A DNA stretch of 51,795 nucleotides from Chloroflexota bacterium (lineage in GTDB: Bacteria; Chloroflexota; UBA5177). The notes beneath the pieces are model-generated. The model searched no databases, was not told the DNA's origin, and saw nothing but the letters and a program-made list of their open reading frames with translations. Positions 1-51,795 of this stretch are shown one piece after another (position 1 is the stretch's first letter; every line of letters begins with the position of its first letter). Both the position numbers and the translations under genes were made by a program. The DNA lies in contig JAICWV010000006.1 of assembly GCA_025966365.1 (NCBI GenBank), forward strand, positions 1-51,795. The letters run 5' to 3'.

Positions 1-605
1 CCCCGGGACCCCGTGGCCAGGGCGCGCCAGGCGTGCACAAGTGCAAGCATCGCCCAAAAGAAAGCGAAGCTCCGCACGCTTCCGTCGGCCCACAGGTTGA
101 GGGCCAGCCAGGCCGGCGCGCCGGCGAACAGTACCGTGGCGCAGCGTGCCATCCAGGTCCTGGGCAGCAGGTCGCTGTACAGCCGGTACGTGGGCCAAAG
201 ACTGAGCGCACAGAAAATGACCGGCATGAAGCGGAGCCAGGTGAGTATAGAGAGGCCGGAAAGCCGAGACGCGGCCGCGAGCACGTACAGCGCCAGTGGC
301 GGGTATGCGAACGGTATTCCGCCCGGCCCGTAATACGGGATGCGCCCGGGTAGGACGAAATTGTCCTGCTCGATGCTGTGGGCCATCAGTGCGTACAGGC
401 CGCCGGTGCTGAGCGGCAGCTCGGTCGCGAGGACGCGGGCGAGAGCAACCGCGGCGAAGATGACGGAGGCCCCGAGCTGGAAACGGTGCGTGGCGACCAA
501 GGTGCGTGAGATCAGGAACACCCGCCAGGGGACAGCCACGACGGTTCGCCGAACGGTTGGCGACAGCGCGGCCCTGCCCCCGTAGTTCCGGCGCTCCGTC
601 GTCAC
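1..605 (-). CDS. Partial GT-C type membrane glycosyltransferase
   Basis: The reading frame starts at a GTG (603-605) and runs off the left edge, so only about 201 N-terminal residues are visible. After a basic cytoplasmic N-terminus come hydrophobic segments and a luminal-type loop containing YYGPGGIPFAYPPLALYVL. The order acidic loop, FxYPPL, membrane helix is usual in polyprenyl-phosphate-sugar dependent glycosyltransferases (PMT/ArnT-like). Its GTG overlaps the stop of the upstream membrane protein in a GTGA arrangement, so the two are probably translated together. Donor and acceptor cannot be told from the sequence. Confidence 0.7.
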   Translation of the reverse strand, partial: MTTERRNYGGRAALSPTVRRTVVAVPWRVFLISRTLVATHRFQLGASVIFAAVALARVLATELPLSTGGLYALMAHSIEQDNFVLPGRIPYYGPGGIPFAYPPLALYVLAAASRLSGLSILTWLRFMPVIFCALSLWPTYRLYSDLLPRTWMARCATVLFAGAPAWLALNLWADGSVRSFAFFWAMLALVHAWRALATGSR

Positions 606-1852
606 GCCGGCAATCGGCGGCCCAGGCCGGATAGACCCCGGATCCCACGCCGCAGCTGGCGCACGATCTCGATCTCGGCCGAGATCACCCAGGCCAGCGC
701 CGTCACGATCCAGATCCAGCGCACCGCTACCATTTTGCCCAGAATCAGGTACGGGAACATCCAGAGCAGCCAGGCCAGGCGGAAAAGTGTTGCGGCCCCA
801 TTGGTGCGGATCAGTGGAAGGCAGAAGAGCAGGAAGAGCGGAACCCCTCCCGCGGCTCGCGCGCTGCCCTCGATCTCGATATAGGAGGCGTGGTTGAGCA
901 GCACCACGCCGATGAGGACGTTCACCAGGAGCGCCAGGATCTCCGCGGTCATTCCCGTCCGGCGCCAGAGATAGAGGGCGATCCCGGCGGCGATGACACC
1001 GGGAAAGACCACCGCGATCATCTGCAGGACGAAGATCGCCGATGGCACGCCATACGCGATCAGTCCCCAGAGCGGAAACGTCGGCATGGCCGCGGCGGGA
1101 ACGCTCATCGAGCCCATCCAGACGCCCACAAACGTATGCCAGGCAAGGTACGGCACTGCGGCTACCAGCCCGAACAGCACACCGGTCAGGAATCGGCGCT
1201 CGGCCAGAAGCTGCACCGCGAACATGGCTGCGGCTGCCAGCATCGTCTCCCGCGTCAGTCCCGCGAGCGCGAAGAGAACCGCCGACGTGGGAAGGGCGTA
1301 GCGGCCGCCATAGCGGAAGGCGTAGACGGCCACGGCCACCAGAGACAGGGCGAGGACATCGCTCAGGTCTCGCGTCACTGCCACCACGGTGCCGGGGTAG
1401 AGGGCGTAGAGGAGGGCCGGCCAGGGCGATAGGCCGGCGCGCAGCAGCCAGGCGGCCACTGCCCACACACCCAGCCCCACGGCAACGAGGTTGATGAGCA
1501 GCAGGATGCCCGGTATCCAATCCAGGTGCCCGAGGGAGATCGCCCTCGCCAGGGCGGGATAGAGGATCCGGCCGTAGCGGTAGGCGGGCATGCTCATGTA
1601 GTCCCGGGCGTGGACGGGGTCCAGCGCCATGAAGTAGAAGAACTGGCCGTCGTAGCCGTCCTTTGTGTAATAGCGGGCGTGCGGGTCGTAGCGGATGACG
1701 CTGCTTGTGTGACTCTGGGTCAGGAACGGGCGCCCGATGACGATGAAGGACCGCGCGTCAGTTCCGGTGAGGATCAGGCCGCCGATGTAGGCGGCGTAGA
1801 GGATCACGGCCAGGGCGGCAACGGTCCAGGCCCCGCCCTTTGGATGTGACAT
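602..1852 (-). CDS. Polytopic membrane protein, likely GT-C glycosyltransferase-like
   Basis: A 416-residue protein with about ten hydrophobic segments. The first extracytoplasmic loop carries YDGQFFYFMALDP followed by PAYRYGRILYP, an arrangement I know from uncharacterised bacterial membrane proteins related to mannosyltransferases. A basic C-terminal tail (RQLRRGIRGLSGLGRRL) should lie in the cytoplasm. It overlaps the next gene by a GTGA junction. No enzymatic residue can be assigned beyond the loop-1 acidic positions, so the activity remains open. Its ATG lies 6 nt after a -10 like box, with no clear ribosome binding site. Confidence 0.65.
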   Translation of the reverse strand: MSHPKGGAWTVAALAVILYAAYIGGLILTGTDARSFIVIGRPFLTQSHTSSVIRYDPHARYYTKDGYDGQFFYFMALDPVHARDYMSMPAYRYGRILYPALARAISLGHLDWIPGILLLINLVAVGLGVWAVAAWLLRAGLSPWPALLYALYPGTVVAVTRDLSDVLALSLVAVAVYAFRYGGRYALPTSAVLFALAGLTRETMLAAAAMFAVQLLAERRFLTGVLFGLVAAVPYLAWHTFVGVWMGSMSVPAAAMPTFPLWGLIAYGVPSAIFVLQMIAVVFPGVIAAGIALYLWRRTGMTAEILALLVNVLIGVVLLNHASYIEIEGSARAAGGVPLFLLFCLPLIRTNGAATLFRLAWLLWMFPYLILGKMVAVRWIWIVTALAWVISAEIEIVRQLRRGIRGLSGLGRRLPA

Positions 1853-1858
1853 GTGTCT

Positions 1859-1888
1859 ACTCTATCCAGTGGTCACTTTCAGCGTCCA
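1859..1888 (-). promoter_or_regulatory. Putative promoter giving a nearly leaderless transcript for the 602-1852 gene
   Basis: On the minus strand TGGACG (1883-1888), an 18-nt spacer and TAGAGT (1859-1864) precede the ATG by only 6 nt. A start site 6-7 nt after the -10 box would fall on the start codon. The -35 match is moderate. Confidence 0.35.
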
Positions 1889-1979
1889 TACCCCATTCGA
1901 GGTATAGGCGCGGCAATTCGGTAAGGGAACCGTGGTGATCGGGAGCCGGCCCGGGCTCGCTGCCCGTCTGCTCCACGAT

Positions 1980-2960
1980 TCACCGCCCCCGGGCGTGCTC
2001 TCCGGCCCCCAGCGGTTCCCACCAACTCCGGTTATCGCCGTACCAGCGGATGGTCTCCTCCAGTCCTTCCTCAAAGGGGATGCGCGGCTGCCAGCCGAGC
2101 GCCCGCGCGCGCGAGGTGTTGAGGGCGTAGCGGCGGTCGTGGCCCGGTCGGTCCGGAACGTGCCGGACCAGGGAGCGGGATACGCCCGTCAGCCGGATGA
2201 TCTCGTCGATTACCTCCAGGTTCGGGTGCTCCTGACCCGTCCCCAGGTTGTAGATTCCGCCGGGCTCACCCCTCTGCAGCACCGCCGCGATGCCGGCGCA
2301 GTGGTCCTCCACGTGCAGCCAATCTCGCCGCTGCAGGCCATCGCCGTACACGGGGAGCGGCTTGCCGTCAAGTGCGTTGGTGACGAAGAGCGGGATCAAC
2401 TTCTCGGGGTACTGATAGGGGCCGTACGTGTTCGAGCCCCGGGTGATCAGGACCGGCACGCCCGAGGTGTGGTGGTAGGCCAGCGCCATGAGGTCACCGC
2501 CCGCTTTGGACGCGGAATAGGGGCTGCGGGGGCGCAAGGGGTCCGTTTCATCGGAACGATGAGGGGGCTCGACATTGCCGTACACTTCGTCGGTGCTCAC
2601 CTGCAAAAATCGCTGCACCCCGAGATCGCGCGCCGCCTCCAGCAGCACCCGTGTCCCGTCCACGTCGGTCTGGACGAAGGCGCCAGAGTCCAGGATGGAG
2701 CGGTCGACGTGGGTTTCCGCCGCGAAGTTGACGACAACGTCGCACCCGTCCATGGCCCGGCGCGCGCTCTCCCGGTCGCAGATGTCGCCGTGGATAAAGG
2801 TAAATCCCGGCCTGTCCAGCACCGTCTCCAGATTCCGGAGGTTGCCGGCGTAGGTGAGCGTATCCAGCACCACCACCTCGACACCCGGGACACGGTCGGC
2901 AGCGGTGCGCGCGAAGTGCGACCCGATGAAACCCGCTCCCCCTGTCACCAGCATCCTCAT
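1980..2960 (-). CDS. rfbB: dTDP-glucose 4,6-dehydratase
   Basis: A 326-residue extended short-chain dehydrogenase. The NAD-binding TGGAGFIGS is at residues 6-14, the typical LDTLTYAGNLRNL follows, and the catalytic YSASK tyrosine/lysine pair and the SNTYGPYQYPEKLIPLF stretch are intact. It converts dTDP-glucose to dTDP-4-keto-6-deoxyglucose, the entry to rhamnose and other deoxysugars. I place the start at the ATG of MRMLVTGG, which follows a G-rich purine stretch; 21 extra in-frame residues upstream (to 3023) lack family similarity. The other Rml genes are not in the window. Confidence 0.93.
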   Translation of the reverse strand: MRMLVTGGAGFIGSHFARTAADRVPGVEVVVLDTLTYAGNLRNLETVLDRPGFTFIHGDICDRESARRAMDGCDVVVNFAAETHVDRSILDSGAFVQTDVDGTRVLLEAARDLGVQRFLQVSTDEVYGNVEPPHRSDETDPLRPRSPYSASKAGGDLMALAYHHTSGVPVLITRGSNTYGPYQYPEKLIPLFVTNALDGKPLPVYGDGLQRRDWLHVEDHCAGIAAVLQRGEPGGIYNLGTGQEHPNLEVIDEIIRLTGVSRSLVRHVPDRPGHDRRYALNTSRARALGWQPRIPFEEGLEETIRWYGDNRSWWEPLGAGEHARGR

Positions 2961-3075
2961 CGGATCCCCGCCCTGACGCGGCCTCCTGGCGACACGGGGT
3001 GCCTGGAGCCCGGAGAACCGCATCCTCGCCCTCTACGGCCCGCCGCGCCACCAGAGTGGTACTGTGAATCGGCGG

Positions 3076-3105
3076 TTGACTTTGTGTCAGCGTCCGAAAT
3101 AGACC
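3076..3105 (+). promoter_or_regulatory. Putative sigma70-type promoter of mscL
   Basis: TTGACT (3076-3081), an 18-nt spacer and TAGACC (3100-3105) lie just before the GAGGAGG ribosome binding site of mscL. The leader would be very short. Confidence 0.4.
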
Positions 3106-3118
3106 GAGGAGGATTGAG

Positions 3119-3526
3119 ATGAGCGGTTTCAGGGCCTTCTTGCTGCGCGGGAATGTTGTGGATCTGGCGGTGGCAGTTGTGATCGGCGCCGCGTTCGGCG
3201 CGGTGGTGGCGGCGTTCGTCGCCGACCTCATCACGCCGCTGATCGCGGCCATCGGCGGCCAGCCCGATTTCAGCAAGCTGACCTTCACCATAAATCACAG
3301 CAAGTTCCTCTATGGCGCCTTCATCAACGCCCTGCTGGCCTTCCTCATCATCGCAGCGGTGGTGTACTTCTTCGTGGTCATGCCCTATAGCCGGTTGATG
3401 CAGCGGTTCCATCCGCAGCCCGAGCCGTCGCCGGAGCGCGACTGCCCATACTGCACCAGCCACATTCCGGAGGCGGCCAGCCGCTGCCCCTTCTGCACCT
3501 CGCAGGTCGAGCCGGTGGCGGGCTAG
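3119..3526 (+). CDS. mscL: Large-conductance mechanosensitive channel with a C-terminal zinc-ribbon-like tail
   Basis: A 135-residue protein. The N-terminus (FRAFLLRGNVVDLAVAVVIG) and the first pore helix (AAFGAVVAAFVADLITPL) are classic MscL, followed by the periplasmic loop and a second transmembrane helix ending VVYFFVVMPYSRLM. It releases solutes upon hypo-osmotic shock as a membrane pentamer. After residue 100 the usual cytoplasmic helix is replaced by a tail with CPYC and CPFC, 14 residues apart, which could bind one zinc. A GAGGAGG site 8 nt before the ATG supports the start. Confidence 0.95.
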   Translation: MSGFRAFLLRGNVVDLAVAVVIGAAFGAVVAAFVADLITPLIAAIGGQPDFSKLTFTINHSKFLYGAFINALLAFLIIAAVVYFFVVMPYSRLMQRFHPQPEPSPERDCPYCTSHIPEAASRCPFCTSQVEPVAG

Positions 3527-3560
3527 GGATCGGGAGGCTGGCACCCGCTCTCGCGACACG

Positions 3561-3622
3561 GTAGCCAAGGCCTTCAGGCCGCCGAGGCGCGCAGAAGACT
3601 GCGGCCTAAAGGCCTCGGCTAC
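3561..3622. repeat. Long imperfect inverted repeat between mscL and the epimerase
   Basis: Arms 3561-3582 and 3601-3622 are reverse complements at 20 of 22 positions, with an 18-nt loop. It lies between convergent genes and could end transcription on either strand. The right arm's CCTCGGCTACGTCT recurs in the hairpin at 4799-4848, which points to a dispersed palindromic repeat rather than a plain terminator. Confidence 0.75.
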
Positions 3623-3644
3623 GTCTGGCGGTGAAAGGGTTGCG

Positions 3645-4637
3645 TCAGGCGACGCGAGTTCCCGAAGGGGTGCCGGAAAGCTGGTCGTGGATCCAGCGAT
3701 AGGTGTGCCCGAGACCGGTGAGCAGGGTGATCGACGGCTCCCAGCCCAGGTACTGCTGGATGAGCGCGTTGTCGCTGTTGCGGCCCCGCACGCCCTGCGG
3801 TGCTGAGAGGTCGTAACGCCGCTCCAGCGAGACCCCGGCGATGCTCTCGACCATATCCACCAGCTGGTTAATCGTCACCAGCTCGCTGCTGCCCAGGTTG
3901 ATGGGCTCGCGGATGTCGCTCTCCATGATGGCCTTGATGCCGCGGACGCAGTCGTCGATGTACATGAAGCTCCGCGTCTGCTCGCCGTCCCCCCAGATCT
4001 CGATCTCGTGCCGGCCGGATATCTCCGCCTGGGCCACCTTGCGGCAGATGGCGGCGGGCGCCTTCTCGCGGCCGCCAGCGTAGGTGCCGTGCGGGCCGTA
4101 GACGTTGTGGAAGCGGGCTACGCGCGTCGCGAGGCCAAAGTCTTCCATGAAGTGGCGGCACATGCGCTCGGAGAAGAGCTTCTCCCAGCCGTAGCCATCC
4201 TCGGCCATGGCGGGGTAGGCGTCGCTCTCTTTGAGGGCGGTTACGTGGGGATCGGTCTGCTTGTCGGCGGCATAGACGCAGGCGGAGGAGGCGTAGAAGT
4301 AGCGCGAGACGTCCGCCTCCTTCGATGCCATCAGCAGGTGGGTGTTGATGAGGACGGAGAGCATGCAGAGGGCGCGGTTGTTCTCGATGAATCCCATGCC
4401 GCCCATGTCGGCGGCGAGGTTATACACCTCGTCCACGCCGTCCACTGCCTGGCGGCAGGCGTCGATCCCGGCCAGATCGAGCTGCAGGTTCTCGATGCCT
4501 TCGAAGCGCTGATACCACTCGTCGAGCGGCTTCTTGTCCACGGCCCGCACCCGGTGGCCTTGCTGTGCCAGATCGGCCGCCAGGTGGCCGCCAATAAACC
4601 CGCCCGCTCCCGCGACGAGTAACGTCTTCGTCTCCAT
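3645..4637 (-). CDS. NAD-dependent sugar-nucleotide epimerase, GDP-mannose 3,5-epimerase-like
   Basis: A 330-residue extended SDR enzyme. The Rossmann motif AGAGGFIGGH is at the N-terminus. The stretch AADMGGMGFI, then SSACVY, the active-site tyrosine in GYGWEKLFSER, REKAPAAICRK and WGDGEQTRSFMYIDDCVRG closely follow the GDP-mannose 3,5-epimerase family, which makes GDP-L-galactose and GDP-L-gulose. I chose METKTLL (4637), preceded by TGAGGC, over an ATG 15 nt upstream that lacks a site. A TATACT at 4754-4759 is a possible -10 box. A different GDP-hexose epimerase activity cannot be excluded. Confidence 0.8.
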   Translation of the reverse strand: METKTLLVAGAGGFIGGHLAADLAQQGHRVRAVDKKPLDEWYQRFEGIENLQLDLAGIDACRQAVDGVDEVYNLAADMGGMGFIENNRALCMLSVLINTHLLMASKEADVSRYFYASSACVYAADKQTDPHVTALKESDAYPAMAEDGYGWEKLFSERMCRHFMEDFGLATRVARFHNVYGPHGTYAGGREKAPAAICRKVAQAEISGRHEIEIWGDGEQTRSFMYIDDCVRGIKAIMESDIREPINLGSSELVTINQLVDMVESIAGVSLERRYDLSAPQGVRGRNSDNALIQQYLGWEPSITLLTGLGHTYRWIHDQLSGTPSGTRVA

Positions 4638-4798
4638 CGTTTTTTGCCTCATTCAGGGAATCACGCCCGCGTCGAGCGCCGCTGATCTGCGAGCACAGGG
4701 CCGCGCGGGGCCCCGGTGCCGCTGAGTGTATATGTAGCAGTCCGGACGCGGCGAGTATATAGGCCGTTCGAGTGGAGAGAGTACTACTTTTGTGTGCC

Positions 4799-4848
4799 CG
4801 AGGCCGGCGGGCTGGAGCCCTCGGCTACGTCTAGGTACGCCGGCCTCG
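4799..4848. terminator. Hairpin between the epimerase start region and the 97-residue gene
   Basis: CGAGGCCGGCG (4799-4809) and its exact reverse complement (4838-4848) enclose 28 nt that contain CCTCGGCTACGTCT, shared with the inverted repeat at 3561-3622. It sits just past the end of the minus-strand gene at 4855-5148. No T-run follows. Confidence 0.5.
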
Positions 4849-4854
4849 TCCGGT

Positions 4855-5148
4855 TCAATCCACGGAAACAGTGCCGCTGGTTTCGATAAAGGGGAGATTG
4901 TGCTCTTCGGCATAGCGGCCCAGGCTGTCGAAGTCGGCGTAGTAGGCGTCCCGGGGCGGGCGGTCTTCGCCAGGATAGTAGGTGGCCAGGGTGCCGCTGG
5001 CCAGGTTGACCAGCTTGACGTCCGAGGGGATGTTGGGCGCGAAGTAGACCTGCACGCCGCGATCTTGCAGCTGGTGCGGCGTATCCACCGTCAGGTTGTT
5101 CCGGGCCCACTGGAAGCCGGTATAGGGATCGCGATCATTGTCGTGCAT
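4855..5148 (-). CDS. Hypothetical 97-residue protein
   Basis: I do not recognise this family. The protein starts MHDNDRDPYTGFQWARNNL and is soluble, mildly acidic, with a proline-rich middle (YYPGEDRPPRDAYYADFD) and no signal or membrane segment. The start is fixed by GGAGG nine bases before the ATG; the upstream in-frame region has no such site and looks non-coding. It is divergent from the 66-residue gene at 5274, with 125 nt between the two starts where both promoters should lie. Confidence 0.65.
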   Translation of the reverse strand: MHDNDRDPYTGFQWARNNLTVDTPHQLQDRGVQVYFAPNIPSDVKLVNLASGTLATYYPGEDRPPRDAYYADFDSLGRYAEEHNLPFIETSGTVSVD

Positions 5149-5273
5149 GATGAGTACCTCCGGTGCCGGTTGTGCAGGGGGCATGCCACACAAAGGGAGA
5201 GACCTGGGCACGGTCCTTGCGCCGTTCGAGGCTGCGGCCCGGTGCCGCTCCATTTCAGAATGTGAGGATTGTC

Positions 5274-5474
5274 ATGGTTGATGAGAACGCCTATGAGGGC
5301 CACGGCGGACCGCCGCGTGGCGACAGCGATGAGAGCGCGGTGATGCCGGAGAGCTTCGGGCAGCAACAGGGCCGGAAGCCCGGGACCGCGGGGATGGCGA
5401 CCGACACCGGTGACCCGGCCGGGATCAACTGGGAAGAGCTCAACCGCGAGGATGAGAAGCAGCAGAAGAAGTAA
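5274..5474 (+). CDS. Hypothetical 66-residue hydrophilic protein
   Basis: A small, strongly charged protein (starts MVDENAYEGHGGPPRGDSDE, ends NREDEKQQKK) with no hydrophobic core, so it is probably disordered. GAGG seven bases before the ATG supports translation, and a GC-rich hairpin follows the stop. It faces the 97-residue gene across a divergent intergenic region. No family is recognised. Confidence 0.55.
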   Translation: MVDENAYEGHGGPPRGDSDESAVMPESFGQQQGRKPGTAGMATDTGDPAGINWEELNREDEKQQKK

Positions 5475-5488
5475 TGCGGTACCCTGTT

Positions 5489-5520
5489 CCGCCCCGGCGG
5501 CGACCTCGCCTGCCGGGCGG
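5489..5520 (+). terminator. GC-rich hairpin after the 66-residue gene
   Basis: CCGCCC...GGGCGG arms (5489-5520) form an imperfect stem of about 12 pairs with one bulge. It follows the stop at 5474 by 14 nt. No T-run follows. The rest of the gap up to 5622 shows nothing else that I can name. Confidence 0.4.
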
Positions 5521-5622
5521 AGCCATGATCCCCGAGGCTTCCACCTCGCCTCATTCCGCTGCGCGCCTGCGTTCCGCTCCTGCTGGAGGGCTCGATCCGG
5601 TCGGTGGACGAAAGCTCGCCGC

Positions 5623-6291
5623 TCAATGGCGCCCGTCCTGATCGTCAGTGCCGCCAAGGGTGTAGACCCCGGTCCGCTTGATCTCGACCCCCTCAACCTC
5701 CCAGGTAGTGGGGACGTCGTACGCGCCCAGAGGTGACATGATCTCGCGCGGGAAGTAATGCCGCCCGGGATCACCGATGAGAACGTGCACCCCCAGGCGT
5801 CTTGCCTCCCGGAGCCAAGGCAGGATCTGCCGGGACATCTCCTCCTCGTAGCAGACGTCGCCTGCCAGAATGACATCCACCTCCGGCGGAGGGAGTGCAA
5901 GCATGTCGCGGCGATGCACGTCGATGGCAGCTGCGTTCGCGGCCGCGTTGAGCTGCGCCGCGCACGTCGCCAGCGTGTCGATGTCGGCCGCGGTCACGGA
6001 GGCGGCTCCGGTCCTGCTGGCAGCGATCGCACACAGGCCCGAGCCGGTGGCAAGGTCGAACACGCTCTTCCCCGCTACCTCGTCGGGGTGCTCGATGATG
6101 TAGCGGGCCAGAGCCTGACCGCCGACCCAGGCGCTGCCCCAGAACGGGATGCCCGGGTTATCTCCGTCGGATTCGTCTCCCAGGAGCTCCCAGAGCCGCA
6201 TGATGTCGTCCGCCAGATAGAGGGAGACCTCGGGAACCAGCGGCGGATGCTGGAGACGGGTATGCCGTCGAATGAACTCTTCCGGGGACAC
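5623..6291 (-). CDS. Class I SAM-dependent protein methyltransferase, ETFB-lysine/Nnt1-like
   Basis: A 222-residue Rossmann-fold methyltransferase. Motif I is FDLATGSGLCAIAA, followed by AADIDTLATCAAQLNAAAN and the acidic ILAGDVCYEEE, the pattern of the METTL20/Nnt1 group that methylates protein lysines such as those of electron-transfer flavoprotein. N-terminal FIRRHTRLQHPPLVPEVSLYLA also fits that group. The start is a GTG at 6289-6291 without a strong ribosome binding site. No etfAB genes are nearby, so the substrate is inferred from the family only. Confidence 0.75.
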   Translation of the reverse strand: MSPEEFIRRHTRLQHPPLVPEVSLYLADDIMRLWELLGDESDGDNPGIPFWGSAWVGGQALARYIIEHPDEVAGKSVFDLATGSGLCAIAASRTGAASVTAADIDTLATCAAQLNAAANAAAIDVHRRDMLALPPPEVDVILAGDVCYEEEMSRQILPWLREARRLGVHVLIGDPGRHYFPREIMSPLGAYDVPTTWEVEGVEIKRTGVYTLGGTDDQDGRH

Positions 6292-6304
6292 GGACCATTA
6301 TGGA

Positions 6305-6340
6305 TTCCGGGCAATGAGAGCCATGTCTCATTGCCCGGAA
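6305..6340. repeat. Perfect 15-bp palindrome with a 6-nt loop
   Basis: TTCCGGGCAATGAGA (6305-6319) is followed by GCCATG and its exact reverse complement (6326-6340). It lies between the end of the 135-residue gene (6384) and the methyltransferase start (6291), both on the minus strand. It may terminate the first or lie in the leader of the second. It lacks a T-run. Confidence 0.7.
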
Positions 6341-6383
6341 CGATACGGGGAAGCTGAGGCAGGTAGGGCCTGCGGAGAGACCC

Positions 6384-6791
6384 CTACCCGTCTTCGCGCA
6401 GGGGGCTGTCAAAGCGAAAGAAGTTGCTCTGATTGCCCGCTTTCTGGGTGTCCTGGAACAGCATCACCAGCTTGCGGTCGTCGAAGGTCTTGAACCACTC
6501 GTCCCAGCTGACATCCTTCAGCTTGCTGTTTTCCGGCGAGTCGTAGCCGGGAAAGTCAAAACGGAGCACTCCCAGATCGTCGCCGTGCTTGGTGCCCTCG
6601 ATGGTGGCTGGTTTGGCGCCGCGCTCCTCGGCCCAGTGCTGGATGACGTCGTGGTTGCGAGTCGCCAGCGTCTGGCCGGGGTGGTCCGGCTTCTGGCCGG
6701 GAGAATCGATCCACTGCGCGTGCTTGGTGGAATCGGACAGCTTGTCGCCGTACTTGTCCAGGTACTCATTTTTCGTGCTCTGGGTTGCCAT
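6384..6791 (-). CDS. Conserved hypothetical protein, 135 residues
   Basis: A soluble protein with TKHAQWIDSPGQKPDHPGQTLATRNHDVI, then WAEERGAKPATIEGT and GVLRFDFPGYDSPE, ending with WDEWFKTFDDRKLVMLFQD and FFRFDSPLREDG. I know this pattern from a widespread family of bacterial proteins without a proven role, sometimes mislabelled as a glucan branching enzyme because of a gene neighbour. AAGGAGGT sits 12 nt upstream of the ATG. In-frame residues upstream of 6791 are not part of the gene. Confidence 0.75.
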   Translation of the reverse strand: MATQSTKNEYLDKYGDKLSDSTKHAQWIDSPGQKPDHPGQTLATRNHDVIQHWAEERGAKPATIEGTKHGDDLGVLRFDFPGYDSPENSKLKDVSWDEWFKTFDDRKLVMLFQDTQKAGNQSNFFRFDSPLREDG

Positions 6792-6981
6792 GATGTGTTC
6801 TACCTCCTTGCAAGCGGCAGTGGAACTCGGCCACGTCGCGGCCAGAATCGGCACTGTTCGGGTGCATTGTCGTTATCAAATCGTGTTCGCAAGATGACTA
6901 GCAGAATCCGGGCCGCGCCAGTAGTACACCTGCCGATTCATAGAATGGACATGGTGAGATTGAACGTGAAGGAGCAAGGCA

Positions 6982-7218
6982 ATGTCCGTGGATGAAAAGC
7001 GCGCGGCTGAAGACGTGAGCGGGGTCTCCAACGTGACCTACGACCTCATGGCAACTCTGACGGCAAAGCTGGAAGGCATTGCTGCCATGGAGGAATACAT
7101 CGACGACGCCAAGGAGGAAGGCGCGGATGAGGTGAGAGCCGTCTTTGAGGAGCTGCAGCAGCGCGACACGCAGGATGTGAGCCGGCTCCGCGATTTGCTC
7201 CGGCAGCATCTCGGCTGA
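6982..7218 (+). CDS. Conserved hypothetical helical protein, 78 residues
   Basis: The protein is predicted almost entirely alpha-helical and acidic (VSNVTYDLMATLTAKLEGI, then AAMEEYIDDAKEEGADEVRAVFEELQQRD). Similar small proteins occur in other high-GC bacteria; the role is unknown to me. AAGGAG before the ATG and a TAGAAT box at 6941-6946 support expression. It converges on the GH43 gene. Confidence 0.7.
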   Translation: MSVDEKRAAEDVSGVSNVTYDLMATLTAKLEGIAAMEEYIDDAKEEGADEVRAVFEELQQRDTQDVSRLRDLLRQHLG

Positions 7219-7231
7219 AGCGGCGGCCCTA

Positions 7232-8212
7232 TCAGGGCGTAACCGGGATGGAGAGCCTGGCGCCGTGCCAGACGAGCGGCGCGAGCCGCAGGCTTCTGGC
7301 GCCGCCCTGATCGTAGCCCTCGATCGTGCCCCAGCCGTGATAGGCGAGCCAGAGCCGGCCGTCGGGGCCGGTAAACACGCTCCCTCCGCCCGGGCCCTTC
7401 ACACGGGAGTTCCCCTTCAACACCGGGTTGCAGGTGCACTTGGTGAATGGCCCTGTTGCCGAGCGCGAGGTAGCGTAGCCTTCGGCGTAGTTCGTGTTGT
7501 AACTGTTGCCGGAGTACAGCAGATAGTACAGTCCCCCGTGTTTGAACAGGTACGGGCCCTCGACGGTGGTGAAGTCCGGCCCCGACTCCCAGCTCTGTGT
7601 CACCCCGAAAAGCTTTCGGCCCGCGCCCTTACGGTGCAAGAGCGAGTGGTCCAGCGGCATCACCGCGATGTGGTGAGGCGTGTCGACGGACACATAGAGG
7701 TAGGCGGCGCCACTCGGCGCCAGGTATACGTCCGGGTCGATGAAACCGGAGCCATCCGGATAGGCACAGCCGACGGTGCCCCGGTCCTTGAACGGACCGA
7801 TAGGGGAGGAAGAGGTCGCGACGCCAATGCAATGGGTCCCGGAAATGGAGCCAACGACGTACGCGTAGTAGGTGTGCCCACGACGTATGACGTCTGGAGC
7901 CCAGTAGTCGGCTTCAGACCACATGGGCCGGTTCTGGAGCGAGAAGATGTCGCCGACGTACTTCCAGTGCACCGCGTCGCTGGAGTGAAGGATGGGGAAG
8001 TAGCCGCGCTCCCACCCGGTGGATGTGGCATAGGCATAGTAATTGTGCGGGCCGAGGCGGAGGACGTACGGGTCTGGAAAGTCTCTGGCGAAGACGGGGT
8101 TGTGGTAGGGGACCCCGGCGATGGATGGTCCCGAAGAGTCTGCCCGAGACCCGCAGCCGGCCAGCAATAGAAGTGCCACCGTGGCAAGGCAGGTTTTTAC
8201 GGCGGTCAGCAT
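7232..8212 (-). CDS. Glycoside hydrolase family 43-like lipoprotein
   Basis: A 326-residue exported enzyme. The N-terminus is a lipoprotein signal peptide ending LLLLAGC with the acylated cysteine at residue 20. The five-bladed propeller hallmarks of GH43 are present: FPDPYV with the likely catalytic base Asp47, a WAPDVIRRG blade, FIDPDVY with the pKa-setting aspartate, and TVEGPYLF with the likely proton-donor glutamate. Family members cut arabinan, xylan or related glycosides. It stands alone, with no transporter nearby, so surface scavenging or self-glycan turnover are both possible. Confidence 0.88.
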   Translation of the reverse strand: MLTAVKTCLATVALLLLAGCGSRADSSGPSIAGVPYHNPVFARDFPDPYVLRLGPHNYYAYATSTGWERGYFPILHSSDAVHWKYVGDIFSLQNRPMWSEADYWAPDVIRRGHTYYAYVVGSISGTHCIGVATSSSPIGPFKDRGTVGCAYPDGSGFIDPDVYLAPSGAAYLYVSVDTPHHIAVMPLDHSLLHRKGAGRKLFGVTQSWESGPDFTTVEGPYLFKHGGLYYLLYSGNSYNTNYAEGYATSRSATGPFTKCTCNPVLKGNSRVKGPGGGSVFTGPDGRLWLAYHGWGTIEGYDQGGARSLRLAPLVWHGARLSIPVTP

Positions 8213-8224
8213 CTTCTTTCCGGA

Positions 8225-8773
8225 CTACAGATGGAAACCGGGAATGACCAGCGCGGCCGCGGCCAGCACGGCCAGCGCCGCCAGAATACCGACGATGATG
8301 CCGGCCAGCACATCCAGCGGATAATGCACGCCGACGTATACCCGCGAATAGGCGATCACGAGTGCTACGCCGATAAATAGCGGAGACCACAGGGGATAGA
8401 GGGCGGACAGGACAACCGCTGCTGCCGCGGACGACCCGGCATGGGCGGATGGCCAGGAGTGCGGTCCGGGAGCGGCAACCAGCAGGCGAGAGAGGCCGGG
8501 ATGCTTGTAGGGCCGATCGCGCCGGAAGATCGGCTTGAGCAGCCAGTTGATCAGCCCTTCGCCGAGTAGCAAAGCGGTGGATGAGAGGACAGCGGCCCAG
8601 CGGGCGTGGGCGCTGCCGGCAATGAGAAGGCCGACAGCCAGGGCAAACCAGATCGCACCCTTGGTGCCCGCCCGTGTAAAGAGGACCATGACCGGGTCCA
8701 GCCAGCCGGCCCGGAGCCGGCTGTGGAGAATCCGATAGACGTGGCGGTCAGCTTCACTCAGCGGGTTCATCAT
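8225..8773 (-). CDS. PAP2-family phosphatase, membrane-bound
   Basis: A 182-residue membrane protein with five to six helices and the three PAP2 signatures: KPIFRRDRP, PSAHAGSS and SRVYVGVHYPLD, the two histidines being the catalytic pair. Members remove phosphate from phosphatidic acid, PGP or undecaprenyl pyrophosphate. It begins inside the last codons of the lipid kinase gene (overlap 8754-8773), so the kinase and phosphatase are translationally coupled. The upstream TTG at 8785 is a less likely start than the paired ATGs at 8773 and 8770. Confidence 0.88.
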   Translation of the reverse strand: MMNPLSEADRHVYRILHSRLRAGWLDPVMVLFTRAGTKGAIWFALAVGLLIAGSAHARWAAVLSSTALLLGEGLINWLLKPIFRRDRPYKHPGLSRLLVAAPGPHSWPSAHAGSSAAAAVVLSALYPLWSPLFIGVALVIAYSRVYVGVHYPLDVLAGIIVGILAALAVLAAAALVIPGFHL

Positions 8774-9662
8774 TTCTACTCGCAAATTGGGCGGGAACCA
8801 GGACGCGCAGAGCGCGCCGCCGGACTTCGATGTTCACCGGGGTCCAATCGCCAGTTTCTCCGTCCACGGTTATCTGTTGCGGGGGCTCGGTTGTCAGCCG
8901 CAGCGACGAGGTCGCCAGGACTTCAAGCCCCGGGAAGCGGAGGATGCGCCTCTCCACTATCAGTGGCAAGGCCCGTACCAGGGTCATCAGGTTCAGCCGC
9001 TCGACGATCAACATGGAAGCTGTGCCGTCCTGAAGACCCAGCGATGCCGCTTCCAGCTCCAGCGCCCCGCCGAAGATGGGGCTGTTGAGGACAATGACGT
9101 CGAGGGCCCGATATTCCTGCTCGGTGCCGCCAGCCTCGATGCGAGCGCAGAAGGGGCGCGGGTCGCGAAAAACCTTGATAGCCGCCACCGGGTAGGAGAG
9201 GCGGCCCAGAAACGTTCTGAGCTTGCCCGCCTCTCTGGCGAACTGCGTGTTCAAGCCCACGGCCGCGGCGTGAAGGAAGGCGTGGCCGTTGACCACCCCG
9301 ACGTCCAGTTGGGCCGTGTGCCCGTTGCCGACAGTACGCAGGGAGCCCGCGGGATCGAGCGGGAGCCCCACGCTCCGTGCGAAGTCGTTGGACGTACCCG
9401 AGGGCAGCACCCCAAGGGTCCAGTCCCCGCCAAGCAGGTGGTTTGCGACTGATCCGACGGTTCCGTCGCCCCCCATGGCCAGGATGGTGGGCACGCCTTC
9501 TTTGGCGGCAAGCTGCAGACCGCTCTCGATGCCCTGCGGTGAGATGTCGAAGCAGGTACTGACGATGTCGACGCCTGCATCCGGAGCTGCCTGGATGACC
9601 TTGAAGAGCCATTTTTGCCCGCGACCGGACGCCACGTTGGCGAAAAGCACAGCTTTGACCAC
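8754..9662 (-). CDS. Diacylglycerol/lipid kinase family protein (YegS/DgkB-like)
   Basis: A 302-residue soluble kinase of the DAGK catalytic family. MGGDGTVGSVAN (nucleotide site) and LPSGTSNDFARSVGLP are intact, and the C-terminal beta-sandwich with VDGET is complete. It phosphorylates a lipid alcohol at the membrane face, typically diacylglycerol. The start is a GTG at 9660-9662 preceded by GGAGGG. Coupling with a PAP2 phosphatase suggests a phosphatidate/diacylglycerol cycle, which is inference. Confidence 0.88.
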   Translation of the reverse strand: MVKAVLFANVASGRGQKWLFKVIQAAPDAGVDIVSTCFDISPQGIESGLQLAAKEGVPTILAMGGDGTVGSVANHLLGGDWTLGVLPSGTSNDFARSVGLPLDPAGSLRTVGNGHTAQLDVGVVNGHAFLHAAAVGLNTQFAREAGKLRTFLGRLSYPVAAIKVFRDPRPFCARIEAGGTEQEYRALDVIVLNSPIFGGALELEAASLGLQDGTASMLIVERLNLMTLVRALPLIVERRILRFPGLEVLATSSLRLTTEPPQQITVDGETGDWTPVNIEVRRRALRVLVPAQFASRNDEPAE

Positions 9663-9752
9663 GTTGCCCTCCTACCCATGCTATAGGACGGCGGTTGTCA
9701 AACGAGCCGGCGCGTACCGAATAGGGCGTGCGGAATGGCACGCGGCAGTCGG

Positions 9753-10982
9753 CTAGATTGCGGTGGAGTGCAGCTCCGAGGTCAGGCTTTTGAGGGTCTC
9801 AACCTTGTCCAGTTGCTCCCAGGGCAGGTCAATATCGCTGCGGCCGAAGTGACCGAAGGAGGCCGTCGCCTGGTAGATGGGGCGCCGCAGATCGAGGTTC
9901 TCGATGATGGCTGCAGGCCTGAAATCGAACGCACGCTCGATGAGAGCGACGATCTGAGCCTCGCTATAGTCGCTGGTGCCGAAGGTCTCCACCATGACAG
10001 AGAGCGGCTGCGCCTTGCCGATTGCATATGACACCTGGATCTCGAGCCGCGAGGCGATGCCCGCGGCCACCAGATTCTTGGCCACGTACCGGGCGTAGTA
10101 GGCAGCCGATCGGTCGACTTTGGTCGGGTCTTTGCCCGAGAAGGCGCCGCCTCCATGCCGAGCCATGCCGCCATAGGTGTCCACGATGATCTTGCGGCCG
10201 GTGAGGCCGGCGTCTCCCATGGGGCCGCCGATGACGAACCGGCCGGTGGGGTTGACCAGGAATTGCGTGGATGTGTCAAGCAGGTCGGGGCTGAAGGACA
10301 TAATGACCGGCTTGATCACCTGCTCGATCACGTCCTGCTCGATCTGATCGTGGGAGACATCCTCGGCGTGCTGCGTCGAAACCAGCGCCGTATCCACCCG
10401 GTAGGGCTGACCGTAATGATATTCCACCGTGACCTGGGCCTTGCCGTCGGGACGGAGGTACGGAAGAATGCCCGAGCGCCGAACCGCGGAGAGCCTGCGG
10501 GTGATGGCATGGGCAATAGCAATGGGGAGCGGCATGTACTCGTCGGTTTCGTCGCAGGCAAAGCCGATCATCATGCCCTGATCGCCGGCACCAGTGACGT
10601 TGAAGATGTCTTCCGATGTTCCGGACTCGAGCGACCGATCGACGCCCTGGGCGATATCGGGCGACTGCTTATTGAGCGAGACCACGATTCCGGCGGTTTC
10701 GGCATCAAAGCCATATTTGGCGCGGTTGTAGCCGATGTCGGCCACGGTCCGGCGCGCAATGGCATGGGGGTCGATGGTGGCGGTCGTCGAAATCTCGCCG
10801 ATGATCACAATCAGGCCGGTGGTTATGGCCGTCTCGCACGCCACCCGTCCATAGGGGTCCTGCGCCAGGACAGCATCCAGCACGCCGTCCGAAATCTGAT
10901 CACAGATCTTGTCCGGGTGTCCCTCGGTGACTGACTCGGACGTAAAAAATAGCTGGGGTGACCCCATGAGGGTGGTGGTCAT
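9753..10982 (-). CDS. metK: S-adenosylmethionine synthase
   Basis: A 409-residue MetK of standard length. [23 protein letters not shown] (N-terminal ATP and metal site), [12 protein letters not shown] and [16 protein letters not shown] are all intact. It makes SAM from methionine and ATP. AAGGAG lies 7 nt before the ATG. A TATAAT box lies 41 nt upstream, and the short leader has no room for a SAM riboswitch. A weak hairpin at 9726-9743 follows the stop. It is divergent from the AlkP-like gene. Confidence 0.97.
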
Positions 10983-11023
10983 CGAAACTCCTTAAACCGG
11001 CGTCGCTGCTTGAAATTCCACGT

Positions 11024-11029
11024 ATTATA
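11024..11029 (-). promoter_or_regulatory. Consensus -10 box of metK
   Basis: A perfect TATAAT on the minus strand, 41 nt before the metK start. No convincing -35 element sits 16-18 nt upstream. Confidence 0.5.
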
Positions 11030-11061
11030 GCTACCGGAGCCCCAATCTGCTCGGGGACATC

Positions 11062-12726
11062 GTGTACCCTGTCTCCGTGCAACATAGGGACCGCGGGAGG
11101 ACTCGAGGACCCGGAAGGCGAGAGCGCATCCGGCGCCGGCCAGGTATCGGAGCCCAGGCGCCTCTGATCCTCCTGACCGTTCTCTTGCTTGTCGGTGGAG
11201 TCGGTGCAGTGGCACTGACCCTCCGCCTTCACAACGCGTCGGATTTGATTGCTGCCCAGCCGGTGGGGCCCGCGACGCGGACGGTCATCTTCTTGATCAA
11301 TGGTGTCTCGCCCTCCGACCTGGCAAGTGTGCCGATGCCGCACCTCTCCGACCTCGCCCGCCGCGGCACCACCTATGGCCAGGCCTGGGTCGGCCAGATG
11401 GAAAATGTGAATCTGGCCTCCGCCGCGACCATCGCCACCGGCGCGCTGCCCAGGAAAACCGGGTTGATAGGCACCACCCTGCGCGATCCGCAGACGGGTG
11501 CCGTCCAGCACCCGGGTACACCCGCGCAGGTGCAGCTGGGAGCGATCGATCAAGTTATGCAATCGGCCGGGGCCACGCCTCTGACGGTGGTCCTGAAGCA
11601 TGTACAGCCGCGCAGCTCTATCCTGGCAGTCGGTGGCACAGGCTGCGGCGTGGCCAATGCCGCGGCAAGCTGGCTGGCGGAGTACGTGCTGTGTCCCGTG
11701 CGCAAGGGAAAGGAATGGGTGCCGGGAGCCGTGACTGGTCACGCGCTGCCCGCGCGCATTAGGCGGGCGATTCGGCTGCGCGCGCCGGTAGCGAAGCAGG
11801 GCACATCGGGCATGCATTGGGCAGTGGGGGCGGAAGACAGCTTCGTGGCCCGGTATTGCGTGCAGGCCATGGGGCGCACGCACCCGTCCCTGGTGATCGT
11901 CTCGTTTGACGAGCCGGCTCAGCGCAAGCCGTCGCTCCGCCCGGGATCCACGGAAGGGATGATGGGCCCGGTACTCCGCGGCATCGACCGGGACATAGGC
12001 GCGATCGTGGCTGCGCTCAGGCAAGAAGGGAGCCTCAACCGGACGGCATTTGTGATCACGTCCGGAGCCGCCATGCCAGTGGAGGGCACGAGCATCAGGG
12101 TCGGCGCGCTGGGGCAGAGCGTGACTGCCGTCGGCGGTCAGCAGGTGTATCTGGGGGCCGGCGAGACAGCAACCATCGGCCTTCAGAGCAACCTTCAGGC
12201 GCAGCCGGTGGCGCGCGCGATACAGGATCGGCACCTACGCGGCCTGGACGCGATCTACTACAAGACCCGGTCGGCGCGGCGGTGGACTTACCAGCCACAG
12301 TACGTCGATCCTGATCTGCCGGCTGCCTTCTCGAGAGCGGCGTCCTTCCTCCTCGGAACCATGGCGTCGGCGGGGGCGCCGGACGTCGCGGTGATTTTTT
12401 CGCCGGGGTACGCCGCGGCACGCGACGGAAATAACGGTGCCGACGGCCCGGGAATCCAGTGGGACAGCCAGCACATTCCGCTGATCGTGTCGGGCCACGG
12501 CGTGCAGTCCGGGGTTCGCTCCGGCTATCCGGCCCGGATGGTTGACCTTGCGCCAACCATCGCCGCACTCATGGGCGCAGGGGCGGTGACGTCGGACGGA
12601 GTGGTACTTTCGGATGCGCTCCAGCAGCCGCCGTCCGGCAGTGCAAGCGCGCAGCGCGAAGCGTCTGCCAGGCTCGGTTTTTACGTGTCGGCACTGGAGA
12701 ACCGGCTACAAGCCGCGGGACGCTAG
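11062..12726 (+). CDS. Membrane-anchored AlkP-superfamily protein lacking usual metal ligands
   Basis: A 554-residue protein: basic N-terminus, one transmembrane helix at about residues 32-56, then an extracytoplasmic domain. The fold is recognisable from VIFLINGVSPSDL, the MPHLSDLARRGTTYGQAW segment, NLASAATIATGALPRKTGLIG and the C-terminal HIPLIVSGHGVQSG with VDLAPTIAALMGAG. The normal first metal ligand Asp is Asn in LINGV, and the SDHG metal motif is replaced by TSGAAM. I infer a pseudo-enzyme or a changed active site. The start is a GTG preceded by GGGGAC. It converges on the aminotransferase gene. Confidence 0.7.
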   Translation: MYPVSVQHRDRGRTRGPGRRERIRRRPGIGAQAPLILLTVLLLVGGVGAVALTLRLHNASDLIAAQPVGPATRTVIFLINGVSPSDLASVPMPHLSDLARRGTTYGQAWVGQMENVNLASAATIATGALPRKTGLIGTTLRDPQTGAVQHPGTPAQVQLGAIDQVMQSAGATPLTVVLKHVQPRSSILAVGGTGCGVANAAASWLAEYVLCPVRKGKEWVPGAVTGHALPARIRRAIRLRAPVAKQGTSGMHWAVGAEDSFVARYCVQAMGRTHPSLVIVSFDEPAQRKPSLRPGSTEGMMGPVLRGIDRDIGAIVAALRQEGSLNRTAFVITSGAAMPVEGTSIRVGALGQSVTAVGGQQVYLGAGETATIGLQSNLQAQPVARAIQDRHLRGLDAIYYKTRSARRWTYQPQYVDPDLPAAFSRAASFLLGTMASAGAPDVAVIFSPGYAAARDGNNGADGPGIQWDSQHIPLIVSGHGVQSGVRSGYPARMVDLAPTIAALMGAGAVTSDGVVLSDALQQPPSGSASAQREASARLGFYVSALENRLQAAGR

Positions 12727-12774
12727 GCACGTAAAACCATTCCCTAAGCCGCTGAGAAACGTTGGGAACGCACT

Positions 12775-13956
12775 CTACGCTGGCGCGGTTGCCTGTAGGC
12801 GCTCGGCGGCACGCTCTAGCGTTTCCATGCGCTTGGGAAAAGCGAACCGAACTTGCTGGGCGCCGTCCGCCGGGTTGCTGTAGAAGCTACTGCCGGGCAC
12901 AACGGCCAATCCGGCGTCCTTGACCAGGTGGGTGGCGAAAGCAACGTCGTCGGGGTACCTGAACGCTTCGATTCCGCACATGGTGTAGTAGGCCCCTCGG
13001 GGCACGAAGGGACGGAACCCGGCAGCTCGCAGGACGGGAAGCAGGAAGTCCCGCCGCTCCTGGTAGTCGGCGGCCAGCGCCGTGTAGTACTCGTCTGGGA
13101 ACTGCATGGCGACCGCACCCGCGGACTGAAGTGGCGCGGCCGCGCCCACGGTCAGAAAGTCGTGAACTTTGCGGATGGCCGAAGTCAGCTCGGGAGCGGC
13201 GATGGTGTAGCCGACCCTCCAGCCCGTGACACTGAAGGTCTTGGAGAGCCCGTTGATGACGACTGTCCTCTCCCGCATGTCCGGAAGCGTGATGGGGGAC
13301 ACGTGCGCGGCGCCGTCGTAGATCATGTGCTCGTAGATCTCGTCGGTGATGACGATACAATCCCAGCGCCGGCACAGCTCGGCGACGAACTCGAGCTCAC
13401 CGCGCGTGAATACCTTGCCGGTCGGGTTATTGGGCGTATTGATGATGATGGCCCGGGTGCGGTCACTGAATGCGGCGGCGAGCCGATCGCGGTCGAAGCT
13501 CCAATCGGGCGGGTCCAGACTGACGAAGCGTGGGGTCGCCGCCGAGAGAAAACAGTCCGGGCCGTAGTTCTCGTAGAAGGGCTCGAAGATAATGACTTCT
13601 TCCCCTGGATTGACCAGCGCTAGCATCACTGCGACCATGGCCTCGGTGGCGCCGCAGGTCACGGTAATCTCCCGCTCCGGGTCCACCGTCACCCCCAGGT
13701 AGCGTTCGGTCTTGGCGGCGATGCCGTCCCGGAAGTCTTTTGCGCCCCACGTGATGGCATACTGGTTGATGTCTCGCTGAATGGCATCGCACGCGGCGTC
13801 CTTGAGCGCGGAGGGCGCGGCGAAGTCGGGGAAGCCCTGAGCGAGGTTGATGCCATCGTCGGGATGATAGAGGCCGACGAGCCGGGTCATCTCACGGATG
13901 ACGGACTCGGTAAAGGGAATGGTGCGGTCGGCGGCAGCTCGCACGAGGCTAGGCAC
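12775..13956 (-). CDS. PLP-dependent class I aminotransferase
   Basis: A 393-residue fold-type I aminotransferase. NLAQGFPDF at the N-terminus, TPNNPTGKVF, the ITDEIYEHMIYDG aspartate/tyrosine motif, the PLP-binding lysine in NGLSKTFSVTGWRVGY and the C-terminal VRFAFPKR arginine are intact. The pattern is closest to aspartate/kynurenine-type aminotransferases of subgroup I-gamma; the exact amino donor cannot be told. The GTG start overlaps the end of the upstream hydrolase gene by 8 nt, so the two form an operon. Confidence 0.9.
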   Translation of the reverse strand: MPSLVRAAADRTIPFTESVIREMTRLVGLYHPDDGINLAQGFPDFAAPSALKDAACDAIQRDINQYAITWGAKDFRDGIAAKTERYLGVTVDPEREITVTCGATEAMVAVMLALVNPGEEVIIFEPFYENYGPDCFLSAATPRFVSLDPPDWSFDRDRLAAAFSDRTRAIIINTPNNPTGKVFTRGELEFVAELCRRWDCIVITDEIYEHMIYDGAAHVSPITLPDMRERTVVINGLSKTFSVTGWRVGYTIAAPELTSAIRKVHDFLTVGAAAPLQSAGAVAMQFPDEYYTALAADYQERRDFLLPVLRAAGFRPFVPRGAYYTMCGIEAFRYPDDVAFATHLVKDAGLAVVPGSSFYSNPADGAQQVRFAFPKRMETLERAAERLQATAPA

Positions 13957-14764
13957 ACTCCTCGCCGAACAGGCTCAGCTGCTGCGGTCTGGCCTGTCCC
14001 GACCAGATCAACGACGGACGATCGCGTCGGGCGATTTCCACACGCAGCCGGGCCAGTCCGGATGCGCGCAGAATCCCGATCACGGTTCGCAGGGCCAGCG
14101 TTTGCGTATTGTTGTTCCGGCTGAGGTGGGCGAGCCACACATCCACGACGTCACTCTTGACGTGCTGTGCCAGAACCTCGGCAGCCTGGTAATTGGCGAG
14201 GTGCCCCGTCGGTCCGGCCACGCGCTTCTGGAGGTGCGGCGGATATCGGCCAGAGTGGAGCATCTCCGGATCGTGATTCGCTTCGAGGACGACCAGGTCC
14301 GCCGCGGCCACGGCTTCGGCTAGATGGCCGTCGGGCTTCCCCAGATCGGTGGCGATCGTGATCACCTTCCCGCCGACACGGACCAGGAAACCGACCGGCC
14401 GCACGGCATCGTGGGAGACGGGAAATGACGTGACCTCAACGTCTCCCAGGAGCATGGGGCGCCCGACCTCGAGTACGGCGGCCGAGTTGAGGCCTTCGAG
14501 GCCGGCAGCTCGAAGAACTTCGTCATTCGCCCACACGGGCACGTCGTGCCGCAGCGCGATTTCAGCGGCCGATCCCAGGTGGTCGCGATGCTCGTGGCTG
14601 ATGAGGATGCCGCCAAGTCGCGCTGCGGGTACGCCCTCGGCTTCCAGTACCTTCTCCAGCGCCGGACGCCTCAGCCCCGCATCGAAGAGCAGGGAGATGG
14701 TCTCCGTGCGCAAAAGGTAGGCATTTCCGGAGCTGCCGCTGGCAAGTGATCGAAAGTAAAGCAT
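13949..14764 (-). CDS. Metallo-beta-lactamase fold hydrolase, YycJ/WalJ-like
   Basis: A 271-residue protein with SLASGSSGNAYLL at the N-terminus and the metal motif ISHEHRDHLGS, then FPVSHDAVRPVGF, TDLGKPDG and LEANHDPEML, all typical of the YycJ (WalJ) group. Homologues are nuclease-like and linked to cell division and DNA repair in Firmicutes. The ATG at 14764 is chosen because the family starts MxFxSLASGSSGN; reading further upstream would run into the ferredoxin gene on the other strand. The ribosome binding site is weak. Confidence 0.88.
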   Translation of the reverse strand: MLYFRSLASGSSGNAYLLRTETISLLFDAGLRRPALEKVLEAEGVPAARLGGILISHEHRDHLGSAAEIALRHDVPVWANDEVLRAAGLEGLNSAAVLEVGRPMLLGDVEVTSFPVSHDAVRPVGFLVRVGGKVITIATDLGKPDGHLAEAVAAADLVVLEANHDPEMLHSGRYPPHLQKRVAGPTGHLANYQAAEVLAQHVKSDVVDVWLAHLSRNNNTQTLALRTVIGILRASGLARLRVEIARRDRPSLIWSGQARPQQLSLFGEECA

Positions 14765-14818
14765 CAGCCGAGAGATGGTAACAGGTGGCGGCGATGGTTC
14801 ACATGTGGGCCGGTTGCA

Positions 14819-14824
14819 TATGAT
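14819..14824 (+). promoter_or_regulatory. Candidate -10 box of the ferredoxin gene
   Basis: TATGAT lies 45 nt before the ferredoxin start in the divergent gap. The -35 region is poor (GGTTCA at 14796-14801). Confidence 0.3.
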
Positions 14825-14869
14825 GGAGCGAAGTTGGCAGGGCATGCCCTGTGGGTGGGAGAGTGATAC

Positions 14870-15130
14870 GTGACCTATGTAATTACCGAGCCGTGCATCG
14901 GCGTCAAGGACGGATCGTGCGCGGACGTCTGCCCGGTAGAGTGCATTCACACCCTGCCGGAAGACGACATGTACTTTATTGACCCCGACGAGTGCATTGA
15001 CTGCGGCGTGTGCGTGCCCGAGTGTCCGGTGGACGCCATCTTCCCCGAGGAAGAGGTGCCCGGGAAGTGGGACCGCTTCACCATCCTGAACGCGGAGTAC
15101 TTCGAGGTCCACGCCGATCAGTTCCGGTAG
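14870..15130 (+). CDS. fdxA: Ferredoxin, 7Fe type ([3Fe-4S][4Fe-4S])
   Basis: An 86-residue ferredoxin very like the actinobacterial FdxA. The first cluster region has Cys9, Cys17, Cys21 (CP) and Cys25; the second has CIDCGVCVPECP (Cys42, 45, 48, 52). The eight-residue gap between the first two cysteines is the sign of the 7Fe type. It carries electrons in the cytoplasm; the partner is unknown. The start is a GTG after GGGAGAG. A good Rho-independent terminator follows, so it is monocistronic. Confidence 0.93.
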   Translation: MTYVITEPCIGVKDGSCADVCPVECIHTLPEDDMYFIDPDECIDCGVCVPECPVDAIFPEEEVPGKWDRFTILNAEYFEVHADQFR

Positions 15131-15141
15131 CGAAAGCGCAT

Positions 15142-15175
15142 AAGAGCGGTCCGGGCGGGCCTGACCGCTTTTATT
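15142..15175 (+). terminator. Rho-independent terminator of the ferredoxin gene
   Basis: AGCGGTC (15145-15151) pairs with GACCGCT (15163-15169) and is followed by TTTTATT. A further small hairpin (TCCGGCGA with its complement, 15206-15226) lies in the otherwise featureless stretch up to 15340. Confidence 0.8.
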
Positions 15176-15344
15176 GTGGACATAGTTGCGGACAAAGACG
15201 TGGATTCCGGCGAGTAGTTCGCCGGAGCTCTGACGCCGGTGTTTGTCGGCGCGGGTTCAGCCAAACGAGCGCGGGCGGCTGGACATAACGAGAAGGCTGC
15301 TCAACGGGCGATTGGGGGGTCTGTCGGGGTTGTGCGCGCCTCCG

Positions 15345-15350
15345 TATAGT
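15345..15350 (+). promoter_or_regulatory. Candidate -10 box of the 25-residue peptide operon
   Basis: TATAGT lies 29 nt before the start at 15380. No clear -35 box is seen. Confidence 0.35.
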
Positions 15351-15379
15351 GGCAGCGCAATACCCTCCTGGAGGCGCGC

Positions 15380-15457
15380 ATGTCCCTCTGGATCACCATG
15401 TTCATCATCCTCGGCTTCGCCTATCTCATGATCCCCGGCGGAAGGCACTTCGTCTGA
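15380..15457 (+). CDS. 25-residue single-pass membrane peptide
   Basis: A very short gene encoding a peptide that starts MSLWITMFIILGFAYLMI and ends PGGRHFV: one hydrophobic helix and a short basic tail. GGAGG lies 5 nt before the ATG, with a -10 like TATAGT upstream. Its TGA overlaps the ATG of the next gene (TGATG at 15455-15459), so translation of the 99-residue protein is coupled to it. The role is unknown; it may be a leader peptide or a small membrane partner. It is too short for normal gene calling. Confidence 0.6.
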   Translation: MSLWITMFIILGFAYLMIPGGRHFV

Positions 15458-15756
15458 TGTTGAACGACGAAGATCGCCAGGCCCGAATCTCCGAATTCGT
15501 GGAGTCCGTCCGCAATGATCGGGATCGTTCCAACGAGCTCTTTCACTACGTCTGGACCATGATCTGTGTCCGCCGCGGTCTGATGCGCGTCGTCCGCGAG
15601 ACGCACGTCAGCGGCCGGGTCCAGCTTGTCCTGGAAGAGGTCCGAACGGGGCGTACTCGCGTGGTGTACCGCCCGCCAGAGCTCGATCCCGATATCGAGG
15701 ATCTTGCCATTGACGCCCTGGCGCGGATGCTGGGGCAGGATCGGCTCGCCGGGTAG
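15457..15756 (+). CDS. Hypothetical 99-residue protein
   Basis: A soluble mixed helix/strand protein (helix ISEFVESVRNDRDRSNELFHYVWTMICVRRG, then a strand pair MRVVRETHVSG, RVQLVLEEVRTGRTRVVY). Start at MLNDEDRQ, overlapping the stop of the 25-residue peptide; there is no ribosome binding site except that of the peptide gene. No family is recognised. A separate -10 box after its end suggests that the next gene also has its own promoter. Confidence 0.65.
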   Translation: MLNDEDRQARISEFVESVRNDRDRSNELFHYVWTMICVRRGLMRVVRETHVSGRVQLVLEEVRTGRTRVVYRPPELDPDIEDLAIDALARMLGQDRLAG

Positions 15757-15771
15757 ACGTCGGCCGCTGGC

Positions 15772-15777
15772 TATACT
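15772..15777 (+). promoter_or_regulatory. -10 box directly before the GT9 gene (leaderless start)
   Basis: TATACT ends 7 nt before the ATG at 15785. Transcription would begin at or next to the start codon. No Shine-Dalgarno sequence is visible between them. Confidence 0.45.
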
Positions 15778-15784
15778 CTGTCGC

Positions 15785-16864
15785 ATGCAGCGACGGATCC
15801 TTCTTCTCCTCTTCGGTGACCTGGGCGACACTCTCCTGACCGTCCCGGCAATTCGTGCAATCCGGCGGCGGTTCCCGGACGCACGGCTCACGGTTGTGAG
15901 CAAGGCATTGCCGGCCGAGATCGTAGAGCGGTTGAATCTGGTGGACGAGTCGATCGTGGTGGACAAACACCTGTTTGACCGTCCGGCATCCTTACTCGGT
16001 CTGAGATCCTGGCTCCTGATGCTGCGGCTGCTTCTGCGGCTCCGGCGCGAGCGGGCTGACACGGTCGTTCTGTTTCATCACCTGGTCACACGGTGGGGAA
16101 CCCTCAAATTTGCCCTGCTTGCGCTCGCGAGCGGAGCCACGCAGCGCCTGGGCATCGACAACGGACGCGGCTGGTTTCTCACCCAATCGGTGGAAGATCG
16201 CGGCTTCGGCGAGCGTCACGAAGCACAATATTTTCTGGATGTCGCCGCATTGCTGGATGCCGAGGGCACGCTGGACCTGGAGGCACCCGTGACCGATGCC
16301 GACCGCAGGAGCGCGGATACATTGTTGAAGGGTGCGGGAAGACCTCCTTTCATTGCCGTCCACCCGGGAACCGGTTGGTACGGGCCGGGGAGGCGCTGGC
16401 CCGTCGCATCATTCATTCGGGCCGCCGAGCTCTGTCTGGAGGGAACCGGCGGTACCTGCGTGATCGTCGGCACGTCCGTGGAAGCGGACGAGGCAGATGA
16501 GATGGCGGTGGCATTGGGAGAGAGGGCCGTCAATCTGGCCGGGCGGACGAGTATCGGCGAACTGGGCGGCGTTCTGGAGCGCTGTACTGTGACCATCGCC
16601 AATGATGGCGGGGTTGCGCACCTGTCGGCCGCGGTGGGTACACCGGTGGTGACCATCTTCGGGCCGTCAAATGACCGCGCCTGGCGGCCGCTCCTGGGCA
16701 CGGTGGTGGCGTCTGATATCGCCTGCCGGCCGTGCTTTTACCGGGGGTTCGAGCGTGGACTGCCCAACGGCTGCGCCACCCGCGAGTGCCTCGCTCTGGT
16801 ATCCCCACGGATGGTGGCAGACGCCGTTCTCCCCTATGTCGAACGCGCCACCGCCGCCGTTTGA
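15785..16864 (+). CDS. Glycosyltransferase family 9 (heptosyltransferase-like)
   Basis: A 359-residue GT-B enzyme. The N-terminus (RILLLLFGDLGDTLLTVPAIRAIRRRFP) is the GT9 acceptor-domain signature with the catalytic Asp in GDLGD. The C-terminal domain has AVHPGTGW and NDGGVAHLSAAVGTPVVTIFGPSN, the ADP-sugar binding part. Family members add heptose or other sugars to envelope glycolipids. Its 3' end overlaps wecG by 29 nt. The organism shows no other lipopolysaccharide genes here, so the product is more likely another envelope glycan. Confidence 0.88.
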   Translation: MQRRILLLLFGDLGDTLLTVPAIRAIRRRFPDARLTVVSKALPAEIVERLNLVDESIVVDKHLFDRPASLLGLRSWLLMLRLLLRLRRERADTVVLFHHLVTRWGTLKFALLALASGATQRLGIDNGRGWFLTQSVEDRGFGERHEAQYFLDVAALLDAEGTLDLEAPVTDADRRSADTLLKGAGRPPFIAVHPGTGWYGPGRRWPVASFIRAAELCLEGTGGTCVIVGTSVEADEADEMAVALGERAVNLAGRTSIGELGGVLERCTVTIANDGGVAHLSAAVGTPVVTIFGPSNDRAWRPLLGTVVASDIACRPCFYRGFERGLPNGCATRECLALVSPRMVADAVLPYVERATAAV

Positions 16865-17612
16865 GCGGTGCACCGTCCTGGGGGTCCCTGTGGACCTGGT
16901 GACGGAGCCGGAGGTGCTGGCGGCGGCGCGCGGTGCCGTCGAGCACGGGAAACGTGCTCAGATCGTGACCGTGAACGCCGAGTTCGTGGTCATGGCGCAG
17001 GAGAAACCCACCTTTTTGCGCGCGCTTCAGGACGCGGCCGTTGCCACGCCTGATGGAGCCGGCGTCGTCTGGGCGCTTCGCCGCCGGGGCATCGACATCC
17101 GCAGGCTGGGTGGCTCGGACCTGATCTGGTCGCTTTCGGAGCAGGCCGCGCGGCTGGGTCACTCCGTTTTCTTTCTGGGGGCAGCCGAGGGAGTCGCCCA
17201 GGAAGTGGCTCACCGCCTGAGCCTGCGATATCCGGGCTTGCGCGTGGCCGGGGCACTGGCCGGGACTCCGCGCGAAGAGGACGAGGAGGCTATCGCGGCG
17301 CGTATTCACGAATCCGGGGCCGACATCCTGTTCGTGGCCTATGGCGCCCCGGAGCAGGACCTCTGGATCTCGCGCAATCTGGATCATCTGGGCGTCTCGG
17401 TTGCTATCGGCGTCGGTGGCAGCTTCGATTATGTGGCCGGGAAGGCACGGCGCGCGCCGCCGTGGATGCGGGATCGGGGCCTGGACTGGCTGTGGCGTCT
17501 GGTAATGCAGCCGTGGCGCTGGAGGCGCATGCTAGCCTTACCACGGTTTGCTCTGCTCGTCCTGACCGCGCGGGGCGGCGGGATCGGGCAGCCCGAACAC
17601 TATTTCGACTGA
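16836..17612 (+). CDS. WecG/TagA/CpsF family glycosyltransferase (GT26)
   Basis: A 258-residue enzyme with LGVPVDLVTEPEVL, TVNAEFVVMAQEKPTF, the catalytic ATPDGAGVVWALRRRG, FFLGAAEG and VAYGAPEQDLW in family order. TagA/WecG adds N-acetylmannosamine (or its uronic acid) to GlcNAc-pyrophosphoryl-undecaprenol, the product of TagO/WecA, which is encoded next. The start ATG lies inside the GT9 gene. A basic, aromatic C-terminus (WLWRLVMQPWRWRRM) should bind the membrane surface. Confidence 0.9.
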   Translation: MSNAPPPPFERCTVLGVPVDLVTEPEVLAAARGAVEHGKRAQIVTVNAEFVVMAQEKPTFLRALQDAAVATPDGAGVVWALRRRGIDIRRLGGSDLIWSLSEQAARLGHSVFFLGAAEGVAQEVAHRLSLRYPGLRVAGALAGTPREEDEEAIAARIHESGADILFVAYGAPEQDLWISRNLDHLGVSVAIGVGGSFDYVAGKARRAPPWMRDRGLDWLWRLVMQPWRWRRMLALPRFALLVLTARGGGIGQPEHYFD

Positions 17613-18703
17613 AGGCGGGACGTCTGCTCCACCTGTCCGCACAATCGCCGCTGCTCTGGCTGGTACCGCTGACACTATCCTGTGTCCTGGGATTGCTTCT
17701 AACCCCCGTGGCCATGGCGGCCGCCAATCGCCTGGGCATCATCGACCAGCCGGTGGGGATGAAGATCCACAAGCGGCCGACCCCGCTGCTGGGTGGCGTG
17801 GCGGTGTTCATCACCTTCGCCGTCGTCGTCGTCATCGCAGCCCCGCTCGATGATCCCGTGCGGGGTGTTCTACTGGGCGGCCTGGCGGCCGTGGCCGTGG
17901 GGGTGCTCGATGAGGTGCTCACGCTCCCCCCCCTTGCGCATCTCCTCGGGCAGATCGCGACGGCCGGAGTTGCGATCGCCGGTGGGGTCGGCGTGATCAA
18001 ATACGTGAGCGCTCCCTCCAACAGTCCGATTACACCGGCGGTGAGCGTGCCACTCGCCATCGGTCTCGTCTTGACCATGTTCTGGCTGGTGGGAATGATG
18101 AACACCATCAACTTCCTGGACGGTCTGGATGGACTGGCGCCCGGAATCGCGGCGATCGCCGCCGTGCTCCTCGCCATCTGGGCCTCGGAGCCCCATCGCT
18201 TCGCGCTGCCGTCAACCCAGCCGGAGAGCGTTATTCTGCCCATGGCACTGGCCGGGGCGCTGCTCGGGTTTCTCGCCTACAACTGGAATCCTGCCCGCAT
18301 CTTCCTGGGAGACTCCGGCAGCATGTTTCTGGGACTGGCGCTGGGTGCCCTGTCGATTGTGGGGCCCGCGAAGCTGGGAACCGCGCTTATCGTGCTGATC
18401 GTCCCTGTGCTCGACGTTGCCTGGGCCATCGTGCGTCGGGGAATGCGCGGGAAGAGTTTTCTGTCGGGCGATAAGCAACACGTGTATCACCGGATGGTCG
18501 AGCTTGGTCTGAGTCCGACTCGCACCGTGGTACTGCTCTATGCCATCTGCATCGTGCTGGGGATCGTCGACCTGCTGCTGCTCAAACTCTCAAAATACAT
18601 CGGCTTCGCGGTACTGGTCGTGATCCTGATCGCGATTTTTGTCCTTCTTGAAGTCCGGGCGGAGACAGCACGAGCGCATTACGGCAGTAACCCGGAGCAC
18701 TGA
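17609..18703 (+). CDS. WecA/TagO-like polyprenyl-phosphate N-acetylhexosamine-1-phosphate transferase
   Basis: About 364 residues, 10-11 membrane helices. IHKRPTPLLGGVAVF, the Mg-binding MNTINFLDGLDGLAPGI, YNWNPARIFLGDSGSMFLG and DKQHVYHRM are intact. The first cytoplasmic DD pair is VLDEV here, Asp-Glu instead of Asp-Asp. It starts glycan synthesis on undecaprenyl phosphate. The start is uncertain: no ATG precedes the first helix; a CTG at 17609 overlapping the wecG stop (CTGA) gives the usual family length, while a GTG at 17513 would add 32 atypical residues. Confidence 0.88.
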   Translation: MKAGRLLHLSAQSPLLWLVPLTLSCVLGLLLTPVAMAAANRLGIIDQPVGMKIHKRPTPLLGGVAVFITFAVVVVIAAPLDDPVRGVLLGGLAAVAVGVLDEVLTLPPLAHLLGQIATAGVAIAGGVGVIKYVSAPSNSPITPAVSVPLAIGLVLTMFWLVGMMNTINFLDGLDGLAPGIAAIAAVLLAIWASEPHRFALPSTQPESVILPMALAGALLGFLAYNWNPARIFLGDSGSMFLGLALGALSIVGPAKLGTALIVLIVPVLDVAWAIVRRGMRGKSFLSGDKQHVYHRMVELGLSPTRTVVLLYAICIVLGIVDLLLLKLSKYIGFAVLVVILIAIFVLLEVRAETARAHYGSNPEH

Positions 18704-18740
18704 GCCATCCACGCGGGCGCGGGAGGACGGCGGCCGTCCG

Positions 18741-19802
18741 TCAGACACCACCCGCCCCCTGCGGAAGGGACCGGTGTGCCGCGTACCAGTGGACGAAGCC
18801 GAAGATGACGAGGCTAAAAACCCATCCCGCCAGGACGTCCGTCACCCAGTGCTCTCCCAGGTAAATGACTGAGAAGAACACTGCCAGAACCCAGCCGCCG
18901 AAGAAGACAGCCGCCCGCTTGCTGACCAGGCGCACCGCCAGCAGCTCGAGCAAGGGGAACGCGGCGTGCTCGGAGGGGAACGCCGCGACCTTGTCGCCGG
19001 CCAGCTTGAACACATAGAAGATCGGGGTTCCGTGGAATGGGAGCGGGTGAGCTGCCAGAACCGGGCCGAAGCGGTTGACGATTCCCGGAAGGTAGACGTG
19101 CCCATGAGCCTGGATGTACTGGACAGGATGGGTGATACCGATACTTCTCAGGGCCGGCCAATCGCGGGTCGAGAAGTACTGGCCGTGGAGGTGGACCAGC
19201 TGATACGCGGCCAGCCAGGGCGGAACGGCCGGGAAGACGATGAACGTGATAAAGCCAAGGACCAGCAGAGCCAGGGCGGCGGCAGCGAATTGGAAATAGA
19301 CGCCACGGTTCACGCGCCAGAGGAAGTACCCGATGATGAACGGCTCGGAAAGGTGCATGTTGTAGATGCCGGCCGTGAGCCAGTCCAGCCAGGTGAGTTG
19401 ATCGCCGGCGGCCAGGTGCAGTTGAACGACCTCCACCGGCTGATGCCCGAGTCCGACCATCCGGTCCAGGTTCAACATGAAGTCCAGATGCCAGGGAAAG
19501 GGCGAGCCGGCCGCAATCGCCCCACTCAGGTTCCACATGACCATTCCGATCAGGTAGAACCACCAATCCCGGAGGAAGCGGAGCGGCATCCGGCTGATCA
19601 GCAGTGCGGCCAGGAAGACAGACAACGAGAGCAGCTCCACCCCGAGACGGACGTTGAAGAAGTCGGTCAGAGCGACAAGGGCAATGAAGTAGCCCGCCAG
19701 CACCCAGAGCTCGCGGCCGGAGGCGCGATGCCAGGCTGCACGCCTATCTACCCGGTCAGCAGCCCTGCTCGTCGTCTCACCCGTTCCGGGGGCCCGGGTC
19801 AT
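18741..19802 (-). CDS. PAP2-superfamily membrane protein, Aur1/inositolphosphotransferase-like
   Basis: A 353-residue protein with about eight membrane helices. The C-terminal half has AAFPSEHAAFPLLELL and VIYLGEHWVTDVLAGW, the two histidine motifs of PAP2_3/Aur1-type enzymes; DWLTAGIYNMHLSEPFIIGYFLWR also fits that group. Aur1-like members transfer inositol phosphate between lipids or act as lipid phosphatases. The ATG (19802) overlaps the stop of the fabG-like gene in ATGA, so the two are coupled. A link to the inositol lipid genes at 44-49 kb is attractive but unproven. Confidence 0.75.
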   Translation of the reverse strand: MTRAPGTGETTSRAADRVDRRAAWHRASGRELWVLAGYFIALVALTDFFNVRLGVELLSLSVFLAALLISRMPLRFLRDWWFYLIGMVMWNLSGAIAAGSPFPWHLDFMLNLDRMVGLGHQPVEVVQLHLAAGDQLTWLDWLTAGIYNMHLSEPFIIGYFLWRVNRGVYFQFAAAALALLVLGFITFIVFPAVPPWLAAYQLVHLHGQYFSTRDWPALRSIGITHPVQYIQAHGHVYLPGIVNRFGPVLAAHPLPFHGTPIFYVFKLAGDKVAAFPSEHAAFPLLELLAVRLVSKRAAVFFGGWVLAVFFSVIYLGEHWVTDVLAGWVFSLVIFGFVHWYAAHRSLPQGAGGV

Positions 19803-20572
19803 GAATGGAGCCCGGCTCCGGCCCTTGCCAGCAGGCCTCCATCCACGGCCACGCATTGGCCGGTGACATATCCCGCCGCATCGCCGGCAAAAAAGGCGAT
19901 GAGTGCGGCAATGTCTTCGACGGTGCCGTTCCGCCGCATGGGGATGCGCTCGTACCATGCGGCCACCTGGGCTTCTGTGAGATGAGCGACAGCATCGGTG
20001 GTGATGTAGCCGGGGACCACGCAGTTCACGGTGATGTTATGCGGCGCGGCGGTAACAGCCAGCTCGCGAGTCAATCCTTCGACCGCCGCCTTGGCGGTAG
20101 CATAATTGGCCTGGCCGGCGTTTCCGAGTGAGCCGACCACCGAGCCGACTGTGATGATGCGGCCCCCGCCCCGGGCGCTCATGGTCTCGATTGCCGTCCG
20201 GCAGAGCGCTCGCGGGCCCGCCAGATCCGTGTACCAGATGGCGTCCCAGTCGTCCTCAGTCATCTGGATGAGGAGCCGGTCGCGCGTGATACCGGCGTTG
20301 CTGACGACGATGTCAATCGGTCCCAGCGCATCCTCGGCCCGCCGGAACAGCTCGGACGCCGCCTCCTCATCCGCCATGTCGGCGGCAAGGCACGCGGCCC
20401 GGCGTCCCTTTGCTTCGATCTGCCGGGCTACATTCTCCGCTTCGCCGGACGAGCGCAGGTAGTTAATGGCGATGTCGTAGCCGTCCTCGACCAGACGGAG
20501 CGCTGTGGCACGGCCGATTCCCCGGGAAGCCCCGGTGATCAGGGCACCGCCCCGGCTGCGTGGTGTCTCCAT
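19799..20572 (-). CDS. Short-chain dehydrogenase, FabG-like 3-oxoacyl reductase
   Basis: A 257-residue classical SDR: cofactor motif TGASRGIGRA (residues 14-23), NAG at the helix-4 site, catalytic Ser in ITVGSVVGSLG, YATAK (Tyr and Lys) and the C-terminal VTGQCVAVDGG. This is the FabG pattern; it reduces 3-oxoacyl chains with NADPH. Coupling with a lipid-modifying PAP2 protein suggests a lipid or diol role, but the true substrate is not visible. TAGAAT lies 9 nt before the ATG. Confidence 0.85.
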   Translation of the reverse strand: METPRSRGGALITGASRGIGRATALRLVEDGYDIAINYLRSSGEAENVARQIEAKGRRAACLAADMADEEAASELFRRAEDALGPIDIVVSNAGITRDRLLIQMTEDDWDAIWYTDLAGPRALCRTAIETMSARGGGRIITVGSVVGSLGNAGQANYATAKAAVEGLTRELAVTAAPHNITVNCVVPGYITTDAVAHLTEAQVAAWYERIPMRRNGTVEDIAALIAFFAGDAAGYVTGQCVAVDGGLLARAGAGLHS

Positions 20573-20581
20573 AGCTCACGT

Positions 20582-20587
20582 ATTCTA
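20582..20587 (-). promoter_or_regulatory. -10 box close to the fabG-like start
   Basis: TAGAAT on the minus strand ends 9 nt before the ATG at 20572. The transcript leader would be only a few nucleotides long. Confidence 0.4.
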
Positions 20588-20630
20588 GTCGAGTCCAATC
20601 GAGACCACCCCGCACCACCGATTTCGCCGT

Positions 20631-20636
20631 TATACT
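20631..20636 (+). promoter_or_regulatory. -10 box of the methyltransferase operon
   Basis: TATACT lies 30 nt before the methyltransferase ATG, divergent from the fabG box. No -35 consensus is seen. Confidence 0.4.
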
Positions 20637-20666
20637 TGTGCAAAGGACGGACCGTACCGGAGGAAG

Positions 20667-21509
20667 ATGACGATGGACGCTGGCGGCAGTGCGCCTGATT
20701 ACACCTTTGAGGCGTTTGCACGCCACGACTTTTACCGCACGGTAAACGAGCATCTGGTCGATGCGACGCTGCAGATTCGGGAGCGCCTGCCTTCGCTGCC
20801 GATCCATCGGGCACTCGACCTTGCGTGCGGTACCGGAGCGGTAACCAAGCTTCTGGCGGACAGGCTGAGGGCCATGCGAGAGCCGGTCGAGATCGTCGGC
20901 GTCGATCCATCGGAAAGCGCGCTGGAGAAGGCGCGGCGGTTCGTGGGCAGTGCCGCCGAGTTCGTGCGAGGCACGGCACAGGCCTTTTCCAACGTGGTAT
21001 CGGGCGTTGACATAATCCTGTTCTGCAATGCCATTCACCTGCTTCCCGACAAGGAGCCGGTGATCGCCGAGGCGCGGCAGGCGCTGAACAACGGAGGCGT
21101 TCTGGGATTCAACACCTCCTTTTACGACGGGTGCTACACGCCCGGGACGGAGCGCTTTTACAAGCTCTGGATGCTCCGATCGCTTCAGCTCTTGAAACAG
21201 GAGGCCGGCATCCGCCCGGATCGAACCAAGGTCCAGGCGATGCGCTGGCTCAGCCCCGAGGAGTATCGGGACATGCTGGAGCGGAACGGCTTCGAGGTGG
21301 CCCAGATGACGGCCGAACAGGCGATGATGACCTGCCAGAGCTGGCAAGACATCAGTCAGTATTCTGAATTCGCCGAGGGCGCCCTTCCCGGCGTGCCACT
21401 GGACACGGCGATCTCGGTGCTCAAGCGGTCGGTTGCGCAGACGTACGAGGAGATGGGAATCAACGAGCTGCCGAGAAATTGGCTGCAGGTCGTCGCGCGC
21501 GCCGTGTGA
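20667..21509 (+). CDS. Class I SAM-dependent methyltransferase
   Basis: A 280-residue protein: motif I ALDLACGTGAVTKLL (about residues 49-63), motif II acidic VGVDPSES, and a region IILFCNAIHLLPD in place of motif IV. The C-terminal half is a helical lid with MRWLSPEEYRDMLERNGFEV. The substrate is unknown; small-molecule or lipid/polyketide methyltransferases look like this. GGAGG before the ATG supports the start. Its TGA overlaps the ATG of the following membrane glycosyltransferase (TGATG), so the two act together or are at least co-translated. Confidence 0.8.
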   Translation: MTMDAGGSAPDYTFEAFARHDFYRTVNEHLVDATLQIRERLPSLPIHRALDLACGTGAVTKLLADRLRAMREPVEIVGVDPSESALEKARRFVGSAAEFVRGTAQAFSNVVSGVDIILFCNAIHLLPDKEPVIAEARQALNNGGVLGFNTSFYDGCYTPGTERFYKLWMLRSLQLLKQEAGIRPDRTKVQAMRWLSPEEYRDMLERNGFEVAQMTAEQAMMTCQSWQDISQYSEFAEGALPGVPLDTAISVLKRSVAQTYEEMGINELPRNWLQVVARAV

Positions 21510-23149
21510 TGCCTGCTTCCATCCGGCGCTGGAGCGATCCTCTGCTCCTGCTGGTCTTCTTTCTCTGCGTCTACCTCCTTACCGGGTCCGCTGACCTACT
21601 CCAGAACGGTGACACCGATCTGCGCATTCAGACTGCGCAGGCGGCGGTGGATCATCACCGCGTCTGGATCGAGAGCCCGATGTGGCTCGATACCCGCACC
21701 GCGATAGGGCGCGGAGGCCACCTGTACGCCTATTACGGACCAGGGCAGGCGCTGGTAGTGGTACCGCTCTACGTGCTCGGTCAGGTGCTGGCGATGGCCA
21801 TTAATCTTCACTTCGATGTCGGCACCGTCAACGTCATCGCCCTGTATGCCAGCCGGTCTGCTGACCTCATTCTGGGCGCGATTCTCGCGGTCGTCTTCTA
21901 TTTGATGGCAGTCAGCATCGGCTTCAGGCGGAACACGGCCGTCGTTTTGACCCTGGCTTTCGGCCTCGCAACCGCGGCCTGGCCGGACGCGCAGAGCGCC
22001 CTCGAGCAGACGCAGGTGGATCTCTGTCTGCTACTGGCCGTCCTGGCTGCCTGGGCATTCATCAAGCGCGGGATGACGAACCGATGGCTTCTATTCCTAT
22101 CGGGGTGCGCCCTGGGGTTCGGTGTGGTGACGCGGTATGACTTTACCCTCTATATCCCGGTACTGCTGCTGTTTCCCGCGGCCGTCCGCATCGCCCGGGC
22201 TCGCCCCGGAATCGTCAAGGACATGGCAACCATGCTGGCCGGAATCGTCCCGGGCTACCTGGTAATCGGCCTGTGGAACTGGATCCGGTTCGCCTCGGTG
22301 ACGACCACGGGGCTCCACGAGCGCACCTTCGGCGAGCCTCCGCTTTTCGGTCTGGCGTCCCTGCTCGTGAGTCCGGGCAAGGGGCTGGTCTGGTACGTGC
22401 CTCTGGTATTTCTGCTGCCCTGGGCCGTTCCCGCATTCGTGCGCCGCCGGCCCGAGCTGTCTTTACTTTTTGCCGCGCTTTTTCTCTTCCCGCTGTTGTT
22501 CTATGCCAACGTCTGGTACTGGCACGGCGATCCTGCCTGGGGACCGCGTTACCTGTACGTGGCGCTCCCGTATCTGATCCTGCCGCTGGGCGAGATCGTA
22601 GAACGATGGCGGCGAGAGCCGGCGTCGCTCAAGGCGGCCGCCGTGGGCCTGGTCGTGATCAGCCTCGCCATCCAGATCGCGGCGGTGTCTGTCACCCAGT
22701 GGCGATTCTGGTACCACCAGGAGGTCCTGCGGATGCAGACGGCGAGTCCTGCTACCTGGGCCGGGCAGCCATTCCATTGGGGACCGACGCGCTACCACTA
22801 CTACTGGGTACCGTCAGAGTCGCCGATCATTCAGCAGTTTGTCGACCTCTACCAGGTTATCCGGCTGGACACCGGAGACCCGCGGTACGCACTCTCCGGA
22901 CAGCCGGATCCGTACGTGTCCAGTCCGGTGCCGAACTATCCCGTGAATTCGCTGCTCTTCTGGTGGACCGACGTTCAGCACCCGGTGCTGGGTCCTCGCA
23001 CCCGCGGTGGCATCGCTCTCATCCTCGCCGTTGTCGGACTGGTAAGTCTGCTGGCGTTGCTCCGCTCTCTTCGTCTCCCGGCCGTGGAAAGCGAGCGAGA
23101 GTCGCGCGTTCCGGCGGAACGAGGCACCCAGGCAGCGGGCATTCCCTGA
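21509..23149 (+). CDS. GT-C (GT39/PMT-like) membrane glycosyltransferase
   Basis: A 546-residue polytopic protein with about 11 helices. Loop 1 carries GDTDLRIQTAQAAVDHHRVW and the long loop GGHLYAYYGPGQALVVVPLY, then SALEQTQVD, as in polyprenyl-phosphate-sugar dependent transferases. The C-terminal third contains WYWHGDPAWGPRYL, common in this group. It acts on the outer membrane face. Start fixed by TGATG coupling to the methyltransferase. It ends 4 nt before the convergent proC gene, so neither has room for a separate terminator. Confidence 0.75.
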   Translation: MPASIRRWSDPLLLLVFFLCVYLLTGSADLLQNGDTDLRIQTAQAAVDHHRVWIESPMWLDTRTAIGRGGHLYAYYGPGQALVVVPLYVLGQVLAMAINLHFDVGTVNVIALYASRSADLILGAILAVVFYLMAVSIGFRRNTAVVLTLAFGLATAAWPDAQSALEQTQVDLCLLLAVLAAWAFIKRGMTNRWLLFLSGCALGFGVVTRYDFTLYIPVLLLFPAAVRIARARPGIVKDMATMLAGIVPGYLVIGLWNWIRFASVTTTGLHERTFGEPPLFGLASLLVSPGKGLVWYVPLVFLLPWAVPAFVRRRPELSLLFAALFLFPLLFYANVWYWHGDPAWGPRYLYVALPYLILPLGEIVERWRREPASLKAAAVGLVVISLAIQIAAVSVTQWRFWYHQEVLRMQTASPATWAGQPFHWGPTRYHYYWVPSESPIIQQFVDLYQVIRLDTGDPRYALSGQPDPYVSSPVPNYPVNSLLFWWTDVQHPVLGPRTRGGIALILAVVGLVSLLALLRSLRLPAVESERESRVPAERGTQAAGIP

Positions 23150-23153
23150 CCGG

Positions 23154-23984
23154 TTATGCGTCCGCCGCGTCTTTGGCCAGCCGGACGGCGCGCTTCATTG
23201 CGGCCAGGACGCCGTCGATAGCCGCACCGCGCACCGCCCGCTCCTCCAGCACCTTGACGCCTTCCACCGTGACCCCGCCAGGAGTGCAGAGCTCTTCCAT
23301 GAGTTGAGCCGGAGGTTTTTCCGTCGCCTCCACGTTGCGGGCCGCGGCGACGACCTGCTCGATGGCACGGGCGTGCGAGGCCTGATGGCGCAGTCCGACC
23401 AGAGACCCGGCCGTGATCAGCGCGTCCAGCAGCATGTAGACCGCCGCCGTGGTCGTGGACCCAAAGGTAGTGAACGCGTCCATCTCCGACTCCGGCAGAA
23501 CGATGACGTTCTCGCTCACCGTCCCGAAGAGCCGGGAGGCCAGGGCCAGGTGGTCGGCGGTTGTATCTTTATTGAGCGAGAGGCCGGTGGTTCCCATTTT
23601 GATCTGGGCGAAGAAGGTCGGCATGGCGCGGATGAACGGGATTCCCGAGGGGAGGCGGTTTTCGTAGAAGCGAATGGGCAGACCGGCCGCGATGGAGATG
23701 AGCAGATGGTCCGCGCTCGCCACATCTCGCAGCTCCTCGAGAACGGCGGGCATCGCCTGCGGACGAACACAGAGCACGGTGAGGTCAGCAGAGGTATACG
23801 CCTCTCGATTGTCCCGAACGCCCTTTACACCGAGCGACTGTCGAAGCTGCTCCAGCCGGTCGTCGCGGTAGTGGGAAACGAGAATACTCTCCGGGGGAAC
23901 CAGCTTGCTGCGCAAGAGCCCGGCTGCCAGCACTTCGGCCATAACACCGGCGCCGATGAATGCAATTCGTTGACCTTCCAGCAT
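23154..23984 (-). CDS. proC: Pyrroline-5-carboxylate reductase
   Basis: A 276-residue enzyme of standard length. The N-terminal FIGAGVMAEVLAAGLL binds NAD(P)H, AMPTFFAQIKMGTTGLS is the PNTP-like signature region and the C-terminal dimer helix ends in TPGGVTVEGVKVLEE. It makes the last step of proline synthesis. The PNTP motif reads AMPTFF here, a mild variation. GGAGAAGGAG precedes the ATG. Confidence 0.92.
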   Translation of the reverse strand: MLEGQRIAFIGAGVMAEVLAAGLLRSKLVPPESILVSHYRDDRLEQLRQSLGVKGVRDNREAYTSADLTVLCVRPQAMPAVLEELRDVASADHLLISIAAGLPIRFYENRLPSGIPFIRAMPTFFAQIKMGTTGLSLNKDTTADHLALASRLFGTVSENVIVLPESEMDAFTTFGSTTTAAVYMLLDALITAGSLVGLRHQASHARAIEQVVAAARNVEATEKPPAQLMEELCTPGGVTVEGVKVLEERAVRGAAIDGVLAAMKRAVRLAKDAADA

Positions 23985-24027
23985 CTCCTTCTCCGTTCCG
24001 TCTCGGGCTCAGGCGTCGACCGGCCGC

Positions 24028-24606
24028 TCAGGCGCGAGCATCGATCGGGGGACGGTCGATGATGACCTCACAGGGAGCGTGCTCGAATACATATTCGACG
24101 GAACGGGCGTAACGCGTGCCTCGGTGATTCGATTTCGGCACGTCGCTCAGCATCAGCAGGTCGCAGTTGGTCCCTTCGGCGTACTGAACTATGGTGACGC
24201 CCGCCTGCCGGGCAGCCTGAAGGCGCTTGTTGATCTTCACGTCGTATTTATGCGCGATCTTGGCGGCCCGTGTGAAGGCCTCCTCGGCGCGGCTTCGCTG
24301 CTCGTCACTGACGGCGGAGAGGGGCAGGGTCTGCGGGACTTCAGCCACGTAGAGGACGTCCATGGTCGCTCCGCGATACCGCGCCATCTGGCTGGCAAGC
24401 GCCACCAACCGGTCGGAGTAGCTGTCTCCCTGCACCGGTACCACGATGTGAGCGAAGCGGCTCTGCTCGCGCTGGATCCGTTTCACGTGAGACTCGATGT
24501 TGCCCACGGTGGGAATGTGGAGCATCCACCAGAGGATGGAGCCGATAGCGCCCACGTAGACCAGCGCGATCACGGCGCCCAGTACCGAGGCTGATTCCTG
24601 AATCAT
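24028..24606 (-). CDS. Membrane-anchored universal stress (UspA-like) protein
   Basis: 192 residues: one N-terminal membrane helix (VLGAVIALVYVGAIGSILWW), then a Usp domain facing the cytoplasm (HIVVPVQGDSYSDRLVALASQMAR, MDVLYVAEVPQTL, CDLLMLSDVPKSNHRGTRYARSVEYVFEHAPCEVIID). The usual G-2x-G-9x-G(S/T) ATP motif is not preserved: the second half reads SDVPKSNHRGTRYARS. Its ATG overlaps the stop of the 63-residue membrane protein (ATGA), so the two are a coupled pair. I infer a stress sensor fixed to the membrane. Confidence 0.8.
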   Translation of the reverse strand: MIQESASVLGAVIALVYVGAIGSILWWMLHIPTVGNIESHVKRIQREQSRFAHIVVPVQGDSYSDRLVALASQMARYRGATMDVLYVAEVPQTLPLSAVSDEQRSRAEEAFTRAAKIAHKYDVKINKRLQAARQAGVTIVQYAEGTNCDLLMLSDVPKSNHRGTRYARSVEYVFEHAPCEVIIDRPPIDARA

Positions 24607-24794
24607 GGCTGCTGAGCGCGCCAGGACAGATAATCGCGGGCACGGACGGCCGCAAGCAGCAGGAAAACCGCTCCCAGGAGGATCACCCCCATGGCACCGG
24701 CCAGCAGCGCGCGTACCACGATGATCAGCCCGGCCAGGAAGTATCCCGCCGTGACGATGAGAAAATACCGCGGGCGCCCCGCAACCGATCGCAT
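24603..24794 (-). CDS. Small two-helix membrane protein, 63 residues
   Basis: The protein has two hydrophobic segments (YFLIVTAGYFLAGLIIVVRAL and AMGVILLGAVFLLLAAV) separated by a glycine-rich turn and a basic C-terminus. It precedes and overlaps the Usp gene by ATGA. GGGGGGAT lies just before the ATG and TACAAT 8 nt upstream. No family is known to me; it is probably a partner of the membrane-anchored Usp protein. Confidence 0.7.
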   Translation of the reverse strand: MRSVAGRPRYFLIVTAGYFLAGLIIVVRALLAGAMGVILLGAVFLLLAAVRARDYLSWRAQQP

Positions 24795-24802
24795 ATCCCC
24801 CC

Positions 24803-24808
24803 ATTGTA
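24803..24808 (-). promoter_or_regulatory. -10 box of the small membrane protein/Usp operon
   Basis: TACAAT on the minus strand ends 8 nt before the start at 24794. The region is shared with the divergent HAD gene. Confidence 0.4.
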
Positions 24809-24853
24809 CGAGTGTGGGAGCGCGGTAGGACCGGGCCGCCGGAAAGAAGGACC

Positions 24854-25570
24854 ATGCGCGACATCACCCTCCTTATCGACGCCGACGACACCCTCTGGGA
24901 AAACAACATCTACTTCATCGAGGTTACCGAGCGCTTTCTGGACGAGATGGAACGGCGAGGCGTCGGTCGCGAGTCCGCGCGCGCTCACCTCAACGAAACC
25001 GAGCGCCGCAACATTCCGCTCCACGGCTACGGCTCGTTGGCCTTCGCCTACTCGCTGGGCGAAGCATTTCAGTCGCTTGCTCCTGCCGATGAAGAGGCAA
25101 CCGCAGAGGGACTGGTGGCGCTGGCGCGGGCCATCCATGAGCGCGACCAGATGGAAGTGCTCCCGGGCGTGACAGAGGCCCTGAGCCACCTGGCGCAAAC
25201 GGCACAGCTGATTCTCGTGACCAAAGGACGGGAGGAAGAGCAGGCTCCGAAGATCGAGCGCTCCGGGCTCTCCGGCTTTTTTGCAGCGGTAGAGATCGTG
25301 CCGGAGAAGAGCGAAGCGACATACCGAGACATTATCACGCGGCACGGCCTGGATCCGTCACGCACCTGGATGGTGGGCAACAGTCCGCGTTCCGATATCA
25401 ATCCAGCGCTGCACGCCGGCCTGAACGCCGTGCTGGTGCCCCATCCACAGACCTGGGATCTGGAGTTGGAGGATGTCGAGCCGAACCACGAGCGGCTGGT
25501 GATTGCCGACACCTTCGGCGACCTCCTGGCTATTTTCTCGCCGGACGTGGCGGAAGCGGGGCACGACTAG
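24854..25570 (+). CDS. HAD-superfamily hydrolase (YjjG-like)
   Basis: A 238-residue HAD phosphatase: motif I LLIDADDTLWENN with nucleophile Asp10 and acid Asp12, a helical cap, motif II ILVTKG, the motif III lysine in VPEKSEATY and motif IV MVGNSPRSDINPA. The substrates of such enzymes are small phosphorylated metabolites; none can be assigned. Start at MRDITLL, after AAGAAGGACC; 14 further in-frame residues upstream lack a site. Confidence 0.88.
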   Translation: MRDITLLIDADDTLWENNIYFIEVTERFLDEMERRGVGRESARAHLNETERRNIPLHGYGSLAFAYSLGEAFQSLAPADEEATAEGLVALARAIHERDQMEVLPGVTEALSHLAQTAQLILVTKGREEEQAPKIERSGLSGFFAAVEIVPEKSEATYRDIITRHGLDPSRTWMVGNSPRSDINPALHAGLNAVLVPHPQTWDLELEDVEPNHERLVIADTFGDLLAIFSPDVAEAGHD

Positions 25571-25593
25571 GATGTGCCGCGTTCCGGGAGTGG

Positions 25594-25779
25594 TCAGCGC
25601 AGTGCGGTGCTGTAACGATCGATATAGGCCCAGAGATTTTGACGCTCTTGCTCGGTCAATAGCTGGCCGTGCCGGATCTGGTCCAGCATCCGCTTCAGGT
25701 TGGCTCGGTCCGCCGACCGGACGCTCCGGAGCTTTACGACGCGCTCGATTTCCCTCTGGAGGTCACTGTCGCTCTGCAC
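25594..25779 (-). CDS. Hypothetical 61-residue helical protein
   Basis: Starts at a GTG (25777-25779) after GAGGAGGAGC. The sequence is all-helical and charged (REIERVVKLRSVRSADRANLK, then RHGQLLTEQERQNLWAYIDRYS). No family recognised. It is the last gene of a three-gene minus-strand run and converges with the HAD gene. Confidence 0.6.
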   Translation of the reverse strand: MQSDSDLQREIERVVKLRSVRSADRANLKRMLDQIRHGQLLTEQERQNLWAYIDRYSTALR

Positions 25780-25800
25780 TCACGCTCCTCCTCTCTGTAC

Positions 25801-26157
25801 CTAGCGCCGCGGGTTGCCCTCGCCGCGCCGTCCCGGACCTCGCTCGATGCCCATTCGCTCCTGGGTAATGCGGCGGACCAGTGCGGGACGGGGAAGGCGG
25901 TGTGGAGACATGGGTACATAGGATGGGAGTCCCAGCCGCGAGCGGTGAGTACGGGGGTTATAGGGCTCCTCGCGAGCGACGGCGGCGCGAACTTCCTCCA
26001 GAAGGTCGTCGATCGACAGGCGAACGGCCTCTGGTACCCCTCGGCCCTGCCGGAGCAGGGTTAGATAATAATCGCGGGTAGGTGAGGGCTCAGACTCGGG
26101 GGACATGAGCGCGACGACCCAGTCCACCAGCTGCCCAGTGGTGCCGTGCTCCGTCAT
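25801..26157 (-). CDS. Hypothetical 118-residue protein
   Basis: AAGGAG lies 7 nt before the ATG. The N-terminal part is helical (LVDWVVALMSPES, YYLTLLRQGRGVPEAVRLSIDDLLEEVRAAVA); the C-terminus is arginine- and proline-rich (HRSRLGLPSYVPMSPHRLPRP, ending GPGRRGEGNPRR), which may bind nucleic acid or be disordered. No family recognised. It lies 44 nt after the coiled-coil gene on the same strand. Confidence 0.6.
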   Translation of the reverse strand: MTEHGTTGQLVDWVVALMSPESEPSPTRDYYLTLLRQGRGVPEAVRLSIDDLLEEVRAAVAREEPYNPRTHRSRLGLPSYVPMSPHRLPRPALVRRITQERMGIERGPGRRGEGNPRR

Positions 26158-26201
26158 CGAAGGCTCCTTGTAGCGGCGGCAACGGGCCGCCCACTGCTAT
26201 C

Positions 26202-27173
26202 CTAGCCGGTTGGAATGAGCGGTGATTCCTCGGTCTGGCCGATCCGCTGCTCCAGGCGCCGATTGGCGCGTTCCAGCTCGACCACCTTCTTGCGTTTCTC
26301 GACGAGAGTGCCCCGGAGCATTGCCTGTTCCAGGATGGAATCGGCAGAGTTCACGCGCTGCTCGATCTCGGCTGCTTCCTCGGATAACCGGGTGAGCGCG
26401 CTGCGGTTTCGCTCCAGTTCGGAGCGCCAGGTGTCGAGTGCGTTGACCCCAGGAGCCGACACGCCTGCAAACCGAGGTGTCGCCTTCCGCTCCTCTGCTT
26501 CCTCGGCCTCACGCCGAATGGCATCAGCCTCGTTTTTCAGATCGGACACCACGTCCTGCTTGGCTTCGTGGGTCTTGACCGTCTCAAAGAAGCGACGTGT
26601 ATTCTGCCGCGCGGCGTTGGGGTTGCCGCGCTCCAGATCCTGGCGGGCCTGGGTTAAAATGCCACGGAGCACGGTTTCATTTTCGCCCCATCGGGCCGTC
26701 ACGCGGTCCCAGACAAACTGATTGACTGCGCGCCATGTCTCCCAGAGCTCCTGACGATCAGCTGGAGCTAGTTCCGGATCGCTGTCGAACTCCTTGCGCA
26801 GAGCGTCGAGATCCCGGCGCACACCCCGGAGTTCGCGCGGCGACGACTCCGTCGATGCATATGTCTTCACCGCCTCCAGTCGAGGCAGGAGGTCGGCCTT
26901 CCGCCCCGCGGACCGGGCCATGGACGCTTCCTGGAGCTTGTAGGCGCGAGAGCCGAGGCCACGCAGCCTCCGCTCCAGTGCCAGTTTGTCGTCCAGCTTG
27001 ATCGCGGGCGCGACCCGGACACGCTCTTTGAGATCGCGAAAACGGGGCCAGAATCCGCGCACACTGGCGGCGGCCCCTTCGCCCAGGAAGTCGCGCTCCA
27101 GGGCGTCGATTTCTTCGCCGAGCTCTGCTGCGATCCGCTCGGCACGGATCTGCCATTCTTGCCAGTCTTCCAT
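26202..27173 (-). CDS. Hypothetical coiled-coil protein, 323 residues
   Basis: A long, highly charged helical protein without membrane or signal segments. Heptad-like stretches occur at about residues 190-235 (FFETVKTHEAKQDVVSDLKN, then EADAIRREAEEAEERK) and 250-315 (LSEEAAEIEQRVNSADSILE, then LVEKRKKVVELERANRRLEQRIG). The middle (RLRGLGSRAYKLQEASMARS) resembles DUF349-type repeats only weakly. Start at MEDWQEW after GAGAGAGGGA. Function unknown; a scaffold or nucleic-acid associated role is a guess. Confidence 0.65.
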   Translation of the reverse strand: MEDWQEWQIRAERIAAELGEEIDALERDFLGEGAAASVRGFWPRFRDLKERVRVAPAIKLDDKLALERRLRGLGSRAYKLQEASMARSAGRKADLLPRLEAVKTYASTESSPRELRGVRRDLDALRKEFDSDPELAPADRQELWETWRAVNQFVWDRVTARWGENETVLRGILTQARQDLERGNPNAARQNTRRFFETVKTHEAKQDVVSDLKNEADAIRREAEEAEERKATPRFAGVSAPGVNALDTWRSELERNRSALTRLSEEAAEIEQRVNSADSILEQAMLRGTLVEKRKKVVELERANRRLEQRIGQTEESPLIPTG

Positions 27174-27262
27174 TCCCTCTCTCCTCATGTCAGATGGTGT
27201 TGGGCGGCCGGCAAGACATGGAGAGCCCTAAATGGGCCCTCCAGTGCGCTCCAAGCAAAATA

Positions 27263-27339
27263 TGGGGTGACCGATGGGGCTCGAACCCACAACCTCTGGA
27301 GCCACAATCCAGGGCTCTGCCTATTGAGCTACGGTCACC
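27263..27339 (-). tRNA. tRNA-His (anticodon GTG)
   Basis: The minus strand folds into a full cloverleaf: acceptor GTGACCG/CGGTCAC, D arm GCTC/GAGC, anticodon stem CTGGA/TCCAG with loop TTGTGGC (anticodon GTG), T arm GTGGG/CCCAT. The extra 5' G (27339) faces C73, the mark of tRNA-His, and CCA is encoded (27263-27265). Confidence 0.96.
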
Positions 27340-27410
27340 ACGGCGCCCAGGGCTATAGTGCGAGCCGCCGCACCGCCGAAGTCTATCACATTTTTCGTCT
27401 TCATATGGGC

Positions 27411-27439
27411 TTCACCTCTCGCTTCTACCGTGATATGAT
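27411..27439 (+). promoter_or_regulatory. Putative sortase promoter
   Basis: TTCACC (27411-27416), 17-nt spacer, TATGAT (27434-27439), 31 nt before the start ATG. Confidence 0.4.
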
Positions 27440-27470
27440 GCGGTCGGTCAATATCTTCGCGGGGGGTGCC

Positions 27471-28049
27471 ATGAGCCGCTCAGCCCTTATCTCTTCACTT
27501 GTAGCCGGACTAATGGTCGTCAGTGCCACGCTCGGATCGGCGTCCGCCTCGACCAAACCCAATAGCCCTGCCTCTATCGTTCCTGCCGGGTGGCCCAAGA
27601 CCATGACCATTCCGCGCATGGGCGTCACCCACGCACCGATCGAGTACAACGCCTTTACCCGGGCCAAGGATATCGATGCGCCCTTCAAGTGGGGTGACGT
27701 AGCCTGGTTTGATCGGGGTCCGCGACCCGGAGATCAGGGTCGGGCCAGCATCTACGGGCACCTGGACTCCTACACCGGCCCGGCGGTTTTCTACCACCTG
27801 AAGTACCTGCGTAAGGGCGATAAAGTCACAGTCACGTACAAGGGCGGGCGCACGCTTACCTTTGTCGTCCAGTGGTCGCGTCTCTATCCCAATAATCAAA
27901 TGCCTACGAAATTCCTCTATGGCCGGACTACCCAGCGGGGCATGTCGTTGATCACGTGCGGGGGCCTGTTCCACCGCGATGGAACCGGCTACGATCACAA
28001 ACTCGTGGTGTATGCCACCCTGCTCATGCCTTCCAGACACAAGGTGTAA
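27471..28049 (+). CDS. Sortase (class D/E/F-like), single exported protein
   Basis: A 192-residue protein: a signal sequence or anchor (ALISSLVAGLMVVSATLGSASAS), then a sortase domain with catalytic His in SIYGHLDSY and Cys in SLITCGGLF. The final basic position near YDHKLVVYA reads His/Lys where Arg is common. Sortases join proteins with an LPxTG-like signal to an acceptor or perform processing. No substrate with such a signal was seen in the window, not even in the secreted protein at 49.7 kb. GGGGGG precedes the ATG. Confidence 0.85.
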   Translation: MSRSALISSLVAGLMVVSATLGSASASTKPNSPASIVPAGWPKTMTIPRMGVTHAPIEYNAFTRAKDIDAPFKWGDVAWFDRGPRPGDQGRASIYGHLDSYTGPAVFYHLKYLRKGDKVTVTYKGGRTLTFVVQWSRLYPNNQMPTKFLYGRTTQRGMSLITCGGLFHRDGTGYDHKLVVYATLLMPSRHKV

Positions 28050-28074
28050 CAGCGCGTCCAGGACGACATAGGAA

Positions 28075-28100
28075 AGAGGGCCGGCAACCGCCGGCCCTCT
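28075..28100. terminator. Strong hairpin between the sortase gene and tRNA-Val
   Basis: AGAGGGCCGGC (28075-28085), loop AACC, exact complement (28090-28100). An 11-bp perfect stem between convergent units, likely bidirectional. ACTTGT follows instead of a clean T-run. Confidence 0.7.
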
Positions 28101-28116
28101 ACTTGTGCGCAGTTTC

Positions 28117-28193
<77 letters not shown>

Positions 28194-28236
28194 GCGCTCA
28201 TCAGTGTAGTGGCTATGGTTCCACGCTGGCAACGAC

Positions 28237-29667
28237 CTATTGCAGCTTGACTTCGAGAATCTCGCGCACTTTCTGAGGGTTTGCTTTCCCCTTGCTCTTG
28301 GCCATGGCCTTTCCCACCATTGCCTGAATGGCGTTGTGCTTGCCGCTTCGGTACGTTTCCACAAGCTTCGGGTTCTCGGCCAGGACTTCGGTGGCCAGCA
28401 CTTCCAGAGTTGAGGCATCCCCCATCTGGCGAAGATCGAGCCGATCCACGACCGCTTCCGGCCTCTCGCCGGTGGTAAACATCGCTTCCAGGACCTGTTT
28501 TCCGGCGGACCCCGTGATCTCGCTCTGCTCCACCATGCCGACCAATTGCGCCACATGCTCGGCCGCCACGGGGATAGACTGGAGCCCGGCTCCGCTCTCA
28601 TGCGTCAGCCGCGCCAGATCACCGGTGATCCAGTTGGCCAGACCCGCCGGCGAGGCGACAGCCACAGCCACCGCTCGCTCAAAGTAGTCCGCCGTGGCGC
28701 GCTCCAGTGTCAGCACATGCGCTTGGTACGGCGTCAAACCATACGCCTGCACAAACCGGATGGACCGTGCCAGAGGCAGCTCGGGGAGAGACGCGCGAAA
28801 TGACTCAACCTGCGACTCCGAGATAGTCAGCGGAGGAAGGTCCGGCTCGGGGAAGTATCGGTAGTCATGCGCATATTCCTTGGTCCGCTGCGGCACCGTC
28901 CGCTCGCCCCGCTCGTCCCATCCGCGGGTTTCTTGATAGATTGTGCCGCCTTCAGCCAGCACCCTGTTCTGGCGGTCGATCTCGTACTCCAGAGCACGCT
29001 GGACCGCCCGAAAGCTGTTCAAGTTCTTGATCTCTACCTTTGGCCCGAGCTCCCCGCCCGGCTGCCGCAGCGAGATGTTCACATCCGCTCGCATGCTGCC
29101 TTCCTGCAGGTTGCCGTCATTGACCTCAAGATACATCAGGATCTGGCGCAGCGCCGCGAAGAACTCGCGCGCTTCCGCCGGAGCATGCGTTTCCGGCTCG
29201 GTCACGATTTCCATGAGCGGGATGCCCGATCGGTTGTAGTCCACCAGGCTCACATCTCTCCCCGCGACCGACGTGTGTGTGGTCTTGCCGGTATCTTCCT
29301 CAAGGTGCAGCCGGGTTATTCCCCAGGAGACAGGCTGGCCGTCCGACGAAAAATCGAGCCGGCCGCGACGTCCAATCGGCTCTTCGAACTGGGAGATTTG
29401 ATAGCCCTTGGGCACGTCGGGATAGGAGTAATTCTTCCGGTCAAATCGGCTGGTTGTGGCGATCGTACAGTTGAGCGCGAGGGCGGAGCGGATACCGAAG
29501 TCCAGCGCCCTGGCGTTTAGCACGGGGAGGGCACCCGGCATCCCGGCGCAGACCGCGCAGCAGTGGGTGTTGGGTGGGGCGCCGCTGTATCGGGTGGAGC
29601 AACCGCAGAACATCTTGCTGTCTGTAAGCAGCTGCGCGTGAACCTCGAGGCCGATGACCGGCTCCAT
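28237..29667 (-). CDS. gatB: Asp-tRNA(Asn)/Glu-tRNA(Gln) amidotransferase subunit B
   Basis: A 476-residue GatB: MEPVIGLEVHAQL, KMFCGCSTRYSGAPPNTHCCAVCAGMPGALPVLN with the zinc cysteines, YSYPDVPKGYQISQ, then the C-terminal helical and YqeY-like tail. It activates the misacylated tRNA with ATP for amidation. Its ATG shares one base with the gatA stop. It is the last gene of the minus-strand block; tRNA-Val follows after 43 nt. Confidence 0.97.
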   Translation of the reverse strand: MEPVIGLEVHAQLLTDSKMFCGCSTRYSGAPPNTHCCAVCAGMPGALPVLNARALDFGIRSALALNCTIATTSRFDRKNYSYPDVPKGYQISQFEEPIGRRGRLDFSSDGQPVSWGITRLHLEEDTGKTTHTSVAGRDVSLVDYNRSGIPLMEIVTEPETHAPAEAREFFAALRQILMYLEVNDGNLQEGSMRADVNISLRQPGGELGPKVEIKNLNSFRAVQRALEYEIDRQNRVLAEGGTIYQETRGWDERGERTVPQRTKEYAHDYRYFPEPDLPPLTISESQVESFRASLPELPLARSIRFVQAYGLTPYQAHVLTLERATADYFERAVAVAVASPAGLANWITGDLARLTHESGAGLQSIPVAAEHVAQLVGMVEQSEITGSAGKQVLEAMFTTGERPEAVVDRLDLRQMGDASTLEVLATEVLAENPKLVETYRSGKHNAIQAMVGKAMAKSKGKANPQKVREILEVKLQ

Positions 29668-31133
29668 CAGGCTGCTCCGAGCGAGACCGCGGGCGCCTCG
29701 ATGTGGAATGAGGTAGAGCGCTGGAAGGCGTCGGCGATGCGGAGGATGCCGGCCTCGTCCAGAGGTTTCCCGATAATCTGCATGCCGACCGGGAGCCCCT
29801 CAGAGAATCCGGCCGGGATGGATACGCTGCATACTCCCGCCATGTTTGCCGGGACGGTGTACACGTCCGAGAGATACATCTGCAGCGGGTCGCCCGAGCG
29901 CGCCCCGATGGGAAAGGCCGTGGTGGGAGTGGTGGGAGCAACCAGGGCGTCGTAGCGCTCGAAGGCAGTCTCAAAGTCCCGACGAACTAGCGTTCGTACC
30001 TGTTGGGCTTTCCGATAGTAGGCGTCGTAATAGCCGGCCGAGAGCGCATAGGTGCCCAACAGGATCCGGCGCTTCACCTCGGTGCCGAAACCCGCTTCTC
30101 GGGTGTTGCGGTACATGTGCCAGATGTCTGTGCCGGGCACGGAGAGCCCATAACGGACGCCATCGTAGCGGGCCAGGTTGGCCATGGCCTCGGCCGGCGA
30201 CACGATGTAATAGGTGGACAGCGCGTAGTGCGTGTGCGGAAGGGACATCTCCTCAACCGTCGCTCCCAGGGCGCGGAGTTGAGCGACTCCCTCCCGAATG
30301 ATGCGTTCAACGGCCGGATCCATGCCTTCCTGGAAATACTCCGATGGGACGCCCAGACGTAGACCGTGAATTTCGCCATCCAGGCTCGCGGTGTAATTCG
30401 GCACAGGAGCGGGAACCGACGTGGAGTCGAGCGGATCGTGGCCGGCAATCACCTGAAGAACCAGGGCTGCATCGCGGGCGGTGCGGGTGATCGGGCCGAT
30501 CTGGTCGAGGGACGATGCAAACGCCACCAGGCCGTAGCGCGAGACCCTGCCGTACGTCGGCTTCAGACCGACGGTACCGGTGAACGCGGCGGGTTGCCGA
30601 ATGGAGCCGCCGGTATCGGTTCCCAGTGCCACAGGAACCTGGCGCGCGGCAACGGCGGCGGCTGATCCTCCGCTGGAGCCGCCGGGTACGCGGGAGAGAT
30701 CCCAGGGGTTATGCACCGGGCCGAAGGCGCTGTTCTCGTTCGAGCTGCCCATGGCGAACTCATCCATGTTGGTCTTGCCCACCATGGTCGCGCCCGCGGC
30801 TTTGAGCCTGGCTGCCACCGTGGCGTCGTACGGAGGCACATAGTTTTCCAGCGAGCGGGAGCCACAGGTGGTGGGGACAAACGCCGTGGAGATGATGTCC
30901 TTTACGGCGATCGGGACCCCGGTGAGCGGTCCGCCCTCTCCGCGGGCCAGCACGAGGTCTGCCTCACGCGCCTGGGATAGGGCAACGTCCGGGGTCGAGC
31001 GCAAAAAGGCGCGTATGGCCGGATTGCCCTGGTCAATCGCCCGAAGGCTCGCTTCGGCAGCCTCGACGGCACTGACCTCGCGCGCTGCCAGCAATGCTGC
31101 CAGTTCCGACACACTCACATTCATCAGTTCCAT
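29667..31133 (-). CDS. gatA: Asp-tRNA(Asn)/Glu-tRNA(Gln) amidotransferase subunit A
   Basis: A 488-residue amidase-signature enzyme. The Ser-cis-Ser-Lys triad is visible: the lysine in GVPIAVKDII, and the serines in VPGGSSGGSAAAVAARQ and GTDTGGSIRQPAAF. It frees ammonia from glutamine and passes it to GatB. The ATG at 31133 has only a weak ribosome binding site; an ATG three codons later is an alternative. 50 nt separate it from gatC, including the palindrome CCCCGCGGGG. Confidence 0.97.
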   Translation of the reverse strand: MELMNVSVSELAALLAAREVSAVEAAEASLRAIDQGNPAIRAFLRSTPDVALSQAREADLVLARGEGGPLTGVPIAVKDIISTAFVPTTCGSRSLENYVPPYDATVAARLKAAGATMVGKTNMDEFAMGSSNENSAFGPVHNPWDLSRVPGGSSGGSAAAVAARQVPVALGTDTGGSIRQPAAFTGTVGLKPTYGRVSRYGLVAFASSLDQIGPITRTARDAALVLQVIAGHDPLDSTSVPAPVPNYTASLDGEIHGLRLGVPSEYFQEGMDPAVERIIREGVAQLRALGATVEEMSLPHTHYALSTYYIVSPAEAMANLARYDGVRYGLSVPGTDIWHMYRNTREAGFGTEVKRRILLGTYALSAGYYDAYYRKAQQVRTLVRRDFETAFERYDALVAPTTPTTAFPIGARSGDPLQMYLSDVYTVPANMAGVCSVSIPAGFSEGLPVGMQIIGKPLDEAGILRIADAFQRSTSFHIEAPAVSLGAA

Positions 31134-31183
31134 GGCGTGACGATACGCTTCCCTCTACGCGACCGAGCTCTCCCCGCGGGGAC

Positions 31184-31471
31184 TCAGTCGAAGATTGCCT
31201 GCACCTCGAAAAGGTCGTCTTCCTGCCGCGGGGCATTGGCAAGCACCGCAGCGGGCGTCCAAGACCCAGTGACGGCGTCCTCCCGGAGAACGTTATCCAC
31301 CGGCACCGCAAAGGCGGTCGCAGGCACCCCGGACGTATCCACCTCGCTGAGTACGGCGATATGATCCAGAATGCTCGAGATTTCCTCGCGCATGTGCTCC
31401 GACTCCTCTGGCGTCAACCCGAGGTGCGCCAGTTGGCAGAGATGGTCCAGCTCCTCTTGCGTGATGGGCAT
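31184..31471 (-). CDS. gatC: Asp-tRNA(Asn)/Glu-tRNA(Gln) amidotransferase subunit C
   Basis: A 95-residue GatC with LDHLCQLAHLGLTPEESEHMREEISSIL and the C-terminal FAVPVDNVLREDAV stretch that wraps GatA and GatB. GGAGGAC is placed before the ATG. It follows clpB by 36 nt; a TACAAT box in this gap (31493-31498) could give gatCAB its own start in addition to read-through from the heat-shock operon. Confidence 0.93.
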   Translation of the reverse strand: MPITQEELDHLCQLAHLGLTPEESEHMREEISSILDHIAVLSEVDTSGVPATAFAVPVDNVLREDAVTGSWTPAAVLANAPRQEDDLFEVQAIFD

Positions 31472-31492
31472 GCGTCCTCCGTGTGGCGCCAG

Positions 31493-31498
31493 ATTGTA
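31493..31498 (-). promoter_or_regulatory. Candidate -10 box before gatC
   Basis: TACAAT on the minus strand, 21 nt before the gatC start. No -35 match is seen in the end of clpB. Confidence 0.3.
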
Positions 31499-31507
31499 GC
31501 ATCGCGC

Positions 31508-34132
31508 CTACGAAGCGGTGGCCGCGACAACCTCCGGCGTGGCCGCTCCGTTGTGGAAAACCAACTCGCCGCCATCGCGATCCACCACCACGACCTGGCC
31601 CTCCTTGAATCGGCCCTGCAGGACTTCCATGGCCAGCGGGTCGAGAACGGTCTTCTGGATGGCGCGCCGCAGCGGACGTGCCCCGTAGACCTGGTCCCAT
31701 CCCTTCTCTGCCAGAAGCTCCTTGGCCCCTTCGGTTAGCTGGATCTCCATCTTGCGCTCGCCCAACCTCCTCGCGATCGCCTGCACCTGGATGGACACGA
31801 TGTCCTTGATCTGGGCCTGGGAGAGGGCGGAAAAGATGATGATCTCGTCGATCCGGTTCAAGAACTCCGGTCGGAAGTGCTGGCGAAGCACCTCGGTCAC
31901 CGCCTCGCGCATGGCGTCATAGTCACCCGCTCCCAGATCCTGGATCACACTGCTGCCGACATTCGACGTCATGATCACGACCGTATTCTTGAAATCCACC
32001 ACCCGACCCTGACCGTCGGTGAGCCGGCCGTCATCCAGGATCTGCAGGAGGATATTGAACACATCGGGATTGGCTTTCTCGATCTCGTCCAGAAGAATGA
32101 CGGAGTACGGCTTGCGCCGGACGGCCTCGGTCAGCTGTCCGCCTTCCTCGTAGCCGACGTAACCGGGCGGTGCGCCGATGAGACGGGCAACCGAATGCTT
32201 CTCCATGTACTCCGACATATCGATGCGAATGAGCGCCTGATCGGAGTCGAAGAGAAATTCAGCCAGGGCCTTCGCCAGCTCCGTCTTCCCGACCCCGGTC
32301 GGCCCGAGAAAGAGGAAACTGCCCAGGGGACGGTTAGGGTCCTGCAAGCCGGCCCGGGCCCGCCTCACCGCGTTGGACACCGCTGCAATTGCTTCCTCCT
32401 GGCCCACAACCCGCTGGTGCAGGCGCTCCTCCATGGAGATCAGCTTCTGGACCTCGCCCTCAAGAAGCCTGCTCACGGGGATGCCGGTCCACTTGGCCAC
32501 CACCTCGGCGATGTCGTCCTCGGTAACTTCCTCCTTGAGCATCTTGCCCTTCTCTTGCATCTGTGCCAGCTGGGCCTCGTTCTCCGCCAAGCGACGCTCC
32601 AGCTCCACCATCTTTCCGTACCGCAGCTCGGCGGCGCGGGCCAGATCGGTCATGCGTTCGGCACGCTCGATGTCGATCTTGGCCTGTTCGATCTCCTCAC
32701 GGGTGGAACGAATGGTGGTAAGGGCGTCCTTCTCCGCCTGCCACTGTCCCTTCATCTCATCGGAACGGGACTGCAGCTCGGCGATTTCCTGCCGGATCCT
32801 GTCCAGCCGCTCTCGCGCCGCCTCGTTCTCCTCCTTGGCCAGCGCCGTGCTCTCAATCTGAAGCTGCATCAACCGTCGCTCGATCTGGTCGATCTCGTAG
32901 GGCATGGAATCAATCTGCATGCGCAGCCTGCTGGCCGCCTCGTCCACCAGATCGATCGCCTTGTCGGGCAGGAAACGATCGGCGATGTAGCGCTGGGAGA
33001 GAATCGCTGCCGCTACCAGCGCTCCGTCGGTTATGCGGACGCCATGATGAACCTCGTAGCGCTCCTTCAGCCCGCGCAGGATGCTGATCGTGTCCTCAAC
33101 TGACGGTTCCGGGACCACAACCGGCTGGAAGCGGCGCTCCAGGGCCGCGTCTTTCTCGATGTACTTGCGATATTCATCGAGCGTGGTAGCACCGACCATG
33201 CGCAGCTCGCCGCGCGCCAGCATGGGCTTGAGCATGTTGCCCGCGTCCATGGCCCCTTCGGCCGATCCGGCCCCCACGACAGTGTGCAGCTCGTCGATGA
33301 ACAGAATAATCTGCCCCTCTGCGTCCTGGACCTCCTTCAACGCGGCTTTGAGCCGTTCCTCAAACTCTCCGCGATATTTGGCGCCGGCAACCATGGCCGC
33401 CAGGTCCAGCTGGATGACACGCTTGTTCTTCAGCCCCTCCGGGACGTCCTCGCGCACGATCCGCTGCGCCAGCCCCTCCACGATGGCGGTCTTGCCCACG
33501 CCAGGCTCGCCGATGAGGACCGGATTGTTCTTGGTGCGCCGAGAGAGCACCTGAATCACGCGCCGAATTTCCTCGTCGCGTCCGATGACGGGATCGACCT
33601 TGCCGCGTTTGGCCAACTCGGTCAGGTCGCGGCCATACTTCTCGAGCGCCTGATACTTGCCTTCCGGGTTCTGGTCGGTGACCCGCTGGCCACCGCGGAT
33701 AGCGGTGAGGATGCCAAGAATCCGGTCAGCGGTAATCTGCATACTGCGCAGAAGTCGCGCGACGGTGGTGGTATTGCGGTCGTCCGTGAGAGAGAGCAGG
33801 AGATGCTCAACCGAGACGTACTCATCGCCCATGGTCTCCATAATTTCATGCGCCCGAACCAACGTGGCGCGAAGCTCGGGAGAGATGGACGGCTGCGATA
33901 CACCGCCGTAGGCTCTGGCCAGCCGTTCGATTTGTTGCTCGTCGCGCTGGCGAAGGTCTGCCGGGTCGATCCCCAGCCGCTCGACCAGAATCGGAGTCAA
34001 GCCCTCCGGTTGATCGAGGAGCGCGAGAAGGAGGTGCTCCTCCTCAACCTGCGTATTGCCGCGCTCCGCAGCCAGTTCCTGGGCCGAGGCCAGGGCCTGC
34101 TGCGAGCGCTCGGTAAATCGTTGAATATTCAT
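31508..34132 (-). CDS. clpB: ATP-dependent disaggregase ClpB
   Basis: An 874-residue ClpB. N-domain repeats ([16 protein letters not shown]), Walker A of domain 1 GEPGVGKTA (about residue 205), a long coiled-coil middle domain (about 400-520), Walker A of domain 2 GPTGVGKTE (about 608) and the conserved [29 protein letters not shown] are present. It pulls proteins out of aggregates with DnaK, whose operon it ends. AAGGAG precedes the ATG. Being 20 nt after hspR places it under HspR control. Confidence 0.97.
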
Positions 34133-34152
34133 ATGGTCTCCTTGGGGAGCGA

Positions 34153-34530
34153 TTAGACATCCGTCTGGCTGCCGTCGCTCTGTAATCGTCGAATAATGTC
34201 CTTGAGACGCTTCGTCTCGTACTCGTGGTCGGCGCTCAGCCGGGCCAGGGCTATCTCAGCTTCTCTCTGAGCGCGCTCCATCTGTTCGCGCATATTCAAG
34301 ATGACCTCGACTCCGGCGAGGTTGACGCCCAGTTCGTCGACTAGCCGCCGGATCTGAAGGGCGCGCTCAATGTCGTCGGGCGTGAAGTAGCGAATGTCTC
34401 CCTTGCCGCGCTCCGGCTCGATCAGGCCGATGCGCTCGTAATGGCGCAAGGTCTGCTGGTGCACGTTCACCAGCTCCGCGGCGACGCTGATCGTGACCCG
34501 GTGGCGGATCCGCTCATGGCCCATCCCCAT
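34153..34530 (-). CDS. hspR: Heat-shock repressor HspR (MerR family)
   Basis: A 125-residue MerR-type regulator. The helix-turn-helix is [65 protein letters not shown], followed by a coiled-coil dimer helix. This is the HspR pattern: it represses dnaK and clpB operons by binding the HAIR repeat with DnaK as co-repressor. The start is the ATG at 34530 after AGAGGAG. A HAIR-like repeat lies in the dnaK promoter of the same operon. Confidence 0.93.
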
Positions 34531-34543
34531 ATCCGTCTCCTCT

Positions 34544-35569
34544 CTACACGCCCGCTTCGGCCAGCCGCTCAAACAGCGTGCGTTGTTCGTCGCTCAGGTG
34601 CCGGGGCAAAACGGCGTTTAGCTTGACGTAGAGGTTGCCCTTTCCGCTGCCCCGCAGGTGGGGCATGCCCTGGCCGGCCAGACGGAGCGATCGGCCGTTT
34701 TGAGACTCCGCGGGTACCTTCATGGTCACGCGCCCGTTCAGGGTGGGCACACGGATCTCTCCGCCGAGCGCGAGCGTGGTCACCGGTACTTCAGCGTCGG
34801 TATAGAGATCGTCGCCGTCGCGGCGGAATCGCGGATCCGGAACCATGTGAACGACGAGATAGAGGTCGCCATTGGAGCCTCCGGCGATACCGGGATTGCC
34901 CTCTCCGCTGATGCGGATGCGCGAGCCCTCCTTGACGCCGGCCGGGATTTTCACCTCCAGCCGCTTGGTTTTGGGCACGGTGCCCGCGCCGTGGCAGGTC
35001 GGACATACCGAGCCGTTGTGCACCCCGGTGCCCCCGCAGGTCGGGCACTGCTGCTGGGTCTGCAGCGTGAAGGCCCGCTCACTGCCCTTATACGCTTCTT
35101 CCAGAGTTACGTCGATCGGCTGCTCCACGTCGGAGCCGCGCTGCGCTGACTGACGTCCCCGGCCGCGGTTGAAAATAGAGCCGAGGTCAAAATCGAAGCC
35201 GCCTTGCTGCGTCGTACCAGCCGTTCCCCTCTGGCCGAAGAGCGACTCAAAGAAGTCGCTGAAGTCCGCCGCGTTCCCGCCACCGCTTCCAGGGTGGGTG
35301 GAGGTGTACGTGTAGGGGCCGCCCCCATAGCCCGACTGCACGCGCCGCTCCCAGTCCGGTCCCAGCGTGTCGTATTTCTGACGCTTTTCCTTGTCGCTGA
35401 GGACCGCATACGCTTCGTTGATGTCCTTGAAGCGCTTCTCCGCCTCCGGATTGTTCGGGTTGACATCCGGGTGGAACTTGCGGGCGAGCTTGCGGTAGGC
35501 GGACTTGATCTCCTTTTCCGACGCGTCCCGTTTCACGCCGAGGATCTGGTAGTAGTCCTTATATTCCAT
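34544..35569 (-). CDS. dnaJ: DnaJ-family co-chaperone with a half zinc finger
   Basis: 341 residues: J domain with [33 protein letters not shown] (HPD intact), a Gly/Phe region (about 85-135), then two CxxCxGxG repeats ([16 protein letters not shown]) instead of the usual four, and the C-terminal substrate domains. It stimulates DnaK ATPase and delivers clients. With two repeats it should bind one zinc. The ATG of MEYKDYY follows AGGAACG. A small hairpin (35592-35608) lies between grpE and this gene. Confidence 0.93.
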
Positions 35570-35622
35570 ATCGTTCCTGGCGGCGTGCACACCGGGCTCG
35601 TGGCCCGGCGTCGCCGCTCTTG

Positions 35623-36162
35623 TTATTCAGCGTCAGGATGGACGTTGACAATGACCTGCGCAGGCCGCAGAACCTCGTCCTTGTAGGTGTAGCCCTCCCG
35701 CACGACCTGAACGACCTGATGGTCGGGCGTGCTGGGATCGTGCACGGTCTGGACTGCCTCCTCGTCGGTGGGATCGAACGGCTTTCCTTCGGCGTCGATC
35801 CGCGCGACTCCCTCCTGGGACAGGATTTGATTGAGCTGATACTCGGTCAGCTTGACTCCTTCGATGATCCCCTCGGAGTTGTCGCCGTGGGACTCGCCGT
35901 ATTGCAGGGCGCGCTGGAGATTGTCCTTTACCCCCAGAAGCTTGGTGAGAATTTCCTTGCGGGCCGCGGCGGCTCGCTCCATGGATGTGCGCTCCATGCG
36001 CTTCCGAAAGTTTTCCATGTCAGCGCGCGTGCGCAGGAACTTGTCGTAGTTTTGCGAGGCCTCTTGCCGCGCCTCGTCGAGCTGTTGCCGGAGCGTGTCC
36101 ATATCGTCCCCGGCATCGACGGCGTCACCGGCATCGGCGCCTTCAATTTGTTGATCAGTCAT
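35623..36162 (-). CDS. grpE: Nucleotide exchange factor GrpE
   Basis: 179 residues: an acidic N-terminus, a long coiled coil ([36 protein letters not shown]) and the beta-sheet tail ending [22 protein letters not shown]. It releases ADP from DnaK. GGGGAGATG before the ATG. The gene lies 56 nt after dnaK, with a strong hairpin between them that probably lowers grpE relative to dnaK. Confidence 0.96.
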
Positions 36163-36184
36163 TCACATCTCCCCATACGACGCG

Positions 36185-36209
36185 GCGGGGGCGACAGTGC
36201 CGCCCCCGC
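36185..36209 (-). repeat. Hairpin inside the dnaK operon, between dnaK and grpE
   Basis: GCGGGGGCG (36185-36193) and its exact complement (36201-36209) form a 9-bp GC stem with a 7-nt loop, no T-run. It could stabilise the dnaK message end or attenuate read-through. Confidence 0.6.
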
Positions 36210-36218
36210 GCTGTCCGA

Positions 36219-38063
36219 CTAGCTGTCTTCGCTGCGGAACTCTGCGTCGACCACGTCTTCGTTGCTGCCTGGTGCCGCGCCGCTTTCGGACCCGGCATAC
36301 TGCGCCTCTCCGGCCTCCTGGCCACCGCTGGCAGCCTGTGAGTAGAGCGAGGACGCGACCGGCTGCCATACCTGCTCCAGGTGCTCACGCGCACTCTTGA
36401 TGCTGCCGGCGTCGTTGCCCTTGAGGGCATCGCGCAGGTCGTTCAGCGCACTCTGGACGCTCGCCTTGTCGCTTTCCGAGATGCGATCGCCGGCCTCGTT
36501 CAGCGCCTTCTCCGTGCCGTAGGCGAGGGAGTCGGCGGCGTTCCGCTCTTCGGCGGTCTCGCGGGCGCGAGCATCGTCGCTGGCGTGCTGCTCCGCCTCA
36601 CGAACCATCCGCTCGATGTCGGACTGGTTCAGGTTGGTAGACGCCGTCACCTGGACGCGCTGCTCGCGGCCCGTGCCCAGGTCCTTGGCGTGGACATTGA
36701 TGATGCCGTTGGCATCGATATCGAATGTCACCTCGACCTGAGGCATGCCACGCGGAGCGGGCGGAATGCCCTCCAGGCGGAACCGTGCTAGCTGCATGTT
36801 GTCGCGCGACATGGGGCGTTCGCCTTGAGTCACCACGACGTCGACCGCCGTCTGGTTGTCCTCGGCGGTACTGAACACTTCGCTCTTCGAGGTCGGGATA
36901 GTCGTGTTGCGCGGAATGAGGACGGTGTTCACACCACCCAGCGTCTCGATGCCGAGGGAGAGCGGGGTGACGTCGAGGAGCACCACGTCCTTGACCTCGC
37001 CCATCAGGACACCGGCCTGGACCGCGGCCCCGACGGCGACCACCTCGTCCGGATTGACGCCCTGGTGCGGATCTTTTCCGGTGAGCTTCTTGACCAGCTG
37101 CTGGATGACCGGCATACGGGTCGAACCGCCAACCAGCACCACCTCGTCAATGTCCTTCTCGAACAGCTTGGCGTCCTGCAGCGACCGCTTGAACGGCTCA
37201 ACGGTGCGCTGGGTGAGATCGTCGGTCAGCTCCTCAAACTTGGCACGCGTCAGCGTGGTGATGAGGTGCTTGGGGCCGTTCTGGTCGGCCGTGATGAACG
37301 GGAGGTTGATCTCGGTTGTGACCACGCTGGACAGCTCGACCTTTGCCTTTTCAGCTGCCTCCAGGAGACGTTGAAGGGCCTGCTTGTCCTTGCGGAGGTC
37401 AATGCCTTCGTCTTTCTGGAACTGGTCGGCCACAAAGTCCACAATGCGCTGATCATAGTCGTCGCCGCCGAGGTGGGTGTCGCCCGAGGTGGACTTGACC
37501 TCGAAGACGCCGTCTCCGACCTCGAGCACGGAAACGTCGAAGGTGCCGCCGCCCAGGTCGAAGACCAGGATCGTCTCGGACTGCTTCTTGTCGAGGCCAT
37601 ACGCCAGCGAGGCGGCCGTGGGCTCGTTGATGATGCGGAGCACTTCCAGGCCGGCGATGGTGCCGGCATCTTTGGTTGCCTGCCGCTGACTGTCGTTGAA
37701 ATAGGCCGGGACGGTAATGACGGCCTGCTTAACCGGCTCGCCCAGATATTTCTCGGCGTCCGACTTCAACTTGCCCAGGATCATCCCCGAGATTTCCTGG
37801 GGCGTGTAATCCTTCCCGTCGATGCTGACCTTTTCATTTGTGCCCATCTTGCGCTTGATCGAGGCAATGGTGCGGTCGGGGTTCACCACGGCCTGGCGCT
37901 TGGCCAACTGCCCGACCAGCCGCTCGCCGGTCTTGGTGAAGGCCACGACCGACGGGGTAAGCCTGTTGCCTTCGGCATTGGGAATAACCGTTGGCTCGCC
38001 GCCTTCCATCACAGCGACGACCGAATTGGTCGTGCCAAGGTCAATGCCAACTACTTTTGCCAT
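36219..38063 (-). CDS. dnaK: Chaperone DnaK (Hsp70)
   Basis: A 614-residue Hsp70: [20 protein letters not shown], the [20 protein letters not shown] motif, [30 protein letters not shown], the linker [19 protein letters not shown] and a substrate domain, then a Gly-poor C-terminal tail ending [12 protein letters not shown]. First gene of dnaK-grpE-dnaJ-hspR-clpB. AAGGAG precedes the ATG; promoter and HAIR-like operator lie 30-60 nt upstream. Confidence 0.98.
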
Positions 38064-38092
38064 CTGTTTCTCCTTATTACGGGTACCACGTC

Positions 38093-38121
38093 AGTCTAAA
38101 GCTTTAGTGGATTGCTGTCAA
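38093..38121 (-). promoter_or_regulatory. Sigma70 promoter of the dnaK operon
   Basis: On the minus strand: perfect TTGACA (38116-38121), 17-nt spacer, TAGACT (38093-38098). The leader to dnaK is about 25 nt. Confidence 0.8.
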
Positions 38122-38122
38122 G
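38102..38122 (-). promoter_or_regulatory. HAIR-like HspR operator overlapping the dnaK promoter
   Basis: Read on the minus strand: CTTGACA, 7 nt, ACTAAAG. The known HAIR consensus is CTTGAGT-N7-ACTCAAG; the halves match 5/7 and 6/7 with exact spacing. It covers the -35 box and most of the spacer, so bound HspR would block RNA polymerase. Confidence 0.75.
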
Positions 38123-38221
38123 GGTATTGAGCGAAGTAGAAGCGTGAGTGCGGCACACTCAGCCGCTGCCCAGGACTTGAGCAAGATATTTGCCAGAGAT
38201 GCAATGTAATCGACAGCAAAA

Positions 38222-38250
38222 GGGGCCGATTCCGCGGTGGAATCGGCCCC
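38222..38250 (-). terminator. Rho-independent terminator after the 256-residue secreted protein
   Basis: GGGGCCGATTCC and its exact complement form a 12-bp stem with loop GCGGT; on the minus strand it is followed by TTTTGCTGT. It also insulates the dnaK promoter. Confidence 0.88.
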
Positions 38251-38273
38251 GTCCAGGTGATCCGGGTGCTGCG

Positions 38274-39044
38274 CTATTGCACGTTGAGCACGGAGACCGG
38301 CAAGCCGAGCAAGCCCTGGACATAGTTCGTCCCGGTTGGATCGGCGACGTCCGTCTGCCCGTTCCCGTTGTCTGAAGCGTCCTGCCAGACATGCGTGACC
38401 CCGTCGGCAGTAACGGTGATGTTGTCGAGGTAGACGAATCCGCCCTGGAACTGGTCCTGACCGCACATGGCAGGCGGCGGGTTGGGGATGTCGTTCCCCT
38501 CGTCAAAGACGATCGCCAGGCCGGAGATCGTGAGAGGACCTGTCGCGCCCGCTGTTTGCGCCGAGATGGCCGTCTGGGGATCAAATGTGTCGTGGCACCA
38601 GCCATACCCGCTGGTCTCGTCGGGGAGCTGTGTGTGCTGTGCTGCGTTACACCCGAGGAACACTGTGTAGCTACGGCCGGCCGCGTCCTGCACGAACACG
38701 TCCCAGCGCGGAGCGCCAGCGCCACAGTGGCCGTCCTCGCGATGGTCCCAGGCCAGGCCGGTCAGCTCAGATGCCGGCATCCCTTCGAGCCCTTTGATCA
38801 CCGCCACGCCCGCTGCGTTGGTGGTAGTCGAGGTCATCTTCTGGAAATAGAGCGCCTGCGAGCTGTTGCCGGAAGAATCCGGCTCTCCCTGTTGCGCCTT
38901 CCAGGCCGAATACGACATTGGGCCGAAGCCACTGGGATGGAGCACGAGGCCTCCGCTGGCGCCCAGCGCCGGGGTGCCGGGCCAGGCAGCAAGTCCGCCG
39001 ATCAGGACCAGAGTGAAAAGCGCCGCCACAGACCTTCGTTTCAT
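38274..39044 (-). CDS. Secreted hypothetical protein, 256 residues
   Basis: Sec signal peptide (MKRRSVAALFTLVLIGGLAAW, cleavage near PALGA-S), then a Gly/Asp-rich beta-type domain with four to five cysteines (HCGAGAPRWDVFVQD, FLGCNAAQHT, GYGWCHDTF, PAMCGQDQFQGG). FVYLDNITVTADGVTHVWQD resembles carbohydrate-binding or concanavalin-like edge strands, but I cannot name the family. AAAGGGAA before the ATG. It has its own terminator; the promoter is not clear. Confidence 0.75.
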   Translation of the reverse strand: MKRRSVAALFTLVLIGGLAAWPGTPALGASGGLVLHPSGFGPMSYSAWKAQQGEPDSSGNSSQALYFQKMTSTTTNAAGVAVIKGLEGMPASELTGLAWDHREDGHCGAGAPRWDVFVQDAAGRSYTVFLGCNAAQHTQLPDETSGYGWCHDTFDPQTAISAQTAGATGPLTISGLAIVFDEGNDIPNPPPAMCGQDQFQGGFVYLDNITVTADGVTHVWQDASDNGNGQTDVADPTGTNYVQGLLGLPVSVLNVQ

Positions 39045-39292
39045 TACCGTTCCCTTTCCCTTCTGCCGGCAGGACACGAACGTGCCCGCTGCGAGTCATC
39101 GAGACGACGGACGGGGTACTTCCTCCATACATCCCCCTGTGTAGTGACGCCTCCGTATGGCACGCGCCAGCACAAACCGTTCCCGCAGGCCGTCATTCCG
39201 TCCCGGTTCAAGACCCTATCTTTGGCATAGGGCATGTACTAATTTGCCCGAGGCCGTAAACGGAGCACGATAAATTCGCCCGTATAGAGAAC
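39045..39292. other. Intergenic stretch between the secreted protein and lon
   Basis: No gene is seen. It holds the presumed leader of the 256-residue gene and a small hairpin (CCCTAT/ATAGGG, 39214-39232). No riboswitch class that I know fits it. Confidence 0.4.
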
Positions 39293-39328
39293 GCCGCATG
39301 TCGGGGCCGAATAGCCCCGACATGCGGC
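39293..39328 (-). terminator. 15-bp perfect hairpin after lon
   Basis: A 15-bp stem (39293-39307 with 39314-39328) with a 6-nt loop, 42 nt after the lon stop. No T-run follows. Its size resembles the palindrome at 6305-6340. Confidence 0.6.
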
Positions 39329-39369
39329 ATCTCGCTGATGAACCGGTTGTTTGACGCGCTACGCGGCTG

Positions 39370-41847
39370 CTAGCCCGCCGGTGCAGGGGGCGGCGCCTGC
39401 CACGAGGAGTCGAGCCCCGGCAACAGGATGGCGTCGAAATGAGCGTAATGCATGACGTCGGCCGGCCCCGGGCGCTCCAGCAGGGCCACCTTCACCACGT
39501 CGTCCATGTGATCGACCGGGATAAGCGTCATGGCCGAACGCACGTCCTCCGGTATCTCTTCCAGGTCTTTGATGTTCTTCTTGGGGAAGAGCACGGTGGT
39601 GATACCGGCACGGTGTGCGGCCAGCACTTTCTGCTTGAGTCCGCCGATGGGGAGGACCCGCCCGCGCAGCGTGATTTCGCCGGTCATGGCGACATCGCGC
39701 CGGATCTTGCGTCCGCTCAGGGCACTGATCAGCGCGGATGCCATGGTGACCCCGGCCGAGGGACCGTCCTTGGGGATGGCACCGGCGGGTACATGAATGT
39801 GGACCGCATGATTTTCAAATGCGCTGGGCCTGATCCCCAGATCGACGGATCGGGAGTGGACGTACGACATGGCTGCACGTGCCGATTCCTGCATCACGTC
39901 TCCCAGCTGACCGGTGAGGATGAAGTTCGCCTTGGTGTCCATCAGCGTTACTTCCACCGGAATGACGTCTCCGCCCTCGTCGGTAACCACCAGTCCGGTG
40001 GCGACCCCGATCTGGTCCTCATCCTCTGCCACGCCCCAGGTATACCGCGGGGCCTTCAAGAAGGACTCGACGCTCTCCGCCCCAACCAGGACCGGCTCGG
40101 TGTTACCCTCAGCGATGCGCCGGGCTACCTTGCGGCAGACGGATGCGATCTCACGCTCCAGCTGTCGGACCCCTGCCTCGCGGGTGTATTCGCGCGTGAG
40201 GAGCCGAACTGCCTCGGGCGTGATGGTGAGCTGATCCTCGCCGATGCCGTGGAAGCGGAGCTGCTTGGGGACCAGGAAGTTGAGGCCAATCTGGACCTTC
40301 TCTTCCTCGGTGTAGCCCGCAAGCTCGATGATTTCCATGCGGTCGCGAAGCGGTGCGGGAATGGTGTACAGCACGTTGGCGGTGGTGATGAAGAGCACTT
40401 TGGAGAGATCGAACGGCACTTCGAGGTAGTGATCGGCGAACTCGTTGTTCTGTTCAGGGTCCAGGACCTCGAGGAGGGCCGCGGTGGGATCGCCGCGGAA
40501 ATCCGCGCCGACCTTGTCGATCTCGTCCAGCATGATCACGGGATTGTTGGAACCCGCCTGGCGGATCGCCTGGACGATGCGGCCGGGAAGGGCGCCGATG
40601 TAGGTACGGCGGTGGCCGCGAATCTCTGCTTCGTCGTGGACGCCTCCCAGTGACATCCGCGCGAACTTCCGGCCCAGGGCTGCCGCCACTGACTTGCCGA
40701 GGCTGGTCTTGCCCACGCCGGGAGGGCCAACCAGGCAGATGATGGGGCTGCGCAACTCGGTCGCCAGCGTCCGAACGGAGAGGTGTTCGAGGATGCGCTC
40801 CTTGACGATCTCCAGACCAAAGTGGTCGCGGTCAAGCTGCTCGGCGGCCTCACGGATGTCGAGCCGGTCATCGGTGCTGGCCGACCAGGGCATCCCGACG
40901 AGCCAGTCGAGATAGGTCCGGATCATTCCGACCTCGGGTGACGCCGCCGGCATGCGCTCCAGGCGATCAACCTCTTTCTCGGCCTTCTCCCGCGCCTTCT
41001 CCGGCATGTTGGCGGCTTCGATCTTCTCGCGCCACTCCTGCGCCTCGGCCTGCTCGGGGTCCAGCTCTCCCAGCTCGCGCTGGATCTCTTTCATTTGCTC
41101 GCGCAGCAGATACTCGCGCTGTGTCTTGTCGATGTTCTTCTGGACCTCGCTGCTAATCCGGCTCTTGAGCTCCAGGACTTCCACCTGCTCCGAGATCATT
41201 TCATGGGCACGGTGGAGACGCTGCAGTACGTCTAGGGTCGCAAGAAGCTCTTTGCGGTCGTCGGGCTCGATCTCGGGAATGTGGCCGACCAGGTCGGCCA
41301 GCGCGCCGGCGTCTTCCAGCTGTGGCGCGGTTGAGAGCGCCTCCGTCGGCAGACTGCCACGAAGGTTGCCGTAAATGGCGATGAGCTCCTTGAGCGACTC
41401 CATCAGTGCCGTCACTTCGCGGGTGTGCTCTATCTCCGACTCGACCGTCTCGACATCGACTTCCAGGTAGGGCTCGGTCCGGACATAGTCAAGGATGCGA
41501 ACCCGCTCCTTCCCCAGGGCAAGGAGCTGAACGGTGCCGTCCGGCAGCCGGAACATCGGTCCCAGTTCGGCCAGGACACCGATTTTCATCAGGTCGTCGG
41601 GGGCTACATCCTGTTTGGTCGCATCTTCCTGCGTGACCAGCACGATGCGCGCAACCTTCCGCTTGCCGTCCGGCGTCCGGCCCGAGGCCTGCCGCACGGC
41701 TTCGTCGACCGCTTGCAGCGAGGCCTGCCTCCCCACCTGGATGGGCTGGGTCGCCAGCGGAAAGACGACGGTTTCAAAGAGAGGCAAAACAGGGAGACGC
41801 AGGGCCCCGCCCGTCTGTCCCTCGTCAGGGTTTTCAGATTGGGTCAT
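39370..41847 (-). CDS. lon: ATP-dependent protease Lon
   Basis: 825 residues: N-terminal LON substrate domain ([19 protein letters not shown]), coiled-coil, AAA+ with Walker [10 protein letters not shown] (about residue 372), and the protease domain with [11 protein letters not shown] (catalytic Ser near 698) and the Lys of [14 protein letters not shown] (about 740). It degrades misfolded and regulatory proteins. The ATG at 41847, after AGAAGGATAATTG, is preferred to the TTG just before it. A promoter overlaps the selD 3' end; the leader is about 120 nt and structured. Confidence 0.97.
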
Positions 41848-41861
41848 CAATTATCCTTCTG

Positions 41862-41947
41862 CGCGCAACGGTGCGCGACAAACGACTCCTGAAGGACTCA
41901 CTGCATGAGCCCGACGCAGAAGCTCAAAATGTCGGGTCGGTGAGCCC
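41862..41947 (-). promoter_or_regulatory. Structured 5' leader of lon
   Basis: Outer stem 41940-41947 with 41894-41901 (8 pairs, one G-U), inner stem 41931-41936 with 41910-41915 (6 pairs), and a small CGCGCA/TGCGCG hairpin (41862-41877) immediately before the ribosome binding site. A role in translation control is inference. Confidence 0.45.
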
Positions 41948-41973
41948 AAGAGAAATCGAACAAACTCTAGTTA

Positions 41974-42002
41974 AGTATGCAAGTTCAGGCGGTTTCCGTC
42001 AA
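41974..42002 (-). promoter_or_regulatory. Putative sigma70 promoter of lon
   Basis: TTGACG (41997-42002), 17-nt spacer, CATACT (41974-41979) on the minus strand; the -35 lies in the last codons of selD. No HAIR repeat is seen. Confidence 0.6.
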
Positions 42003-43040
42003 TGCCGCGGCGACACGAACGGTCCTGTCCCCACCCGCTTCTATGCGGCCGATGACCACGGAAAGCATGGCCGGTGTGGCCGCCCCACGCAAGGTTCGAA
42101 GCCGCTCCGGAGGGACCGATATCAGGAGTCCGCCGGAAGTCTGCGGGTCGGCCAGCAAGAGGCGCGTGACCTCGTCCACGTCACCGAGCCTGGATCCGGT
42201 TTCGACATACTCCAGGTTCGTCCAGGTTCCGCCCGGCACCAGGCCATTGCGCGCATAGTCCAGGGCGCCGGGCAGCAGCGGCACGGATTGGGCATCGATT
42301 AACGCCGACACGCCCGAGGCGGCGCACATATCGGTGAGATGACCGAGAAGGCCAAAGCCGCTGATGTCGGTGGCGGCGTTCGCCCCTGCCGTCGCCATGG
42401 CCACCGCCGCATCCCGGTTCAAGGTCGTCATCCAGCGAACGGCCTGAGCCACGTCTCGATCCCTTGCCCGACCAGCCTTGAGGGCGGTGCCGACCGTTCC
42501 GGTTCCAATCGGCTTGGTAAGGACCAACAGGTCGCCGGGGTGGGCTCCGCGGACAGTCGTCATGCGATCAGGATCCACGGTTCCCGTCACGGCCAGGCCG
42601 TACTTGGGCTCGTCATCGTCGACGGTGTGACCGCCGACGATCGTCACCCCGGCCTCGCGCGCCTTGTCTGCCCCGCCACGGAGGATCTCGGCCAGGAGGT
42701 CGAGGGGCTGCGTCTTCACGGGAAAGCCGGCCACGTTGAGCGCGATGCGAGGCGTGCCGCCGAGGGCATAGATGTCGCTGAGCGAATTTGCCGCAGCGAT
42801 CTGGCCAAACGTGTAGGGGTCGTCCACGATGGGCGTGAAAAAGTCCACCGTCTGCACCAGGGTCAGATCATCCGCGATGCGGTAGACAGCCGCGTCGTCC
42901 GCCTGATGGTCGCCGACCAGGAGATCGGGATCGTCGAAGGAGGGGAGTTGACGTAACACGTACGCCAGGTCAGCCGCGCCGACCTTGCTGGCTCAGCCCG
43001 CGCAGCGGACGAGCGACGTCAGCCGGATGCGCTGGTCCAT
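41985..43040 (-). CDS. selD: Selenide, water dikinase, itself a selenoprotein (in-frame TGA at codon 16)
   Basis: 351 residues if TGA is read as selenocysteine. From the ATG at 43040 the frame reads MDQRIRLTSLVRCAG-U-ASKVGAADLAY, Sec16 (42993-42995) taking the place of the catalytic Cys of E. coli SelD. Later come the ATP-site [39 protein letters not shown]-like region (ALGG here), GGHTVDDDEPKYGLAVTG and the NAATDISGFGLLGHL stretch. AAAGGAGGGG before this ATG fixes the start. SelD makes selenophosphate from selenide and ATP. It lies 15 nt after the DUF1611 gene. Confidence 0.94.
42964..42992 (-). promoter_or_regulatory. SECIS-like hairpin directly after the selD TGA
   Basis: From +1 to +29 after the TGA the RNA pairs GCC/GGC and AGGUC/GACCU around the loop GGCGCGGCU at +13 to +21. 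Bacterial SECIS hairpins lie right after the UGA inside the gene. The fold is by eye only. Confidence 0.6.
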
Positions 43041-43055
43041 CGACCCCTCCTTTCG

Positions 43056-44129
43056 TCAGTGTGCGGCAGGAGTGGGCGCGCGGCCCTCAACCAGGTATTC
43101 GGCGATGGCCTTCACCAGGACCTCTCCACCGAACCGCACCGGATCGGTGGCTGGCAGACCGGTTTCCTCCTCGGCCGCTCGAATGGCCTCTCGCGCCTCG
43201 CGCTCTTCCATGTCGCGAGTGTTGAGCGCCAGCGCCGCCACCCGTGCCGGCTTTACCCAGGCAGCCGCGTCCTCGTAAATGCGGATCAACCGCGGAAGAG
43301 AAGGGATGGCGATGGGATACGAATCGATCTGGGTCTGGGTGGGGGGATGGACCAGGATCATGGCATCGGGAGCCGACCCGTGGAGCAATGCCAGTGTCAC
43401 CCCGGAGTACGCCGGGTGGAGAAGAGAACCCTGCCCCTCGACAAAAACCCAGTCGTAGCGCTCGGCAGCGCGTGTAACCAGGCCCTCCATCGCGCCCGAC
43501 ATGAAGTCGCCGATAACGCGGTCGATGGCGATTCCTTCGCCTTCGAGCATGATGCCGGTCTGACCAGTGGCCACGAAGCCCGCCGAAAGGCCCATGTGCC
43601 TCGCAGCCTGGGTCACTTCCAGCGCGGCGGTCATCTTCCCCACCGCGCAGTCGCTGCCGACGAAGGTGACGACGCGCGCGCCGGGACGATGCCCGGCAAA
43701 GGTCGCCACTTGAAGGTCCTCGGGCGCCCGGCGGACATCTACCAGCTTCACCGTGTGCGCGCGCGCGGCCTCGGCGAACTCGGCATCGTCGGCCAGCATG
43801 AAGTGCAGGCCACTGATGACGTCCATGCCGTGGTCAATGGCCGCCAGAATCTCGCGGCGCCATTGCTCCGGCAATCCGCCGCCAAAGGGGGCTATGCCGA
43901 TAACCAGCGCGTCCGGCCGCATCGCGAACGTGTCGTCCACTGACGCCACCACCGGGATGTCTCCTCCAATTCCCAGCACCTCGTCAGTGGTCCGTCCGCG
44001 GTTCTCGCTATCGATGACGGCCACGATGTCCTCTGGCCGGTAGCGGAGAAGACTCACGGCAGTCTTTCCGTGGTGGAATTCGAGGGTGCCTTCGGCCAGA
44101 ATGGCCAGGCGCCGGGAAGCGGTCTCCAT
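43056..44129 (-). CDS. DUF1611-family P-loop protein (DgcN-like)
   Basis: A 357-residue protein: N-terminal Rossmann-like domain (KTAVSLLRYRPEDIVAVIDSEN, DALVIGIAPFGGGLPEQWR) and a C-terminal P-loop domain (FVGSDCAVGKMTAALEV), with WVFVEGQGSLLHPAYSGVTLALLHG. This is the DUF1611 family; one branch, DgcN, acylates D-glutamate. Which reaction is catalysed here is unknown. GAGGA before the ATG. It lies between the inositol-lipid genes and selD on the same strand with short gaps, so co-transcription is likely. Confidence 0.85.
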   Translation of the reverse strand: METASRRLAILAEGTLEFHHGKTAVSLLRYRPEDIVAVIDSENRGRTTDEVLGIGGDIPVVASVDDTFAMRPDALVIGIAPFGGGLPEQWRREILAAIDHGMDVISGLHFMLADDAEFAEAARAHTVKLVDVRRAPEDLQVATFAGHRPGARVVTFVGSDCAVGKMTAALEVTQAARHMGLSAGFVATGQTGIMLEGEGIAIDRVIGDFMSGAMEGLVTRAAERYDWVFVEGQGSLLHPAYSGVTLALLHGSAPDAMILVHPPTQTQIDSYPIAIPSLPRLIRIYEDAAAWVKPARVAALALNTRDMEEREAREAIRAAEEETGLPATDPVRFGGEVLVKAIAEYLVEGRAPTPAAH

Positions 44130-44151
44130 AGTCCTCTAGTCTAGCGGCACG

Positions 44152-44805
44152 TTACGACTGCGCGGCAGGATCGCGCGGTACCACCCGGTCACTGACGGCG
44201 TCGGCCGATCCGTTTGGGCGATCTCCATCTGTCTGCTGCCAGACGTGATACAGACGTTGCACCGCCGTGACATGGGTCAGGATGGCCAGGATAATCAGCG
44301 CCGCCACTGTGGTCTGAACGTTGATCAGTAGGCCGACCCCGAGAATAATGACCCGCTCCGGCCTGGGGGCGATTCCCACCTTCGCCTGCAAGCCGAGTCC
44401 CTCGGCGCGCGCCCGCGCGTACGAGATCATGATGGAGCCGACGGCGACGACGTAGGCCAGCACCACCTCGGCCGTCTGACCGCGGACGGTGAAGACGTAA
44501 ATCAGGGCCGCCAGAATCGCCGCTTCGGAATAGCGGTCGAGCAGCGAGTCCAGGAAGGCGCCAAAGGAGCTCTGCCGGCGCATGACCCGGGCCAGAGCGC
44601 CGTCGAGCATGTCGAAGACCGCCGAGACGAAGAGAAACACGCCCCCGATGGATAGGTGGCCGGAGGCGATCACGCCCGCCGTGACGACGTTCAGGAGAAA
44701 GCCGAGAACGGTGGCCGCGTTGGGCGACATGCCCACAGCCGCCAGCGGAGACACCGCTGCCTCGACCGCGCGTCTAACCCTGCTTTGAAACTGCTCGGGA
44801 AACAT
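44152..44805 (-). CDS. CDP-alcohol phosphatidyltransferase, likely phosphatidylinositol phosphate synthase
   Basis: A 217-residue membrane enzyme with six helices. The family motif FDMLDGALARVMRRQSSFGAFLDSLLDR carries the D-x2-D-G-x2-A-R-x8-G-x3-D-x3-D residues. RARAEGLGL and KVGIAPRPERVI resemble the lipid and inositol-phosphate site of actinobacterial PgsA1. It joins CDP-diacylglycerol to an alcohol phosphate. Gene context (ino1, acyltransferases, PimA-like) argues for inositol-1-phosphate as acceptor; glycerol-3-phosphate is the alternative. The ATG directly follows the stop of the upstream gene. Confidence 0.88.
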   Translation of the reverse strand: MFPEQFQSRVRRAVEAAVSPLAAVGMSPNAATVLGFLLNVVTAGVIASGHLSIGGVFLFVSAVFDMLDGALARVMRRQSSFGAFLDSLLDRYSEAAILAALIYVFTVRGQTAEVVLAYVVAVGSIMISYARARAEGLGLQAKVGIAPRPERVIILGVGLLINVQTTVAALIILAILTHVTAVQRLYHVWQQTDGDRPNGSADAVSDRVVPRDPAAQS

Positions 44806-45969
44806 TTAGCCCAGAGGCTCCCAGGCCACCGCGGGCGACGGCGACGGCAGCGGCCGGCTGCCGGTCCGCACATACAGGTCCAGCACCTGCTCCGCGATAC
44901 GTCCCCAGGAGTACTGAGCGGCGGTCTCGATGCCGGCCGCGCCCATCGTTCGGGCGAGCTGTGGATCCTGCAGGATGCGGCAGACGGCGTTTGCCACGGC
45001 GGCGGCGTTTCTGGGGGGAACCAGCAGGCCCTCCTGGCCGTCCGTGACCACGTCGCGGTAGCCGACGATCTCGGTTGCGACGACTGGCCGTCCGGCTGCC
45101 ATCGCTTCCAGCAGCACGATACCGAAACTTTCCCCCTCTACCGCGGGAGCACAGAAAACATGAGCACTTCGCAGATAGCGGGCCTTGTCTTCCTCTGACA
45201 CATAACCGACGATCGAGATATCCCGCATGTTGTGGCGCTCGATATAGGCGCGATACGGGGACTCCTGCCAGTCGCCCGCACCCACGATGATGAAGCGGGC
45301 GTCGGGAAAAGCATTTTTGATCTCGGGATAGGCGCGGATCAAGTAGCCCACCCCCTTCCGTTTCTCGGGGCGGCCGACGAAGAGGATATTGGGGCGGCCG
45401 TCTTCCAGCTCGGGAAACGGCTGAACGACGGACGGGTTGAGCCGGTCCACTTCCACCCCATTGGGGATGATCCGGTAGGGCGCCATGAAGTACTGGCGGA
45501 CGAACCGCTTGGCGGCCCGAGAAACGGCGATACGAGCGTCGAGATTGGCGAAGACGCGCCGCAGAATAGGCCGTCCATAGAAGTACCCGTAGTAGGAGCC
45601 GCGGTAGGCGTGGAAGGTTCCGACGTTCACGGCGGTGGAATAGCGCAAGACGGTAGGGGGGAGAAACGGCATCAGCGGCTCGTGCGCGTGCACGATGTCG
45701 AACTGCTCGTTCTGAAGGATTTCACGAACGCGGTGCGACAGCCGAAAGGAGAGGGTGATCCGCGCGATCGACCCGTTGGCCGGAATGCGGCGGACGCCAC
45801 CGACGCGATACATATTGTCCACTTCGCGTTCGATGTTGCGGTTGGAGGACGGCGCAAGGATGCGGACGTCGTGTCCGACCGAGGTGAATTCGTCGTAGAG
45901 ATGCTGGACATGGCTGGTAACGCCGCCCGGGTAGGGATAGTCATAGGGGGATACGAGCGCGATTTTCAC
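44806..45969 (-). CDS. GT4 glycosyltransferase, PimA-like phosphatidylinositol mannosyltransferase
   Basis: 387 residues, GT-B fold. SPYDYPYPGGVTSHVQHL, the NGSIAR arginine, HAHEPLMPFL, TFHAYRGSYYG, NGVEVDRLNP, GRPEKRKGVGYLI and GESFGIVLLEAMAAGRPVV follow mycobacterial PimA, including the His of TFH, the Arg/Lys pair and the Glu of ESFG that hold GDP-mannose. PimA adds the first mannose to phosphatidylinositol at the inner membrane face. The start is a GTG after GAGGAG. Another GT4 lipid mannosyltransferase is possible. Confidence 0.85.
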   Translation of the reverse strand: MKIALVSPYDYPYPGGVTSHVQHLYDEFTSVGHDVRILAPSSNRNIEREVDNMYRVGGVRRIPANGSIARITLSFRLSHRVREILQNEQFDIVHAHEPLMPFLPPTVLRYSTAVNVGTFHAYRGSYYGYFYGRPILRRVFANLDARIAVSRAAKRFVRQYFMAPYRIIPNGVEVDRLNPSVVQPFPELEDGRPNILFVGRPEKRKGVGYLIRAYPEIKNAFPDARFIIVGAGDWQESPYRAYIERHNMRDISIVGYVSEEDKARYLRSAHVFCAPAVEGESFGIVLLEAMAAGRPVVATEIVGYRDVVTDGQEGLLVPPRNAAAVANAVCRILQDPQLARTMGAAGIETAAQYSWGRIAEQVLDLYVRTGSRPLPSPSPAVAWEPLG

Positions 45970-45994
45970 CCTGTGACTCCTCGGGCGCGACCCA

Positions 45995-46918
45995 TCAGAC
46001 CGTCGCCTTTTCCGTCTGCATCATGGTAGCAATGGATTTGCTGCCGTCCCGCCAGGGATTGTCAAACATCAGCCACTGGTCGGGGAAGTGGCCGATCACC
46101 TCTTCGAAGACGCGCGCCAGCCGCTGGGCGTTCTCTGGGTCGTCGGCATCGGCGTTGCCGGTCCGCTGCATCGGAATCGGCGCCGATATGATGCCGCTGT
46201 AACCGAACCCGTTGCGCACGCCGCAGGCTACCAGTACGGGCGCGCTGGTACGTCGTGCGAGCGATACCGGGCCATTGGGGAGAGCGGCGGTGTGACCGAA
46301 CATCTCAACCTCGACACGGCGTCCGGCAGCAGTCTTATCTCCGGCGATAGCCACCATCTCGTGGGCGTGCAACGCGCGTAGAAGTGCGCGGGGTGCCTGC
46401 TCGACCGGTACGGCGTTGAGTCCCTGGCTTCGTCGCTCGCGAGTGAGAAAGTCGTAGAGGGCAGGAGGTCGCATGTGCTCCACTGGAACGGTGAGGATGT
46501 AGCCGCGAAGCGCGATGAGCTGGCCGACCAGGTCGTAATTCCCGAGATGCAATGTCACCAGGATGAGCCCCTTGCCCTCCTGGTAGGCGGCAATGAGCCG
46601 CTCCCAGCCACCCGGCTCGACCTCCACCATTCGCTCGATGTCGCTGAGCTGGAGCCGTCCAATTCGCAGGGTGTCGATCCAGTTCCGGGCATCGTTCTGG
46701 AAGGCGGCCCGCGCTGCGCGTCTGACCTTCGGCGAGCCGGCCGGGACACCAAGGACGATGGAGAGATTGCGAGTGATCTGCCGCCGGGGGATCGGAAACA
46801 GGAGATAGGCGCACCACCCGGTCACGGAAGCGAGGCCATACGCCAGGCGGAGCGGGAGCAGCGGAAGGAGGAGCCCAGCCAGGCGCAGCGCCAGGTAGAG
46901 GGCGATGTTTCCGATCAT
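45995..46918 (-). CDS. LpxL/HtrB/PatA-family lipid acyltransferase (second copy)
   Basis: 307 residues, N-terminal membrane helix (LALRLAGLLLPLLPLRLAYGLA) and the acyltransferase block with catalytic LVTLHLGNYDLVGQLI (H-x4-D). VPVEHMRPPALYDFLTRERR and AIAGDKTAAGRRVEVEMFGHTAALPNGPVSLARRT are family features. Its ATG overlaps the stop of the first acyltransferase gene by ATGA. The two proteins differ in sequence, so they probably acylate different positions, as needed for acylated phosphatidylinositol mannosides. Confidence 0.85.
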   Translation of the reverse strand: MIGNIALYLALRLAGLLLPLLPLRLAYGLASVTGWCAYLLFPIPRRQITRNLSIVLGVPAGSPKVRRAARAAFQNDARNWIDTLRIGRLQLSDIERMVEVEPGGWERLIAAYQEGKGLILVTLHLGNYDLVGQLIALRGYILTVPVEHMRPPALYDFLTRERRSQGLNAVPVEQAPRALLRALHAHEMVAIAGDKTAAGRRVEVEMFGHTAALPNGPVSLARRTSAPVLVACGVRNGFGYSGIISAPIPMQRTGNADADDPENAQRLARVFEEVIGHFPDQWLMFDNPWRDGSKSIATMMQTEKATV

Positions 46919-47832
46919 CCTCTCGCCGGGTCCCCGGTGGCAGCTTCTCGCCCGGCGAGGAAAGGCGCCGACTCGTTGGGCCACATGGGCCGGAACATGT
47001 ACCACTGATCGGGCCGGTCGCGAACCACGGCCTGCATGGTATCCACCAGACGCTGCATGATGGTCTGAGTATCTCGATCCCGGTCTCCCGTGTCCACCGG
47101 CTGGATCGCCGGAAAGATCAGACTCTCGAACGAGCGGTCGGGCTGGCGAAACATGTAGACCGGCACGATGGTGGCGCCGGTCTTGAGCGCCAGTACCGCG
47201 GGCCCGGCCGGTACCGCTGTCTCGCGGCCGAAAAAGCGAACGGCCACTCCGCGGGCCAGATCGAGCGGTCGGTCGAACAGGACGCAAAGGGTGCCTCCGC
47301 GCTTCAAGACCCGGAGCATCTCGCGGACATTATTGGCGGGAACCAGCTCGATCCCCTTCTCGCGACGCTTTCGCTGGATCAGGCGGTCCAGGTAGTCGGG
47401 GTGAAAGGTGTCGTAGACCGCGTGGAAGTCGGTGAAGTCGGCAAGCCGCAGACCGCCAACTTCGATGGTGCCGAAGTGAGCGCTGGCCAGGACGATACCC
47501 TTGCCCCTGTCCAGAGCCTCCTGCAGGTGCTCCACTCCGGTGATCTTCATCGAGCGAATGACTTCGTCCTGCGACGACATGGTGGGCAGCGCAAGAAATT
47601 CGACCAGGTACTTGCAGTAGTTCCGCATCGACTTCATCGCCAACCGCTTGACCTCCGGGTCATCCGGAGGGCGCCCCAGCACCGTTGCCATGTTGCTCAA
47701 CAGGATGCGCCGCTTGGCTGGCCACGCCCAGTAGACCAGGTCGCCCACGGCGGTACCGGCAAGGTAGCGCCATGAGCGGGGAATGATCCTGGACAGAAGG
47801 GCTCCGGCCTGAATCACCAGATAAAGCGCCAT
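46915..47832 (-). CDS. LpxL/HtrB/PatA-family lipid acyltransferase (first copy)
   Basis: 305 residues: a membrane-binding N-terminus (LVIQAGALLSRIIPRSWRYLA), catalytic VLASAHFGTIEVGGLRL (H-x4-E), KRGGTLCVLFDRPLDLARGVAVRFFGRETAVPAGPAVLALKTGATIVPVYMFR. In mycobacteria PatA acylates the mannose of PIM and its gene neighbours pgsA1 and pimA; the same company is seen here. Starts 5 nt after the ino1 stop. Activity on another glycolipid is possible. Confidence 0.87.
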   Translation of the reverse strand: MALYLVIQAGALLSRIIPRSWRYLAGTAVGDLVYWAWPAKRRILLSNMATVLGRPPDDPEVKRLAMKSMRNYCKYLVEFLALPTMSSQDEVIRSMKITGVEHLQEALDRGKGIVLASAHFGTIEVGGLRLADFTDFHAVYDTFHPDYLDRLIQRKRREKGIELVPANNVREMLRVLKRGGTLCVLFDRPLDLARGVAVRFFGRETAVPAGPAVLALKTGATIVPVYMFRQPDRSFESLIFPAIQPVDTGDRDRDTQTIMQRLVDTMQAVVRDRPDQWYMFRPMWPNESAPFLAGREAATGDPARG

Positions 47833-47837
47833 CGTGC

Positions 47838-48947
47838 CTAGCGTCCGGCGCTCGCGCCCACCGGCGTATCGGCTCGGGCCGTGGCCTTGATAAACGCCTC
47901 GGTCATCTCGCGTGCCTGCTCATCCTTGTACTGAATGGGAGGAGACTTCATGAAGTAGGCCGCGGGTCCTTCCAGCGCCCCGGCGATGTTGTGGTCGAGG
48001 CCGAGCTTGGCGCAACGAACGGCGTCGATGACGACGCCGGCCGAGTTCGGTGAGTCCCAGACCTCGAGCTTCAGTTCCACGTTAAGCGGAACGTCGCCAA
48101 ACGACCGTCCCTCCATACGCACATAGGCCCACTTCCGGTCGGTCAGCCAGGCGACGTAGTCGCTGGGGCCGATGTGGACGTTCTCGGCGCCGATCTCGTA
48201 GTCGAGCTGCGACGTCACGGCGTTCGTTTTGGAGATCTTCTTTGACTCCAGCCGCTCGCGCTCCAGCATGTTCATGAAGTCGGTATTGCCGCCCACGTTG
48301 AGCTGGCTGGTTCGCTCCATGCGCACGCCGCGCTCGCGGAACAGATTGGTCAGGACTCGGTGAACGATGGTGGCGCCCACCTGCGACTTGATGTCGTCGC
48401 CGACAATGGGAAGCCCTGCTTGCTCGAAGCGGCCGCGCCAGTAGTCTTCGCGCGCGATGAAGACCGGGATGCAGTTGACGAAGGCGCAACCGGCCTGAAG
48501 GATTTGCTCGACGTACCACTTGGTGGCTTCCTCACTGCCCACCGGCAGGTAGCTAACCACCACATCGGTCTTGGTGTCTTTGAGAATCTGGGCCACGTTG
48601 GCCGTCGGACCTGGGGCCTTCTCGATCACCTGCGACAGGTACTTGCCGAGCCCATCGTGGGTCATGCCTCGCTCGACGGTCACGCCCAGGTGCGGGACGT
48701 CGGAGAACGTGTAGGTGTTGTTCTGACCGGAGAAGATGGCCTCCGACAGGTCCTTCCCGACTTTCTCCGCATCGACGTCGAACGCGCAGCTGAACTCGAT
48801 GTCCCGGATGTGATAGCCGCCCAGATTGACGTGCATCAGCCCGGGAACAAAATCCCCGTCCAGCGCGTCCTGGTAATACTGCACGCCCTGCACCAGTGAG
48901 GACGCGCAATTGCCGACCCCGATGATTCCTACTCGTACCTTGGCCAA
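47838..48947 (-). CDS. ino1: Inositol-3-phosphate synthase
   Basis: 369 residues, mycobacterial type. [19 protein letters not shown] (NAD), [60 protein letters not shown] with the active-site lysine, [29 protein letters not shown] and GPSDYVAWL are intact. It turns glucose-6-phosphate into inositol-3-phosphate. The start is TTG, preceded by AAAGGAG, two bases after the arsR stop, so arsR and ino1 are coupled. First biosynthetic gene of the operon. Confidence 0.95.
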
Positions 48948-48949
48948 AC

Positions 48950-49282
48950 CTATGCTCCTTTCGTCATCGCGTGTTTATTACCGGCACGGGGTATCCCCGA
49001 CGGCGACTCGTTCACTCCGAACATTTCTCCGATCTGCTCCTGGTATTCGGCAAGTGCGGGACGGTTGAGGGAGCACCACACCTGGCGACCCTGCCGCCGG
49101 GTGGTGACGATCCCGGCTTTCTTCAAAATGCGCAGGTGCCATGAGATGAGCGGCTGGCTCAAGCGCAGCTCCTCACCGAGCTGAGTCACAGTCATGCTGT
49201 CTCGCTCTGCCAGCAGCTCGACCACGCGCAGGCGCTTCCGATCCGCCAGGGCCCGGAAGTACGTCGAGAGATCCTGCACCAT
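48950..49282 (-). CDS. ArsR-family winged-helix regulator
   Basis: 110 residues: [22 protein letters not shown], the recognition helix [25 protein letters not shown], and a wing [14 protein letters not shown]. The metal-binding cysteine pair of classical ArsR is missing; one Cys stands in the wing. It is the first gene of the inositol-lipid run and is probably its autorepressor. The ATG at 49282 is placed after TTGGGGCG; a GTG at 49294 is an alternative. Effector unknown. Confidence 0.85.
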
Positions 49283-49294
49283 CGCCCCAAACAC

Positions 49295-49326
49295 ATAAGC
49301 AAGACTTTAATTAAATATCCGCTTAT
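49295..49326 (-). promoter_or_regulatory. Concentric dyad, probable ArsR operator
   Basis: ATAAGC (49295-49300) and GCTTAT (49321-49326) flank TTTAATTAAA (49306-49315), and both share the centre 49310.5. It lies between the -10 box and the arsR start, where bound repressor would stop transcription. Confidence 0.6.
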
Positions 49327-49355
49327 ACATTATTGGTTCTGCGCCCCTGCGTCAA
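49327..49355 (-). promoter_or_regulatory. Promoter of arsR-ino1
   Basis: TTGACG (49350-49355), 17-nt spacer, TAATGT (49327-49332) on the minus strand. Confidence 0.6.
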
Positions 49356-49386
49356 GGTCCAGCCGAAGGTGCATCCGAACTACGCC

Positions 49387-49415
49387 TTGACAAGTACCTC
49401 CGGGCCACCTATGCT
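49387..49415 (+). promoter_or_regulatory. Sigma70 promoter of the secreted protein gene
   Basis: Perfect TTGACA (49387-49392), 17-nt spacer, TATGCT (49410-49415), divergent from the arsR promoter. The leader to 49711 would be near 290 nt; no convincing gene lies in it. Confidence 0.6.
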
Positions 49416-49710
49416 AACCGCGCGTCCTGTGGAGAATGCGATGACAGCGAAGCAGTGGCAGGGGAAAGGCGCATTATCAGCGTGGAAAAATGTGCCCGAA
49501 TCTCGAGCTAGAAGTGGTCCGCTGACCGGTTCCATCCGCGAGGAGACGAGACGACCGGAACCGCCGTAAACCCGAGTTGCTCAACACACGGAGAGGAGGT
49601 AGACCACAGCGTATGACGCATCCGGCGTGCCTTGGACAGACCGGTGGCAGCACGCCGCGCCTCAGATTCCACGACTCACGTTCATAAAGCCATGCAAGAG
49701 GAGATTTCGT

Positions 49711-51405
49711 ATGACCAAAGTCGCGCGGATTCTTGTCCCCCTGATAGTCGCCCTGCTAGCTGTGCCTGGCGCTAGCATTGCTCTGGCGAGTCCAGCCGCG
49801 TTCACCACCGACAAGACCGGGGCGCGGGTCAACCAGAACATCTATCAGACGTCCACCGACGTCTACGTTAACGGTGGACCGCAAAACGCCGGCTCTGCTG
49901 GATTCCCGGACGGGTCGTACTACTTCCAGGTCACCGACCCCAGCGGTGCGTACTTGCTTTCCACTGACGGCGCAGCCTGTCGGCAAGTGCAGGTCGCTCA
50001 CGGGGTTGTCACGGGAGCCATCGGTCCCTGTCCACACGCGCTCGGTGTTTACAACCCGGCGAACGGTTCTACGTCGGTTCAACTGTATCCGTTCTCCGCG
50101 AGTCAGGACGCGGGTAACATGTACAAGGTCTGGCTCATTCCTGAGAACTCGTCGACATCTGTCTCAGCAACCGATCCGCGAGTCCTTTCCTTCAGTCAGG
50201 CGAGCACCAGGACCGACAACTTCAAGGTCCTCACCCCGACGCCGGTTCCGACCGGGTCGTGCCAGCCGTCAAGTTCTCTGTCAGTCCTCGTCAACGGCAA
50301 GAACGTGACTGCATACGTTCCCAAGGGCAGCTGGGTGGACCCAGGGATAACGCCCGCCACGGGCATCTCTGTCGTCAACGTCGAAGGCGCAAGCATCATA
50401 CCCACCTTCATCAGCACCCCTGAAGTCGTAAACTCTGCCGCTTCCAATCCCTTTACCGGTCAGACGGTAGCCGTGGCGAATGATGGCGACGTCTATCTAT
50501 TGAACGGGACCACAATCACGAATACGTTGACGAGCGGCGCCAGCGGCCAGATCGGGTTCTCAGGCGGGTCCTGCACCAACTGTGGCGTCGCTATGGACGC
50601 TCTCCACAACAAAGCCGTCATCAGCATGAGTGTGGGAGGTCGGCCCGGGTTCCAGGTGCTGAACCTGAATTCCTCTCCCATCTTCGAGTCGCCCTTCGCC
50701 TCTCCAGCAGGGCATGTCTCCGAGGACGCGCTCATCGATCCTTTGCGCAACTTGCTGCTGTCCCCCAGTGAGTTCAACAACTACGAGCTGGTGAATCTAG
50801 AGACGAGTATGAGCCCTAGCTTTTACGAGAACCAGGTAGCTGATCCGAGCGGCGACTTGGACTCTGCGGGAGAGGACTGCAGCACCGGCATCGCGCTGGC
50901 CCCTGCCGAATTCGCAGGTCCGTCGCAGGTGTACATCGCCGATCTTTCCCAGGCCGAATTCACTCCCGGCTCGCCGGGGAGCTGGACCGCGCCCTCCCAG
51001 ATGCAAACACTTTCCGAGTCTGACCTGTCCGCTGGTGCAAGCGGAGTTGCCGTCGCGCAGGGGACGCACCTGGGGGTCGTCACCGGTGAGTTTGGCGGAG
51101 ACGCGCTGACCGCGATCGCCCTGCCTTCCTCATCTGGGATCGGTACTCCCGCCATTACTGATTGGGTTACCTGCAGCATCTCGGGTTTTTCAAACGGCTT
51201 CGATCCGCACACGGTGACCGCGTATCAGAGCCCAAATAGTGGTGACGCCACTGCATTGCTTGCCAATGCCAGCGCGACTTCGCTGGAGTCGATCGACCTG
51301 GCGAAGATGCTGAACACCTCTGTGGTGCCCCGCACGCCAGGTGGACACGGGTGCGCTTCCGGGGCGCTTCCACCGTCCGTAGTCAGTTCCATTAGCGTGC
51401 CGTAG
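49711..51405 (+). CDS. Large secreted hypothetical protein, 564 residues
   Basis: Signal peptide (MTKVARILVPLIVALLAVPG, then cleavage near ALA-SP), an N-terminal beta domain with SYYFQVTDPSGAYLLSTDGAACRQV, a TPTPVPTG linker, then a repetitive part (VAVANDGDVYLLNG, VAMDALHNKAVISMSVGGR, EDALIDPLRNLLLSPSE) that reads like a beta-propeller with several blades. About eight cysteines. No LPxTG signal or anchor. AGAGGAG before the ATG. Codon use is slightly less GC-biased than its neighbours. Function unknown. Confidence 0.75.
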   Translation: MTKVARILVPLIVALLAVPGASIALASPAAFTTDKTGARVNQNIYQTSTDVYVNGGPQNAGSAGFPDGSYYFQVTDPSGAYLLSTDGAACRQVQVAHGVVTGAIGPCPHALGVYNPANGSTSVQLYPFSASQDAGNMYKVWLIPENSSTSVSATDPRVLSFSQASTRTDNFKVLTPTPVPTGSCQPSSSLSVLVNGKNVTAYVPKGSWVDPGITPATGISVVNVEGASIIPTFISTPEVVNSAASNPFTGQTVAVANDGDVYLLNGTTITNTLTSGASGQIGFSGGSCTNCGVAMDALHNKAVISMSVGGRPGFQVLNLNSSPIFESPFASPAGHVSEDALIDPLRNLLLSPSEFNNYELVNLETSMSPSFYENQVADPSGDLDSAGEDCSTGIALAPAEFAGPSQVYIADLSQAEFTPGSPGSWTAPSQMQTLSESDLSAGASGVAVAQGTHLGVVTGEFGGDALTAIALPSSSGIGTPAITDWVTCSISGFSNGFDPHTVTAYQSPNSGDATALLANASATSLESIDLAKMLNTSVVPRTPGGHGCASGALPPSVVSSISVP

Positions 51406-51421
51406 TCCGGAGGTGCTGGTT

Positions 51422-51456
51422 GGAGCGGTGGGTCGCACGCGCCGGCCCACCGCTCC
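51422..51456 (+). terminator. Hairpin after the secreted protein gene
   Basis: GGAGCGGTGGG (51422-51432) and its exact complement (51446-51456) with a 13-nt loop, 16 nt after the stop; no T-run. Nothing else is seen up to 51585. Confidence 0.65.
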
Positions 51457-51585
51457 TCCCCGTCAACCCGCGGGAATGATAGCTCTGGCGGAGCCACGAC
51501 TCAGCAGCTGTGGGATCTGGCGAGAGACGTTGTCCAGCATCATCTGCCGTCTGGAGGCGGGGCACATGATGAGATCGGAATATCT

Positions 51586-51795
51586 CTAACGCGCGGCGGC
51601 GGTGGGGGCCGAGGTGGATCGGCTGCGTCTACTTTCGGTTACCAGGTGGTAGCGACGGGCAAACAGAGCATAGAGCTGGCGAGCGTCGGTGACGCCCGCG
51701 AATGCCGGAGCCTGCTCCCGGGGGGCGGCCATGAAGGGATACATCTGGACGCCCCCCAGGCCGCCGTGCGATCCGGCATGGTCTTCAAAGCTCAC
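51586..51795 (-). CDS. C-terminal end of an AlkP-superfamily phosphodiesterase-like protein (partial)
   Basis: About 69 residues that continue beyond the right edge. SFEDHAGSHGGLGGVQMYPFM is very like the conserved C-terminal motif of bacterial nucleotide-pyrophosphatase-like AlkP proteins (FEELxGSHGGLGGxQxxPF). The tail ends in a basic, alanine-rich stretch. The GTG at the window edge is unlikely to be the true start. Confidence 0.6.
   Translation of the reverse strand: MSFEDHAGSHGGLGGVQMYPFMAAPREQAPAFAGVTDARQLYALFARRYHLVTESRRSRSTSAPTAAAR

Follow-up and report, generated by a model that had tools for sequence, protein, structure and literature searches.

Two abutting palindromes before an arsR–ino1 operon in Chloroflexota as a putative operator of the adjacent ArsR-family protein

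The operon and its promoter

The window, that is the whole 51,795-nucleotide stretch analysed, carries on its minus strand a gene for an ArsR-like winged-helix regulator (48950–49282), 110 residues long from the ATG at 49282; an in-frame GTG at 49294 is also a possible start. The gene for inositol-3-phosphate synthase, ino1 (47838–48947, minus strand), begins with TTG 2 bp after the arsR stop. Its product matches PF01658 (1.8e-37; 128 bits against a cutoff of 27) and scores 552 bits with TIGR03450, under the equivalog cutoff of 638. Four more minus-strand genes follow. Two encode PIM-type acyltransferases: the first (46915–47832) belongs to PF03279 and has phosphatidylinositol mannoside acyltransferase as its best NCBIfam match, below cutoff; the second (45995–46918), whose start overlaps the stop of the preceding gene, has NF005919 as its best match, also below cutoff. 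A GT4 glycosyltransferase (44806–45969; PF13692, PF00534, PF13439) and a CDP-alcohol phosphatidyltransferase of PIP-synthase type (44152–44805; PF01066) complete the set. The latter scores 172 bits with NF040950 (cutoff 180) and 136 bits with NF045883 (cutoff 170), its nearest families being the inositol-phosphate-using PIP synthases. The genes are separated by a few bases or overlap, except for about 25 bp before the glycosyltransferase. Read from family membership, the genes form a plausible pathway from glucose-6-phosphate to a phosphatidylinositol that is glycosylated and acylated, and the inositol-lipid link drawn in an earlier sequence-only reading of this DNA is borne out by the gene content of the operon.

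Upstream of arsR, on the same strand, a probable −35 element TTGACG (49350–49355) is followed after 17 bp by a probable −10 element TAATGT (49327–49332), an arrangement shared by the relatives. TAATGT is a weak −10 (three of six consensus positions) and AATAAT, two bases upstream, is an alternative. A simple consensus promoter scan did not pick up the arsR promoter, including its −10, and the distance between −35 and operator across genomes was used instead: 21 of 42 promoters have a TTGACA-like hexamer that starts 20–31 bp (nearly all 27–31 bp) before the first site, where shuffling predicts 1.6. Site A, ATAAGCGGATATTTAA (49311–49326, minus strand), is a 16-bp palindrome of 6-4-6 form that abuts the −10, with the −35 lying 29 bp upstream of it. 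Site B, TTAAAGTCTTGCTTAT (49295–49310, minus strand), also 16 bp, abuts site A in turn. The order is thus −35, −10, site A, which places the sites over the start point. On the plus strand, TTGACA-N17-TATGCT (49387–49415) is a good promoter-like site for the divergent gene of a predicted secreted protein (49627–51405).

A paired site recurrent in the phylum

The sequence-only reading had described an outer 6-bp and an inner 5-bp inverted repeat with a common centre between the −10 and the start codon, and all of these are present. The outer arms ATAAGC (49295–49300) and GCTTAT (49321–49326) are centred at 49310/49311, as is the inner palindrome TTTAATTAAA (49306–49315), the whole element being flanked by the −10 region and the arsR ATG. 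A concentric dyad of this form occurs once in the 51.8-kb window, where whole-window shuffles average 0.2; 2000 local dinucleotide shuffles produced none. Four relatives, from the same family and order, keep the outer half-sites, spaced one base less than in the window, and have TTTATTCAAT, TTTATTGAAT, TTTAATAAAA and TTTATTAAAG in place of TTTAATTAAA. This comparison suggests that the concentric geometry is in part incidental. What is conserved is a palindrome of 16 bp, ATAARS-N4-SYTTAT, which the window has twice, back to back and 16 bp apart. The outer repeat then arises because it is the strong outer half of each of two abutting operators, and the inner palindrome because the weaker inner halves of both meet at the centre. 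An arsR–ino1 operator is upheld, as two abutting 16-bp sites and not as a single concentric operator with an inner 5-bp arm.

Inspection of the upstream regions of relatives had shown the hexamers ATAAAG and CTTTAT with 4-bp spacing. The pattern ATAARS-N4-SYTTAT was initially drawn from the same promoters, hence unbiased expectation maximisation (EM) was applied to promoters of other Chloroflexota families, outside that of the window; it returned ATAAAg-N4-cTTTAT with a log-likelihood of 320 (shuffled sequence: 34). Scored with that matrix, sites A and B come first and second (17.8 and 17.3 bits) of 51,780 positions in the window, the third-best position reaching 10.2 bits. Neither window site fits the pattern perfectly, the mismatches numbering 2 and 1, which counts against the reading as an operator. 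The expectation, set beforehand, that the element be conserved before ino1 in related genomes holds in 32 of 44 arsR–ino1 promoters when up to one mismatch is allowed, with 0.11 expected by shuffling. Among ino1 genes lacking a neighbouring ArsR gene, 4 of 96 have a site within 400 bp. Many other promoters also have two sites, mostly 15–16 bp apart and otherwise about 28–32 or 56–57 bp. A chance palindrome might be suspected of an AT-rich promoter within a GC-rich genome, yet the shuffles, the leave-family-out ranking and the cross-genome controls contradict it, and we regard it as next to impossible.

In the 19 genomes with an exact site in the arsR–ino1 promoter, all 21 exact sites genome-wide lie in that promoter. 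Because the two counts of exact sites agree, the regulator looks like one that has a single target in each genome. For the genome that holds the window, a wider regulon was considered and rejected, since sites with up to one mismatch number 19 against 12 for a reversed control. A second exact copy of site B, on contig C122, was likewise dismissed as a second target: it lies at a contig end, on an alternative contig with the same promoter. Set beside window positions 49340–51795, that contig end carries the arsR promoter and start unchanged and differs on the upstream side; the phosphodiesterase-like gene of the window's end is present and little is left of the divergent gene 49627–51405, which would fit an assembly from two strains or alleles.

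The regulator, its partners and proposed repression

The window protein is, in fold and in sequence alike, an unremarkable member of the ArsR family. It matches PF01022 (E 1.4e-14) and NCBIfam NF033788 (88.3 bits, cutoff 55), and its AlphaFold2 model (pLDDT 87) retrieves ArsR structures with Foldseek; the best PDB relatives by sequence and fold include SmtB, CzrA, HlyU, SqrR, NolR and SrnR. It thus combines a winged-helix domain with a symmetric putative operator in its own promoter, as expected for the family. In an alignment of 46 members R17, V32, H49, L53, G65 and R66 are invariant, and S42, Q43, P44, S47, W48 and L50 of the recognition helix are at least 90% conserved; the helix motif SQPLxSWHL is near-invariant in ArsR relatives that precede ino1. 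Strict conservation is confined to the DNA-binding part of the winged helix, and helix 5 varies.

Ino1 is present in 93 of 101 relatives. An ArsR relative, usually the genome's best ArsR match, lies upstream of ino1 on the same strand and within about 1 kb in 48 of these 93 Chloroflexota genomes; about half thus have no neighbouring ArsR. Where ino1 is missing (8 genomes), the best ArsR match is no more than paralog-like (E 1e-5 to 1e-11). The regulator and its site are also seen together away from ino1. Genomes of a Ktedonobacteraceae-type family (f18; loci L058, L060 and L061) have a 21.9-bit site before the ArsR ortholog and a PIM-type acyltransferase gene after it, and ino1 lies elsewhere in the genome without a site. 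In genome G029 (locus L059) the gene that the ortholog heads is a GT4 glycosyltransferase, behind a 22.2-bit site, and in several families a CDP-alcohol phosphatidyltransferase gene stands between arsR and ino1. Because the ortholog heads acyltransferase and GT4 genes behind a site, and a phosphatidyltransferase can intervene before ino1, the regulator appears to track lipid genes of the types found in the window's operon and not ino1 alone.

Taken together, the dyad is very probably the operator of the adjacent ArsR protein, at which two dimers would exclude RNA polymerase and repress their own inositol-lipid operon. Two ArsR dimers would sit on the two abutting 16-bp palindromes of ATAARS-N4-SYTTAT type, covering the stretch from the end of the −10 across the start point. 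Bound there, they would keep RNA polymerase out and so autorepress arsR, ino1, the two PIM-type acyltransferases, the GT4 glycosyltransferase and the PIP synthase, closing the route from glucose-6-phosphate to glycosylated phosphatidylinositol. Two-dimer binding and repression by occlusion are the natural reading of the geometry, as sites downstream of the −10 and over the start point imply autorepression by blocking polymerase.

In Corynebacterium the LacI-family protein IpsA activates ino1 and is released by myo-inositol, and the C. glutamicum ino1 promoter has two palindromic IpsA sites (PMC3899939). That precedent might suggest that ArsR too is an activator. In the same study, however, sites upstream of −35 activate and sites that overlap −35/−10 repress (PMC3899939); the sites described here are downstream of −10 and not upstream of −35, and activation is accordingly a very remote prospect. 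The two systems are alike in controlling ino1 and inositol-derived lipids through palindromic sites (IpsA in Corynebacterium and Mycobacterium; PMC3899939). They differ in that IpsA is an ino1 activator of an unrelated protein family, with a multi-target regulon, in Actinomycetota; profile searches of the window regulator gave no match to a LacI-family domain, which sets it apart from IpsA. Small winged-helix autorepressors of the ArsR/SmtB type (SmtB, CzrA, HlyU, NolR, SqrR, SrnR) likewise have a symmetric operator over their own promoter; the window protein departs from them in its inositol-lipid target, its own operator ATAARS-N4-SYTTAT, its own SQPLxSWHL recognition helix and its want of a conserved metal or thiol ligand set. 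Rv0047c of M. tuberculosis, which we take to be of PadR type, is comparable as a regulator gene sharing an operon with ino1, and differs in family and phylum. Its partner there is Rv0046c (PMC3899939). Searches of the literature, which was covered in part, turned up no account of an ArsR protein controlling ino1, and nothing relevant on ArsR and inositol in Chloroflexi.

What is known of how bacteria control inositol-lipid synthesis comes mainly from Actinomycetota, where a LacI-type activator is at work. Chloroflexota would add a dedicated, phylum-wide putative repressor of another family, with a precisely predicted operator. The protein would also define a clean non-metal ArsR subfamily, for which the ligand search narrows to a handful of compounds.

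Possible signals and the ArsR–Ino1 single frame

The best PDB relatives and a cysteine at position 70 could point to a classical ArsR/SmtB metal or redox sensor that happens to control ino1. The sequence-only reading had noted that the metal-cysteine pair is absent, and this is correct: C70 is the sole cysteine, found in 35 of 46 orthologs and replaced by Tyr or Ile in the remainder, and no metal-ligand set (CxC or α3 Cys pair, α3N, α5 His/Asp/Glu) is conserved in the 46-member alignment. We consider such a sensor improbable.

A compound of the pathway (inositol phosphate, inositol or a lipid) might instead release or tighten ArsR and so give feedback control. In the form proposed by the sequence-only reading, inositol-3-phosphate, myo-inositol or an inositol lipid would bind ArsR and alter its affinity. 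The operon content, the tie of the regulator to inositol-lipid genes even away from ino1, the response of IpsA to myo-inositol (PMC3899939) and the ArsR–Ino1 fusion described below all speak for it. The alignment, however, revealed no conserved polar ligand pocket or ligand residues among the 46 orthologs, conservation being concentrated in the DNA-binding part with helix 5 variable; it also counts against a ligand that ArsR proteins are small, and that for some of them none is known. We hold feedback by a ligand as a tentative guess, a little short of an even chance. The same features, a small protein with no conserved sensor residues and apparently one target per genome, would suit a ligand-free autorepressor that, like SdpR, does no more than keep the operon at a low and steady output. 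SdpR-type proteins are ArsR-like autorepressors with no known metal, but the window protein scores 58.1 bits with NF033789 against a cutoff of 100 and has another gene context, and conservation throughout the phylum suggests a reason to switch. This homeostat is rather unlikely, though clearly more credible than a metal sensor.

Physical linkage of regulator and enzyme points to a shared function. In one Ktedonobacteria family (f11) a single frame, uninterrupted by any stop, runs through ArsR and Ino1 in all five genomes with a found ino1, from three genera (loci L018, L023, L010, L193 and L015). Ahead of the Ino1 part there is still a possible ribosome-binding site and start, so that free Ino1 may be made alongside the fusion. 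In a codon test the linker looked mildly coding in genus g31 and not at all in g15, with weak statistics; the case for a fusion therefore rests on the absence of a stop and not on linker conservation. The frame shares its logic with trigger enzymes and with fusions of BzdR type, described as a DNA-binding domain joined to an enzyme-like domain (PMC3602430); it differs in that the partner is a full inositol-3-phosphate synthase with a possible internal start and ribosome-binding site. It is conceivable, if unlikely, that Ino1 or its immediate product is the signal and that ArsR partners the enzyme it controls. The fused protein would then be an enzyme-repressor that tells its promoter of its own catalytic state, and the translationally coupled pair of the window would do likewise in two pieces. 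Such a natural fusion offers a direct handle on regulator–enzyme coupling.

A fusion was also considered in another Ktedonobacteria family (f37), where the frame lengths are equal; inspection shows separate frames. Within f11, L018 and L023 have a linker motif CxxCAHVPPY in common. In the fused proteins L018, L023, L015 and L010 the recognition helix reads SFHL and not SWHL. Their sites lean towards ATAAAT and away from ATAARS, so that protein and operator may covary.
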